From Nymphaea colorata (Eukaryota > Streptophyta > Magnoliopsida > Nymphaeales > Nymphaeaceae), in NCBI RefSeq assembly GCF_008831285.2, contig NC_045139.1:5678704-5742703 (forward strand): DNA of 64,000 nt, in the 5' to 3' direction. This document shows, piece after piece, positions 1-64,000 of this stretch (position 1 is its first letter; each line of letters begins with the position of its first letter). Both the position numbers and the translations under genes were made by a program. A model generated the notes under the pieces. The model saw only the letters and a list, made by a program, of their open reading frames with translations. It ran no database searches and was not told where the DNA came from.

Positions 1-93
1 TGCCACTAAATCCTTCGTGGGCAAGCGAGAAAGGATGCAGGCGAGTATGTCATCAGGCAAGTCTGAGATGCGGTCACAGTTCTCCTCCTCCAT
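1..93 (-). CDS. F-box protein, N-terminal fragment (gene continues left of the window)
   Basis: The minus strand from 93 down to 1 opens with ATG and reads MEEENCDRISDLPDD, then ILACILSRLPTKDLVA, without a stop. The 'RISDLPDDIL..ILSRLPTKDLV' pattern is the start of a plant F-box domain of the F-box/LRR or F-box/FBD type. That domain contacts SKP1 in SCF ubiquitin ligases, while the rest of the protein selects the substrate. Only 31 codons are inside the window, so the subclass and the integrity of the gene cannot be judged. The bases just upstream (94-130) are CT-rich on the plus strand, as is common in plant 5' UTRs. The start is the first ATG and places the F-box about eight residues from the N-terminus, which is usual for this class. 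Confidence 0.85.
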   Translation of the reverse strand, partial: MEEENCDRISDLPDDILACILSRLPTKDLVA

Positions 94-1494
94 CTCTGTC
101 TCTCTCTGTTCCTCTGTTGCACTCTTAACAAACTGAGAAGGAAAGACTAAAAACTTCTCTGAGTTATCTGCAGAGAGGATGTGCACAATGGGAACTCCTT
201 TTCTCTGAGTACAGTGCAGAAAACCATGCAAGCTTCTAGAGAGAGATTATGAGATTACTCGCCAAGAGCAACATAAATACATACAAACATCATTAACTTC
301 AAGAAAGGAAAGTTACTAAAAAGTAAAAACTAATAGCTGCCGATGAGAGAGTTGTAAGGAGTTTCCAGATTTCGTTTTCTTGCTTTTAATCACTTGATTA
401 CTTCACAGATTTTCACTGTTTTTGCGGGACCATAAACGTTCAAAAAGCTAGAGGAAGAAGGAGCGGTTGCTGTAATACCGAAGAAGTCAAGCCTGGTCGT
501 CTAAGTGTCTAACTACCTCATGCCTGAAGAAGAAACTGCCCTTTTCGACGTGAAATCGAGTTAATTTATCGACTGTCACTCGTGATCTTAAACAAATCAA
601 AATAAAAATAATGTCTGATCGCTATATTTAAGTTTCTAAAAAGAATTATTTTGTCATGGGTAGTGACCAGTAAGATAAGAAAAATCTGGAAGACCAACTA
701 AGCAGACAAATTCTTTGTTACTAAAAACGCATCTTAAGCGAAAAGAGGGGGAGAGAATCTGTTCCTTCCTGTGCCAATGAATTCGGAAAGGACGAAAACG
801 GGAACTTTCTATTTTACAGCAATGGAAAAAGTTGGCAGAAAAAGCAGAAAGTTGCTTGCGTGCGAAGAACTGATTATAATGTTTTTCAAATTATGTTTTG
901 GAAACTTTGCTTTTTTGGCCAAAATACAATGTCTCCTAATACCAAGCTTTCTTTTACACTAACTGTTACTTTTTTATGCGGAGTTCTTTCTTTTTGTTCA
1001 GGTCGATACGATCCCGGCTTGAATCAAATTCAACAATCGAAGTGACCAAAAAAAAAAAAAAATCTTTCATTAACTGACAAGCTTTTTTGAAATTGAGAGT
1101 CAGTTTGGACCAACATTAGGAAGATAAACCATGGATAATATGACAGAGATAGAACCCGACACTATTATAGATTTAAAAATCCAAATTGGTGCAATGGAAA
1201 ATGGTAATGGCCGCACAAAGATAAGATTGAGATTGAAATTAAGAGAGACAAACGGATCACACTTGCCCAAATGCAATCAAAATGTTATTTTATTAAAAGA
1301 AGCAGTGGAGATATGTCAAAGAGGTATCATGTCCCTACACAAGGGTGCACATTTTCACATAAATCATTGTAAATAGAACATCCTAACTGAATCAACCTCC
1401 ATTGTCCGTGTCCAACTTTCGCAATATAGGTTCCACTACTGTCTATACCCGACCATTTTCAAGATGGATCATATAAATCGGATTATTCGCTAAG
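94..1494. other. Upstream region of the F-box gene; no other gene seen
   Basis: This stretch should hold the F-box promoter and 5' UTR (minus strand). I see no convincing TATA box, RNA gene or coding exon. The small open frames here (for example 771-962 and 1131-1376) have no recognisable domain and no splice or codon support. Confidence 0.5.
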
Positions 1495-1616
1495 AATGTC
1501 AATATATTTGATTTATATCGGATACTTGATTAAACTGTTCTAAAGGAAACTGGATAATGTCAATATATTTGATTTATATCGGATACTTGATTAAACTGTT
1601 CTAAAGGAAACTGGAT
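1495..1616. repeat. 61-bp tandem duplication
   Basis: Two head-to-tail copies start at 1495 and 1556 and look identical along the unit (aatgtcaatatatttgattt...). Near-identity suggests a recent duplication. The unit resembles the ATCCGA-rich repeat family found at 50806-51244. Confidence 0.9.
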
Positions 1617-1910
1617 ATGAAAAAAAAATTAATACTTGATTAAGAAATTGGATCAGATTTAAATTTAAGATACGACATCTGATCAGATTCAAAGATACAT
1701 AAATATCTAATCAAATTTGGATCAGATTTAATTTTATAACTATCACACATCTAATGCTTTTATATTTTGAAAATCAATTATATTCAATTCAAAAATCAGA
1801 TTCGGATTGGATTTAGATCATGAAATAGGATTTACGATTTTGGATTCGTATATGCCTTTTCTTTGTTCATATTTGAATATGAATAAGTGAATATTTGAAA
1901 AAGCGGATAC
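1617..1910. repeat. Degenerate copy of the ATCCGA/GGATTCGGAT repeat family
   Basis: The stretch is full of variants of GATCAGATTT, CGGATTGGAT and GATACATAAATATC. It resembles a decayed copy of the MITE that is intact at 50806-51244. No termini or target duplication remain. Confidence 0.5.
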
Positions 1911-1955
1911 AACAATAACAGAGTAGCATTCACAGATTTCTATATTCAAAAAGAT

Positions 1956-1959
<4 letters not shown>

Positions 1960-2029
<70 letters not shown>
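1960..2029. repeat. (TA)n microsatellite
   Basis: About 35 uninterrupted TA units. Confidence 0.97.
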
Positions 2030-2030
<1 letters not shown>

Positions 2031-2923
2031 CTGAGCAAATATTTGAAAATGTTAATTAGAAAATAGAAAAACGTTGAGAGATTGGTGTTGGACAATTGTC
2101 TATATGTGGCTCCACCACTTACAATTCGAATTGGACCCATTGACATCTCTAATCTTTGCTCAAACTTTAACGTGTCACTTGTTTTTATTATCATTTATCA
2201 GCATAGTACCGCAAGTTGAGGTGAGGGCCCGGTTTTAACACTGATAATGAAGAGTGAAGACTGTCTTGCATTGTCAATCATACACCAAACACATACCAAT
2301 ATTGCCAACACCTTTGTACATCACGAGTTTCAGTAGGCTGAATGGATGAACTGAATTCCCAAACACCCTCCCACTTGCTAGTAATTTTTTTACAGGTCTT
2401 TGAACAGCAACTTGAATTTGGGTATTCTCTCGGGAGGCAGAGGGCAATCCACGATCAACTTGCCTTTCATAGCTCCTCTAAATATAACCTGAAAGTCAAC
2501 GAAATTGGAAGATAAGCACTTGTTTTGCAGAAAAGTAATCGTCCTTTTCCTTTTCTTGGGAATGACTGATAATAACTATTTGAATACCGGGATAATGAAT
2601 GAGAATATCCGCAGTACTAACATTGAAAACAAATGCAAATATATTATATCCACTAAAATATTACAAAACATCAGACTCTTTGATGGCACGTCCCACAAAG
2701 GAATAAATTTTAAAAGAGTTCTTTGGTCAATTGCTAGCAGTAGCAGTTCTAGATTGTCCATCAAGGCATCAACTCATTCATCAGAAACGAGATAACAGAA
2801 GCAACTGTGGCAAGAAAAGAAGATTCTGCTTCTTGTATGGAGAAGCCAAGCGTTAGAAATGAAGCATCATAAGGGGTCAAGCAGTCACTAGACTCACTAC
2901 AAAACTGCACGGTTGTGTGCATG
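2030..2923. other. Gene-free stretch
   Basis: Only short open frames on either strand, with no domain and no plausible exon structure. Confidence 0.5.
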
Positions 2924-3137
2924 TGCTCTGTAGGTCGTTTGCTAACCTAGTTGCACAGGCACAATGTACTCGTATTTCACATTCATCTGATACAGTGTCT
3001 ATGGAAATTGAAGTAGAACCCAACATTTTTTGCTCTGTAGGTCGTTTGCTAACCTAGTTGCACAGGCACAATGTACTCGTATTTCACATTCATCTGATAC
3101 AGTGTCTATGGAAATTGAAGTAGAACCCAACACTTTT
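2924..3137. repeat. 107-bp tandem duplication
   Basis: Two adjacent copies (2924-3030 and 3031-3137), each starting tgctctgtaggtcgtttgct, differ by about one base (caacattttt against caacactttt). This is a recent local duplication in non-coding DNA. Confidence 0.92.
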
Positions 3138-5162
3138 TGAAGGGTTTGGGTTCCAAACCCTCTCCATGCACGACTATTAGACACTCTTAGCACTTACATA
3201 GTGGGGAGATCTTATTATTTTGGAAAAGAAAATGTTAATTTGTAACCTTTGTGCAAGGGGTCGACTTTACATTGCAGAAAAGACAGCTTTTACTCATTTT
3301 TGTGTGTGAGAACTGAGTTTTACCAACACGTATAAGATTTGCAGTAGATTTCTCATTTTTTTGCATGTTAAAGATTTTTTTATTTTTACCATAGACATTT
3401 ACCTAGAATACTGTAAATATCTTTCCCCTGTTAAGCTTTGACTTAAATTTCACAATGACTAACTAAATTCAGTTGGGAAGCCATGATGATCCCTACACAT
3501 TATTGTTGCCAGTTGCACATGTTAAAAAAATGTTTGAGATGCATGTGATTGACCGTTAAGATTATGGTGCTTAACATTTTGTGCTACCATGCATTGTCAT
3601 GAGCATCCTAGTTTCAGTGAACAGATCATGGAGGAGTTCACTGTGTTCACCTAGAGAAACATGAGGGTTGTAATAATTAGCAACCCAAATACACATGGTT
3701 GAGATATTGTTCCAAACTCTAAAGATTAAAACACTGTGATCTAATAATCCCTGATTCTGAAGATCAAGTTATACTAGGTAATTTGATATCCCTGATTTCG
3801 AAGATGAGGATGTCAGACCAACAGCATCAGCAAAACATCATCAATAAGACCAACAAGTCAACAATACACCAAGAGTGAGCAGGAGAACCAAACAGAGCAG
3901 AGAACCAAGTAAAGCCATCAATTATTTATCTTACTTTGAATAGTTGAAGCCTCCAAGAGCTTTGTTAAATTGTTATTAGGAATTTGAATTGTAGAATAAT
4001 GTATTTGAAGACTTTAATGTTTACTTTTATGTACTAAGAACTTTAATTCTAAGTTAATTTAATGGACATACTTTGCTGAGTGAAATGTGAATCTATTTTT
4101 ACTAAATTTATGTTTGATTCATGTGTTTTCAGTGGCTACTTTTTATAGACTTGTCCTTGTACGTGTTTTTTCATAGGGAACATTTTCCCTAGTTTTACTA
4201 CTTTTGTAATGTTTTCATGATTTCTATATTAAGGAAACTAACAACTTCTTGGATGAGACACTTTTTGATAGCATGGATGCTTTCCTATTCTAGTTGCCAC
4301 TTGGTGTAAAAATTCCCAGCAGATATCCAACTTTTCCACCAAAAATGTCCTAAATACTAGACCGCCTTCAACTCAAAGCCTTGGATCAGACTGACCTAGC
4401 CAAGTGTGAGGATCACAAGAACCTAAGTTTCTATCCCTTGTGATTTGGTTTGATATTTTTCCCACCTAACTGCATGTCTGAAACTCAGGAAACAACCTAA
4501 ATGATGCTCACTTGTTTTAAAGGAAATTCCCTTATGATTCATACGATCATTTACATGCTTTAAAGCCTTCGACACTAATAGAACTTTGAACTCTAAAATG
4601 GCCTCACTGAAACCGAATCGGCATTGTCAATTGATTTTTATGTAAATTTCTCAACTTTAGCATTTATCTAACTGCAGGTGTTGCGTTGTATAGCCGATTG
4701 ACAGTTTGTCGCCACTCTATGCCTATCACACTTTTGTCATTTCTTCAGTTGGCAGACTAAAAGCAAGCAATGCCCGAAACAGAGATCCTAGAAAGAATAA
4801 AGATCGACCAAAGATTTACCTCAATCATAGTGTGTTTTGCAGCTAATTCTGAAAAATGAAGTACCAAAACTTTAGTTCACATGGCCAGAAGGCAGAAGCA
4901 TGTTAAACATGTCGGCAAAGCAGGATTCTAAACCTCCTGTGTGTGGCTCAAAGCACCAAGATTTTTAGTGAGGAAAATGGAATTAAAGTTTGCAACTCAT
5001 CCATGCCACAGGAAACGTAAGTGATCTGATCATCTAACTTCTGTTTTGGATAGACATCCTAAATCTTGAACTAACTGGTTTGGATTAGATTTCAATATTC
5101 TAGCTCAGTGTTCCTTGTGCAGTCATTCATATATAGAAACATAACAGAGGCCATACGGACAG
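3138..5162. other. Gene-free stretch left of the Copia element
   Basis: AT-rich DNA with stops in all frames. I recognise no gene, RNA or intact repeat. Confidence 0.5.
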
Positions 5163-5445
5163 TGTAAGATTTTGATATCTAATACCAAACCACCGAATGA
5201 ACTTAGATGCAAGAGGATGAAGAGAGAAGTGGGCTGCACGTCCAAGCAAGAGAAAGATGAACGAGAGCAGCAACAAATGACGTCTGCCTCTTGTTATCAT
5301 TATATACTAATCACGATTTAGGGTACATCATAAATAAACAAAATAACAATAAGATTTACAAGTATGTCACCGCCCATGATGTGTTGGGCGTGTGGATCAA
5401 ATGGGTCGGGTCTGGGTGACCCGATCCATATGTACAAACTTAACA
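5163..5445 (-). repeat. Copia 3' LTR
   Basis: 283-bp repeat that is the downstream LTR in element orientation. It is about 95% identical to 10392-10675 by eye. The end of the RNase H reading frame runs into it. Confidence 0.95.
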
Positions 5446-5457
5446 GCCCCCCTCAAG
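5446..5457 (-). other. Copia polypurine tract
   Basis: On the minus strand CTTGAGGGGGGC directly precedes the 3' LTR (TGTTAAG). This is the expected position and composition for the plus-strand primer of reverse transcription. Confidence 0.85.
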
Positions 5458-6308
5458 TTGTGCATGGGTTTGATCATGCGCAACTTGTTCTTCAATTCCC
5501 AGAAATGGTGCCCTATGAGTCCCTTGGTAAAAAGATCAACTACTTGTTTAGACGTGGATATATAAGTGGGAACAATCTCGTCTTCCGCAACCTTTTGACG
5601 AATGAAGTGTTGATCAATCTCTATATGCTTAGTGTGATTATGTAGAACAGGATTGAATGCAATCTTGATCGCGCTTTGGTTGTCACAAAATAGATATGAC
5701 TGAGCAATGGGAAGAGAAAGTTCCCAAGCAGATGACGTAACCATGAAGCTTCAGCGGTGCCTGCAGCCATTGCCCTATATTCTGCCTGAGTACTAGATCT
5801 GACAACTGCACGCTGTTTCCTGCTACTCCAACAAATAAAATTGGAATCAAGGAAGAGACAATAACCGAAAACTGATCATCTATCGTCTGGATCACCTGCC
5901 CAATCTGCATCAGTACAAGTGGAAATGTTGTGGTCATGCAAAACAGTTGACTGTCATGTGTAGATGAGTCCATCCCCAAGAGTAGCCTTAAGATAACGCA
6001 AAACACGTTTGGTAGCATCCATATGTCCTTCTGTGGGTGCATGCATAAACTGAGAGACTTGATTCACAGCATATACTATGTATGAACATGTAAAAGTGAG
6101 ATATTGCAACATGTCAACTATACTCCGATAGAAACTAGGATTTACGTAGGCATCCCTCCCATCAGATGCATTTAATTTTGTGTTGAGAACACTTAGTGTA
6201 TTTATGGGCTTGCAAATTGTCATACATGCCCTATCCAAAATATCAAGAGTGTATTTATGTTGTATAAGAGTTAATGTGCCACCTTTTCTATCAAGCTCAA
6301 CACCCAAG

Positions 6309-6566
6309 TAAGGGTGGGTATCGGGCCGGCCCGGGTCTCATTTCGGGCCCGGCCCGGGTCTCATTTCGGGCCCGGCCCGGCCCATTTAAATTTAAAAAAT
6401 ATTTTTTAATTATAAAATAATATTTTTTTAATATTAAATGTATTTATTAAGAATAAAAAATATTATTAAAACAAAAAAAATTAAAAAAATATATTTTTTA
6501 AAAAATTTATCGGGCCTAAATGGGCCGGGCCGGGCCGGCGGCGGCCCGGCCGGACGCCCAGCCCTA
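6309..6566. mobile_element. hAT-like MITE of the GGCCCGG family inserted in Copia RT
   Basis: A 258-bp insertion interrupts the reverse-transcriptase frame right after a LYFLGV motif. It is flanked by a perfect 8-bp duplication, CACCCAAG (6301-6308 and 6567-6574). The ends are inverted repeats: TAAGGGTGGGTATCGGGCC on the left, and TAGGGCTGGGCGTCCGGCC as the reverse complement of the right. Both subterminal regions are packed with GGCCCGG words around an AT-rich core. The 8-bp duplication and TAGGG-type ends fit the hAT superfamily. It carries no coding sequence, so any transposase must come from elsewhere. Confidence 0.9.
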
Positions 6567-6709
6567 CACCCAAGAAATACAGTAGTTCACCGAGATCCTT
6601 CATCTTGAATTCCTGTTGCAATACCTCCTTAACATAGGATATATGACATGAAGAGTTTCTAATAAGAACTATGTCATCTACATATATAAATAGTCAAGTG
6701 GTAACTTCA

Positions 6710-6781
6710 CCTGAATGATAGATGAATAAGGAATGATCAAGTGAACCTGAATAATAGATGAATAAGGAATGATCAAGTGAA
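6710..6781. repeat. 36-bp tandem duplication inside Copia RT
   Basis: Two near-identical units start at 6710 and 6746 (cctgaatgatagatgaataa and cctgaataatagatgaataa). The length is a multiple of three, so the duplication itself would not shift the pol frame. Confidence 0.85.
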
Positions 6782-9700
6782 CTTCTGAGGAAACCAACCT
6801 GTTGTATATGGAGGGAAAATCTATCGAACTATGAACACGATGCTTGCTTAAGCCCATACAGTGATTTTTGTAATTTGCACACCCATTTGGTTAGATCATT
6901 AGACACATATCATGGAGGTTGTTCCATATAAGCTTCTTTCTTTAAAAAGCCATGAAGAAAAGCATTTTTAACATCCAACTGATATAAATTCCAACCATAT
7001 GAGACGGCAAAAGAGATGATAACCCGGATCGTTCTCATCTTGATGACTGGACTGAAAGTCTCATCATAATCTTTCCCATACTGCGGAGTGAAGCCTCTAG
7101 CCACGAGTCGAGCCTTATATCTATCAATGCTTCCATCAGGTTTATACTTGAGTTTGTAAACCCCTTTTGAGCCCACTACATTCTTACCATCTGGACGAGG
7201 AACAATCTCTCATGTTTGACATTCATTTAAGACAGTCATTTCTTCATTCATGGCCTCGATCCAATGTTTGCTTTTGCACGCTTGCGCATAGCATTTTGGC
7301 TCTACCTTTTTTGTTCAATTCTGTCATGAAGAACTGAAAATCCAAAGAGAAATTACCATAACTTACCCATCTATCAATAGGGCGCCACACACGTTCTGAT
7401 CTACGTGGACAAGTAGTGGCAGTTTCTGGATCAACTGGAACTGATCGTCGATTATACACCATTCCTGAAAACCGATTAGGTGAAGTCATGCTCATGTTGT
7501 TGGTCTGAGTAGATGAAGGTATGATGTCCATCTGAGTGTTTGTGGTTGTCTCGAGTTCATCAATAGTTCTGTCACTTTGTGCGTGGTGTGTATCAGCTCT
7601 TTGGTCTAATATTTCAGCATTCAGCCATGAGTCATATACATCATTTCTAACATTAAGTGTTGCATGTGGCTTCTTTAAATCCTTCAACATGAGCTCATCA
7701 AAAACAACATGTCGTGAAATATGCACACGTCCAGTTTTTGGATTGTAACAGCGATAGCCTTTATAATTTTCTGCATAACCCACAAATCTACACATGACAG
7801 CTCGATCTTGAAACTTATTTCTCAAAGAAACATCAACATGAACATACCAGATGCATCCAAAAACATGTAGCTCATCATAATTTGGTTGTTCTTGATGTAA
7901 AATAAAAATGGAGATTTTCCTTCAAGCATGGATAGTGGCAGTCAATTAATAACATGAACAACATTATGGAAGGCTTCAGTCCATAAAGTCATGGGCACAT
8001 CAGTGTTATGCATCATATTGAGAGCACTTTCAACTATGTGCCTATGTTTTCTTTCAGTAATATCATTCTGTTGTGGTGTGTGAGGACAGAAAATCTGTAG
8101 TGATCTCATGATTTAGTAAGTACCCAGTAAATTCATTTGAAATGAACTCACCACCACCATCACATTGGAAATGCACGATATTACTAGAGTATTTGTTTTG
8201 GACCAAGGCGTGGAATTGGGTGAACAAGCGGAAGACTTCTGATTTGCTTTTTATGAAGTGGATCCAAGTATAACGAGAATAAGAATCAATGAAAACAATA
8301 TAATATTTACTCGAGGAAGAAATAAGAGCAGGCCCCCAAACATCAGAATAAATGGTGTCAAATAACTTCGAAGCTCTTTTATTTATTGATTGAAAAGGAA
8401 GAACATGACCCTTACAAATATGACAACTTGAGCACATGCTAGACTCACTGACAGGACTTAGACTGGACTTTTGTAATAGCCCGTCTGCAACAAGACTTTG
8501 AATGAAAGACCAACTACAATGTGTTAAACGACCGTGCTAAAGAGATGGCTTATCATACTCTGTGATATTGACTTCACTACGACTGAGAAAGGATGAATCT
8601 AAAACACAAGACTTAGACACTTTTGGAACTTCTTCAATGACGTACATGTCTCCTTTGCGAACACCCTCAGCGAATGTTTTCTTGGTTCGAGCATCCTTAA
8701 CATAAACAGAAGAAGGAGTAAACTCAACAGAGGAATGAGTATCATCAATAAGCTTTGACACAGAAATGATATTTTTCTTGACATTTGGAACAACAAAACC
8801 ATTCTTTAAGGGTATTGAGAAATGAGTCATGGATAAGTATGCATTTCCAATATGTGATATTTTGTGATGGGAACCATCTCATGTGACGACTGAGCCTTTA
8901 GCTAAATAAGGGAGAGCACTAGAAAGCTTACCTACGTCACTAGTTACATGAGCTGCAGCATCAGAATCCACATACCATTGTCCTTCCTCATTTTGCTTGA
9001 GATTGATTTTAGACAACGCTGTCATTAGAATCTGCTGCGCATGAGGGGAAATGTTCGATGCCGCAGTCGTGTTCGAAACAGATGACCCTGCTGCCTTATT
9101 ATCATGTCTGACCTGTTTTATCTTGTTCTGTGGGTTATGCCAACATTCTGACTTCACATGACCTCTCTTATTGTAATAAAAACAAGTAGGTATCCTTTGT
9201 GGTACATTTGCATGTGCATTTGTGTTAGGTGTAGGTATGATACCTCTCCCCATCCCTGCCTATGAGTTCCAAACTCTTGGATGACTTCCTTGTAAAGCAT
9301 GGGTCCCAGTGACCAATACATTGTGATCGTCAGAATGAACTGATTCATGTCGTTGTACACGACTCGCTTTATGATGAATCAATTTTGCTTTCAAGTCTTC
9401 AAAAGAGGGAAGAACAGGCAATACCTCTAATGCAGTGCAAAAAACATCAAATTCTTACCCCAATCCACTCAAAGTCTGTTGTATCTTGTCCTTGTCACTC
9501 ACTGGATGCCCTATGATGGCAAGCTGATCGCTGACATTTTTTATCTCATGTATATATTCCAAGACTGAACGTGTGCCTCGCTTGATATTCTGAAATTGCC
9601 TCTTCAGTTGTAGAAATCTTGCTTCTGATACTTGAGAATATGTGGTAGCAAGTACATTCTACAACTCAAGTGCTGAAAGATCATCATCAACACCCGCCAA

Positions 9701-10040
9701 AACTTCCTCTGATAGTTTGGATGTGAGATAAGCAACGAGAGATTGATCATGAGCCACCCACATCTCATATTCAGGATTGATTTCTACAATGGTCTCTTGA
9801 ACTTGCCCTGCAGCACTCTTCACCTCTTGCATAATCCATTCAGGTGGCGCAGGTGTGATGCCATAGAGACGGTGACTCTTGATGAACGGGACTATTTGAC
9901 GTTTCCATGTCAAATAATTGGTATGATTTAGCTTTTGTGAGATGAGTTGGGAGAGGAAATTGGACGAAAAGATGCTGGAATTGCGGTGGGGATCCATAAA
10001 TGCAATAATCAGAAAATAGTAGGAAAATAGAAATTTTGAT

Positions 10041-10341
10041 ATTAGGGTTAGGTGGCTGACGGTAGGGCAGATTAGGACAGATTAGGGCAGATGGTAGGGT
10101 TAGGGCAGATTAGGGTAGACGGTAGGATTAGGGCAGATTATGGTAGCCGATAGGATTAAGGAAGATTAGAGCAGATTAGGGAAGACAGTAGGATTAGGGT
10201 AGATTAGGGTAGACGATAGGATTAGGGAAGATTAGGGCAGGAAATGTGGGGATTAGGGTTAGGGCAGAAATTTAGGGATTAGGGCAGAAGATAGAGATTT
10301 GAGGATTAGGGCAGAAAAGAAGCAAAGATTAGGGCAGAAAT
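10041..10341. repeat. TTAGGG-like minisatellite in the Copia leader
   Basis: About 300 bp of irregular units of 26-30 bp, built from attagggcagattagggtag and acggtaggatt variants, lies between the primer-binding site and gag. It contains TTAGGG words but at irregular spacing, so it is an internal tandem repeat of the untranslated leader and not telomeric DNA. Confidence 0.85.
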
Positions 10342-10378
10342 TAAAGATTCTTACCGAACATTCTCAGTGGCAAAACCT

Positions 10379-10391
10379 GGCTCTGATACCA
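10379..10391 (-). other. Copia primer-binding site (initiator Met-tRNA)
   Basis: On the minus strand TGGTATCAGAGCC follows directly after the 5' LTR end (CTTACA). This is the standard plant Copia complement to the 3' end of initiator methionine tRNA. Confidence 0.93.
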
Positions 10392-10675
10392 TGTAAGATT
10401 TTGTAATCTAATACCAAACCGCCGAATGAACTTAAATGCAAGAGGAGGAAGAGAGAAGTGGGCTGCACGCCCAAGCAAGAGAGAGATGAACGAGAGTAGC
10501 AACAAATGACGTCTGCCTCTTGTTATCATTATATACTAATCACGATTTAGGGTACATCATAAAATACACAAAATAACAATAAGATTTACAAGTATGCCAC
10601 CGCCCATGATGTGTTGGGTGTGTGGATCAAATGGGTTGGATCTGGGTGACCTGATCCATCTGTACAAACTTAACA
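10392..10675 (-). repeat. Copia 5' LTR
   Basis: 284-bp repeat matching 5163-5445. It should hold the retrotransposon promoter in minus orientation; I did not assign a specific TATA box. Confidence 0.95.
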
Positions 10676-10679
10676 AAGG

Positions 10680-11284
10680 CAATGTTGTAAAAAGCGTATC
10701 GTAAGTCGTATCGGTTTGGCTTTAAGATACGTCATATCATAAAATATCATAATGTGTCGTAACCATATCGTTTTTTTAAATAAATAAAAAAATAGAAAAA
10801 AAATCAAAAAATTCATAAAAAGATCAGTAAAATCAATAATAGTATGTTCTTCATAAAAAACATGTTTTACAAAATGACAAACTTATTATTGCTATAAAGT
10901 AAAGGTTCATCATTCGTAAACATTAAAATTCATAACAATATCAATCTAGAAAGCACAACAAGTCAACAATTACACGACGTATATCATAATTTTATAACCA
11001 TAGATTCATAAGTCATAAGGTCCATAAGTCTATGAGATACCACATCCAAAAGCAAGTTTGAAATGTTATATATTACATCACAAGATGATAATGAAATTGT
11101 GAAAATGTTCAATGTCAATACATATAAAATGAAAGCACTCTCAACTCTCATTCATAATCTTCATCATGTTCATTCTCATCCTCATCTCGAGACTCCATCT
11201 TCTTCTTCATCTTCATGATTTAAAAAAACCCCTTTCCTCCCAACGGGAATCAGCTACCCGTATCGTACGATACATACAACACTA
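10680..11284. mobile_element. Candidate MITE with GTATCG-rich ends
   Basis: The left end reads CAATGTTGTAAAAAGCGTAT and the reverse complement of the right end reads TAGTGTTGTATGTATCGTAC. Both are followed by repeated CGTATCG words, giving an imperfect inverted-repeat structure of about 600 bp with an AT-rich, non-coding core. The flanking octamers (aacaaagg and ggtaaagg) agree at only five positions, so a target duplication is not secure. It abuts the Copia right LTR with four bases between. Confidence 0.5.
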
Positions 11285-11382
11285 GGTAAAGGGTTGTGTG
11301 GTACCGAAACCTTATATGATTCTCTTCAACACAATGTAACTGCAAAAACCAAAAAAAAGTTCTATGCTAGTAAGCTGCATAC

Positions 11383-12560
11383 CTCAACAACATCGACAAA
11401 ATCTTGCTTCCTTTGGAAGATACCAACCCATTTAGTATGGTCTGGAGTTCTGAATGGCAAGAGAGATGAAGACACTCATTTCACATTTCTGATAGTAACA
11501 TGAAGAAACAATGATGCATGGAGGCAATAATATAAAAAGAGAAAAAAATAGGCCAACGCATATTACTGAAGAAAAGAACAGAGAGTGGAGATTAATCAAA
11601 TATCAGCTGGCATACCTGATACCCCCTATTAAACACGCTTACATTAGAACCATGCCTTAATTTACAAGGCAATACAAAAGCATTGCAATGTTCTATTACA
11701 TCCTCATGTCAAATGATGCCATCTCCATATAAAAGTATTTTGGTTTGATTATCATATTGATATACATATTCAAAATAATCTTTTACCATATCCCTACATT
11801 TTTTTCCATCAATATGAAGATTTTTTTACAACAATAGCTCTCAGGGGCCTGTAGGAGCCCTTGGCTGCCTTCAACAAAACATTTTTCTTGGTTCAATAGA
11901 AACTATTCATTCAATATGGATGCAAACAACCAAAATATCTCCTTTTAGCATATCCAACATCTACATATAAAAATGAATGAATCACAAGAAGGGTGCTAAG
12001 TTGTAATGATCTCAGGCAGCTTTGCAGCCAAAATGCATGTTGTTTAACACAAAGAAGATCTACTAACTATAGTTTGAAGATGGCTAAGTGTTTTCCAAGC
12101 TTGAAGAGGTGAAGATAAAGATAGGGAAGAAATATGGGGCTGTCTCTTCCTAACCATTAATATAAAGTATAAAGCACAAACATGCTTGTTAGACTAAGAA
12201 CAATGCCGTTCTCTAGCCTGTAATGGTATAGCAATAGTGACCTCGTTGATGTGTAGATACGTTTCTTCAAGAAAACCATGTGATGCCCAACAAGTAAATG
12301 TTCCAAGAAGGCAAGAAGTAATCATTTGTTATGAATCATCAATGAGTGCCGAACTAAAGGAAAAAAAGACACATAATAAGAAAGTTGATATATCAAGTTC
12401 TTACCCAGAATCCATCTTCATGTGGTGTGCATTGAAGAAAAAGATAGTAGATGGTATCATTTGATGTCAAAATATTTAACAAAGATTGGATCTCCTCAGA
12501 ATCAACATCTACCAGTGCAACAGTTGCAAACTTTGAAACTTCTTGTGAAGACTTTGCAAG
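11383..12560 (-). pseudogene. Thioredoxin-like 4B (DIM2-type) gene remnant, two exons
   Basis: Minus-strand exon 12560-12405 encodes LAKSSQEVSKFATVALVDVD followed by pieces matching FVKYFDI and IPSTIFFFNAHHMKMDSG. Exon 11449-11383 encodes TPDHTKWVGIFQRKQDFVDV and then VE. These match the TXNL4B/DIM2 family, thioredoxin-fold relatives of the U5 snRNP protein DIM1 that act in splicing. Splice sites (AG before 12560, GT after 12405, AG before 11449, GT after 11383) and the phase across the junction are preserved. Two single-base losses, one before and one after the YFDI segment, break the frame in the larger exon. I find neither the first exon nor the last. An older Copia remnant lies upstream, and the candidate MITE at 10680-11284 lies where the last exon would follow. 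I call it a pseudogene; assembly indels are the main alternative. Confidence 0.78.
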
Positions 12561-13049
12561 CTGTGGAAAAGTGATCGCCAAATGTAATTAGCAAGGAGTT
12601 TACAAGCACTGTGCAGTATGTCTGCCAAAATGACCAGGATAAATGAAAGTAGTACAGCAACTGCAACAACAATAGCAACATCAAGGTCATCATCAACAAT
12701 AACAAGAGGGCATTCTGATGCTTTGAGTTAATATTCATAGTTTGAATCTTATGAGGTATTGCTTTGCTTCACAAAAAGTGATAGGTTCAAAATGGGAATG
12801 AATAGCAAGCAAGCATGCTCTATTGAAAACAAAACATAAGACAAATGTTTTAGGAAGCCTGGTGGTTCTATCATCTACATGATCTCCAAAGAGTGAGTTG
12901 AAAATCAATGTTTGGAATTGATTTAATTCTTCTTCTATGCTATGTAATCATGTCCCTAGATAACCAACATTATTTCATAGATTTCCATTATCAAGAAAGG
13001 AATCGTATGTACCATCAACAACAGAACCATTACTAAAATTACAATCATA
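12561..13049. other. Stretch between the TXNL4B remnant and old Copia remnant
   Basis: If the thioredoxin-like remnant is read as a gene, this is its upstream intron. I see no first exon in it. Confidence 0.4.
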
Positions 13050-13760
13050 TTTATGCTCACTATGTGTAGAAAAGCCACCACTCCTAGACAATATGTCAAA
13101 AAGAAAAGAAAACATGTTTGGAGCTATTCCTTTCAATTCCATCTTCAAGAAATATCACATTTCAGGACGCATAATGTTCAACTTTTCCAAGTGACCTTTT
13201 TGGTTCCCATGTACCCAAGAAAACCAAATTTAATAGCTTTAGGAGAAAGTCTGACATTTTTGTCTTTCAAAATGGCCTACAACCCAAAATTTTGAATCTA
13301 TTTTAATTTGGTTCAATATAGTAAGGTTTTGGAAAGAGAGATACATTCTCCAAAGTCTTGGAAAGCATAACTGGAAGAGTGGCTTTCACTCAATATCTTT
13401 TGGAACAGTTTTTGTCAAAAGAAGAGTTTTAATTGTTGAGGAGATTTGGAACAAATCTTTGATGCCATATTCCTTTTTCTTCTAGATCGTTTTAAAAAAC
13501 TCTTAAAAGATACTCCTCTGCTAAACCACTTCTAACAATTTCAATGTAAGCATTAGATGAATTCTAACCATATTACAAAAAAAATTGAAGTGAGAAAGGA
13601 AATAGGATTTGTTTTTAAGAAAATAAATCTAAACGCCAAACATATATAGCAAAATCATCAAGGGACATCAAGTAACAAGAGAATCCACCTTTGGGGACAA
13701 TTAGAATAAGTCCCCATACATCCAAATGAACCGCCTGAAAAGAAGATTTTGATACAAAGG
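13050..13760 (-). mobile_element. Highly degraded Copia integrase remnant
   Basis: The minus strand at 13740-13640 reads AVHLDVWG and, nearby, GGFSCYLMSLDDFAIYVW. This corresponds to the first catalytic Asp region and the 'VDDFTRYTWV' region of Copia integrase. Further on, near 13250-13100, it reads LSPKAIKFGFLGYMGTKK and then a poor VSxDVTFFED match, the integrase C-terminal segment. Many stops and shifts separate the pieces, and no LTRs are visible. It is unrelated to the 5.16-10.68 kb copy at the DNA level as far as I can see. Confidence 0.55.
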
Positions 13761-15897
13761 TCCAACTGTCCAAGTTCCAAAAGGTAAAGATTGCAGTTAT
13801 TGCATAAGAGCTGTTTTGTATTGTTGGCAGGTGACATCATATTAAATTTTTCTAATCAACAACCAAACAGAAAAAATATAAACAATTTGTAGATCTCAGT
13901 AGAGATAGATTGAAAATTTTTCTGTTCAAACTAAACAGGCCATGATGATCCCACTAAACCTTCTAATACATGCAATTGTATATACCCAAAAGTGAAACTT
14001 AGATGAGCTTTTCTCATGTTGTAGGTTAGTTCCCTAAAAAACAAATGAAACCCAAAATAACAGTTTGCATTTTAACAAGATAATCCATGAGAAATGGAGA
14101 AAACATGAATCTTACATTCCCAATTTGTCAATTAACTACAATCAGCAGTAAGTTGCATGATGGTGGTGGTGATGACTTCATGCAAATGATTGATTACAAA
14201 AATCTAAAGTTCTTTTGAAGAAGAGAAGAAGATTGCAGTGTCCCCATCAAGTTTAATTGTGAACAAGAGTGAGCAATTACAAATGCATTACATAGTGGCC
14301 TAATGCTTATCATACACCCAAGAACATAGCTCATTCTGCCTAAAAGTTGTCCATGAAGATCAAGATTTAACAGGGTTAGCCTTAACTGTTTTCAATTCTA
14401 TGGTGGAAGTTTATATAATGAGAAAAGAAGAAAAACCCCTCTATGCAAATCGATCCTTCTAGAAATAATTTGATAAACAGATAATAAGGTCAGAGACTCA
14501 CATTTCATCCTTGTTCACAAACTAAACCCTGCATTCTACACTCATCTTCTATGAAGATGGTTGATAGATGAAAAGATAATTGCTGCATGCTTTCTAAAAG
14601 ACTACTTTACATCATCCAAATATACTACTGAGTATATTACAATAATGTCCATTAGTGTTCACATTTCATGAGCTCTCTATGGAAGTCAATGATTCATTTG
14701 GTAGCTTGAAACTCAAATCATCCTGTTGAATTCATTGATATTTAAGGACGTGGATGAGGTAACTGACAAAGAAAGGAATCGGGGTGTTTGTTGCCCTGTA
14801 ATAGAAAATTAGTTCCATTTTCCATTTTTGTGGTGTGTTTGATAGTCTGGAAGTTTTATTCCAGAAGCCTTTTTCTGCTGCTTGTTGAAACGGAGAAAAG
14901 TTATTGAATTTTTTTTTTGCCATTGCTGTTGCACTTGTTTTTCTGGATCAAACATTGTCTATATAGAGAATAGAGACATCATGAAATTTTTGTCAATGTT
15001 TGATTGACACCCAAACCTGCTCTATTCCTTGCCAAGCATCCTAGTCACCTCCTCCAAGTTGAAAATCTTAATCACAAGATGCATCTAAGTGTGAGGAGCC
15101 CCATATGCAGACAATATCAGCACTCAAAGAAGATAAGAGAGTAATAGTAGGTTGATATAACTCAAAACAGATAATAGCCAATTTTCTGAAAAAAAGATAG
15201 CCTTCTCTTTTTAAGGCAAGAAGATAAGAGTGGAAAGCTGACCCTAGTTCAATCCAAATAGAAAAGAAGAAGATCAGAACAGCCTTGCTTCTTATATTTC
15301 ACATAATGTTCCACTATCAAATTTACCTCTTTACAGTTAATCTGTACAGATGTTGTAAAGAATCAACACATACATTTAACTTTGAAATACACAAGGCTCG
15401 CATGGCTGTTCTGAAGCTTATTCTCTGTTGCCCAAAATTGGAATTTATGGTGGCAGGGAGAGAAGTGTTTGAAACTCTTGTTCAGGTTCATCATGAATTA
15501 GTGTCTGAAGCCAGATAAGCAATTCACCTTGAAATGTGATATAACATCACTCCACTTAAATCTAAGGCTAGTGTTACCACCACAAAGAGCTGCTTAGAAA
15601 TAAAAGCCCAACTTTGACCATCTTTCCTCAAATAAAATCCCTTCATACGTACATAGTCATCTTGTCAGGAGTTATTAAGTATATCATGAAGGTTAGTCAG
15701 TTTCAGCACCACGGCAATCAGCAAATGTGAGAATCCCATGCTGCAGCTGAACCCTTTCAATATTTCAGCCTTACAGCGATTGAAATAAACCAAATCCCTG
15801 CTTGACCAAAAAATTAGCTTGAAGCTTTCTTCAACTCCCAATCCACATTTCACTCTCCCTAAGCAGCTTGCAAGTGACAGCAGTTTCCCATTTGGCT
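13761..15897. other. Gene-free stretch downstream of the methyltransferase gene
   Basis: AT-rich DNA with stops in all frames. Bases 15660-15897 are probably the 3' UTR of the minus-strand methyltransferase gene. Short open frames at 14732-14923 and 15285-15518 have no recognisable domain. Confidence 0.45.
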
Positions 15898-17397
15898 TCA
15901 GATCTTTCGTATTTGGTCAAAGAACTGGTTGTCTATGATTTGTCTTAGCTTCTTTGAGATAAAACTATCTTCATCAACGGAATCCATAAATGAAGCAGCT
16001 GCAATAAGCACATAATTTTCACCATTACCCACCTCTATTTCATACAGTTCCAAGAAGAATTTTTTGAAGACAGACACCATGTTGTTATAGAAGCACTTGC
16101 TTGGCGGGATAACATTTATCACCAAGATTCCACGACTATGAAGAGCTAGCCTGCAAGCTAGAACCACTCTCTCTCTAACAAATTCCACTGGTGGAGCGCT
16201 CAGTCCAGTTCTAGCATCATTGGAGTCCACGTCTATGAGAATTACGTGAACCAATGATCCGTCAACGCCAGCCCTTAGTGGGCAGCTTCCTGATACAAAG
16301 GATTCTCTCTTTGTGCAACCAAGAGCTCCATCTTTCAAGCTGGAAAGGTTCTCTCCTCCGAACCCCAACTCTGAAACATTCAATTGGTTCCAAAGATTTG
16401 CTAAATCATCAGAAGCCAGGCCGAATTGGACAGCCTGCTGAGCTAAATCTACCAGCCATTCAATCCCATCGCCAACATAAGCCCTATGAAACTCATTTTC
16501 AACCAGCCCAAAATGATGCCCCGCAATTTGCAGAACCACTTTGTCCATTTCAACTCCAATGACGTGAAACTCAAAATGCTCGTGAAGGAACCCCAGCAAT
16601 GCGCCACCTCCAACTCCTATGCAAAGAAGACGAGGGCGAGAACCTGATCCACCGCACTCTTCCAAAAGTGGAGCCACCAAAGAAAGGCCTGCAACCATGG
16701 GCGGAAGATACGGATGCACCAAACGCCTAAGATCGGGCAATGAAGACTTGGAATCTGAAACCTTGATTAAAGGGACCTCCGTCTGAACCAGATTCGGCAT
16801 TCTTTTGAACCTCAGTCTCCTCCTGAATTCCGTAACGCCAGGCCCCTTCACCAACCCCTCTCTCGGAAGCACCTCCACGTCTTCAATCAGCATCTCTCCC
16901 ACGACAGGACCCACGGTTTCATCGACGACGGAGAGGCCGACCACGTCATCCTCGTACTGGAGGAAGGGAACAGATGGAACGACGCCGCAGCGGAAGAGAA
17001 TCCGGGGTGACAACGCTAGAAGAAGCGGAACCAGGCTGGTCTGGAAGGCCTCAATGCACGGACCCTGCTCCGGCGGGGCGATAACCCAAGGAATCCGCCC
17101 CTTTGTGCGAGGAAGATTTCCGACGAGGATCAACCGGGAGACGCGAGAAGACGAGAGGAGCTGATGGTGCCCGGCCTCGGTCGAGAAGATCCAATCGTCC
17201 TCCCGGCCGATCGGGACCAGCATTGCTGCGACCGTAGGATCAGCAGGAGGAAAAGTGCCGCCGCAGGATGGAGAATCGAGGACAGCGATCCGTAACGAGG
17301 GACCATGGCCACCGGTGGCGTTGCTAGGGTTAGGGAAGGAGAAGGAAAGAAACCGATACGGACGGAGGTCTTGGAAAGTACCTCGCTCGAGGGCCAT
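15898..17397 (-). CDS. SAM-dependent methyltransferase, spermidine-synthase/METTL13-like, intronless
   Basis: A single 499-codon frame runs from ATG at 17397 to a stop at 15898. The C-terminal half has a Rossmann methyltransferase core. Motif I is RPRLLCIGVGGGALLGFLHE (about residues 255-275). The acidic residue after strand 2 is in VIGVEMDKVVL, and YVGDGIEWLVDLA plus VHVILIDVDSNDA form the next strands. This layout is shared by spermidine synthases and by the C-terminal domain of METTL13-type lysine methyltransferases; plants have such genes annotated only as SAM-dependent methyltransferase. The first ~230 residues are less conserved and may be a family-specific N-terminal domain. The absence of introns fits plant members of this group as I know them. 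Substrate unknown: polyamine synthesis is unlikely because the aminopropyltransferase signature is not evident. A second ATG eight bases upstream is out of frame. Confidence 0.85.
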   Translation of the reverse strand: MALERGTFQDLRPYRFLSFSFPNPSNATGGHGPSLRIAVLDSPSCGGTFPPADPTVAAMLVPIGREDDWIFSTEAGHHQLLSSSRVSRLILVGNLPRTKGRIPWVIAPPEQGPCIEAFQTSLVPLLLALSPRILFRCGVVPSVPFLQYEDDVVGLSVVDETVGPVVGEMLIEDVEVLPREGLVKGPGVTEFRRRLRFKRMPNLVQTEVPLIKVSDSKSSLPDLRRLVHPYLPPMVAGLSLVAPLLEECGGSGSRPRLLCIGVGGGALLGFLHEHFEFHVIGVEMDKVVLQIAGHHFGLVENEFHRAYVGDGIEWLVDLAQQAVQFGLASDDLANLWNQLNVSELGFGGENLSSLKDGALGCTKRESFVSGSCPLRAGVDGSLVHVILIDVDSNDARTGLSAPPVEFVRERVVLACRLALHSRGILVINVIPPSKCFYNNMVSVFKKFFLELYEIEVGNGENYVLIAAASFMDSVDEDSFISKKLRQIIDNQFFDQIRKI

Positions 17398-18003
17398 GGC
17401 GCCACAGCTTAAGCCCTACTACCTTCGCGCCTCATTGCTCAGGCACCTGTTCGGTAGCCAAAAGAGGTGTTGTCTCAACAAGCAACTTCCGTTTCGATCT
17501 AAGCTTCGACTGCCACGGTGCTGCAAAGAAGCTTGGACTGAGATGGTGCCGCAAAGAAGCTTCGGTGGTGCGAAGAAGAATGCGGCTGCAGGAAACCATG
17601 TGTTTGATGCAGGAGGTGCGTTTCTTAAATTTTCAAACTCCAATTCCACTTGCACTGTGGAATTCCAGGGCATCAAACGCCTAGAAGTGGATTCTATTAC
17701 TGAGTCATGGCAAATGAGTGGCGGTTCTGAAGCATGCTCATCAAGGCTTCCAATCCTTTCTCCTTTTCCATCAATAGAGAAAGAAGAGAACAATCAAGCT
17801 AATCAGCTCGATCGACCGAGAGAGAGAGAGAGAGAGAGAGTACCAGATGAACCGTCGGCGCTGAAAGAAGAACCGGCCGGAACCGCCTGTTCGGCCGAAG
17901 AGGAGGCGTCGTCGGCAGGGAAATAGACGGGGAGGGGAAGCGCGGCCGCGGCGTTTCCGAATCTGCGGTAGCTTCGTCCCGTCTCCTCTTCGATTCGATT
18001 CTA
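17398..18003 (-). promoter_or_regulatory. 5' region and likely promoter of the methyltransferase gene
   Basis: GC- and CpG-rich sequence (especially 17870-18000) lies upstream of the minus-strand start, followed by an AT-rich boundary near 18005. A (GA)n tract at 17819-17839 is CT on the gene strand. A minus-strand GT after TCATCTG near 17842 and an AG near 17420 could bound an intron in the 5' UTR; this is unproven. Within it, 17597-17680 holds nested inverted repeats (GTTTGATGC with GCATCAAAC, AATTCCAC with GTGGAATT), probably a small MITE remnant. No TATA box is clear. Confidence 0.4.
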
Positions 18004-19349
18004 AATGGCCCCCTGACTTATGGGCATTTTATATTTCACTCGTTGTTATGTAATAAATTCGTAAAAGTTCCGGTCTCTTATAGAAATTTCTCGAAAAATA
18101 AACATTCCCCCACTTTTCAAAGTTGAAATGTTTTATTTTTAAATTCAGGGTTTGGCAATTATCTGAGTGAGCAGGAGAACCCATTAAATTGGAACTTATA
18201 AACAGTGTATCCAATCACAGGGTTCGATGTATATTTTCAGTTCCTATGTTCTTTATTGATATAATTAGGAAAATCAGGTTGGAATTAAACTTGGTCCTTA
18301 TGTTTTTTATTATATATTTCAAGTTTTTATTTCTAGTTCAAGTGCTCTTACTTTTAGCAGTTTTATTTGCTTCTAGTAAGAGGATATTGGTATTTTATGA
18401 TTTAACATATATTTATGACATATTTTATAATTAACATCTCAAATATTTAAAACAAATTCATAATACAATAGATAGTAACATTTCATAAATCTATTTCAAT
18501 CTTTGTAACAAACTTATAAAATAGTAACAACCCGCTACTATTGCCAAATGGTCTTAAAGTGTTTGAGAAATCATCCCTTATTGCAATTTACTGCAGCCAG
18601 GATTTTTTTCTATTTCTAGATCCGCCATATGATTAAAATTTGAAACTATCAAACACACCTTAAAATCAAAATCAGCATTGGATGTAGCAACACATGTCAA
18701 CAACCTCTGTTTAATGTAAAAACCATGAATAATTGGTGCGACCTCATAAATCCCCAACTTAAGGACAAAACTTGGCAAGGAATGTATCTTGTAAACAAAT
18801 GAAGAATTTATGAAACACCCGTCTTTTAGGCCAATAACAAATAAACCCTCAAACTTTGAACTGCTTTTTTTTTTTTTGAAAGTCACAAAAATATTTATTT
18901 TAAAAAGAAATATTAAAATATATGCCCAATTTACAACTGCTTAATAAACGATTATAGATAATAAATTAATTAGAAATTTTTAAATTAAAGGGGCTACGCC
19001 CTCCGCATAGGTGTCTTTTAAAAGGTTTCACTTGAATTTAGAGGGTTCGATTTGTAAATTAATCTTATATTGTAATGTTTCTTTATGCAAAGGGGCTGTT
19101 TGTGAGTTTTCTGAAAAAGGTGAATGCTTATTTGTGATAGTTAAAAGGTTGAGGGCCGACTGGTTATTGGCTCGTTGTCTTTTGTAAATTTTTCAATAAA
19201 TATTTGGCTGGAGTTTAGTTTACGTGAGTTCGTGCGAAGAACATTGATGACAGATCCACTGAGATGCACCAGAGTCTCCTGATCGAACTGGACTCAGAGA
19301 TCTTCATTGGACACGAAGGTGGCAAGAGGTCTCCCACAGATTCCAAGGC
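18004..19349. other. Intergenic spacer between methyltransferase and TNL genes
   Basis: AT-rich, with a poly(T) run near 18868. It should contain the promoter and 5' UTR of the TNL gene toward 19349. No gene is recognised. Confidence 0.45.
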
Positions 19350-22300
19350 ATGGTGTTGACGCTTCCCAAACCTACCAGTACCATCGTCATCTTCACCTTC
19401 CTCTCTGTCGTGTCCGTGACCGTGGCCATTTCCTGGCTACGTAGAAGCAAAAGAATCAACAGAAGCCATGTGGGTCGAATCACCGTCAGTGAAGCACAGA
19501 AGCCGTCGCCCCCACCACCTAAAGGCCATGGATTTGAGTTCGACGTTTTCTTGAGTTTCAGAGGGGAAGATACACGGAAAACTTTCACCGAACTGCTCTA
19601 CGATGGCTTGGAGATGCAAGGGATTCACACGTTCAAGGACGACGAGAAGTTGAAGAAGGGGGAGAGGGTCGAATCATTGCTCGACGCCATTGATAAGTCG
19701 AAGCTCTTCGTCCCCATCTTGTCCAAAAACTACGCCGACTCCAGATGGTGTCTGATGGAGATAGCCAAGATTGTCAGTAGCGGGAGGCTGATCATTCCCG
19801 TGTTCTTTGACGTCGATCCTTCCGATATACGGCGGCAGAAGGGCCCCTTCGAGGCGGCGTTCAGGAAGCACGAGGGTAACAAGGAGCTGACTGAACGGAC
19901 GGTGGACGAGTGGCGAGGTGCCCTGAGAAAGGTGGGGGAGATTTCCGGCTACGACCTTAAGAACGAGACAGACGGGTAAGTAATTACGGAGACTCATCTC
20001 TGATTACAGAACAGATCTTGTGGTAATCTCACAGAAATCAGGCAATCACATAATTTTTTCCATCTGGATGAGATCCAAAACTATTGGAATCAAGTTTTAG
20101 AAGCATCGTTTTGGTGTCAAATCGGAGAGATTTTTTGTTTGATTGACAAAAACCAAGTTTAAACTAAAATTTGTCAAGAAAAACTTGATTTAAGATCACT
20201 CCAACGTAGTTTATTGGAGATGAGGTCTCGTGATCCTTTCCCTCTTTTACTTTTCCACCGTCGTTACTATTGTTGGTCTATTTTCGGCCGGCCGCTGGCT
20301 AAAAAGATCAGACTGGTAGGGTCCTGGCCGGATGGTATCACTCCGGCCGGCGGCCAACCGAAGACGGCCAGAACTAAAAGAAGGTATATCTGCAAACGTA
20401 GTTGTGGGCAACCTCAACTGCACTATTTTCTGGCTGATGAATAATGGCTATTACTATTCCGCCAGACATTTAACCAAGTTAAGCTCAGCTTTTTTGCAAA
20501 CCTCTTAGGTCACGTAGAAAACTTATAGTTTGCTTCACAGGCAGGTTTGTGCCACTGTTGATCGGAGCCTTTCCTTTTCAACCGCTAAGAGCATTGTGAA
20601 GGAAGTCATGAGTTCATTTCTTTCAAAATTCTATGCATATGTATGTGAACTCCATAGTTCAGAACCTACAAATTGATTCTCAAGCGGATTTAACTACTTA
20701 ATGTGTGAATAGGATTTTGTAAGAACGAAATATTTGGGGCTTTAAAGTTCTGAACTTCCATACATCATAAAATGTGATGTGTACCGAACAAAAAGAGTGG
20801 ATACAAATAGGATTTATAACGATAAACTATTTAAGGCTCTAAAATTTTTGACATTTTGTAGATTATAAAATCTGTCCCTAGCTATCAAAGAAACAGAGTC
20901 AATGATCCAGCTTTGAACTGTGTAGACCTATGTCACATGGGTATGTGTACGGGTGCCAGTTCTGGTATGGGTATGAACCATTTTTAAAAAACTTGGGTAC
21001 GGGAGTACGGCCGTACAAACACACACACATATATATGTCAAAAAATTTCAAACAGAATAACATATTCACACATATATATATCAAAAATTACAAAGAGAAT
21101 AACATATTGTCATATTCATAAATCATAATCAAAAATTTATCAGTCTTGATTCTCATTCTCCTCAGTCTCATAATTAACATTCAAAATACATAGCTTTGTT
21201 GATTTTCATTCTCCTCACTCCTCAGTTGCATCATCAAGATTAAAAGGAACAACAGGTTCTGTAAGATCCATATTAAGAGCATGCAATTCATGTTCTCCTT
21301 CAAGTTCTACGTCAATGTCCTCTGCCCAATACTTGGATGATCCTGAACTGCAAGTTGCAACAAAATCAAAATATGATTTAAGTTAATATAATATTAACTT
21401 TAATTAAACAACCAACATAATATACATATGTATACATATCAGAGATAAAAAAAGAAAGAAATACCTGTAATCATTTGAAGTACGTGAAAGTAAGCGTAGG
21501 TTGGAGTGGACATAAACTAAATCTTTTGCTCGCTTACTAGTTAGCTTGTTTCTCTTGATGTTGTGAATTTGAGAATAAGTGCTCCAATTTCTTTCACAAC
21601 ATGAAGAGGTTGCAGGTTGAGATAATAACTCAATGCAAGATGTTGGAGATTTGGTGTCAATGCTCCAAAACATAACCACCAATTAACAGGATCTTCTTCA
21701 TCTTTTGCCATTGCAGCTTGTATTGAATCATTTCTTCCACCAGAGAAGCTCACAAACTCATTATTTATTATCTTCAACCGATGAGAATCAGAATATAGTC
21801 TTCCCAAACATATCTCCCTATTTTTTGATATTTCGATTAGGAGGAACACGACCAGTACCTCCTGCCAACCATGTTTGTCCATAATATTTGGGATTTAAGG
21901 AGTGTGCCATACAATGCAAAAGGTTATTGCTTTTGTTCCATCTTCTTACTAAAATTCTATGCACATGATCGAAAAACTCAGAATTATCAAGTGCAACATT
22001 CTTCTTCTCATGTCTAAAAATGATGTTTTGAATTTTTTTAATCATGTTATCTCACATATCATAAACTTTATGAAGCATGGGCCCTTCTTTATCAACTTCT
22101 CTCAACATCTGCCAAATAAGCTCTGTAAACTGCAGAAAATATGTAACTTTATCCCACCATTCATCATCTAAAATGCATTTTTTAATTTTTTGATCCTTCA
22201 CAATGTCATCATTCCGATAAAACTTCCAATCATTGTCAGTCACCATAAGTGTTAATGCATGTTTCACCTGCTTTATTCTTTTTATCATTACAATAATGGA

Positions 22301-25300
22301 TGCAAAACAAGTCTCTGCTACCTTCAACAATTTCAAATCAGAATGCCTATTAAATATAGAAAGAGCATTGTTGTGGTTTAGAACAAAATTTCTGATGTTT
22401 CTGACATCATGCTCAAGCTCCTCAATCCATGAACACAAGAAACTGACATTTGGATCATCTTTTGATGGGTTGCAAATACTTTTAAGTGCTAGATTTATAC
22501 TGTGTGCCACACAATGAGTCTAGAATATGTGACCATACTTGGGATCACTTGCCAAATTCATTACTGCTTGTTGGCAAACTGGAGCATTATGAGTAATAAT
22601 TTGCACAACATTATCTTCACCCACTTCTTTGATGATTTCTATAAATAGCCCTTTTAAATACTCAACATCTTTATACTCCCTGGATGCATCAACACATTTC
22701 AAGAAGATTGGTCCATCAAGCGAATAAGCAATAAAATTTATCAAGGGCCGCCTTTGTATATCAGTCCACCCGTCAGAAACAATGGATACTCCATATTGTT
22801 TTCATGAAAATTTCTTCTTCTCTAATAATTTTTCAATGTTTGTCTTCTCTTCTGTAAGAATTATTGTTCTTAACTTCTCTGAACTCGGGGTACATAACCA
22901 CTTAAACTGCAATTAGCCAAACCTCTAACAACATCTTTCCAATAAGGACTTCTGGCTACATTAAAAGGAAGTGAACTTGCAAAAAAGAACCTTCCAATCC
23001 TTCTATCCATCTCTGTCGTTCCCATATTATTGAATGCTTGTGCTAATGTTTCTTTTTTTTGAAGCATCTTCACCTTCTTCAATAGCATAAAGAGGAACAG
23101 ACACACTTGACTTGGATGAAGATTTCTTCGTTTCAGCTGCATCCTGTTCTTTTTTTAATATCTTAATCTCATCGTTGGTAACTTTTGGGCATGGTCTAAT
23201 TCCAATGCCTGAAATATGCAACAAATGTGCCTTGCAACGTGTATAAGAGCCCGTGAACATCATATCACAAGATTTACAAGAAAACATTACATTCCCACCA
23301 CCACCTGGTCCTTTTTCTAGTTTCTTCACATAGCGCCAAAGTGGCTGAGATGGATTATCCTTCTCTACTGTAGCGGTATTAACACTACCACTGCTGCTTT
23401 CTACATTTCTGCTTCCTGTAGGCATCATTTCTTTTCCTTTATCAGCCATTACAACTTATGTTTTAAAAGCACCTACCTAGCAAAAGAGCTGCAACACAGA
23501 ACCAATAGAAACAAGGATCATTCCAAATAGACGAATCCTCTCACGAAACGATATATCATAGCAATAACTAGGGAAGACGCAAAGATGAAAAATCTGCAAT
23601 AGGAGACTCAAACATTCTCATTGCCGAACACATTTATCAAATTATCAACACATTGAATAATTCCAAACACTATAAAATCCTGCGTCTCATAAAGAAGGAA
23701 GATCTTGGATTAATAAACTCCAACCTTAAGAAAAGAAAGAAGGAAGAACGTAAAAGGGAAAAAAAGCTCAAAGAACCAGATGAACAAAAAGCACTTGAAC
23801 CCTGTTTGAGTCTGATGTTCAGCAAGAGACCCAGGGGCTCGTTTCACTCCAACACATTTCCAATGTTATGAAAAATCCAGCAATGAAGTTCATTAAATTC
23901 AAGAAAAAAAAACATAAAACAATTTCATGTTAATTGAACCAAACAAAAGAACTAGACGAACAAAAAGCAATTGAATTCGAAAACAAGAAAAAAAAAGAGG
24001 TACAACAAGCAACAATTTTACGAATCCAAAGAAAAGGAAAAAGAAGAAATGGGACAGGGAGAACGATCGGTCGACAACACTAGTAAAGTAGGAAAACCAA
24101 CCACGACTCATGACACCAAGAGAGAATAGGTGGGAGAAAACCACACAGAACCGAAAACAGAAAATAGAACAGGGGTAATAGACACAAACTCAAACATTAG
24201 AACCAAAAACAGAAAATAGAACAGGGGTGGCCGTCGTCGCCGGCGGCGAAGGCAGGGATGGAGTAGATGAAAATGAAAAGAAAAATGAAAAAAATACCGT
24301 GACAGTCGCCTCCTGCCATCGCCTCCTTCCGTCGCCGGTTGCTGCTGCCATTCCGCCCCTGCCTTCACTGCCGCTGCCTTCATCGCCGGACGTCGCTCGA
24401 TGAGAGGTAAGACAGAAGCCCTTAAAACTTAAAACGAAAACATGTTTTAAGTTTTAAGGGTTTCGAACTTTTTTTTTTTTTAACGTTGAAATGGTTTTAA
24501 AAGATAAAATCAAATAATCGTTAAAATTAAAAACAGACATTTTTGGACTCAGTCAAATTTGACCGTGTCCAAAAAAGGACGGATACGGCCTCCGGTGCGT
24601 TGACCGTACGCTGCACCATTGGCGTACCCAAGCCCGTACCCATATCAGTACCGGTGTCGTACTGGTACCGGGCGGGTACTCCTCCTTTGGAGGAGTACCC
24701 GTGTAACACAGGTGTAGACACATCATTATGGTAAAAATCATGTTTGCTGACAAGAACAAGTAAAACTGAGTAGGTTTTCTTTCATTCATTTAGGAAGATT
24801 TGTACCAAAAATCAGGGCATCAGAAAAGGTTAGCACCAAAACCTGGTCCTAGAAACCAGGTTATGGTAAAGATAAACTAAAGTGAAGCAAATTTCAGTAA
24901 CCATTTTCTGGCCACTGTTTCGGAAATGGGGCAGCTAAGATAGTCAGAAAGAAAGCAGAATCAACCCTAGCCAATGAATTTTGTGGCCAACGGGAATGAA
25001 AGTCAATCAGCTAGCTATGAAATGCGCTAAATGAGTCAAGAAGTTCAAAATGAAATAAATTGAAAGAAACAAAAGTTTGATAATGTTTCGGCCGGCATAT
25101 GACACGAAAATTAGCTTTGAGTTGAATAAACGACCAATTGTTTCTGCAGAGACAAAATTTTCTTTCTCTGCCGTCTTTGGTCAGTGATAACAGTCAGAGC
25201 AGAGCACCAAAAAGAGTGGTGCCAGTTCAGCCATTCTTGGCCGACCTCTGGCCAGAAATGCCAGGCAAAGCATGCGAACGGTTACCACCATCCTCCTTGG

Positions 25301-28300
25301 GTGTTCAGTAGAGGAGAAGTGGGAAAGGGAGGTTACCACCACCCATAGAGTTGGATGTCTGTCTTTGCTTGCGTAATGTTATATATATATATATAAGTAT
25401 GTATGTACACACACACACACTTTCACTCGGAGATATCAATGTTAATGCATTTTTTGTGTGACTAACACTCTGTTTGGATGGAGGGACGTAGAAAAGGGTA
25501 ACCAATTTTGTGCTTGGATGTCTAACTATGAGTCTATGACTGAGAGAAAAGAAAGCAAGGAAGACAACAAGTAACTTTTTTCCCTCCCATCCCTTTATTT
25601 TCCCGTCTGTAATCATTTTTTATTCTTTTCTTTTCCTTTAATTTCCTTTCCTTTCCATCCTTTTGTTTCCCTTAATCTAAACATAAGAGTGCAAATGTAT
25701 GTTCATTCTAAAGACCTCCGGATCAACAAGAAATTCATGTTTCGTTGATGCATAGATATAATTTTATAAGCTGATAATTTGTTGACTGCCAACTTTTAGA
25801 TCCTTACTTGATCGCATCTATGCATGGAAAAACTGATTTTGCATTGATGTCTTAGGTATTCAGATATGACTGTTGCACTATGTCATTAGTGTCATGTTAA
25901 GCAAATTACTAAGCTAAACTACATTTTACTCCACCATGCATGATATTTTTCACAGACACAGGATGTGTTAAAGTTGATAGTGAACACATACCTTTGCTTT
26001 TCTACATTTCTTTAACATTGGAGCTTATTGTATTGCTGATCATAACATATGTAACGCCTTTAGATTATAATGTGGCAGGCATGAGGGTAGGCTGATCAAA
26101 ATTATTATTAAGAGAGTTCTTAGTGAATTAAATGAGGTCCCCTTTGATGTAGCAAAGCAACCAATTGGGATTGAATCCCGTGTAGGAGATGTCATAAAGA
26201 TGCTGGACATGGAAGGCAATGATTTTAGAATGGTTGGAATCCATGGTGAAGGTGGAATAGGGAAGACCACCATTGCTAAGGCTGTTTACAACCAATTGTT
26301 CCCTAATTTTGAGAGCAGTTGCTTCCTCTTTGACGTTGGCAAAGTGTCAGTGCAATCCAATGGACTTGTCACTCTGCAGAACTGTCTGCTCAATGATTTT
26401 TTGAAAACAAAGAACATATCAATATCTAATGTCGAGCAAGGAATCAGTATAATTAGAAGGAGAGTTAGTCGCAAAAGGGTTCTGCTTATTCTGGATGACG
26501 TTGATCATATAGATCAACTAGGTAAACTTGCAGGAAGTCCAAACTGGTTTGGTGAAGGAAGTAAGATCATCATTACAACAAGAAACAGAGATTTGCTAGT
26601 AAAGCATCACCTCAAGGAGCATGAGATATACAAGCCTAAAGAACTGGATACGGATCAGTCACTTCAATTGTTCAGTCGCCATGCATTTATGAATGACAAA
26701 CCAATGGAGGGTTATCTTGAGTTGTCCAAGAAAGTTATTAGATTCACAGAGGGGCTACCATTAGCACTCGAAGTGTTTGGTTCACTTTTTTATGACATAA
26801 GAACTAAAAATGAGTGGAAAGAAATGATAGAACAGTTGGAACGTGTTCAAGACAAGGATATTTATGAAAAACTGAAAATAAGTTACGAGGGACTGACTTC
26901 TGAAGAAAAGATAATCTTTTTAGACATTGCTTGTTTTTTCGTGGGATCAGGAAAAGAAGATGCAATTTTAATGTGGAAGGATTGTGGCCTTTTCCCAAAT
27001 ACAGCAATTAAAGTCCTTGTTCACAAATCTCTTGTTAAGATTGACAAGGACAAGGATAAATTTGTAATGCATGATCAAATACGGGATATGGGAAGAAAAA
27101 TTGTCCGAGAAGAAGGCCTTTTGTACCCGGGGCTGCGCAGCAGATTGTGGGGTGTGGATGACGTCTTGCGAGTGTTGGAAAATCCAGAGGTATGATCTTA
27201 CTGTTGACAGCTTATACCATTTTAAAGAACTAACTCTGTTAATTCTATGACATCAAAATTTTTGTAATACTGATATAACCAGGTCCAAGGTTCGACCTTT
27301 ACTTAATTACTTTAACAGAACTGGCTGCTTAGAAAAAGTTTTACTCATTGATGTGACCACTCCATGCATCTGGAGCTAATAATGTTCTGGACTACCGTCC
27401 AAGAATGTAGACTTGGATGGGTCTTTCAAGCTATAAATTGGTTGTAGGAAAGTAAAATATGTAAGTGTTGAATAAGTCAAACAGCTTTTAATTTCTTCTT
27501 AAGCTGCATTTTTTTTAATTAAATGTTGCATTCTTGCTAATAGTAAGTTTAACAACATCTGGGTCCCGGTTCAGATAAAAAGACCTGCCTTCTTTTATTT
27601 GGGTTGATGGACACTGTTGGCTAATGCCTTTGTCTACATGAAAAAAGTTAAAGCATCTATTTTTCTGGCATTGAGGTTATGGCCATGCTGCAAGTGATGG
27701 CCAATCAAAGATCCGAAACACAGTGAACAAGGTACAATGTAACTGTGTAAGCTGTTTGTGTAGTTCCCTACACAAAATCTGAGTGCTTTTTTTGTGACAC
27801 TGATAGAGAAAGGAGAAATATTTGCAGAAAACATTGCTTTGCTGGTGCAGCCCAGCTGGTGGGACTTCTTTTTAACCAATAATTTTATCAAGGTATCATC
27901 AGTCAAACCAAGTACTATATACAGCAACTGAATAGGACTCAAATACAGCCAAACTAGCCCCTAAATCAAGAACGCAGACCCTCAATGAACTTCTGATCAT
28001 TAGGGTCTTAGTTACCAAGGCTTAGTTTAAGTCCACACCATATCAGTCAGTTACATTTCCTAATCCTTTATCATGACTGGCATCAGGTAATTTTCAATCC
28101 ATTCTTATCTTATGGTGAATGCTGGCTTTACATTTTTATTTTTAGGAAACCCGGAATGAGACTGAAGGCATCTTCCTCTATTTCACCTCCCAATGGAAGA
28201 GACATCTTTATCTTTCAACGAAGGCCTTTTCGACAATGCCCAAGCTCAGAATGCTAAATCTTAATTTTTCAACATTCCAAGAATGTGATCTTCAACATTT

Positions 28301-31300
28301 TCCTCGGAAGCTAAAATGGCTGGAATGGAGAGCATGCCCCTTGGAGTCCTTGACATGGGATGGCAATCTTCTGGATCTTGTTGTTCTTGATCTATCTCAC
28401 AGCAAGGTAAAGCAAATATGGAATGAGAAGACACTGAACATGGAGCTCAGGGGACCGTTACATCGAGGAAACATGGTAAGTACCATTAATTTGGTAAACA
28501 CAAAAGTTGTATGCATTAATGGCAGCAATTATTTATGCTATGAAACCGAATTTTTCAACTGTCAGGATGCAGAAGAGGGAATTGATGTGATCTTTATTAT
28601 TGAGATTTTTATCATAGGGAAGTAGGTTTGTCTAGGGTTTGGTCTTGAGACTTTTAACCATAAAAAAACCACCTCCCTAATGCCTAGCATCAGCGAGGCT
28701 TTGTCTTTGCCACTAAAATGTACCATAAGTTGGATACTCTCAACCATGCTGCTAGGTTTAGCAATGACAAATTCATGAGAGAGCATTGGTGTTTAGAGAA
28801 CATTAATGCTAAACTGATCATGTTTTAGTTCTTGCATGCTCTCTTTTTCTCATGAAAGAAATGGTTGGCAGGTATTTCGCAGACTGAAGGTTCTCAATCT
28901 CAGCGGTTGCTCAAGTCTTGTTGCAACTCCTGACTTTGCTTGTGTTCCATGCCTGGTGAAGCTGATACTTGATACGTGTTATCATTTGCTTGAAATTGAT
29001 GAATCAATTGAATGTCTTGAAGATCTGGTTTACTTGAGTATGCAGTGGTGTGTAGCTTTAACAGAACTGCCCACTGGTGTTACTAAATTGGGCTCTCTGG
29101 AAATCCTTAACCTCTCTAATTGCCAGAATATTTGGGCTTTGCCAGAACGAGTGGGGGAAATGGAATCATTAACTGAAATGTGCCTTGACTCCACCCAAAT
29201 AAGAAAATTACCAGAGTCCATTGTGGAGCTGAGTAACCTATGTAAGCTATCCTTAAAGGAATGTGCATTGTTGGAAGAGCTGCCACATTGCATTGGGAGA
29301 CTGGAATCGTTGCAGGTGATCAACCTTGAAGGAACTGCGGTAACAAAATTACCTGATTCCATTGGCGAGCTTAAAAGCCTCAATCAGCTGTCTCTGAAGG
29401 GTTGCAAATTATTAGAACTACCAGATTCCATCGGGCAGTTGGAATCTCTTCGGGACCTTATCCTTGATGTTGCTTTCCTAATGTCTATACCAGATTCCAT
29501 TGGCAATTTGAACAGTCTTCACCGGCTATCTTTAGAAGGTCATGAATTAATTAAAAGTGCACTGAGTTCTACAGAGAGAGAGAGTCCAGAGGAGACAATT
29601 ACCGGGTGCAATCTAGTAACAAGACTGCCTGATTCTATAGGACACTTGAGGAACCTCCATCAGCTATGGGTAGATGGATGTCCTTCACTGGTAGAGCTGC
29701 CAGATGCCATTGGAAACTTAGAGACCTTAGAGGAGCTCACCCTTGCTGGCACTAAAGTAAGAAAATTGCCCTGTTCAATAGGGGAGTTAAAGAACCTCTA
29801 TATGCTATCCTTGAAGGATTCTGAATTATTGGAGGAACTGCCACAATCCATAGGAAATTTAGAGTCCTTAAGAGAGCTTATTCTTGACAGATGCACTTCA
29901 TTAAGAGACATACCTGATTCAATAAGATATCTTCAGAATCTTTCTCAATTATCTTTGAAGGAATGTAAGTCTCTAGAAGAGGTACCAGATTCATTTGAAG
30001 ATTTAAAGTGTCTGAAAGAACTTATCCTTGAAGGTACTTCACTGAAAAGGTTGCCTAATTCTATAGAAGGCCTACATAACCTTATTCAGCTGTCTCTTAA
30101 TGGCTCAGACCTTTTTGAAGAACTACCAGATTCAATTGGAAGGTTGGAGTCCTTAAAGGAGCTCAATCTAGATTCCACCAGAATAAGAAACCTACCAGAA
30201 TCCATAGTGCATCTGAAGAACCTAAATCAGTTATCTCTGTATAAGTGTGAATTACTAGAGGAAATTCCGGAGTCCATTGGAGAATTAAAAAGCCTTGAGA
30301 GTATAATGGTAGATGAATGCGGAAAGCTCAGATCTCTGCCAGATTCAGTTGGGTTACTGGAAAGACTTGAGACACTGTCAATGAATGGGTTGATGGACAT
30401 GAGAGTTCTGCCTTCCTCCATGGAGAAGCTGAAAAGCCTGGTCCAGTTAAACATATCAAACACTGGAATCAGGGAAATGTTCCATGAGTTTGGAGGCCTC
30501 ACGAAGCTGAAAACTATAGATCTGAGCAACAACCCTGAGCTAATCGCTCTTCCTTCGAGCTTTTTTCTACTCAGCTCCTTAGAGAAGTTGGTTGCCCATG
30601 GTTGCAACTGGCTAGAGGGTGTGGATGCTACTTGTTTTGGAAAACTACCATCTCTAAAGATACTAGACTTAAGCCATAGTGGATTCTGCAGCATACCATC
30701 AAGTGTCCGTAGGCTTTCTTTGTTGGAGGAATTAATTTTAGAGGACTGCAAGAGGATTCAGTCTCTGCCTCGGCTGCCGCCTTCTCTGTGTACCCTCGAT
30801 GCCAATGGGTGCACAGCATTGGAATCGATCTCAGACATTCCTAAATTAAAGGTTTTGAGTAACTTAAATCTACGTGGGTGCAGGAAGCTTACGTCTCTCT
30901 GTGGCCTTGAGCGATTGAAATACTTAACATGCTTATACATGGATGGCTGCGAAAGCCTTGGTGCTGACATCATGGAAAGTCTTTCAAAGGTACTTGCTTG
31001 GTGTGGTAGCGTGCTTTCCATAAAAAAGAAAAAGAATTTAACTCTGTAGACTAGCAGTTGAAGGCATTGTCACAAATATTGTTCTCAGATTTTTATTAGC
31101 AAGGTTTTTTTGATGTTCTAATCGGAAAGTTTGTTTTTGTCAAGCAATTCTGAGAAACTTAAAGATTAAAAAATATAATAAGAAGAACTATGAAATTTTG
31201 GGTTTTCTACTAATTTTCCTGCAAAGACTTTTTTTGGTACATAAGACTTTGGGCAAAAGTTCAAAATATTTAGTAATGTTAAAAGAAACCTCAAAAACAA

Positions 31301-32190
31301 ATTGAATTTCTTAAAATCATAATAGAAATTGCAATTTTTCAAAGTATGACAAAATTTCCCAATTTTTCATTTTCCTTTTTCCATTCTTTTGCTTTTTTAG
31401 CAAAAAATGCCGATATTTGTGACGGTGGTCAAAAGCCTATCTTGTATGAAATTAAAAGGGTCCTGCAATGTTCTCTCAGTTTTCCATAAAAGGCTGCTGC
31501 CTCTTCTCCTTTCTTCCCATAATATACTAATTCTGAGATTCCGAGTACAGGAGCACAAAAGGACGCTGTCGTCAAGCCTGTAGTTCTGAAAATCATGCCA
31601 CCATGCTTCAACCTCTTCTGCGTTTCAAAGTTAAATCGATGTGCATACATATGGCAGCTGCCTGGGGAACCATTTGGCTTAAAACTCTTCCATCTTAAGA
31701 GCCATGTAGGCTATACCTGTCGGTTGGAGGATCATGCTTTATATATACTTATGCTTAAATGTTATTGCAGGCATCGTTCGAGAACTTGGAGGTGTGCCAA
31801 TTCTCTGGTAGTCTGATTCAGTGGAGCCCTCAAGAACGAAAGTTGTTGTTCGGGATTCCAGAGAGTGATCAAGAGCTAGTCCATCTGAACGTTTATGGCC
31901 GAGTCAATTCTTGCGATGGCCAAAATGGTGGTGGCTGCAGCACCATTCCTGTTCATATTGAAGTTATGGGAGATGACCAAGTTGTCTTTCGGACAACAAG
32001 AGAAGCTCTCTGTAACTCTGAGCATGAATCCGACGGTGGCCACCACAGCTACCAAGTAAGCTTTGAAAGCGAGGACGATAAGTTGGATGCCTATTTGAGA
32101 AAGGGATTCAGGAAGATACGGGTATCAACAACCGGGGATTTCTGCAAACATATGACTGGAGGCGACGTAATGCTCCTCTACAATGTCTGA
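19350..32190 (+). CDS. TIR-NBS-LRR (TNL) immune receptor, five exons, 1534 residues
   Basis: Exons: 19350-19975, 26079-27189, 28146-28475, 28872-30989, 31771-32190; all introns GT..AG, phase 2 then 0,0,0. Residues 11-29 form a hydrophobic segment, a likely membrane anchor. The TIR domain (about 62-205) starts FDVFLSFRGEDTRKTF and has the putative NADase Glu137 in SRWCLMEIAK. The NB-ARC domain has P-loop GEGGIGKTT (265-273), kinase 2 RVLLILDDVD (342-351, final Asp typical of TNLs), RNBS-B GSKIIITTRNRDLL, GLPL (434-437), RNBS-D FLDIACFF and MHD (539-541). About 800 residues of LRRs follow, dominated by units like LPDSIGxLxxLxxLxL. Exon 5 adds ~140 non-LRR residues (post-LRR domain, perhaps a jelly-roll C-JID). 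TNLs sense pathogen effectors and signal through EDS1. Everything needed looks intact; the first intron is swollen to 6.1 kb by a hAT element. Confidence 0.95.
20928..24711 (-). mobile_element. hAT transposon, 3.8 kb, in intron 1 of the TNL gene
   Basis: A perfect 8-bp duplication GTGTAGAC (20920-20927 and 24712-24719) flanks a 3784-bp element. The left end is CTATGTCACATGGGTATG; the right end reverse-complemented is CTGTGTTACACGGGTACT, differing mainly by transitions. Subterminal regions at both ends are packed with GGGTACGG/GTACCC words. It encodes a decayed BED/DUF659/hAT-dimerization transposase on the minus strand (21215-23449). The remaining 1.2 kb (23450-24711) is non-coding leader with an A-rich and a GC-rich part. 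A perfect duplication with a broken transposase suggests it moved fairly recently, perhaps mobilised by a sister copy. It lies wholly within the intron, so the TNL reading frame is unaffected. Confidence 0.95.
21215..23449 (-). pseudogene. hAT transposase (BED finger, DUF659, hAT dimerization), broken
   Basis: The minus strand starts with ATG at 23449. A BED-type zinc finger follows (VMFSCKSCDMMFTGSY... KAHLLHI). The 'FFASSLPFNVARSPYWKD' region, DUF659 core (SIVSDGWTD, PLINFIAYSLDGP, VVQIITHNAPVCQQA), AHSINLALKSIC and later NNLLHCMAHSLNPKYY follow. The dimerization domain is SSCCERNWSTYSQIHNIKRN and DLVYVHSNLRLLSR (near 21500). A last small exon (21347-21215) ends EPVVPFNLDDATEE. Breaks seen: a frameshift in an A-homopolymer near 23058; a second shift near 22892; a TGG-to-TGA type stop near 22806; and a TAG after YGHIF near 22520 where the family has Trp. 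Possible further shifts near 22050 and 21840-21600 were not resolved. No intact transposase can be made from this copy. Confidence 0.92.
25378..25420. repeat. (TA)n-(CA)n microsatellite in TNL intron 1
   Basis: About nine TA units, a short GTATGTATG bridge and eight CA units. Confidence 0.9.
25466..25691. mobile_element. Candidate MITE, CACTCTGTTTGGATGG ends, TNL intron 1
   Basis: The left end CACTCTGTTTGGATGGAGGG pairs imperfectly with the reverse complement of the right end, CACTCTTATGTTTAGATTAA. The 226-bp body is non-coding, with a pyrimidine-rich right half. I see no clear target duplication, so class is undetermined. Confidence 0.5.
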
Positions 32191-32394
32191 TTTCTTTGTT
32201 CCAGCAGCTTGTGAGGAAGTTCTCTGTATTATACATTTCATTGATTCTTGTTGACCGTTGTTCTAAACCCAGCAAATATTTGGAGACAACCAATATGTAT
32301 AAATAAATAAATTCTGTGAGACTGGCGTTTCCTTTTATATTTTTTCGTGGAGGTGGCCAATTTTAGTTTTGAAGTCTCGAGAAGTTGAGGTCTA

Positions 32395-32660
32395 GTTCTT
32401 CACTTGGAATTCATTGTGGAGCTTCATCTCAGGGCATTATCTCAAGACACTAAAAGCTAGAAGAAGGACTTGCAGGAACATCATCTCAAGACACTATTAG
32501 TCAAAAGAAAAAGGATTTCATTGTGGGGGGCATCATCTCAAGACACTAGAAGCCAGAAGGACACTTGGTCCAGTTCTTCAGACTTTATTGCGTGGGCATC
32601 ATCTCAATACACTAAAAGCTAGAAAGAGACTTGGGTCCAGTTCTTCACTTGGAGGATCAG
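32395..32660. repeat. Degenerate minisatellite, unit about 60-70 bp
   Basis: Four irregular units share CATCTCAAGACACTAAAAGC and TTGGTCCAGTTCTTCA-type segments. Copies differ by small indels, so it is older than the other tandem repeats in the window. Confidence 0.8.
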
Positions 32661-32818
32661 TTTCCAGCTCCCTAAAAGATAAGGAACAAGTTCAATTAAT
32701 CTTGTTTACGACATATTCGAGTATTACCTCACCCAGTTGCACGCGCATGATGATAGCTTTTATCATTATTTAAACTTTGTTAATTGTTCTTTCCAATATC
32801 ACTTACGTTGAAATATAT

Positions 32819-32821
<3 letters not shown>

Positions 32822-32859
<38 letters not shown>
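32822..32859. repeat. (TA)n microsatellite
   Basis: About 19 TA units. Confidence 0.95.
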
Positions 32860-32862
<3 letters not shown>

Positions 32863-33167
32863 TTCACCAAAAACAGCCGAACGGGCCTGGCCCGTGTAGG
32901 GTCTCAGGAAAGAAATTAAGATCCAATTTTTTTAGAAATGCCTTTTGAGGACCTTAAAATTTTCACAAAACACGAACGCCTCTCCTCAAAGAAATTTCCA
33001 GATCTGATTGATGGGTTTAGGATTCTGTACTTATCTTTTAACTTCGGATCATCAGCCCAAATTTAAGAAAGTAACAATTAGGGGCTTATATTCTAATGAA
33101 ATGGCGACCCCACCTCATTGAAAGGAAATCTACAAAATCCTTAGTTGAATATCTTCACACCGCTATC

Positions 33168-33176
33168 TATATATAA
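33168..33176 (+). promoter_or_regulatory. TATA box of the small membrane-protein gene
   Basis: TATATATAA lies 71 bp upstream of the chosen ATG (33247), followed by a CT-rich leader. This spacing suits a plant core promoter with a 5' UTR of about 40-45 bases, and argues against the upstream in-frame ATG at 33145, which would precede the TATA box. Confidence 0.7.
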
Positions 33177-33246
33177 TGCTGCCACTCTACGTTATCAGTC
33201 GTCACAGAATACAGATCTCTCTGCTTCTCTCTCTAGAGGAGGAAGA

Positions 33247-33690
33247 ATGGTTCTCTTTGTTAGCGCCATACTGAACACCTTCTCTGGTGTTGTGAATCTA
33301 GCAGCCATGGCCATCTTCAGGTCAGTGGCTGCCCTCCTGGTCCTAGCAGTTCATGCACTAAAGTTTCCTGCCGTTGCCTGCGGTGTTCTCCTCAAACAGG
33401 TCGCTCAGTTTCTTCTCTCTGTTTTGGCGCACACAGTTGAGTTCTTGGTGGATGTCCTGTTCAAGATTGCATCCGCGTCTGTTGATATCTCGCTGAACTC
33501 CGTCTCCGGCGTCGCCAGCGCAGTCGGCTCCGGCGCCTCTGGGCTGGTTGGCATGACCAAGATTGCATGGAACGGCATACCGCCGGCGGCAGCTGGGCTG
33601 ATCGAGGGCTTATCTGGTGCGGTTGAGATTATTTTCAATGTGTGGAATAATTTCTTGGAGGCAATTCAATATTACAAGAAGAAGGCCTAA
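33247..33690 (+). CDS. Small hydrophobic protein of unknown family, 147 residues
   Basis: A single-exon frame starts MVLFVSAILNTFSGVVNLAA and ends EAIQYYKKKA. Hydrophobic stretches cover about residues 4-30, 33-52 and 58-80, followed by a Gly/Ser/Ala-rich amphipathic section (SVSGVASAVGSGASGLVGM) and a short basic tail. It is probably membrane-associated or a self-associating amphipathic protein. I do not recognise the family. Support for reality: a TATA box at the right distance, GC-biased third positions compared with the AT-rich surroundings, a purine-rich context before ATG (GGAGGAAGAATGG) and an AATAAA-rich 3' flank (33868-33890). It lies 1.06 kb downstream of the TNL gene on the same strand, but nothing ties the two functionally. 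Confidence 0.75.
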   Translation: MVLFVSAILNTFSGVVNLAAMAIFRSVAALLVLAVHALKFPAVACGVLLKQVAQFLLSVLAHTVEFLVDVLFKIASASVDISLNSVSGVASAVGSGASGLVGMTKIAWNGIPPAAAGLIEGLSGAVEIIFNVWNNFLEAIQYYKKKA

Positions 33691-33929
33691 AGTTTGTTGG
33701 TGTTTTCTCATCTTAACTCTACCATGTATAGTTTGTGTATGTGCAAGTCCTAAGTGCTTTTTGGTGTCCCAATTTTAATTCCGACACAAATTTTTTGTAC
33801 GTTAACTCTCCCTTTCTCTCTCTATCTCTCTCTAGCTACTTCTTCAAGACTGATGTGTATTATATATAAATAAATAAATAAATAAATAATTTCTAAGATG
33901 AAAGAAAAAAATATATTGAGGGTTTCAAA

Positions 33930-34077
33930 TAAGAGTGAACATCCCGCTTTCGATGACTAAACCTGACCTAGTAACTAAATGAGTCGAGCTTAGGCTGCTA
34001 ACGTATGCTTCGGGTCAGCCCGAGCGCGCCTTTACCATCCCATGGGCCTGCTCGACCTGACCCAATGCCCAGTCCTA
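33930..34077. repeat. Fragment resembling the GAGTCGAG/GGGCC MITE families
   Basis: Contains GAGTCGAGCTTAGGCTG, GGGTCAGCCCGAGC and GGGCCTGCTCGACC. It ends GCCCAGTCCTA, which resembles the right end of the MITE at 6309-6566. The left end is not recognisable and no target duplication is seen. Confidence 0.4.
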
Positions 34078-34472
34078 ATTATAAACCTTGCACGAACCTA
34101 CCATGGTGCCTCGGTAATTTCAAACACCTTTCTAGACAGTAGATCTGAGATAGACAAATATGCACCAAAGGCCGTAGAAGGTACTTTTGATTGTTTTTTA
34201 TAGAATAATAGATATTTTAGATTTTTTAAAACTTTTTCATAATTTTTTTTACATGTCAAAAAGGTTTTTTTTTAATAAAAAAAAATTGGACATTATACAC
34301 CCTACCTCCCTGCACACTTGGAAGACCTTCACAGATTCATAATGAATCTCAACAATGTATCATATCCAAATTATATAATATCGTCAACGCGCATTTTGAT
34401 TAGAGTAGATGGAATAGGTTGCATGTAGCTTTTGCTTGGATAAAAAAGTATATAAATCCACCGCCCTTTTCA

Positions 34473-34479
<7 letters not shown>

Positions 34480-34532
<53 letters not shown>
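34480..34532. repeat. (TA)n microsatellite
   Basis: About 26 TA units. Confidence 0.95.
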
Positions 34533-34538
<6 letters not shown>

Positions 34539-35029
34539 GTGAGCAGTAAAGGCTAACATCACTAAGCAGTTTCGTCACATACACACATAATTTATAAACC
34601 TAACGTTGACTTAGAACCAACATATGTTGAAGTATCTCAAACAATTTTGAGCGGCCTAGCCACAATATCCCTTTAGAAAATTTGTTCAAAAAAGCACTTC
34701 TATGGGAGATATCCGAAGCCTCTTACCTTCTTTTCTTGGACTGGTGTCTAGTGTTGTTGTTTCAGAATCAAGCGAAAAACAAACACCTATCAACTAAAAG
34801 TGTCGTGTATTCACTATTTATAGTTCAGAATAGTAGCATTCAAGAGAATTGGACTGGCAATTGAATTTTTACCAGCCTAGTTTCTGACCAATTACGTTAC
34901 GCCTCTCGGGCTTAAAAAGGCACCCTAAAAAAAAGGTTCGTAATTTATGTATTGTTTAATAAAATGCATACAGGTTTTCCCCCTCCAAGTTAGCATGTTT
35001 TCCTTAAAACACGATTAAGTTCATTACAG

Positions 35030-35476
35030 TAGGGGTGAACAACGAGTCGAACTACTTGAGCTCGACTTGTTAAAGCTTGACTCATGAATGAGTTCGAGCT
35101 GAGTCATTTCCTTAACGAGTCGAACTCGAGTTCATGATTCGACTCGTTCAAATAATTAAGTCGAGTTCGAGCTCAACACAAACTGCCGAGTCGAGCTCAA
35201 GCCTAATCGAGTTTGTCGAGCCTTAATCGAGTCGAGCTCAACACGTAACGATGAATACCATTTCTATTCAATCGAGTTTGTCGAGTATTAATCGAGTCGA
35301 GCTAGAGCTTAACAAGTAACAATGAATATCAATTCTATTCAGTCAAGTTTGTCGAGTCTTAATCGAGTCGAGTTCAAGCTGCTTCCGTCGAACTATTCTC
35401 GAGCTCGAGGTTTCATTAGTTGAGCTGAGCTTGAGCGGGCTGAACTCGGGCTCGACTCGGCTCGTGTTTACCCCTA
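35030..35476. mobile_element. hAT-like MITE of the GAGTCGAGCTCGAG family
   Basis: The 447-bp body is almost entirely degenerate GAGTCGAGCTCGAG and its complement. The left end TAGGGGTGAACAACGAGTCG pairs with the right end reverse-complemented, TAGGGGTAAACACGAGCCG. The flanks (CATTACAG and ATTAAGAG) are only partly alike, so the target duplication has decayed or the insertion is old. No coding capacity. Confidence 0.75.
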
Positions 35477-37000
35477 ATTAAGAGCGAGAGAATGAGAGAT
35501 AATAACTTATGCGATTAATTTTACGATATTATTGAATCACTACAATACGCAAAAAAATCACAAGATGAAAATTATTGACAAACGTGAGAACCAATAGTTA
35601 AAAGAAACAAAATTAACTTAAAGGGCATTCCAGTCTACTTTGGCTTTAAAGACAGCCAGACACTGAAAGAACGTGCTTTTGGTTAGTGGTACAAAAACTT
35701 AAACGTGTTGTTGATAATATAGAAACCTAATGTTTTTTATTGTTTTTCAAACTTCAGGTGTGTTAATTTTGAGAAATTTCCTTTTAAAGATGTCACTTTT
35801 TGTTTACGAAAATTCTCCCGTTCACATTTCCTCAAAAAGGTTTTTCACCACCTAATCTTTGGCCAGTTTTCTAAAATTAGAGACTTTCTTTTATGGTTAA
35901 AATAATATTAAACACTTGGAAGAAAATGGTATATATATATATGTTAGATTGCAAATTATTTAGATTTTTGGTTCAGCATGAAGAAAGTGTATACCCAAAA
36001 GTTGAGGTTATATGTAAAGCTTACGCTTAAGAGAGTTCCTCGTTAATAGTCCAAGGGATATAACAATGCAACACTTAATTGACAAGCGGTCAGTAACTTA
36101 AATATTAACAACAAAGGGAAACAAATAAGAGTTTTGGTCTCATAAGACACTAAGTAGAAGAAGTTTTCACACTCTCTTTTTTATAATCATAAGCTATAAA
36201 ATAGGAATGCATAATAAAATTTATGGATAAAAAGTCTTTTACATAAAAAAACAAGTCGTAAAAGCAAAACAGAATAATAAAATATAGAATACAACAATGT
36301 AATAAAGCCGAGTAAGAAAGTTGGGAGGGAACAAGTGAATAGACGGAACAACAGAATCACACAACAACAAGTGAAAAACTAACATGCCACAGAATCAGAC
36401 AAGTAAAACTACTATACTTGGGACGTATTCTCTCATTATCTCACTTCTCTTATATTGAATTAATTGTTTACGTATTCTCTCATTATCTCACTTCTCTTAT
36501 ATTGAATTATATCTTATATTGAATTATATTGAATTAATTGTTTAGATATTGAAGTCGGTAGACGTTCTTTTCCCAAGAAACTTCATCTTTGTTTTGTCCT
36601 TGTGGCTCTACCTCTTTAATGATGTTTGAAGAAGAAATATATTTAAATTAAATATAAATAAACCACTATCTTCTTAATTGTCGTGTGACCAATTCTCCAT
36701 ACAGTGACGCGTTTATTTTTGCCAACTCAACTTTAGAAATGTAAGAAGAGTTCTCAGCTTTTTCTTTTTGATTTGTTTCTTAACTGCGGCGTTGAAATAA
36801 AAAGAAACCTCAAATTTCAGACTTTTTTTTTTAAAGCCACTTTTTCTTTCTGAAGATCATAACAAATGGCAGGTTTCACCATTTCATCTCGACTAATTTT
36901 TAGATGTTAGAAACAACCGATGAAATGACAAGTTTTTCATTTCTTATAATTCCAATCAACAAAAAGTTGACGAGGCCTATTTCCATATTACTGGATAATG
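35477..37000. other. Gene-free spacer with a small tandem repeat
   Basis: AT-rich, stops in all frames; contains the 47-bp duplication at 36424-36517. No gene or RNA recognised. Confidence 0.5.
36424..36517. repeat. 47-bp tandem duplication
   Basis: Two units (36424-36470, 36471-36517) begin CGTATTCTCTCATTATCTCA. The second is followed by shorter ATATTGAATT repeats to about 36545. Confidence 0.85.
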
Positions 37001-37199
37001 TAGGGGTGGGTATCGGGCCGGGTCGGCTAGGTTTTCCTCGGCCCGAGTCAGCCCGTCGGGCCTGAAGCCCGAGCCCGGCCCGTAATATTGCTGGGTACCG
37101 TGCCGGGCCGGTCCACCCAAAATGAGGCCCAGCCTGGCCCATTTGGCGTGCTGACGCCCGATGGCCCGGCTCCCCTTCCGTCTCCCTCCCGGAGCGTAG

Positions 37200-37321
37200 G
37201 AGCCACCGCCGGACTTCAGCAGAGAGTGGAGAGGAGGAGAAAGAGGGAGATGGGGTGCAGGAGCCACCGCCGGACTTCAGCAGAGAGCGGAGAGGAGGAG
37301 AAAGAGGGAGATGGGGTGCAG
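37200..37321. repeat. 61-bp purine-rich tandem duplication
   Basis: Units start GAGCCACCGCCGGACTTCAG at 37200 and 37261, with one visible difference; a third partial start is at 37322. The sequence is GC/GA-rich, unlike the AT-rich neighbourhood, and may have come with the captured sequence. Confidence 0.92.
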
Positions 37322-37389
37322 GAGCCACCGCCGGGCTTCCCCTTCCCTCCGGCCTCCCCCTCCCGTCTCTCGACCCGGCTTCGTCGTGA

Positions 37390-37600
37390 CTGTCACAGCG
37401 TCCGGCAACCCAGTGGAGGAGAGGTTCGAGCTGCAGCCCAAGGAAGGGCTGGCCATCGTCAGCGGCACGTCCATCAGGGCAGCGATGGCGTGCCTAGTGT
37501 GCTACGACACGAACGTGGTAGCGGTGCTGGTGGAGCTGCTGTCCGCCATGTTCTGTGAGGTGATGTAGGGGAAGCCGGAGTTCGCCGACCTTATGGGAAG
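37390..37600 (+). pseudogene. PAL: Phenylalanine ammonia-lyase (PAL) coding fragment
   Basis: From 37425 the plus strand reads FELQPKEGLAIVSGT, then DTNVVAVLVELLSAMFCEVM, a TAG stop (37566-37568), then GKPEFADLM. PAL proteins have a near-identical run, FELQPKEGLALVNGT...LSE.LSA.FCEVMQGKPEF, so the stop replaces a Gln (CAG to TAG). Just before it, TVTASGNPV resembles the PAL segment holding the Ala-Ser-Gly that forms the MIO cofactor. In real PALs the two are separated by about 45 residues, so an internal deletion is implied; this second match is weaker. PAL converts phenylalanine to cinnamate at the entry to phenylpropanoid metabolism. The fragment is under 15% of the usual ~710 residues and cannot be functional as PAL. 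Confidence 0.82.
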
Positions 37601-38513
37601 GGGGGAAGGGGAAGGGGAAGGGGGAGGGAGACGGGAAGGGGGGAAGCGGGGAGGTAGTCGGCGGGCCGCCGCCGGGCCGGCCTCTCCGGCCCGGCCCGAC
37701 GCCAAGCCTTATAAGAATATCAAAGACGGTGATGTTACAAAAGGCAGGCCTCTAGATGAAATATTTTATTTTGCTTATCGTTTAACATGCCACCCTTTTT
37801 AGCCAAGATAATTTAAATCCCATCATATGTTATGCGCCATAATATATGATATGCTATAGCCATTTTGCATGACGAGGACAAAAATTTTAGCCATATTTAC
37901 AAAACTGGATCTTTCCTTGCTCATTTTTCTTCAGCTCTCATTTGCATGGTCCAAACGCTTGTGGTTTTCGCCTTGAAGTAGTTGCTGTTCGGATGCATGA
38001 AGCACTAAGTATGACGACGGCTTTTCATAACTATTTAGTGAGCTTAGAGATTTTTTGATTGTGTATACTCGATTTATTCCATTGATCTATGTTTAAACTT
38101 CAGGTTTTTTTTTTTTACAGCTTTTTTATTCGAATTTTCGCGCGTTTAACATGTTTGATTGCTAAAGCCACCATAAACCATCACTAAATAATAACCGTCA
38201 TTAATATTATAGTGACAGTTTTTTAATGACAACTTCTAAATTTTAAGCATTTGATAACATCTAGTAGTATTGAATCTTATATATATAATATTTTTTGTTC
38301 ATTATACACATTAGAAGATTTTTTTTTTAAAGATTTTTTTTCTTCCAAAGAATTTAAGCCCGTCAATTCCAATAAAGAGACTCACCAGCAACTCCAGTGC
38401 TGGACTGGAGAAGAACCAATCCCAATCATACAGTCTCATTCTAATCTTTTTGCACAAATGGCAGAAAAAGGGGAACGTGAGTGAGGGAGAAGGAGAAATA
38501 TGAAATGGTGTTG

Positions 38514-38665
38514 AGCAGTGGCAGAGCCACATGGTGACTGGTGTGGGCAACTGCACCAGCTTCACAAAGGTTATTTGTTTATATATATATATATATAGGT
38601 GCACCTAAAATTATAAAACTTATTGAATTATTGCCCCTCTCTAGTCAAAATTTCTGGCTCTGCTT
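38514..38665. repeat. Dispersed repeat with GTGGCAGAGCCA / TGGCTCTGC ends
   Basis: Left AGCAGTGGCAGAGCCACATG, right TTTCTGGCTCTGCTTGG: the ends are inverted copies of a GCAGAGCCA core around a short body with (TA)n. Related pieces lie near 39570-39650, 51570-51640 and 55225-55462. It is a common plant dispersed repeat; I cannot assign its class. Confidence 0.5.
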
Positions 38666-38866
38666 GGTGAGGAGAGAGGAAGAGGGCAGGAAGGGAGGAA
38701 GAAGGAGGGTGGGCTAAAAAGAGAGAAAGAAGAGAAAGAAACAATAGCGAGGAGGAGGGCGAATTGCAAGAGGTGGTTGGTGGAGTTCTGTCTCTGACCT
38801 GGTCGCTGGAGCTAGAAAAATTGACTGGAGGGCACTCGTTTATACATACTCATATCTAATGAAGCA

Positions 38867-38868
<2 letters not shown>

Positions 38869-38907
<39 letters not shown>
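38869..38907. repeat. (TA)n microsatellite
   Basis: About 19 TA units. Confidence 0.95.
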
Positions 38908-38909
<2 letters not shown>

Positions 38910-39160
38910 ATAAATGTTTAAAGATGCTCATTTAAAAAATAAAAAAAAATTAAGAGACTGGTATAGACAATTGCCCACACAATCACTAGATATGGTTTAC
39001 TATTATGAGGTAAACCACATGAAAGGTGCAAACATGGGGATATTTATACCTCATATTCCATCGTCCAGGTCTGCTCGTTGCGTTCTTTGTCCATTGTTTG
39101 AGTTTCCATAGAAATTTGAGACGTCCTATCCGTTCCTGACTGTTCCATACATATAAAATG

Positions 39161-39300
39161 TAAGGGTGGGCATCGGGCCGGTGAACCTGGCCCGGGCCCG
39201 GCCCGATAGCTTGGGTTGGCCTGGGCCCGGTCCGGTCCATTTGAAATTAAAAATTAATTTTTAATTATAAAATATTTTTTAAAAATATAAATTGTATTTA
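39161..39300. mobile_element. GGCCCGG-family MITE, right end missing
   Basis: Starts TAAGGGTGGGCATCGGGCCG, followed by GGCCCGG words and the same AT-rich core (TTTTTAATTATAAAATATTTTTT-like) as the copy at 6309. The right half is absent. It is truncated or internally recombined. Confidence 0.75.
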
Positions 39301-40068
39301 ATAACCTATCTGACAAATGCTATTAAAAACTCTCATAAAAAAACTTGTTATATTTCCTATGAGCTTTTCTTATAAAAAACTTGACATCTTTCTGACAAGC
39401 GTTTCTCATGTTAGAAGGAAACTATCCATTGGGTATTATTTTTTCATTACTATATATGTAAAATCTTTTACAATTTTTTTTTATACCAAAACTTTTTTTA
39501 GGGTGTGTTTGTTTCTTTAAATGAGAATGTTAAATATTTATTATTATTATATATATATATATATATACATATATATAAAAGTGCCCCATCAAATTTGAAT
39601 ATTTTTAAACAAGTGTTCCTCTAATCAATTTTTCTAGCTCCGCCATCTGCCATTGAGGTCCAACCTTCCATCCAACCTTGAATTCACAGTTTTTTACATG
39701 AAGATCTTTCAAAACAATTTTTTTTTAATGGAGCTTCGTATCTAAAACAACCTAAATGACACAAAAAATCAAAGTATTGCTTGTTTACTTGAGTCATGAC
39801 AATATTCAAATTGGTAATTCTGTTTAGATTTGGCACGGAATTTCTGTTTGCGTGTTTTTGTTAAGTTTTTTCTAATGAAGGCGGTGATGTGAAGAATTTG
39901 AAAACTTGAGCACATTATTGTAATACGCTCAAAACGTGATCCTGTTGCTGTGAATTTGTGAAATATTCTCGTGTATATTCGGATGGTTGCCCTAAAACCC
40001 CTCAAATCCCAGGGCTCTCTGAATCGATCTTCTTCCCTCTCTGTGTGTCCACCGCCCACCTTGTTCTA
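39301..40068. other. Promoter-side spacer of the HAS1-type helicase gene
   Basis: Contains a (TA)n tract at 39547-39577 and a GCTCCGCCA repeat piece near 39640. The last ~100 bases form the 5' UTR. No TATA box is clear. Confidence 0.45.
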
Positions 40069-41488
40069 ATGGAGGACGACCTCCAGAAGAAGATGAAAAA
40101 GGAGAAGAAGGACAAGAAGAAGAAGACTAAGAACGAGGATGAAAACGAGAACGAGATGCCCTCAAACATAAACGGTGACTTTGCTGCAGAAGCCACTCCT
40201 CCTGTGGAGGAGAAGAAGAAGAAGAGGAAGAAGGAGAAGGAGAAGGAGAAGAAGATGGCCGAGAACAAGGAGGTGGATGAAGTAGAGAAGAAGAAGAAGA
40301 AGAGGAAGAGGATGAGCCAAGGACAGCAGGAGGAAGAGGTGGAACTTGCGAGTGAGAGCGATGCCGAGGAGGAGGAGGAAGAAGAAGAGATGAAGGTGGA
40401 GGAAGATGCTAATAACGAGGGGCATTCAGAGGGCGAGGGAGCGGAGGAAACTGGCGAAGGTGCGAAGAAGCCAAAGACTGGTGGTGGTGGGTCGGGGATC
40501 ATGAGCTCATTGACGTTTGAGGCGTTGGAGCTGTCGGAACTCACAATGAAGGCGATTCAGGGGATGGGATTCAGCAATATGACGGAGGTAAGTGCTTATG
40601 TTTGCGGAATTGCGGTGGTTGTAAATCCTACTTTTGGAGGAAAGAATTCGTGTTCGGTTTTGAAGCACGCGGAAACTTTTATAGTTCTTGTGAACTGGAT
40701 AGTGCTTTGGTTTTCTTAGAATTCCGTTGTTATTGAAGTATAAGTTTAAACTTTAAATTATTGCTCACCGGATCTTTATCTCTTTTGTATTTTCAATTTT
40801 ATTATGTTATCCTGAAAACCTGGAACTTCAGCATTGAATGGCCCATGTGCTTGACGAGTTTTCCCATTACATTGGGTAATCTTGGATTTATTATTACAGA
40901 AGTAGGATACTTCACCATGTTTCAAGTGTCTAGTTTTCATCCTTTCAATAAGGAAAATTGTTTTATGGATTAGATGGAAGGACTTTGAACAAAAGAGAGG
41001 AATAAAATGAATGATGAAACATCATCTGCTTATAATTGTTATTAGAGAAAGTAAGCTTATGCTTTTGTGATCTAGTTTGTGCTACTGAATTTCTTGAGCA
41101 GTTGGTTATGTTGTGGAAGGGTAATCACCTGAACGTAGACACTGGGGAAGCAAGTCCTAAGGGGTTTAGCAATCTTTCCGGAATGTAATACCTAAAGCAA
41201 TTCCGTTAACAGGAAACTCATTGGAGTATGCCTCAATAACATTGGATGGAGATGGTATTCGACTAAAATGTGGTTCCAGATTTGATGTTCGTTTTCTAAA
41301 AACCAAACATTCAGTTAGCAGAATATACTACAGTGTTTTTACATCAGAATGACCTAACAATGTTGTACAAATCCATCATCATGCTATAATTACCTTTATA
41401 AGTAAGATGTATGTCACGTGGATGCAAGGTGCGGGTGCGGTGTGGCACATCCCAAAAAGATTGGGTGCGGGGGTGCAGCGAGGGTATG

Positions 41489-41525
<37 letters not shown>

Positions 41526-44500
41526 TCACAGTATATATATAATTATATGGTTGTCTATTAGTTTATTTTAACTTTTTTTTATACTTTTATTACCGTAAAT
41601 AAAGAAAAAGAGAGAGAGAGAGAAAAAAAGGGATTTTTTTTTTAAAGGGACTAACATAGGGTGTGGTTGGCGTGCGAGTCAGAGCCGTGACACAAGTGGA
41701 TGCAATGCTGGTGCTGCCGTGACGCAGGTGCAGCAATTTTTTTGAAGAGTCCATGTGACACTGAGTAAGATGCACCATTTTTGTGAAAGATGCCCCTTCA
41801 TTTGGTCGTTGAAATTGTATCTTGAAGGGCCTAGTTGGCACTATGCTACCTTCATTTTAATCTGCTAGAGGAGTTTCCTATCGTTATTGTGTCTTTTCTG
41901 TGTTCAGAAGTGGCCTTACTGGCCTATTGGCCCATTTCAATTTTATTTCCAAGCACATCGCGAATAGGCCCATCAAAGGGATATTGACCAACGTATGCTT
42001 AATTAATGTAATTTGTTCATAAGGGCAATATATGCAGCTATGCAACTGTAATTTTGTTTGTATTCTGTGCTCATTATTGTTGTTGGTGATGTTAACGTGT
42101 TCTTACAGATCCAAGCCAGGGCAATTCCAGAGTTGCTAAAAGGTTCCGATGTGGTTGGAGCTGCAAGAACAGGATCTGGGAAAACCCTTGCATTTCTGGT
42201 CCCAGCTGTGGAACTGTTGTATCACATCCATTTCACTCCACGCAATGGGACTGGGGTGATTATAGTTTGCCCTACAAGAGAACTTGCTATACAGGTATGT
42301 TCATGCATAAACATGGGGCACACTTATATAGCATGCGAGCTTTTATGTGTCTTTGAAATATTTGAAGCAATGATGTGAATAGCATTGAGAACGCGTGAGG
42401 CATTTCACATAAGCGTGAAGCAATGCATAAAATATAAGCCTCATAAATGCATCTTTGGAAAACATAAAAAATAAAATAAAAAGCAAATTAGAGTGTTTGA
42501 TCGCTTAATGAATGAAACATCAACTTGAGATAGTTAAAATGAGTGATAGGCCATTCAAATTTGTCACATAGAGCACGTAAAGCGTGGAATTCAAGTAAGT
42601 ACGATATTCCAGTTTGTCAAATAGAACACATAAAGCATGACAGTTCAATTAAATATGCACCATGGTTATACATTTCTGAGAATGTCCCACTAAGCATGAC
42701 AACTCTAGTACATAAAGTTTCACTAGAAATATAAAATATACAGATTTTTTACTAAGATATAAAACTGTTTCATCCAGAACGATACACACCTCTGCTTCCT
42801 TCCCCTCAACAAACCCCACCCAAAAAAAAAAATGTTGAGGCAACTCAAAGTCTAAAACAACTGTATCTCTCTTCATATTAAATGCACAATAATGTACATT
42901 TGATTGTGGGATAGAGTGATTGTCTGAGTTGTCCCAAACAGTAGTTGTCAGGATCTAATTTCACACACACACACACAAATCAGTACAACACAAACTTGCA
43001 CATGCACATCACATATCAACACTGCATGTAAGAACTAGTCCAACTCAAAGATTACAGAAAAACACTGCACATATGAAACGTCCAGATAAACTATGTATGT
43101 ATATTAAAAAGAAAGGGAAAAAGCAGGAAATAAAAGGAAAAAAAAAGTAATAAAGCTATAGCGGTAGAAAAAAAAAAAAGAAACATGACAAGGAAGCAAG
43201 AAAAGAACTGGAGATGCAAAGAAATGAGAACAAAATGTGATAGAAAAACAGGAAAATAAGGAAAAGTTGGAAAACAAGGAAAATGAGGGAAGTGAAACAA
43301 GCAAAAGATGGAAAAGGGAAAAACAAACGAGAGGAAAGGAAGAAAAAGAAGAAGGAGAAAAGGAAAAGAGGAAGATAGAAGAAAGGGAGAATCACCCCCA
43401 TAATGGCTGGAGACCTGTTTTGAGTAAGGACTGCCTAAAGGTCGTGCCCAATCCCCTTTCAACTACATTTTTCTCCCTTTAAATGTGTTCTCAAGTTGGT
43501 CAACTAACCATGTTCTGAAGCTCGCTCTTGATCCCTTAACTTCTCAAACACACACCATGGGGTGACGTGCATGCCTTGAGGCATATGAGGTGTGTGCATT
43601 ATGCTCTCCATGCCTTGGGTCTGCACATGAAGGCTTTTTCTGTATTAAATTGCCTTGAGAGGCACCTTTTTGCACCTTGGGGAGCAAAAGGAAAGACACC
43701 GGTTCCAAGTTTGTGGTTGCAAAAATCAAAGTTTTATCTTGTTACACATTCAGGAAACTGTCATATAGATAGGCATAGGCCATACCCTTCCTGTGCATCT
43801 TTTATTAAAAAATGTATGGAGAAACTTGGTGCAAGTTTTGCATTTTTATTCTTGGACTTGAAAGTTTTCCAGTTGACCATTTAGCCAGTCATAATAAGGT
43901 AATGGGTTAGAAGATCAATGGAACCTGTTTGCCTATTGGTAACAAGAAGCAAGGGGAAACCTATAGATGACATCCACTTTGGACAAATAGTTGCAGTTGT
44001 GTTACTCATCCATGCAACATGGTGCACTTGTTTTACAGTAGGAGGACATTTTAGATGCTGATACATGCAACATTCTCTGATCTTAAAATTGTGGATGAAC
44101 TGTATTAGACCATGCAACTAGAAATCGTGAGACTTCTTTGCTTTTTTTTTCACATATACTACGTGAATTTACTCACAACTAGAGTTAAGGACTCTGCTTC
44201 AAACCCATTTACTTTCTGTTATTCTTAGTCCTTGTAATGGTGAAAAATAAAACCAAGGCTACCTAAATAAATGTGAGCCCATCCATTTCTTTTTCAATTG
44301 CTTTATCTAACTTTATGTACAGAAAAATATATGTACATGCACTAACTTGGCGTTGTAATTATGCTAGTGTTTGCATGTTTTTATTTGATTGACAGATAGA
44401 TGTAGTCTTTGTGTTTGTATGATGTGTTCTCAATACTTTTTCTACTGCAGTTTCTTTTTCATTTCTGAGAAAATTCTAATAGAAACTGTAGGGAGTAGAG

Positions 44501-47500
44501 CTTCAATATATCTCTATGTCTTTATAGGAATAAATAATTACTACTAATATCTGTACTCATTATGACAGACCCACACTGTTGCAACAGAGCTTTTGTCACA
44601 CCACAAACAGACCCATGGTGTAATTTTTGGTGGGACTGCTTTAAGGGGAGAAAGAGAGCGCCTTGTGAAGGGTGTAAATCTTTTGGTTGCCACCCCTGGT
44701 AGACTCCGTGATCATCTTGAGAACACTCCGGGATTCTTATACAAAAATTTAAAGGTCAGCATTCTACATCCACTTTCATGTATACCAATTTATATATGTT
44801 GCTAGCAGATGGTGTCACAGGGATTTAATGGATTAGTTCCCCACTTCTTTTAGAGCAACTCTAACATTTAACCTTCTAAATTCATGGCATTTTATGGTCT
44901 CCTACACATTTCCTTGTTACTTTATCCTTTGCTGTAAAGGTTGTCCATCTAACAAGGCCTATAAACTGATGATGGAATTGTACGCATTTCATAATTCATT
45001 CATAATGTTTCTTTCTTGATAAGCACAACCTGAAGTTGAAACTTTTCCTAGTAATTTCTAGTTCTCATGAAAACATTAGAAAACCTTCCTGATCTTATAG
45101 GGGTTATATCTTGGGTTACCTCTGTGGGAGTAAGGTTGCTATTTCCATCTGAATCCCAAAATGTGGTCATGTTTTACATACATGTTAGCATCACAATTGC
45201 TTTCCTTGTTTAGGTTCTCTCTACTTATATTGCTATTTTTGCTTCTGTTGTTTGTTTTATGTGCTAGTGTAATTGAGAGACTGATAGCTTTCTGTTTTAG
45301 AATGACCCTTATGTACAGTTGTTTTTTTTTTATGGCTCAAATAAAAATGAATATCCGATACCTTTTTTTTTGGTTCCCTGCAGGAAGGGTAGTTATCGTG
45401 TATATGGTCAATTGTTGGTTCTTCTTTATATCAGTACTGGCATGTAGATTAGGATATACTTTTTCTCCCTTCTGTTCTTCTGCTGCTGTTTTTGCATTTT
45501 ATATTCTTGCACTTCTCTCTCTCTTGTTGCATTACTAATCTCAAATTTGTCAATGCTCCAGTGTCTTATAATTGATGAAGCTGACCGTATACTGGATCCT
45601 AATTTTGAAGAGGATATGAGAAAGATTCTTTCAATTCTTCCGAAGGTATGTGGTCTACTTTAGTGTTTTCACTTGGAAAAACTGTATTCAATTAGGACAA
45701 GCTGAGAGTTTCTATTGCCTGATCCAAGTCTGAATGTTAATCCAATTGTGTATGTGCTGATCAATGATCTGTAAATTTTGAGGCCATCGGTTTGTAAATT
45801 CTTGAGTAGTAAAGAGTCTAATGCCCTCAGATTGCTTTCTGAATGTTTTTAGTGAGATGGACCAGGTATACCTTTGATATTACAAGCTGCTATTTAAGGT
45901 CAAAGTACTTATTTGGCAACCACTATAATTTCAAATCCTTTAGTCAAGTTGTCTTGTACGGCTATAGGTAGATATCCTGAATATGTTTGTACTTTGTATG
46001 CACACATACAATTGTATGCATGTAAGCTCATATGTCTGCCATGCTTTCATGTGGACAGTTGACACTTGACACCTTAGTACATGGATGTACCAAAACACCA
46101 AGTCTTTTACGAGCCTAGTTTAGCATCAAACAGTCAGCTGATTATTTGTTTTCCCTTTTTAGACAAATGCTTGGAATCTGATTCTTGTCAAATTACATGG
46201 AGTGGTTTTATTATTTATGACATTACGGGTTCATTCCTGCTGCAATCTTATGTTTTCCTTATCTTGTTCAATACTTCAATATTGGATTTCGTCTTTTTGT
46301 GTAATCCTTGACACAGTCTACCAATCGATACAACATTCATCTGTGTTGGCCATAAAAAATAAATTTTTAACTAAAAATTAGAAAAGAATTCATTTTTAAA
46401 ATCCTTTATGCAAATATTGGTCTCTAAAATCTTATATATGGCTCAGATTGGCCCCATATTGGTTGATAATAGAAAAGGTCCTTTCTTGCTCATGCATCGT
46501 TATGGTGAGGGGCTGACACCATGAGCATCAGCTGATATTGGCCAATAATGAACAATGGTTCTCACCTTTAAGCCGTGAAAGAAAACTGTGTTTGTTGGGG
46601 TGCATATTTAATAAATATATCAGTAAAATTGGCATAACCTCGTAGCTATCCTTCTCAAGGTTGAAAGTTTGAGATGCAAGTAGTTTAGTCTTGTTTCCTT
46701 TTTGTTTTTTGCATTTATTTTGGACCAAACCATCAGCATTAGGTGAAATTTCTTGCATCTATTTTAGAATACGTCATCTTTATTACGCACTATTTCTAAG
46801 AGTTACCCCCTGTTTGCAACTTGCAGAAAAGGCAAACTGTCCTCTTCTCTGCTACTCAGACCAAAAAGGTTTGTTATACTTAGATGGAAGTTTGTGGTCG
46901 TTGAACATTTGATGTCAGTGGGATACTTAATTGTTGATGATTTGTGACAGGTTGCGGACCTTGTACGTTTGTCCTTTCAGTCCACACCTAAATATATTGG
47001 TGTTGATGATGGGAGAGTGAAGGTACATGTTGGCATGAGTTGCTTGGCAAAGTTCTGCTTTCCTTTACCTTTCTTTGTTCACTTAATTCACTGAGCAATT
47101 TATTTTGTGCTAGGCCACCGCTGAAAATTTGCAACAGGGATATTGTGTGGTGCCTTGTGCAAAAAGATTCGTTCTACTATACTCTTTCTTGAAGAGAAAT
47201 ATGTCAAAGAAGGTTATGGTTTTCTTCTCTTCTTGCAACTCAGTCAAGTTCTATGCAGATCTACTCAAATACATTAATATTGAGTGCTTCGATATTCATG
47301 GAAAACAAAAGCAACAAAGAAGAACTACTACATTCTTTGACTTCTGCAAGGCGCAAAAGGGCTTTCTTTTGTGTACAAATGTTGCTGCCAGGGGACTTGA
47401 TATCCCTTCAGTGGTTAGTTGTTTGATCTTTCAGCAGTTATTTCTATTAGTATTAGGTACCAGATGTTGAGTTAGACACTTGTTTATTTGCTGAACTTTT

Positions 47501-48338
47501 GGTTTTATTTGTAGGACTGGATTGTTCAGTATGATCCTCCTGATGATCCCAAGGTTTGTCCTTTTGTGGGTAACTCTTTCTTAACAAGTTTGTTGTGGTG
47601 TTACAATTTGGTTGCATTCTCTGTTTCAGGAATACATACACAGGGTTGGTCGAACTGCACGTGGGGAATTTGGAAGTGGCCACGCGCTTCTGTTTCTAAT
47701 GCCAGAAGAATTGCAATTTCTCTCTTACTTAAGGGTCTGTTTACTAAATTCTGCTGAATGAAGTCGAACAATTATTTGGGTTACAGCAACTAAAATCTTC
47801 TATTTTTTTTTACTATTTCTAGAAAGAAAAGATTCCTATGAAAGAGTACGAGTACGATGAGAAGAAGCTGGCAAATGTTCAGGCTGCTTTGGTATTTCTC
47901 TTTTTCACATGATCATTATCTTTTCATTCATCTAGATACATTTTAGTGAGAACTGACTTGTTCAATTGCTGTGACAGGATAAACTTGTAGTGAACAATTA
48001 TCACCTCCTCCGTGCAGCAAAAGATGCTTATAGTTCTTATGTAAAAGCATATGCATCTCATTCCATGAAGGAGGTATTCAATGTTCACCGCCTAAATCTT
48101 CAGGTAACTCCAACTGCCTGGTTCAAGTTTCTTCTGCTTGTTACTCCATGACGTTCATTCCAAGCGCTGAGACTTGTTTGTTTCGCCACAGGATGTTGCT
48201 GCTTCCTTCTGCTTTGATTCGCCTCCCATGGTAAATCTGAATATTGACAGCAACGCTTCCAAGTTCAGAAAAAAGATGCATAGAGATGGAAGGAATCGGC
48301 ACGGAATTAGTGAGTTAACCCCTTACGGTAAGAGATGA
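40069..48338 (+). CDS. HAS1: DEAD-box RNA helicase of the HAS1/DDX18 type (plant RH27/RH51), 12 exons
   Basis: Exons: 40069-40587, 42109-42294, 44569-44754, 45562-45645, 46827-46868, 46951-47022, 47114-47413, 47515-47553, 47630-47734, 47823-47891, 47978-48103, 48192-48338, giving 624 residues. All introns are GT..AG and phase 0. The first ~140 residues are Lys-rich then Glu-rich, typical of nucleolar proteins. Motifs: Q motif with Gln175 (MTEIQARAIP), [10 protein letters not shown] (191-199), Ia PTRELA, Ib TPGR, II DEAD (302-305), III SAT (333-335), [10 protein letters not shown] (Asn452 where most have Asp), [10 protein letters not shown] (480-487). The C-terminal DUF4217 includes [23 protein letters not shown]1 acts in nucleolar assembly of the 60S and 40S ribosomal subunits, unwinding snoRNA-rRNA pairs. 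The start is the first ATG after a short leader; an upstream in-frame ATG (39958) would add an uncharged, atypical extension. Confidence 0.96.
41409..41763. mobile_element. hAT MITE (GTGCGG family) in intron 1 of the HAS1-type gene
   Basis: A perfect 8-bp duplication AGTAAGAT (41401-41408 and 41764-41771) flanks 355 bp. The left end GTATGTCACGTGGATGC pairs with the right end reverse-complemented, CAGTGTCACATGGACTC. GTGCGGGTGCGG words fill the left subterminal region and variants (GTGCTGCCGTGACGCAGGTG) the right. A (TA)n tract (about 41496-41524) sits inside. The GTCACRYGG core of the ends matches the hAT at 20928-24711, which may share its transposase source. Confidence 0.88.
43097..43395. 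repeat. Purine-rich low-complexity tract, intron 2 of HAS1
   Basis: About 300 bases of almost pure A/G (GAAAAAGAAGGAGAAAAGG type) on the plus strand. It creates spurious Lys/Glu-rich and Phe/Leu/Ser-rich open frames on the two strands. It may form triplex or other non-B DNA; no gene. Confidence 0.85.
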
Positions 48339-49587
48339 CAGAACAGTGATTTCAAGACGCCAGTCAGTAAAGTTGGTTCAAACTGCATTGCTTGAAGGTG
48401 CAGGCCTGTTGGGAGAGAGTAACAAGAACAAGAGAAGAGTCACAGTTTTATTGCTGGGAATCCAATTTATATATTTGTTATTTTTTCTGTATGAGCTGAT
48501 ACAGCAGAAATTTTGTAGCGAGTCATTTAGGCGTTCCTAATGAAAGTCCTCAATTTTCTTGTCCATGTCTCTTTATCTTGGAATGTATTTTTGACGGAAG
48601 GCCTTTTTATCAACGTTTGCTTTTGGTTAGAAGAAATCATATTATTATCAACTGAAGAATCCTGATGATATGAATAAAATGCAGAACTAGAACACGTTGA
48701 TTTCTTAATAAGCAGCAGTGGCTAGCACAAATTATTGGGAAGTTTCTTTTCCATGGCTACTTTTTGTCTATAATTTTAAAATTACGTAACCACGCTTAAC
48801 TACTGAAGCAATAACTAATAGGCCTTTTTCTCTTACAGGAGCGGGCTGCGATGTTTTTTTTTCTTCCAATTTTTGATCTTGTCTGCATTTTTTTGAAATG
48901 GTGAGTGCAATTATATTATGTCTTCAATCATTCTAATGTTTATTGGCTCATTAGTTGGCCGTAGCTTTGCGATTTTCTCTTATTTTTTCCTTAACAAGTG
49001 CAGTTTAACGAATAGTGACAACCAAGGGCTTGAAGTAAGCTTCCATTAACGCGTGAAATATGCAAAACATTAATTAAGACGGTGCAAATGGAATTCATTC
49101 ACAAAGGGTACGGTCAAAACAGTTTTAGCTCAAGGTTTTCATTTTTTTTTCAGGTTAACAGGGTTTCACTTTAGCCTCTCAGTTGACAATAATTATACAT
49201 ATACATAGGAGAATTCTATGCTATGGTGTAACGGGAAGAAAAAAATTAAAAATCTGCCATTAAAAGCATCATGAACGGTTGCTAAGAAAACCATGAAGCA
49301 TTTCTGCAACATAAACTGTAGCTAATACTCATGCGACAACTGCTTTTTAGTGGCTGATTTTTAATTTTTAGCTTTCTGAGAGCATCCTTCACATGGTAGC
49401 GCAGAATTCCCTATATAAACACATATAAAAATACAAGACTTTCATATACCAGACTTAATGAGAATAGTTTGAACCGTTGATTATAAGCAAACCAGACGGT
49501 GAAGATTTAAGCTGTTTTTTAAAAAATACCCTTGAGAGAGAGAGAGAGAGAAGTAGGTAATTACCAAACCCTCAGATTAAGGCAACT

Positions 49588-49662
<75 letters not shown>

Positions 49663-50498
49663 TATTTTCAAGTGGTGGCTTCGATATGCTGTAAAACTGG
49701 GATTTTCTTGAATTATTCGTAGGCCTCGGTGGTCACGAACTCACCGAGGTGACCGAGTCCAGTTGCAGGGGACCTGAAAGAATGCCAAACATGCAGTCCC
49801 ATTTTGGACACCCTTCATTTAGATCCGCATCCTAAAACGTATTCCTTGAGCCTTTCTTTCCATGCTTCCAAGCTCCTTTGATTTCGAACTCCTAGTCATG
49901 TGGCTTTGTGTGAATCTTCAATTCTCAGGAGAAATTTCAATCGGAAATACTCTCTCCCAAGTTCCAAATAAGAAGTAGCAACTTGAATCCACACACACGC
50001 ACATGCGCGTTTTCATCTGTGGTTTGTTTGATGTATCTGCTTACGTAACTAAGAGGCAGGAATCTATAATAATTCACATAAGCTTCTCTCTCAATAAACT
50101 TTGAGGTCCAATCTGCTTGTCCTTTTCTTAATTTGTCTTTTGACCACAAGACAATTGCATCACTGTTTTAAAATTTTTCGCCAACTTGCTTCCCATGGCG
50201 GAGTGATAACTAGCTGTTGCAGATGTAATGACTTTCAGCACCCATGAACAGCGGAGCAGGTTATAACACAAGGCCCAAAGCAGTCGTGGGATCATATATA
50301 TATTTTTTTCAAGGGAGCTGGAAGTATAGTCTCAAAATCTTAACATGGGTCGAAATATATTTTATGTAGGCTAAATAAAAATGTTTAAAAAGTTACATGT
50401 ATTGTAACAACCCCTAAACTTCTGGGGTGTTACATGTATTCTATTTTTTTTTTTTAATTTTTAAGAAAAATTCATCATTAGAGCTTTTGGGCATCGAG
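48339..50498. other. Gene-free stretch downstream of the helicase gene
   Basis: Starts with the 3' UTR (candidate poly(A) signal AATAAA near 48673). It includes GA, CT, TA and TG microsatellites (49534-49662) and a hairpin CCTCGGTG...CACCGAGG near 49722-49748. No gene recognised. Confidence 0.5.
49534..49662. repeat. Compound microsatellite (GA)n...(CT)n(TA)n(TG)n
   Basis: (GA)9 at 49534-49551, a 39-base spacer, then (CT)19 at 49590-49628, (TA)6 and (TG)9. The GA and CT blocks are inverted complements and could fold into a stem. Confidence 0.95.
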
Positions 50499-50666
50499 TA
50501 GGGGTGTTTCAGTGATTGAGCCAAGTCGGGGTAGATTCGCTTTTTAAACTTGGGGTAGATTCGCTTTTTAAACTTGACTTGAGCTCGACTTGTTTATTAA
50601 ATAAATCAAGTTCAAGTTAAGAAATGTGTCAATTAAGTGGGTTCAGTTCAGTTAAGTTTGAAAAAG

Positions 50667-50668
<2 letters not shown>

Positions 50669-50739
<71 letters not shown>
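50669..50739. repeat. (TA)n microsatellite inside the outer MITE
   Basis: About 35 TA units within the left half of the element at 50499-51359. Confidence 0.96.
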
Positions 50740-50742
<3 letters not shown>

Positions 50743-50805
50743 CACAAATGGGTAGGAAGCGGCACGAGCTTAACTGAGAGGAGCTCGAGCTGATGAACTT
50801 GTGAA

Positions 50806-51244
50806 TAGGGATGTCAATATATCCGATTTGAATCGGATATCCGACAGATCCGATCCGAAAAAATCGGGTATGGATAAAAATTTAATATTCGATTAAGAAA
50901 TCGGATCGGATTCAGATTTAATAAATGACATCCGATCGGATTCCGATTCGGATATACATGAATATCGGATCGGATACGGATTTGGATCGGATTCAGTTTT
51001 AGACAAATATCATTTATCTAATACTTGAAAAATGGCAAAATCCGGTTCAAAATTCGGATTCGGATTCAGATATAAATATAAAAATCGGATTCAGATCGGA
51101 TTCAGATTGTAAACTCGGATTTTGGATTCAGATTCGGATATGACTTTGCTTTATTCGAATTCGAATCTGAATCCGAATCCGAATATATGAATATCCGAAA
51201 AAATGGATATGGTTGAAGATGTATCCGATCCGTTGACATCCCTA
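50806..51244. mobile_element. hAT-like MITE of the GGATTCGGAT family, nested
   Basis: A perfect 8-bp duplication CTTGTGAA (50798-50805 and 51245-51252) flanks 439 bp. The left end TAGGGATGTCAATATATCCG pairs with the right end reverse-complemented, TAGGGATGTCAACGGATCGG; the first 12 bases are identical. Nearly the whole body is made of GGATCGGATTCGGAT words and their complements, converging on a central AT-rich part. It is intact and so probably the youngest copy of this family in the window. It inserted into another MITE. Confidence 0.92.
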
Positions 51245-51967
51245 CTTGTGAACTTGAAGTCAGCTCAAGCTCGAGCCCAGGTTGAGTTTTGTCTTAGGAC
51301 GCTCAAGTAGAATTTGAGCTGGCTCAGCTCGGCTCGTACATGGCTTGTGGACAGCCCCAGCGTCATGTCAATAAGGGCAAGGTGCCTTCTGAGGGGCACT
51401 AACAGTTTAAACTTGTATTTAAATAAATAAAAATTATGGAGGCAGGCACCAATATATAAATAAATAAATTTTTATCGGCTGGTAGACCTGCTGCCTCTGC
51501 TACTGCCCATGGGCATTAAGAATTTAAGCACATCAGAAACTCGAAGAAGATGAGCCGTCAATGTTGGCACTCTGTGGTGGAGCCAGAAATTAGAAATTAT
51601 AGTTGCAGAGGCAATAATCCAAAATTTTCATACTTGGAGGGACACCAATATGTATAAATAATAAAAAAACTTGAAAGCAACAATGCAAAAATAAAGATTT
51701 TGTTGACCACACCAAACCACATGTGGCCACTGTTGGCACCATATCAGTTTTCTTAAGGATATCACATTTCAGCAAGTATCTACCAGTCAATCGATAAAAA
51801 TATTCCGGTGCTACAGATTTTCCAGTTATTTAACATATCTTAGATGGGAGTGATGAAATTTTTCTATGAACTCTCCTAGAGCACCAATTTATTTGATGGA
51901 TCTGGCAAACAATTTAACGTGACATTGGGTACATGCATACATTACCACACAAAAAATTAATTCCAAA

Positions 51968-52330
51968 GTAGAGATGTCAACATATTAGATTTGAATCTGA
52001 TATAACCTTAACTGTATCTGTTTTTCGGATATTTACATATTTATATTTGAATTTTTTATATTTACATATTCATATTTGAATTCAGATTCAAGTAGACATA
52101 AAAGTCATATTTGAATCCAAAATCTGATTTCAGAATCTGAATCCGAATTTTTACATCCATGTCCCAATGTGAATCCGAATCTTGAATTGAATCTGACTGA
52201 TTTTTCAAAATGTAAGAACATTTGCTATATGACACATATCTAAAAACTAAACCCTTCTGAATTCGAGCTCGATCATATGTCATTTCTTAATCGGATGTTA
52301 ATTTTTTTTCCATGTTTGATTATTTAGAAC
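51968..52330. repeat. Degenerate GGATTCGGAT-family copy
   Basis: Starts TAGAGATGTCAACATATTAG, close to the left end of the 50806 element. ATCTGAATCCGAAT-type words follow. The order of later segments is inverted relative to the intact copy, so it is rearranged. No right end or duplication is seen. Confidence 0.6.
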
Positions 52331-52700
52331 TGAATAATGTAAGGGGGGGACATTGTTAAGACACATCCGTGAAAGACAACTTTTACCATGTTGGTGAAAC
52401 AAGCCTTCACCGACATTCGGCGTTAGAGTGTCATTGAAGTTTAGGATGTCATTGAAGTTTGACTTTTAACGATGCCTATATTCCAAACGTTGGTAAAAAT
52501 AGTTACACTGACATCCATGCCATAGGCGTTGGTGAAAAAAAATGGCCAGTTTTTGCTTCCTTTTACAAAACCAGGTTTTCCTCAAATCTAGTTTTGATGG
52601 CATTCAAACACTTCAAAAACTTAATTTTAAAGGTAAAACCAGATTTTGCTTCCAAAACCTGGTTTCGAGGTGTCATTCTGACGCCTTCTAGATGTTCATA
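52330..52700. repeat. Possible CACTA-type subterminal repeat region
   Basis: Contains inverted and direct variants of CACCGACATTCGGCGTTAG, ATTCCAAACGTTGGTAAAAA and CCATGCCATAGGCGTTGGTG. Palindromic 'accgacgcc..ggcgtcggt' words like these fill the ends of plant CACTA/En-Spm elements. No CACTA terminus and no transposase are identified, so the call is tentative. Confidence 0.4.
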
Positions 52701-53998
52701 CATATTTTTGGGAGGATCAATATTCTTTATGTCTCAAGTCTTCTGATCAAACTTTTTCTTTCTGAAAGCAATCTGACATCAGCGGCGTTCATCCTGCTTA
52801 CAGGCAAACAAACTTTCGGAAATTGAACTCTTGACTGACTTCAACTCATTCATATCCAAAAGTCCGTAGTCAAGTCAGACAAACATCTCGTTGTCAAAGC
52901 TTTGATGAAGAGTTTCCCAATGAAGCTTCTTAGAAACAACCAATCCAACAACTTCACTATCATGCATCTTACTAATTGAAAAGGAGGGTGGTTCAACTTC
53001 TTCTTCTTCATTAAGTAGCCTCCAAGTTTGCAATGGATTTGGCCAAATAGATGAATGAGACAGGAAAAAGACAGAGCACATGGATTTCCACAGGTGGGAT
53101 TAACATGAAGAAAAATGCAATCCTTTTCTTTCATGGGCACTTGTTATGTCTTTATCCCCTAATGTCCTTGTATCTAGTTGGCCAAATCTGATTTATTTTT
53201 TGTATGACCTCCATTTTATCAGCATATGATATAACTTTTACCAAATCGCAATAGCAAACTATATGTCTCCATAAGACTACCATGTTTCTGATTTCAATCT
53301 TGTCATGTCCCAAATATATATATATATATAGTTGAATTTCAACTTTCATGTACATAATTCTTGTTTTTTCATAATAAAACAGGAACTGCGGTTGCATTTG
53401 ATTCCCTCGAATCACTTTCCTCTCCTCTCTACTTTTATGTGTGGATCTGAAATCTACACTTCAAGTAAGGCCCTCACTTCGATTTGAGATCTATGGATTT
53501 CAGCATTCTCACGGGCTACTGTTTTTAGATCTACACTTTGATAAACCTCAGAAATTTACGCAGCAAATCTGACCTCGGAATAATTATCAAACGGAACCTG
53601 AGGGTTTCTAGATTATAAAATGTCTGCAGGGTTGATTATGACTTCAGATTTTTTGGCACGACGTGATTTCTAGATCTTGTTTTTTCCTGCTTTACTTAGT
53701 TCATCTAGATCCCAACTCACAAGAAAACAAATCTCTAGTTGGCAGTTGATAAAAGACTCATAAAAATTGCATGAAAACCGCAAACGGCTGGTGCTGATTC
53801 ATGCTCAACTGTTAAAGTTTGGCTATTATATTGAGTTATCCCATTCATTTATAGGCCAATGAGGAGACCCATCGCACTTGATGTGACCTTTCATAGTAAA
53901 TGTTTTGAAATCATCAACAAATCACATTAAAAATGTTTTGCTTTCATTGGCCCCACACTCATTGATTATATCTCTGTTGGTAGTCAACAATCTTGATC

Positions 53999-54005
53999 TA
54001 TATAT
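53999..54005 (+). promoter_or_regulatory. TATA box of the CASP-like gene
   Basis: TATATAA lies 64 bases upstream of the ATG at 54069, a suitable distance for a short 5' UTR. Confidence 0.65.
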
Positions 54006-54068
54006 AATTCATCACTGCCCAGTTTCATCTGTGCATCTTCCACCATTGTAAAGCTCAAGTCCGTCTCC

Positions 54069-54659
54069 ATGTCTAGCAAGAACAGGGCAATTGGGGAGTC
54101 TGAAAGAATGGAGTATGGGTCCTTCAGTGGGATCTATACACCTTCACCATTTCCTGCAGAATCAATTGCATCCACAACGTTGAGTTCACAGCCAACTCTT
54201 CTTTGCCTCTCCAATCTCGTCCTCCGCTTTTTGGCGCTGCTGGTTTGCTTCTTCGCCGCTCTTCCTCTTGCTTTGGTCACTTCCTCAGCATGGCGATGGC
54301 AGTGTTCCACCTTCCGCGGCTCGTCTACCTACTGGTATGTCTAGACATATCTTTGAACTTGGCTAAACATTGAGTCTTTGGTTGGTCAGGGAGCAGCTTG
54401 GATATGAGCATAAACCAAGTTCATATTCAGTTCTTAATTTGGTTCAATTGGTCTCGTGAAAATGGGTGTGGTCAATAAGTAGAATTGTACCGAGTCCTGA
54501 AGCAAGCCAAAACCATAGAAGCATAAGGGTATGTCCTTGGGATTTATGCCGAAGGCAGTTTCCTTGGGATTTATGCCGAAGGCAGTTTCCTCTAAATAAA
54601 CATTAAAAAAAAGTTAAATTATCTAAAGGAAAGTCTGTTTTAATTTGTTTAATTCACAC

Positions 54660-54694
<35 letters not shown>

Positions 54695-55920
54695 CATTAT
54701 TTACTAGAACTTTTGTCGTCCCTTTTTCCTAGATAGGGAAGAAATTTCTTAGGAAACGAAGTTTCTTAGAAATGAGGGGCCTTTGGTAGAAGGGCGGCGA
54801 CTGACTGCAGCTTGCGAACGGACCAGCTGCTTTCCCATATGTTAACATCATATGGAAAATGGGCAGTTTGTTTCCTGCACAAAACGCCCTTAAGATGGGA
54901 ACGACCTATTTTTTATGGATAATTTTTTTAATTTTTAACCATCCGGTAACATCCTACACATGAAAGATTTGAATTCACTTATATATCAAGTTTCCCAGCT
55001 AGCTGTTATGTCTAGTATTCCAATAAGAAAAGCTTAGCTAGGTAAAGAGAGCATGATGGCTAATAAGAAACGCTCCAACTAACAATAGAGTTGCAGGTAG
55101 CCAAATACCTAAAAGAACAAGTTATTAGGTAGGCTTACTCAACCTCTCTTTTGTCTTACTCAGCCATAGGATACTCGACAGTTCAGTGCCATTAGTTTAT
55201 GGGCTTTAAAATAGAGGGAGTTGAACAGTGTAGGAACCAGAATTTTTTTTTTAATGTATGAAAGAACATTCATATACATAACCGACCAAATATTTAAAAA
55301 TATTAATTAAAAATAAAGAAAACTTGAGGGGCTGACGTGAGCAACCCCTCAAGATATATCTTGGCAAATTTAGAATTTACTTTGATACATATATAAGTAT
55401 ATCTTCAAATATAAATGTTTCTAAACAGAAGTCCTTCCAGCTAATTTTTCTAACTCTGCCGCTCTGCATTTGGTGTTAAAAAATAGTTGGGAGCATTAGT
55501 TTAACCAACACAACTTTGTCTTCTATTTAAGTGGCAATTATTGTCTCAATTTTAAAATGGGATACATATATTTATAGCAAAACCGACCAACCAGAAACAG
55601 AAGGCGACGAGGCACAAGTCTAATGGGAAATATATATTTGAGTGGTTTACAAGTGATTGGTATATTAATGATTTTCTGCATATATTTTAGTGAAAGTGTA
55701 TCACATCACATGGGTGGGCCAGAAGCGTACACATGTAACTTGCCTGGCCAATCATTTATAAGGCAGGCTATCGTGACAGCCCCATGTAGTAATTGGACCA
55801 ACTGCCTTTTTTTATGCTCATAAAGGCCCTGCCAACTCGCTAGACTAAAGCTTTTAAGTTGAAAAGAATAGAGTTCAATTTTTCAGAGACAAGTCTCCTT
55901 TGGCACAGCCTAAAGAGCGT

Positions 55921-55980
<60 letters not shown>

Positions 55981-56593
55981 TTATTTATTTATTTATTCTC
56001 TATGAAAAATGTGATTTTTTATTATCAAAATGTTGATGAGATGGCGGCGATTTGTTCTTTTTTATTATGAAAATACTATTAAATTATAAGAAATTATTAA
56101 CTTAATATATGTCTTGCGTTAACCTGTTCTTATGATCGTATCAGTAAGGTTAGGTTGCAAAAAAAAAAAAAACATTCTAAACACCAAAATTAAATGGTCC
56201 GGTTTTTATTTCTCTTATAGCCATCTATTAGCTACTAGACTTTCATATGCTGGATTTGATGGAAAATTGTTTGAGTCATTGATTTGAAGGAAATCCAATG
56301 ATTGAGATTAAATTGGGAAAAAGAAAATTTGATTATATTTTTTAGAAATTGAAAATACCCCACGATGGAGAAAACAAATGAATGTTGCTAATAAACATTT
56401 CTTATCTCATTTGAGGGGGAGTTTCAATCTTTTGAAAATACAATTATATTTTCATTTTTTAACTTAATTATCACTATATGTCTTTTTAAAACCTAAGTCA
56501 CACGGGTACTAGTATAGGTTCCGGTAGAGGTATGGCATAGAGGATATTGATGCAGTGATTTTAGAAAAGCTGGGTAAGATGGTACGACAGGGA

Positions 56594-56678
<85 letters not shown>

Positions 56679-57548
56679 CCACAAAATTTCTCAAAAATTA
56701 AAGAAAAAATAGAATCTAGGTGGAAGGGAAAGATCAAAACTAATAAGTTGAAGATATAAATTTTTAAGTTTAAAAGTACAGTTGTATGCAGTTATACCCA
56801 CGTACATGTACAAACACAGGTATTTGGGCGACTTAGTTTAAAACCAATGGCAAATACAATTGTCATCAAGTCTACCAGATTGAGGTTTATTTATCTGTTA
56901 CTAGGTACTCCCTGATTATTGCCATAATAAGCTCGATCTACTCAACTTTGCATCTGTTCAAAGGCATATGTGATATTGCTTTCAGAAGTCTACTAGTTTC
57001 TGAGAAGATCTCTGACTACATTACCTTCATGCTGGATCAGGTAAGAATACTCTTCCCCATTAGAGAGAGCTCAATAAAAATACCATTGTGTAAAGTTTTA
57101 GAAACATGAAGTTATTGTAGATGTCATTCTTTAATTCAAAGTCAAATTGCTTAATCACATCATCTTTTTGAAACAAGAATATGATGTTCTTAAACTAAGA
57201 ACATATATTTTAAGAACACATTTTTTTTTTTAATATTATGCCTTTATGTAGCTCCACATCTGGTGTACATGGGTGCATGTGCATGTGTGCGTGTTTTTTT
57301 TTTGGTGGGTTGTTAATCTCTTGCTCACCCGAAATTATGTTAAAAAATTATTGTGTCTGAGGTGGTAACAGATAGTAGCGTACCTCCTCATGTCTTCATC
57401 TTCGACACTGGTTGCGAATGCCACTGTGATGCAACACTGCAGCAAGCTGGTGGCCGCCTCGGCGTGGATGTCCTTCTGTGCCTTCTTCACCATCGCCATG
57501 TCTGCCCTGCAATCAGGCTATAAGCTCTGCAAGAGAATCATCTGGTAG
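54069..57548 (+). CDS. CASP-like membrane protein (CASPL), three exons, 192 residues
   Basis: Exons 54069-54334, 56905-57040 and 57372-57548; introns GT..AG, phases 2 and 0. The cytosolic N-terminus is Ser/Pro-rich (IYTPSPFPAESIASTTLSS). Four membrane segments: about 46-72 (LSNLVLRFLALLVCFFAALP), 88-108, 127-147 (ITFMLDQIVAYLLMSS) and 163-183. The two hallmark residues of the CASP/MARVEL-like family are present: Arg53 in segment 1 and Asp133 in segment 3. CASPs build membrane scaffolds that place the Casparian strip; CASP-like proteins form comparable domains elsewhere. The Ser-rich N-terminus and sequence of segments 3-4 suggest a group-4 CASPL, but subgroup is uncertain. A paralogue begins at 61081 with the same exon-1 end and phase. 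Intron 1 (2570 bp) carries a hAT MITE. Confidence 0.9.
54534..54587. repeat. 27-bp tandem duplication in CASPL intron 1
   Basis: Two identical units TCCTTGGGATTTATGCCGAA + GGCAGTT at 54534 and 54561. Confidence 0.9.
55225..55462. repeat. Copy of the GGAGCCAGAATTT dispersed repeat, CASPL intron 1
   Basis: Begins GTAGGAACCAGAATTTTTTT and ends CTAATTTTTCTAACTCTGCCG, inverted variants of the same end. It contains GAGGGGCTGACGTGAGCAACCC. Same family as 38514-38665. Confidence 0.45.
55926..55997. repeat. (TA)n(TTTA)n microsatellite in CASPL intron 1
   Basis: About 25 TA units followed by about five TTTA units. Confidence 0.95.
56493..56836. mobile_element. hAT MITE (GTCAC-ended) in intron 1 of the CASPL gene
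   Basis: A perfect 8-bp duplication TTTAAAAC (56485-56492 and 56837-56844) flanks 344 bp. The left end CTAAGTCACACGGGTACTAG resembles the left end of the hAT at 20928 (CTATGTCACATGGGTATG). The right end reverse-complemented is CTAAGTCGCCCAAATACC. A (TA)n tract (56600-56675) occupies the middle. It lies 68 bp before exon 2, with the splice acceptor untouched. Non-coding. Confidence 0.87.
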
Positions 57549-57762
57549 AAAACAACGTTGCAGTGAAAAGAATTTCGATATTGTACAAAGCCAGTTCAGT
57601 TTGTGCGAATCTCATTGAATTTTTTCTACCGTGACTTGCAGTCTCTTAACCAAAGCAAGAAGAATTTGTATTGTACGGGCGTTCGGCAAAGTAATACACT
57701 GTTTATTATTGTTCCTATTGTCAAACGGCCCCTACTGAACATTGAATATAATTAGGAGTTAT

Positions 57763-57877
57763 TTAAGGCAATGGGAACAGTGACAAACTTTTCATGAATC
57801 TGCTCTATTTTTTTTTTCTTTGCTTTAATTTTTAGGGCGATTCATGGTACACTTCGTTACTGTTCCCATTGCCTTAA
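57763..57877. mobile_element. Hairpin MITE 3' of the CASPL gene
   Basis: 115 bp with 22-bp terminal inverted repeats: TTAAGGCAATGGGAACAGTG + AC at 57763-57784, and at 57856-57877 the complement with one change (GTAAC). The pairing continues imperfectly inward (CATGAATC with GATTCATG), so nearly the whole unit folds into a hairpin. Possible 3-bp flanking ATT repeat. Short size, long inverted repeats and possible ATT/TAA duplication suggest a Tourist/PIF-Harbinger-like MITE. It lies 215 bp downstream of the CASPL stop codon, possibly in or near its 3' UTR. Confidence 0.75.
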
Positions 57878-58146
57878 TTAACAAAAAAAAAGTGCTTTGT
57901 TTATCAACTTTTGTTGCAGGATTTGTAAGTCAGAAAAATTAAAAAGTCACTATATTGACACTAATGATTGTCTATGCTGGCTTTAATGATGATTTGTGAT
58001 CCTTATAGCAAACAATTTCTTAAAGTTGAACTGCGGGCATCTTCTTTTTTCACACACACAGACATATATATATTTCACTACCATATTAATTTGGAACCAT
58101 GTTAATTTGTTTTACACTACCATATTTGAAGGTGAGACATGATAAC

Positions 58147-58192
<46 letters not shown>

Positions 58193-59919
58193 TATATATT
58201 TCTACTGACAGGAAAGTAATTTTTTCTGGTTTTTAATATTAAAATAAAAATTTTGTCCACGAAAAGTGGTTTACAATTATAAACTGGATTTAAGCCGTGG
58301 CCGAGTCGGGTTCTGTTTTGTTTACTGAAGCTATCTGGTTGGGTTCCAATATAAGTGTAAATCTCTCTTATTTATCAAGTTAGGCAACTAGCTCAGAATT
58401 TCTTCTATGAAAACTTCAACACTAGGCTTTAGCAGAAAGATACAACTATAGTCTTAAATATCGTTACGGAGTTTTAAACGGCAACGTTTTTCTCAGGTAT
58501 AATATGACAGACATAAAAAAATATAGGAAAGAAAGGGAAAATTGTATTTTTTTAAAATTTAAAAACTAAACATGGAGAAAATAAAATAAGTGAAAAAATA
58601 ATAACACAAACATCAAAAGCTAAGTAGATTTGCAATAAATACAAAATGAAAATAAAAAAAACTGTTTGGCATTAAAAAAATGAAAAAGTAAAAACAACTC
58701 ATTAAAAATGAGTTTTTTCGTTTTTCACATTTTTTTCAAAAAAACACAAATTTTAAAGTTTTAAATGACATGTCATTTTTTCATGTTTTTTTTTTTCGTG
58801 CTTTTTCGAAAATAATGCGTTTCTTGTGACTATGGATAGAACTACTAGAAGACTATATCTTAGATACCAGATGATATTTCAGAACTTATTCTTTAGATCC
58901 ATGATTTTCAACAATGATCTTAGGTCTTTTGTTTTTAGTGATGCAGAATTTAATTAGAACATAAATTTCTAACCTTTGCATTTTCAATTCATAGATCTCA
59001 TAGATTCATGGATGCGAGGACAGCAAAAATCTTCAACATATTTAACAGTAATACAAAATATTTCAAACTTTGCAATGTTTTAGAAGTAACTAAGTTTATC
59101 TATAGCTGATTAAAAAGGTTTATAAGTTTAACTTTGTCAAGTTCAAAGTTCAGTCAATAAGTTACCATTTTGAGCTCTAAAATTAACATGAAAATTTTAA
59201 TTACATGATTTTGTGAATATTTTCTCAGGGGCAACTTTATAGCATTAACAAAGACAAAATAGATCCAAATTATAACCAATTTAAACATTTATGAAAAGAA
59301 AGTTGTCCGATTAGGTAATGTAAAAAATGTGTTGGTATTAACAAGAAACCTGTGTGCATTTAGGTATTCTATTTAGTTTATATCTTTAACTGAACTGAGG
59401 TTAGTGACAATAATTTAGCAGTGGAAACTTTGTTTTTGATTGAAAAACTTGGGTGTGTTTTCAACAGTATGAAATAGCAAGGTGCCTTTTTCAATTATAG
59501 TCAAATCTTTGGTGCATCTTGAAAAAATTTCAAATTAAAAAAGAAAATTTTCTATAGCTGCAGTATCTGTTGATAATATTTACTTGAGCAAGTTGCAGAG
59601 GACAAGATTAGACAGGAATATTTGAGTAACCCACATACTCCCAACTTGGTGCCATACTTAAGATCAAATTGGTCAATTATGACATATTTTCAAGACAAGC
59701 TAGGTGATTTTCTATAGTAAAATCATCTCATAATAAAGATTCAATTCATAGAGGTTAGGTAACTTGTCCTTTGCTGTTGCCATCAGGAGTGAATTTTTAA
59801 TCCAAGAAAGCAACACTGTTGTCGATTATAAAAAGAAGGTGGCAGGATAAGATCATCTTCATAAGGTTGACCAGAAGCACATGATATTTAGGAAATAAAT
59901 AAATGTACCCTGTAGATTA
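57878..59919. other. Gene-free AT-rich spacer
   Basis: Includes a (TA)n tract at 58150-58190 and a poly-A/T-rich low-complexity part at 58490-58810. No exon or RNA gene recognised. Confidence 0.5.
58150..58190. repeat. (TA)n microsatellite
   Basis: About 20 TA units. Confidence 0.95.
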
Positions 59920-60075
<156 letters not shown>

Positions 60076-60139
60076 TGCTTTGTTGATGACACAAGCTTCA
60101 CACTCTTTCCAATTTCAGGTTCATATGAAAGACCTTAAG

Positions 60140-60330
60140 TAGAGATGTCCATGGATTGGATTCGGATTATATATGTGACTAATAGGGATGAAGTTGGATT
60201 TTAAGAAGTGATATTGGATAGTATATTCGAATTTGGATTCAGCTTTAAATAAATATCCAGTAGAATTTGGATTTGGATTAGAAGTCGGATTTAGCTTCAA
60301 CAGAGATATATTAAGAAACAAAATATCAAC
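60140..60330. repeat. Degenerate GGATTCGGAT-family copy
   Basis: Starts TAGAGATGTCCATGGATTGG, then GGATTCGGATTATATATGTG and further GGATTTGGATT words. No right end or target duplication. Confidence 0.55.
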
Positions 60331-60541
60331 ATATTGGGTGGTAGACATAGATGAAAGAGATATCAAGGCAATATAACACAAGAAAAGTTGACGGTTGAAA
60401 AGCTATGTATGACCTTTGTATTTCATGAAAACATGTCAACAACTGTGATTGTCAACAAAAAAAACTTTGTTGAGACCATCTGCATCATTAAATTCAGGGA
60501 CGGCATTGTGAATTTGGAAATATTGAAGATTGGAACATCAC

Positions 60542-60632
<91 letters not shown>
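60542..60632. repeat. Compound (CT)n(TA)n microsatellite
   Basis: About 11 CT units followed by about 34 TA units. Confidence 0.97.
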
Positions 60633-60633
<1 letters not shown>

Positions 60634-60948
60634 CTGTGATTAATGTGGAATGCTCAAAATTATGTCAAAAAGGCATGAAAATGTACTGGAACAAATACGA
60701 TTTTATGAGAACACATTAAGATCACCTGTTTTAGCCTTTTGGGCTCATAAAAGACACGCTACACATTTAACTTTCGTGATCTTTGTTGTCGATAGTTCTT
60801 AATCATCTCTCCTATCTGCTCTCAGAGAGATCCATTGTTTAAATAATCACCAAGATCCTCATTGAAGGAGATCCACCGTTTAAACGGACGGCGGATTTCA
60901 AATGCACACTTTTCAAATCCAAAACCATGGATCTGAGATCCAACCGCA

Positions 60949-61370
<422 letters not shown>

Positions 61371-61512
61371 GTACTCCCACTTTAATTTCCTCATTATACC
61401 GTTGTCCTTCTTTTCTATCTCTTTCTCCTTTTGCTATACAGTATGGAAAGTTAAATTATGTTACGTATTGGATCCTTTCTTTCTTTCTATCTTCCAGCCT
61501 TCTTAGAGTCTT

Positions 61513-61732
61513 GAAGTTGTTCTTCATGAAGAATCCAAATAAATCATTGATGAAATCTATGTGTTGAGAGATAAGGATTCAAAATTGAAGTTGTTCTTCA
61601 TGATGAATCCAAATAAATCATTGATGAAATCTATGTGTTGAGAGATAAGGATTCAAAATTGAAGTTGTTCTTCATGATGAATCCAAATAAATCATTGATG
61701 AAATCTATGTGTTTAGAGATAAGGATTCAAAA
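61513..61732. repeat. 74-bp tandem repeat, three copies
   Basis: Units start GAAGTTGTTCTTCATGATGA at 61513, 61587 and 61661, nearly identical, in the presumed first intron of the second CASPL gene. Confidence 0.93.
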
Positions 61733-61911
61733 GAAGTAAGGAAAGGAAAAATTGAAGAAAACTTCATGTGCAGATTGGATTTCAAAAACACCCAAGTTCT
61801 CAGCTGTGTCTGCTCATCAAATCCTAACCGGACATCAGAAATTCATAATTTCTGTTTTTCTCTTTGAGTTCTTCATCTCAAAAAAAAGAAAAAGAAAGCA
61901 AAAATAATTAC

Positions 61912-61913
<2 letters not shown>

Positions 61914-61955
<42 letters not shown>
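61914..61955. repeat. (TA)n microsatellite
   Basis: About 20 TA units. Confidence 0.95.
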
Positions 61956-61956
<1 letters not shown>

Positions 61957-62000
61957 TAGGGAATCTGGGCTATGGGAAAAACGATTTTTGAGTTCTCAGC

Positions 62001-62338
62001 CCAGCCAAACGGCCTTCTCTCCTACCCAGTCTACCATTACAAGCAATCCTGAGAAAGTCTAACCTATCAGAATTCTCAGGAGCTCATGCTTGAAACTCTA
62101 TTTCTAGGAATTCCTGCTGCTTTCCTAGGAAAATTGTGGTTGAATAAACTGAAAATGACTGTTCGTAGACCAGCCAAACGGACCCTCTCCACCAAGTCCC
62201 AATCATAAGAAATTAAATCCAGTCTATCAGAATTCTCAGGTACTGCTCTCTAGCTCATGCGTGAAACTCCGTTTCTATGCGAATTCCTGCTGCTTTCCAG
62301 GCTACGAAAATTGCGGTTGAACAAGTCAAAAATGACTT
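62001..62338. repeat. Imperfect direct repeat, period about 169 bp
   Basis: Two copies begin CCAGCCAAACGG at 62001 and 62170 and share CTATCAGAATTCTCAGG and GAATTCCTGCTGCTTTCC. They differ by many changes and small indels, so the duplication is old. The CCAAACGG start resembles MITE ends seen in many plants, but no inverted repeat was confirmed. Confidence 0.75.
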
Positions 62339-64000
62339 CGGAGCAGTTCTCTGTGTCGTTATCTTACCATCTAAAGTGGGTTGACTAGAGAAATGGAATT
62401 CATTAGCGTAAACCTCAACTATGTCAAGCATGTATTTGATAATGAGTACTTCAGATGGGAAGAAATAAATTAATAATAAATCCATTTACTATCTTGTAAT
62501 TGGATTCAGGCATTCAGCATTTACAGGAAAGAAGGGTGTTATCTACTGGATTCAAATGCACTTAAAATCAGATTTTCATTGAAAAAAGAGAAAAAAAAAA
62601 GTTTATTGAGTTCATTAGAAGTCTGCTCTTGACCATCATCAACAACAAGAGTTCTATCTTCTAGTTATTTTTTTGGATTGCAAATGGTGGTGTGGTATAA
62701 GTTACTTTTGAGTTGAAGGGAGCAACCATAAGTTCACCCAAATTCCGAAGCAACCATGGACCTCATGAGCAGGGGAAATGGAAGACGGGCTTCAGGTTTT
62801 GGGGTATCTCCTTCCATCCTTCGGCTAAGTTAGGCTTTTAGAAGCTCGTGATTGATCATATTTTTCCTTGATTTTCTTGCTTTTTTTTACATCTCTTAAT
62901 TTTTTAATTATGAAGAAATAATTTTATTTTGTACTTTATTTTAGTTTAAACTTTTGTAATTAGTGTTGAACCCCATAATTATATTATTCACCAGAAAAGC
63001 TTCTCATTTACGGAAGTATACTATCTTTGTGTAGTCACTAGCTAATAGAAGATCATTTTGGAGCATCATATCACCTATCTATTTCATCAGGTTTAGATAC
63101 TGATAGTTCTATAAATGACCTAAGTGACTTTTGATTACTACCCAACTAAAAAACTTTGGACATGTAAGACCCAGCTACTCCAAACTTGGATTTTGGATTT
63201 GGAGCTCCTGTGGAACCAACAAGTCCATACCATACCAGATCTTCCGCTCGGATATAAGATTCAAAACCCTGAAAAACACTAGGATGTGTAGGGGGTTCAT
63301 ATATAAGACCTTGTTTGGATCTGTAATTCTTCGTAAGATACAAGGTTGGATCTGGATCTTGGATCGGGTCCACGCCAAGGGCCACTATGTCGGTGATGGG
63401 TCCACAAGGGCAGTGTGGACACTCGATGTTTAATTTGATGACCTTGTGGACAGTGAAGAGTACAAGAAACGCCAGGCTCATTTTTTAGGACTGTTAGGCA
63501 GATGTCCACATAAACTCCGACTCATATTTTGGATCTTTCCTTCCGTCCATACGACTCCATCATGGAAAATTCATGCACAATTTTTTTTTATTCTGAATAG
63601 TTCACACTCAACTTCGAAATTATTTGTAATTAGTTATTAGGGTATTATTTGACTAAGGGAACATCAAAGTTTCCACCCAACCCGTCGTTTTCTTAGAGTA
63701 TATGACATACTTACCATGTTTTATATGTTAATTTGGACCTCCTAGTATACATACTACTAATATTGTAATACATGTTCCCACATTTTACTAAATGATATTT
63801 TGGAATTTCACAGTGAGTACTGCATTTGCCCTTATGTGAATGATGTCTTTTGTTTATCAATAAAGGCATTTTGCCGCTAAAATTTGTAGTACCGTGCACA
63901 ACTCTCGGTGCATGACATATTTTTTTTTTTATTGGCTCACTTTTAAAAGGTCTATAACCAGCACAAAAGTTAGAACAATTTACTAGAGGGGCACTTGTTT
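62339..64000. other. Presumed CASPL intron or spacer; no exon seen
   Basis: I looked for a second CASPL exon (a GTACTCCCTG-like start and an xDQ-like end) and did not find one. A somewhat GC-richer patch at 63160-63430 opens several overlapping frames on both strands, but none has a recognisable domain. Confidence 0.4.

Follow-up and report, generated by a model that had tools for sequence, protein, structure and literature searches.

A non-autonomous hAT-type element carrying a decayed piece of a PAL gene in Nymphaea colorata

The element at positions 37001-37711 of the window (the whole 64,000-nucleotide stretch of Nymphaea colorata DNA that was analysed) is a decayed member of a family of small plant transposons and a clear case of an already known process. 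It is very probably a Pack-type, non-autonomous hAT element, whose family captured a piece of a PAL gene once and then spread it. PAL catalyses the first step towards lignin and defence compounds; the DNA captured from its gene amounts, across the copies, to about 500 bp of the PAL gene on contig C9, made up of the end of exon 1 and 7 nt of the intron. The features by which Pack-TYPE elements are recognised are found here: a host gene piece lies between the element ends; no transposase was recognised inside the 711 bp when they were compared with the peptides of the hAT relic in the window; a parental gene exists; and PAL pieces occupy 12 loci on 9 contigs, as expected of an element mobilised after capture. 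Donor gene, capture edges, deletions, neutral decay and amplification are all readable in one assembly.

In the sequence of events proposed here, genomic PAL DNA would have been copied a single time, through a switch of template while a broken element was being repaired or replicated. A hAT transposase supplied in trans would then have worked on the element ends and spread the piece, internal deletions would have shortened the PAL piece during this spread, and further template switches would have placed pectinesterase and DUF641 pieces mid-element. The focal copy would be a silenced, decaying passenger without protein function.

Structure of the focal element

The focal element has a GC content of 68% and lies between flanks of 30% and 35% GC; its first letters are TAGGGGTGGGTATCGGGCC and its last GACGCCAAGCCTTA (Table 1). 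The first-pass annotation had matched its ends to those of an intact MITE at 6309-6566, and the match is borne out: the first 21 nt agree at 20 positions and the last 25 nt at 22, and both end regions outscore all 500 dinucleotide shuffles. The similarity of the focal left end to its own right end is not significant (25/500 shuffles equal it), and the inner TIRs are unconvincing, being equalled by 18/500 and 158/500 shuffles. The hAT TIR consensus is short, starts with TA or CA and has G at position 5; the focal TIRs fit it, reading TAGGGGTGGG and, from the right, TAAGGCTTGG.

Table 1. Positions in the window of the focal element, its parts and two relatives
Feature	Position	Strand	Remarks
Whole element, 711 bp	37001..37711	+	Member of a non-autonomous family of hAT type, 12 copies of which, this one included, carry PAL; identified by ends and sibling copies
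Left terminal and GGCCCGG-rich subterminal region	37001..37170	+	Score 43 against null mean 18.5; 0/500 shuffles equal it
61-bp tandem repeat, 2.3 copies	37198..37339	+	Short matches of its parts (query 224-324) occur at further loci that have the family ends
Polypyrimidine inner arm, directly left of captured PAL piece	37336..37376	+	Partly complementary to 37595-37652
Captured PAL block A with active-site codons T-x-T-A-S-G	37377..37412	+	Left junction in 11/12 copies
Captured PAL block B	37413..37590	+	Donor L026 positions 1021-1198; 88.8% identity; PF00221
TAG in PAL frame; CAG in C9 gene	37566..37568	+	
Polypurine inner arm, directly right of captured PAL piece	37595..37652	+	
Right subterminal and terminal region	37653..37711	+	Score 46 against null mean 20.3; 0/500 shuffles equal it
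Left flanking 8-mer GGATAATG, expected target-duplication site	36993..37000	+	Matches right flank at 4/8
Right flanking 8-mer TAAGAATA	37712..37719	+	
MITE of the focal family, 258 bp	6309..6566	+	Perfect duplication CACCCAAG at 6301-6308 and 6567-6574
Third member, sharing left end and AT-rich interior with the MITE	39161..39304	+	Score 108 against null mean 23.2; 0/500 shuffles equal it

An 8-bp target duplication is the mark of hAT elements. The focal copy lacks one, its flanking 8-mers being identical at 4/8 positions, or at 5/8 at best with shifted boundaries, and its hAT label therefore comes from the family and not from the copy itself. Four or more mismatches between duplicated flanks would be expected in 5.6% of cases at a per-site difference of 20%, and in 0.5% at 10%. 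Given these low odds, it is more likely that matching flanks were lost by rearrangement, or were absent from the start, than that they decayed. With its mismatched flanks, the focal copy may be rearranged or composite.

The hAT-type family

The family has many members and has transposed in the way of hAT elements. Its end sequence is TARGGGTGGGYATCGGGC, and the left-end motif has 536 + 532 = 1,068 matches in the genome at up to one mismatch, while the reversed control has none. The focal element finds at least 99 matching pieces in its own genome (408 Mb, 783 contigs), a lower bound since 40 of 123 candidates were scored, and these include further copies with the PAL piece; 20 loci, and one longer, were fetched for comparison. 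Duplications of 8 bp occur in the MITE, in PAL copies, in PAL-less relatives and at motif matches. They are perfect in six of the 12 PAL copies (L022, L023, L027, L028, L029 and L031); at canonical boundaries the flanks of L037 agree at 7/8, of L024 at 5/8, of the focal copy at 4/8 and of L030 at 2/8, and for L021 and L032 only one of the two ends was detected. Among six PAL-less relatives fetched, L025, L038 and L039 have 8/8 duplications, and L035, L036 and L040 have no convincing pair. The first eight motif matches listed comprise four perfect duplications, one of 6/8 and three with none by the rule used (at least 10/13 TIR letters and at least 6/8 flank letters). As the right end was picked with the duplication in view, this rate of four in eight is not a blind one; in L071, the same duplication is compatible with two right ends. 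The proposal of a non-autonomous hAT-type family that has taken up a host gene piece thus stands, on the 12 PAL copies, the donor gene and the perfect duplications in half of those copies.

At the third member of the family in the window, at 39161, a right end was looked for and none was found. No transposase with the family ends was seen in the window or at the loci compared, and the peptides of the hAT relic in the window match none of those loci. The TIR 18-mer had no match in viral contigs; its 12 exact matches in unrelated bacterial records were taken as chance. Among the literature matches listed for the TIR strings, there was neither 15-letter form and nothing on plant transposons.

Other sequences in the window

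The hAT transposase relic lies at 21407-22801 on the minus strand, with DUF659 (E 4.1e-27) and Dimer_Tnp_hAT (E 2.6e-6) domains in broken frames. No matching pair of family ends was found alongside it, and a nearby piece at 23030-23455 has no Pfam match. The relic sits between the TIR and NB-ARC parts of a region on the plus strand, 19263-31046, in which TIR, NB-ARC and LRR domains follow in order; this region represents a resistance gene of the TIR type, whole or in pieces. At 50806-51244 there is a hAT-like MITE of 439 bp with TIR TAGGGATGTCAA and a perfect 8-bp duplication CTTGTGAA, and with ends unlike those of the focal family. A generic scan of the window for an 8-bp duplication with a TIR returned this MITE plus TA-repeat artefacts; it missed the MITE at 6309 because the two ends of the latter are too dissimilar for the scan rule. 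A retroelement relic occupies 7244-8536 on the minus strand, with a retroviral SH3-like domain (E 2.3e-29) and an integrase piece slightly under cut-off. A Lys/Glu-rich open frame on the plus strand at 39940-40719, which begins 2.2 kb beyond the focal element in the downstream direction, has no Pfam match; it resembles the start of a nucleolar DEAD-box helicase.

The captured PAL piece

The frame at 37389-37565 matches the Pfam family PF00221 (E 1.6e-10) and solved plant PALs (best E 1.1e-14), so that the PAL likeness noticed between the ends is confirmed. The span given for it in the first-pass annotation, 37190-37680, was too wide, since PAL-derived DNA covers only about 37377-37590; 37198-37339 is tandem repeat and 37595-37652 is polypurine. 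Over 178 nt the piece is 88.8% identical to the C9 gene. It falls into two blocks: the roughly 110 nt of PAL that join the ASG codons to the FELQPKEG block are gone from the focal copy and kept in L027, L031 and L032. Block A did weakly in a first test (90/2000 shuffles and 66/18,042 window segments were as good), and its 20-aa query found no match among solved structures. It is accepted as PAL because sibling copies show it, running on unbroken with PAL in L031 and L032, its own score being too weak. A complete aromatic amino acid lyase is not encoded by the focal copy, which has about 214 nt with a stop against a donor frame of at least 621 codons.

The stop had been ascribed to a single C-to-T change, from CAG to TAG, and correctly so, because the C9 gene and most comparable copies carry CAG. 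Six other copies reach that place: L022, L024, L027 and L030 have CAG, L021 has CAA, and L023 has CAG with the preceding base lost.

The donor gene

The donor on C9 has an exon 1 at L026:259-1380, an intron of 2,977 bp (L041:5681-8657) that starts GTCAGT and ends TTGCAG, and an exon 2. The joined exons give 621 open codons as far as read, which is a lower bound. The PALs on C10 and C12 are without an intron at this site, the coding sequence running through, and the C9 intron is possibly an intron gain. Searched against the genome, the first exon of the C9 gene gives 17 matches, all of which were scored: itself, four PAL loci (C10, C12, C4 and C14, those on C4 and C14 being known from alignment alone) and the 12 captured pieces. 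The first-pass annotation had proposed to look for other copies with the same ends and the same PAL piece; counting the focal one, there are 12 PAL-carrying copies in the family. The annotation also raised the possibility that the same arrangement might exist at the native PAL locus; with up to 3 mismatches allowed, 9.9 kb at C9 contain no family left end, and the right end has three weak look-alikes there, unpaired and with 2 mismatches each. With its two exons, open frame and lack of a family left end in this interval, the C9 PAL has the properties of a parental gene.

A probable single capture and subsequent amplification

The 12 PAL pieces are those of the focal element and of L021, L022, L023, L024, L027, L028, L029, L030, L031, L032 and L037, and each of the 12 adjoins family end or subterminal sequence. 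In donor coordinates, the PAL sequence extends over 893-1387 in L027 (90% identity), 879-1103 in L031 and L032, 1021-1271 in L021 and L023, 1020-1271 in L022, 1021-1272 in L024, 1050-1271 in L030, 1021-1198 in the focal copy, 1041-1123 in L028, 1045-1123 in L029 and 1350-1387 in L037. In L027 and L037, PAL ends 7 nt into the C9 intron, which has no counterpart in the PALs on C10 and C12; these 7 nt have one mismatch in L027 and none in L037.

A tree (HKY+G, 394 columns with gaps) was built from nine copies and five PAL loci, three copies being omitted as too short. The nine copies form one clade (UFBoot 95), sister to the C9 PAL (100); branching order within the clade has supports of 16-82. 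A single clade of copies beside C9 argues for one capture followed by amplification. The left junction GGCTTCGTCGCGACTGTCACGGCG is present in 11/12 copies and absent in L030, with up to 4 differences allowed. Upstream of the PAL left edge there are at least four different sequences, which are not neatly explained by simple capture and deletions.

L031 and L032, on contigs C8 and C4, leave PAL at the identical base (donor 1103) and pass into polypurine DNA. Although they lie on different contigs, this shared exit suggests that their deletion is probably a common and later one.

Decay after capture

When nine copies are compared with the copy majority, junction excluded, 63 private coding changes are found, 25 synonymous and 38 non-synonymous. 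With the same mutation spectrum, neutrality predicts 25.6 synonymous changes of 63, and the changes after capture fit it. The copies share 14 differences from C9, 11 of them at third codon positions. At positions 1056, 1074 and 1212 the C10 and C12 genes agree with the copies, so it is the C9 gene that changed there; at 962, 963 and 1070 they agree with C9, and the copies changed. The third-position bias of the shared differences fits a PAL gene that remained under selection after the capture.

In block B of the focal copy, all eight private changes, the CAG-to-TAG stop included, are C-to-T or G-to-A, six at CG and two at CHG sites. The corresponding share is 5/5 in L030, 16/26 in L027, 3/6 in L024 and 6/12 in L031. 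Transitions at CG and CHG sites are the pattern left by loss of methylated cytosines, and suggest that the focal copy has probably been silenced.

Other cargo and the inner arms

The longest copy, L027 (C8:23643289), carries more than PAL. Its PAL piece is joined, 7 nt into the intron, to a piece with pectinesterase motifs. The Pfam pectinesterase match has an E value of 0.00094 in L027 and 1.4e-5 in L037, both under the model's own cut-off, and the piece matches a solved pectinesterase with E 0.0082. Its best DNA match outside the elements, among many similar places, is on C5 (84%), where an open frame reads GTVDFIFGN, which we take to be a pectinesterase motif. A third piece of L027 matches C1 at 80% over about 170 nt. 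Thus L027, on C8, combines pieces matching C9, C5 and C1. L025, which is PAL-less, matches focal positions 1-278 at 85% in its first part and has a DUF641 piece (E 2.6e-16) where PAL sits in others.

In L027, an open frame of 204 codons at element positions 89-700 runs from the PAL piece, ASG codons included, into the beginning of a pectinesterase motif; it may be a chance product of GC-rich DNA.

In L021-L025, the cargo is flanked by complementary polypyrimidine and polypurine arms, equalled by 0, 2, 4, 7 and 0 of 500 shuffles, respectively. The complementarity of the inner arms is weaker in the focal copy, where 33/500 shuffles are as good. Eight elements were tried, and L027 and L031 are unscored, no right arm having been detected there. 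Together, the varied upstream contexts and the arm-flanked cargo suggest repeated template switching. A bolder and rather doubtful reading is that of a recurrent hAT cargo bay, with PAL or DUF641 held at one and the same point between the arms and a PAL cassette of fixed left edge carried across at least four backbones. If this were true, exon pieces would be traded by repeated template switching at the apex of a palindrome, and not merely arise through a single capture with later deletions, and many unrelated gene pieces should lie between CCCGTCTCC and GGAGACGGG arms.

Alternative explanations

Gene pieces could also be acquired by fusion of neighbouring insertions, in which two family members flanking host DNA are mobilised as one, a model that section 9 of PMC8903248 attributes to Catoni et al. 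2019. The mismatched outer flanks of the focal copy are what would be expected of a fusion unmoved since, and another left end with the same orientation is found 1.45 kb further downstream. This explanation is nevertheless unlikely, as the donor locus on C9 has no family left end over 9.9 kb, L027 combines pieces matching three other contigs, and the focal interior is GC-rich compared with flanks of 30-35% GC. The flank 8-mers, considered as possible traces of fusion inside the focal element, have no good internal copy (best 6/8) and were rejected as such. There is still less reason to regard the captured DNA as a retro-copy with PAL mRNA as its template. It is nearly all exon, but intron-derived nucleotides (7 nt) terminate PAL in two copies and the family has TIRs and 8-bp duplications, and this origin is hardly credible. 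Capture of genomic DNA by template switching is preferred over both, and models of exon uptake by cut-and-paste elements, neighbour fusion against template switching, become directly testable in this family.

As to a function of the captured piece, transcripts of the element might give rise to small RNAs acting on PAL mRNA. Runs of at least 21 nt identical to the donor exist, the longest being 24 nt in the focal copy and up to 61 nt in L032, and the whole focal element folds better than 20/20 shuffles (z -2.58). However, the PAL block occurs once within the focal element and is not itself an inverted repeat, the inner 521 nt fold like shuffles (z -0.99, 18/100 as good), and the focal copy has decayed at CG and CHG sites, as expected of a silenced copy. 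A trans-silencing role is possible, though little in these sequences favours it, and we consider it very unlikely. The chance that the captured frame makes a functional new protein is smaller again and close to negligible. Open frames of 296 aa (L022) and 204 aa (L027, PAL to pectinesterase) might speak for it, but long frames arise by chance in GC-rich DNA, and the opposite strand of L022 also has 296 open codons; the synonymous share equals the neutral expectation, and a stop, a lost base and deletions occur among the copies. For PAL biology the family carries a caution, namely that PAL-like reads or gene models may stem from transposon cargo.

Comparison with known systems

Gene capture had been introduced in the first-pass annotation as mostly described for MULEs. 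Such capture by MULEs is on record, but the emphasis undersells the record for hAT elements, which includes maize Ds, grapevine Hatvine-6 and maize Pack-hAT. In the extracts of PMC3260210, gene-piece capture by hAT elements is termed rare and yet shown in maize Ds, with gene fragments in 2 Ds2 and 9 Ds-l4 elements. Like the present copies, Ds-l4 and Ds2 are non-autonomous members of the hAT superfamily, and they contain filler DNA that in some cases was copied from a gene located on another chromosome; their ends differ from those of the focal family, having an 11-bp Ac-type TIR and AAACGG repeats (PMC3260210). Hatvine-6 is likewise a hAT family whose interiors often match genic or non-genic host DNA, and its members, in the text excerpted from PMC2528002, share transposase sequence, whereas none was recognised in the present copies in one search. 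For PAL itself, PMC3695323 deals with MITEs of carrot that lie next to or close to a PAL gene, which is not capture, and the literature listed for PAL with Pack-MULE was unrelated.

Template switching followed by transposition has been proposed for multi-copy Pack-TIRs in the FoSTeST model, whose copies, like those described here, are structurally varied; the extracts of PMC8277862 describe them in animals, the named hAT case being the frog Pack-hAT-N8_XT. There is a close likeness to the Pack-hAT elements of maize, which, in the section available from PMC8903248, are also non-autonomous TIR elements with host coding pieces and 8-bp duplications, forming multi-copy clusters with internal cargo and conserved ends. 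The present cargo is PAL, the host plant has TIR-NBS-LRR genes, and, unlike in that account, donor, junctions and deletions can be traced. Pack-hAT elements are already known, and the PAL-carrying family joins them as a case in which the donor gene and the successive stages can be made out with unusual clarity.
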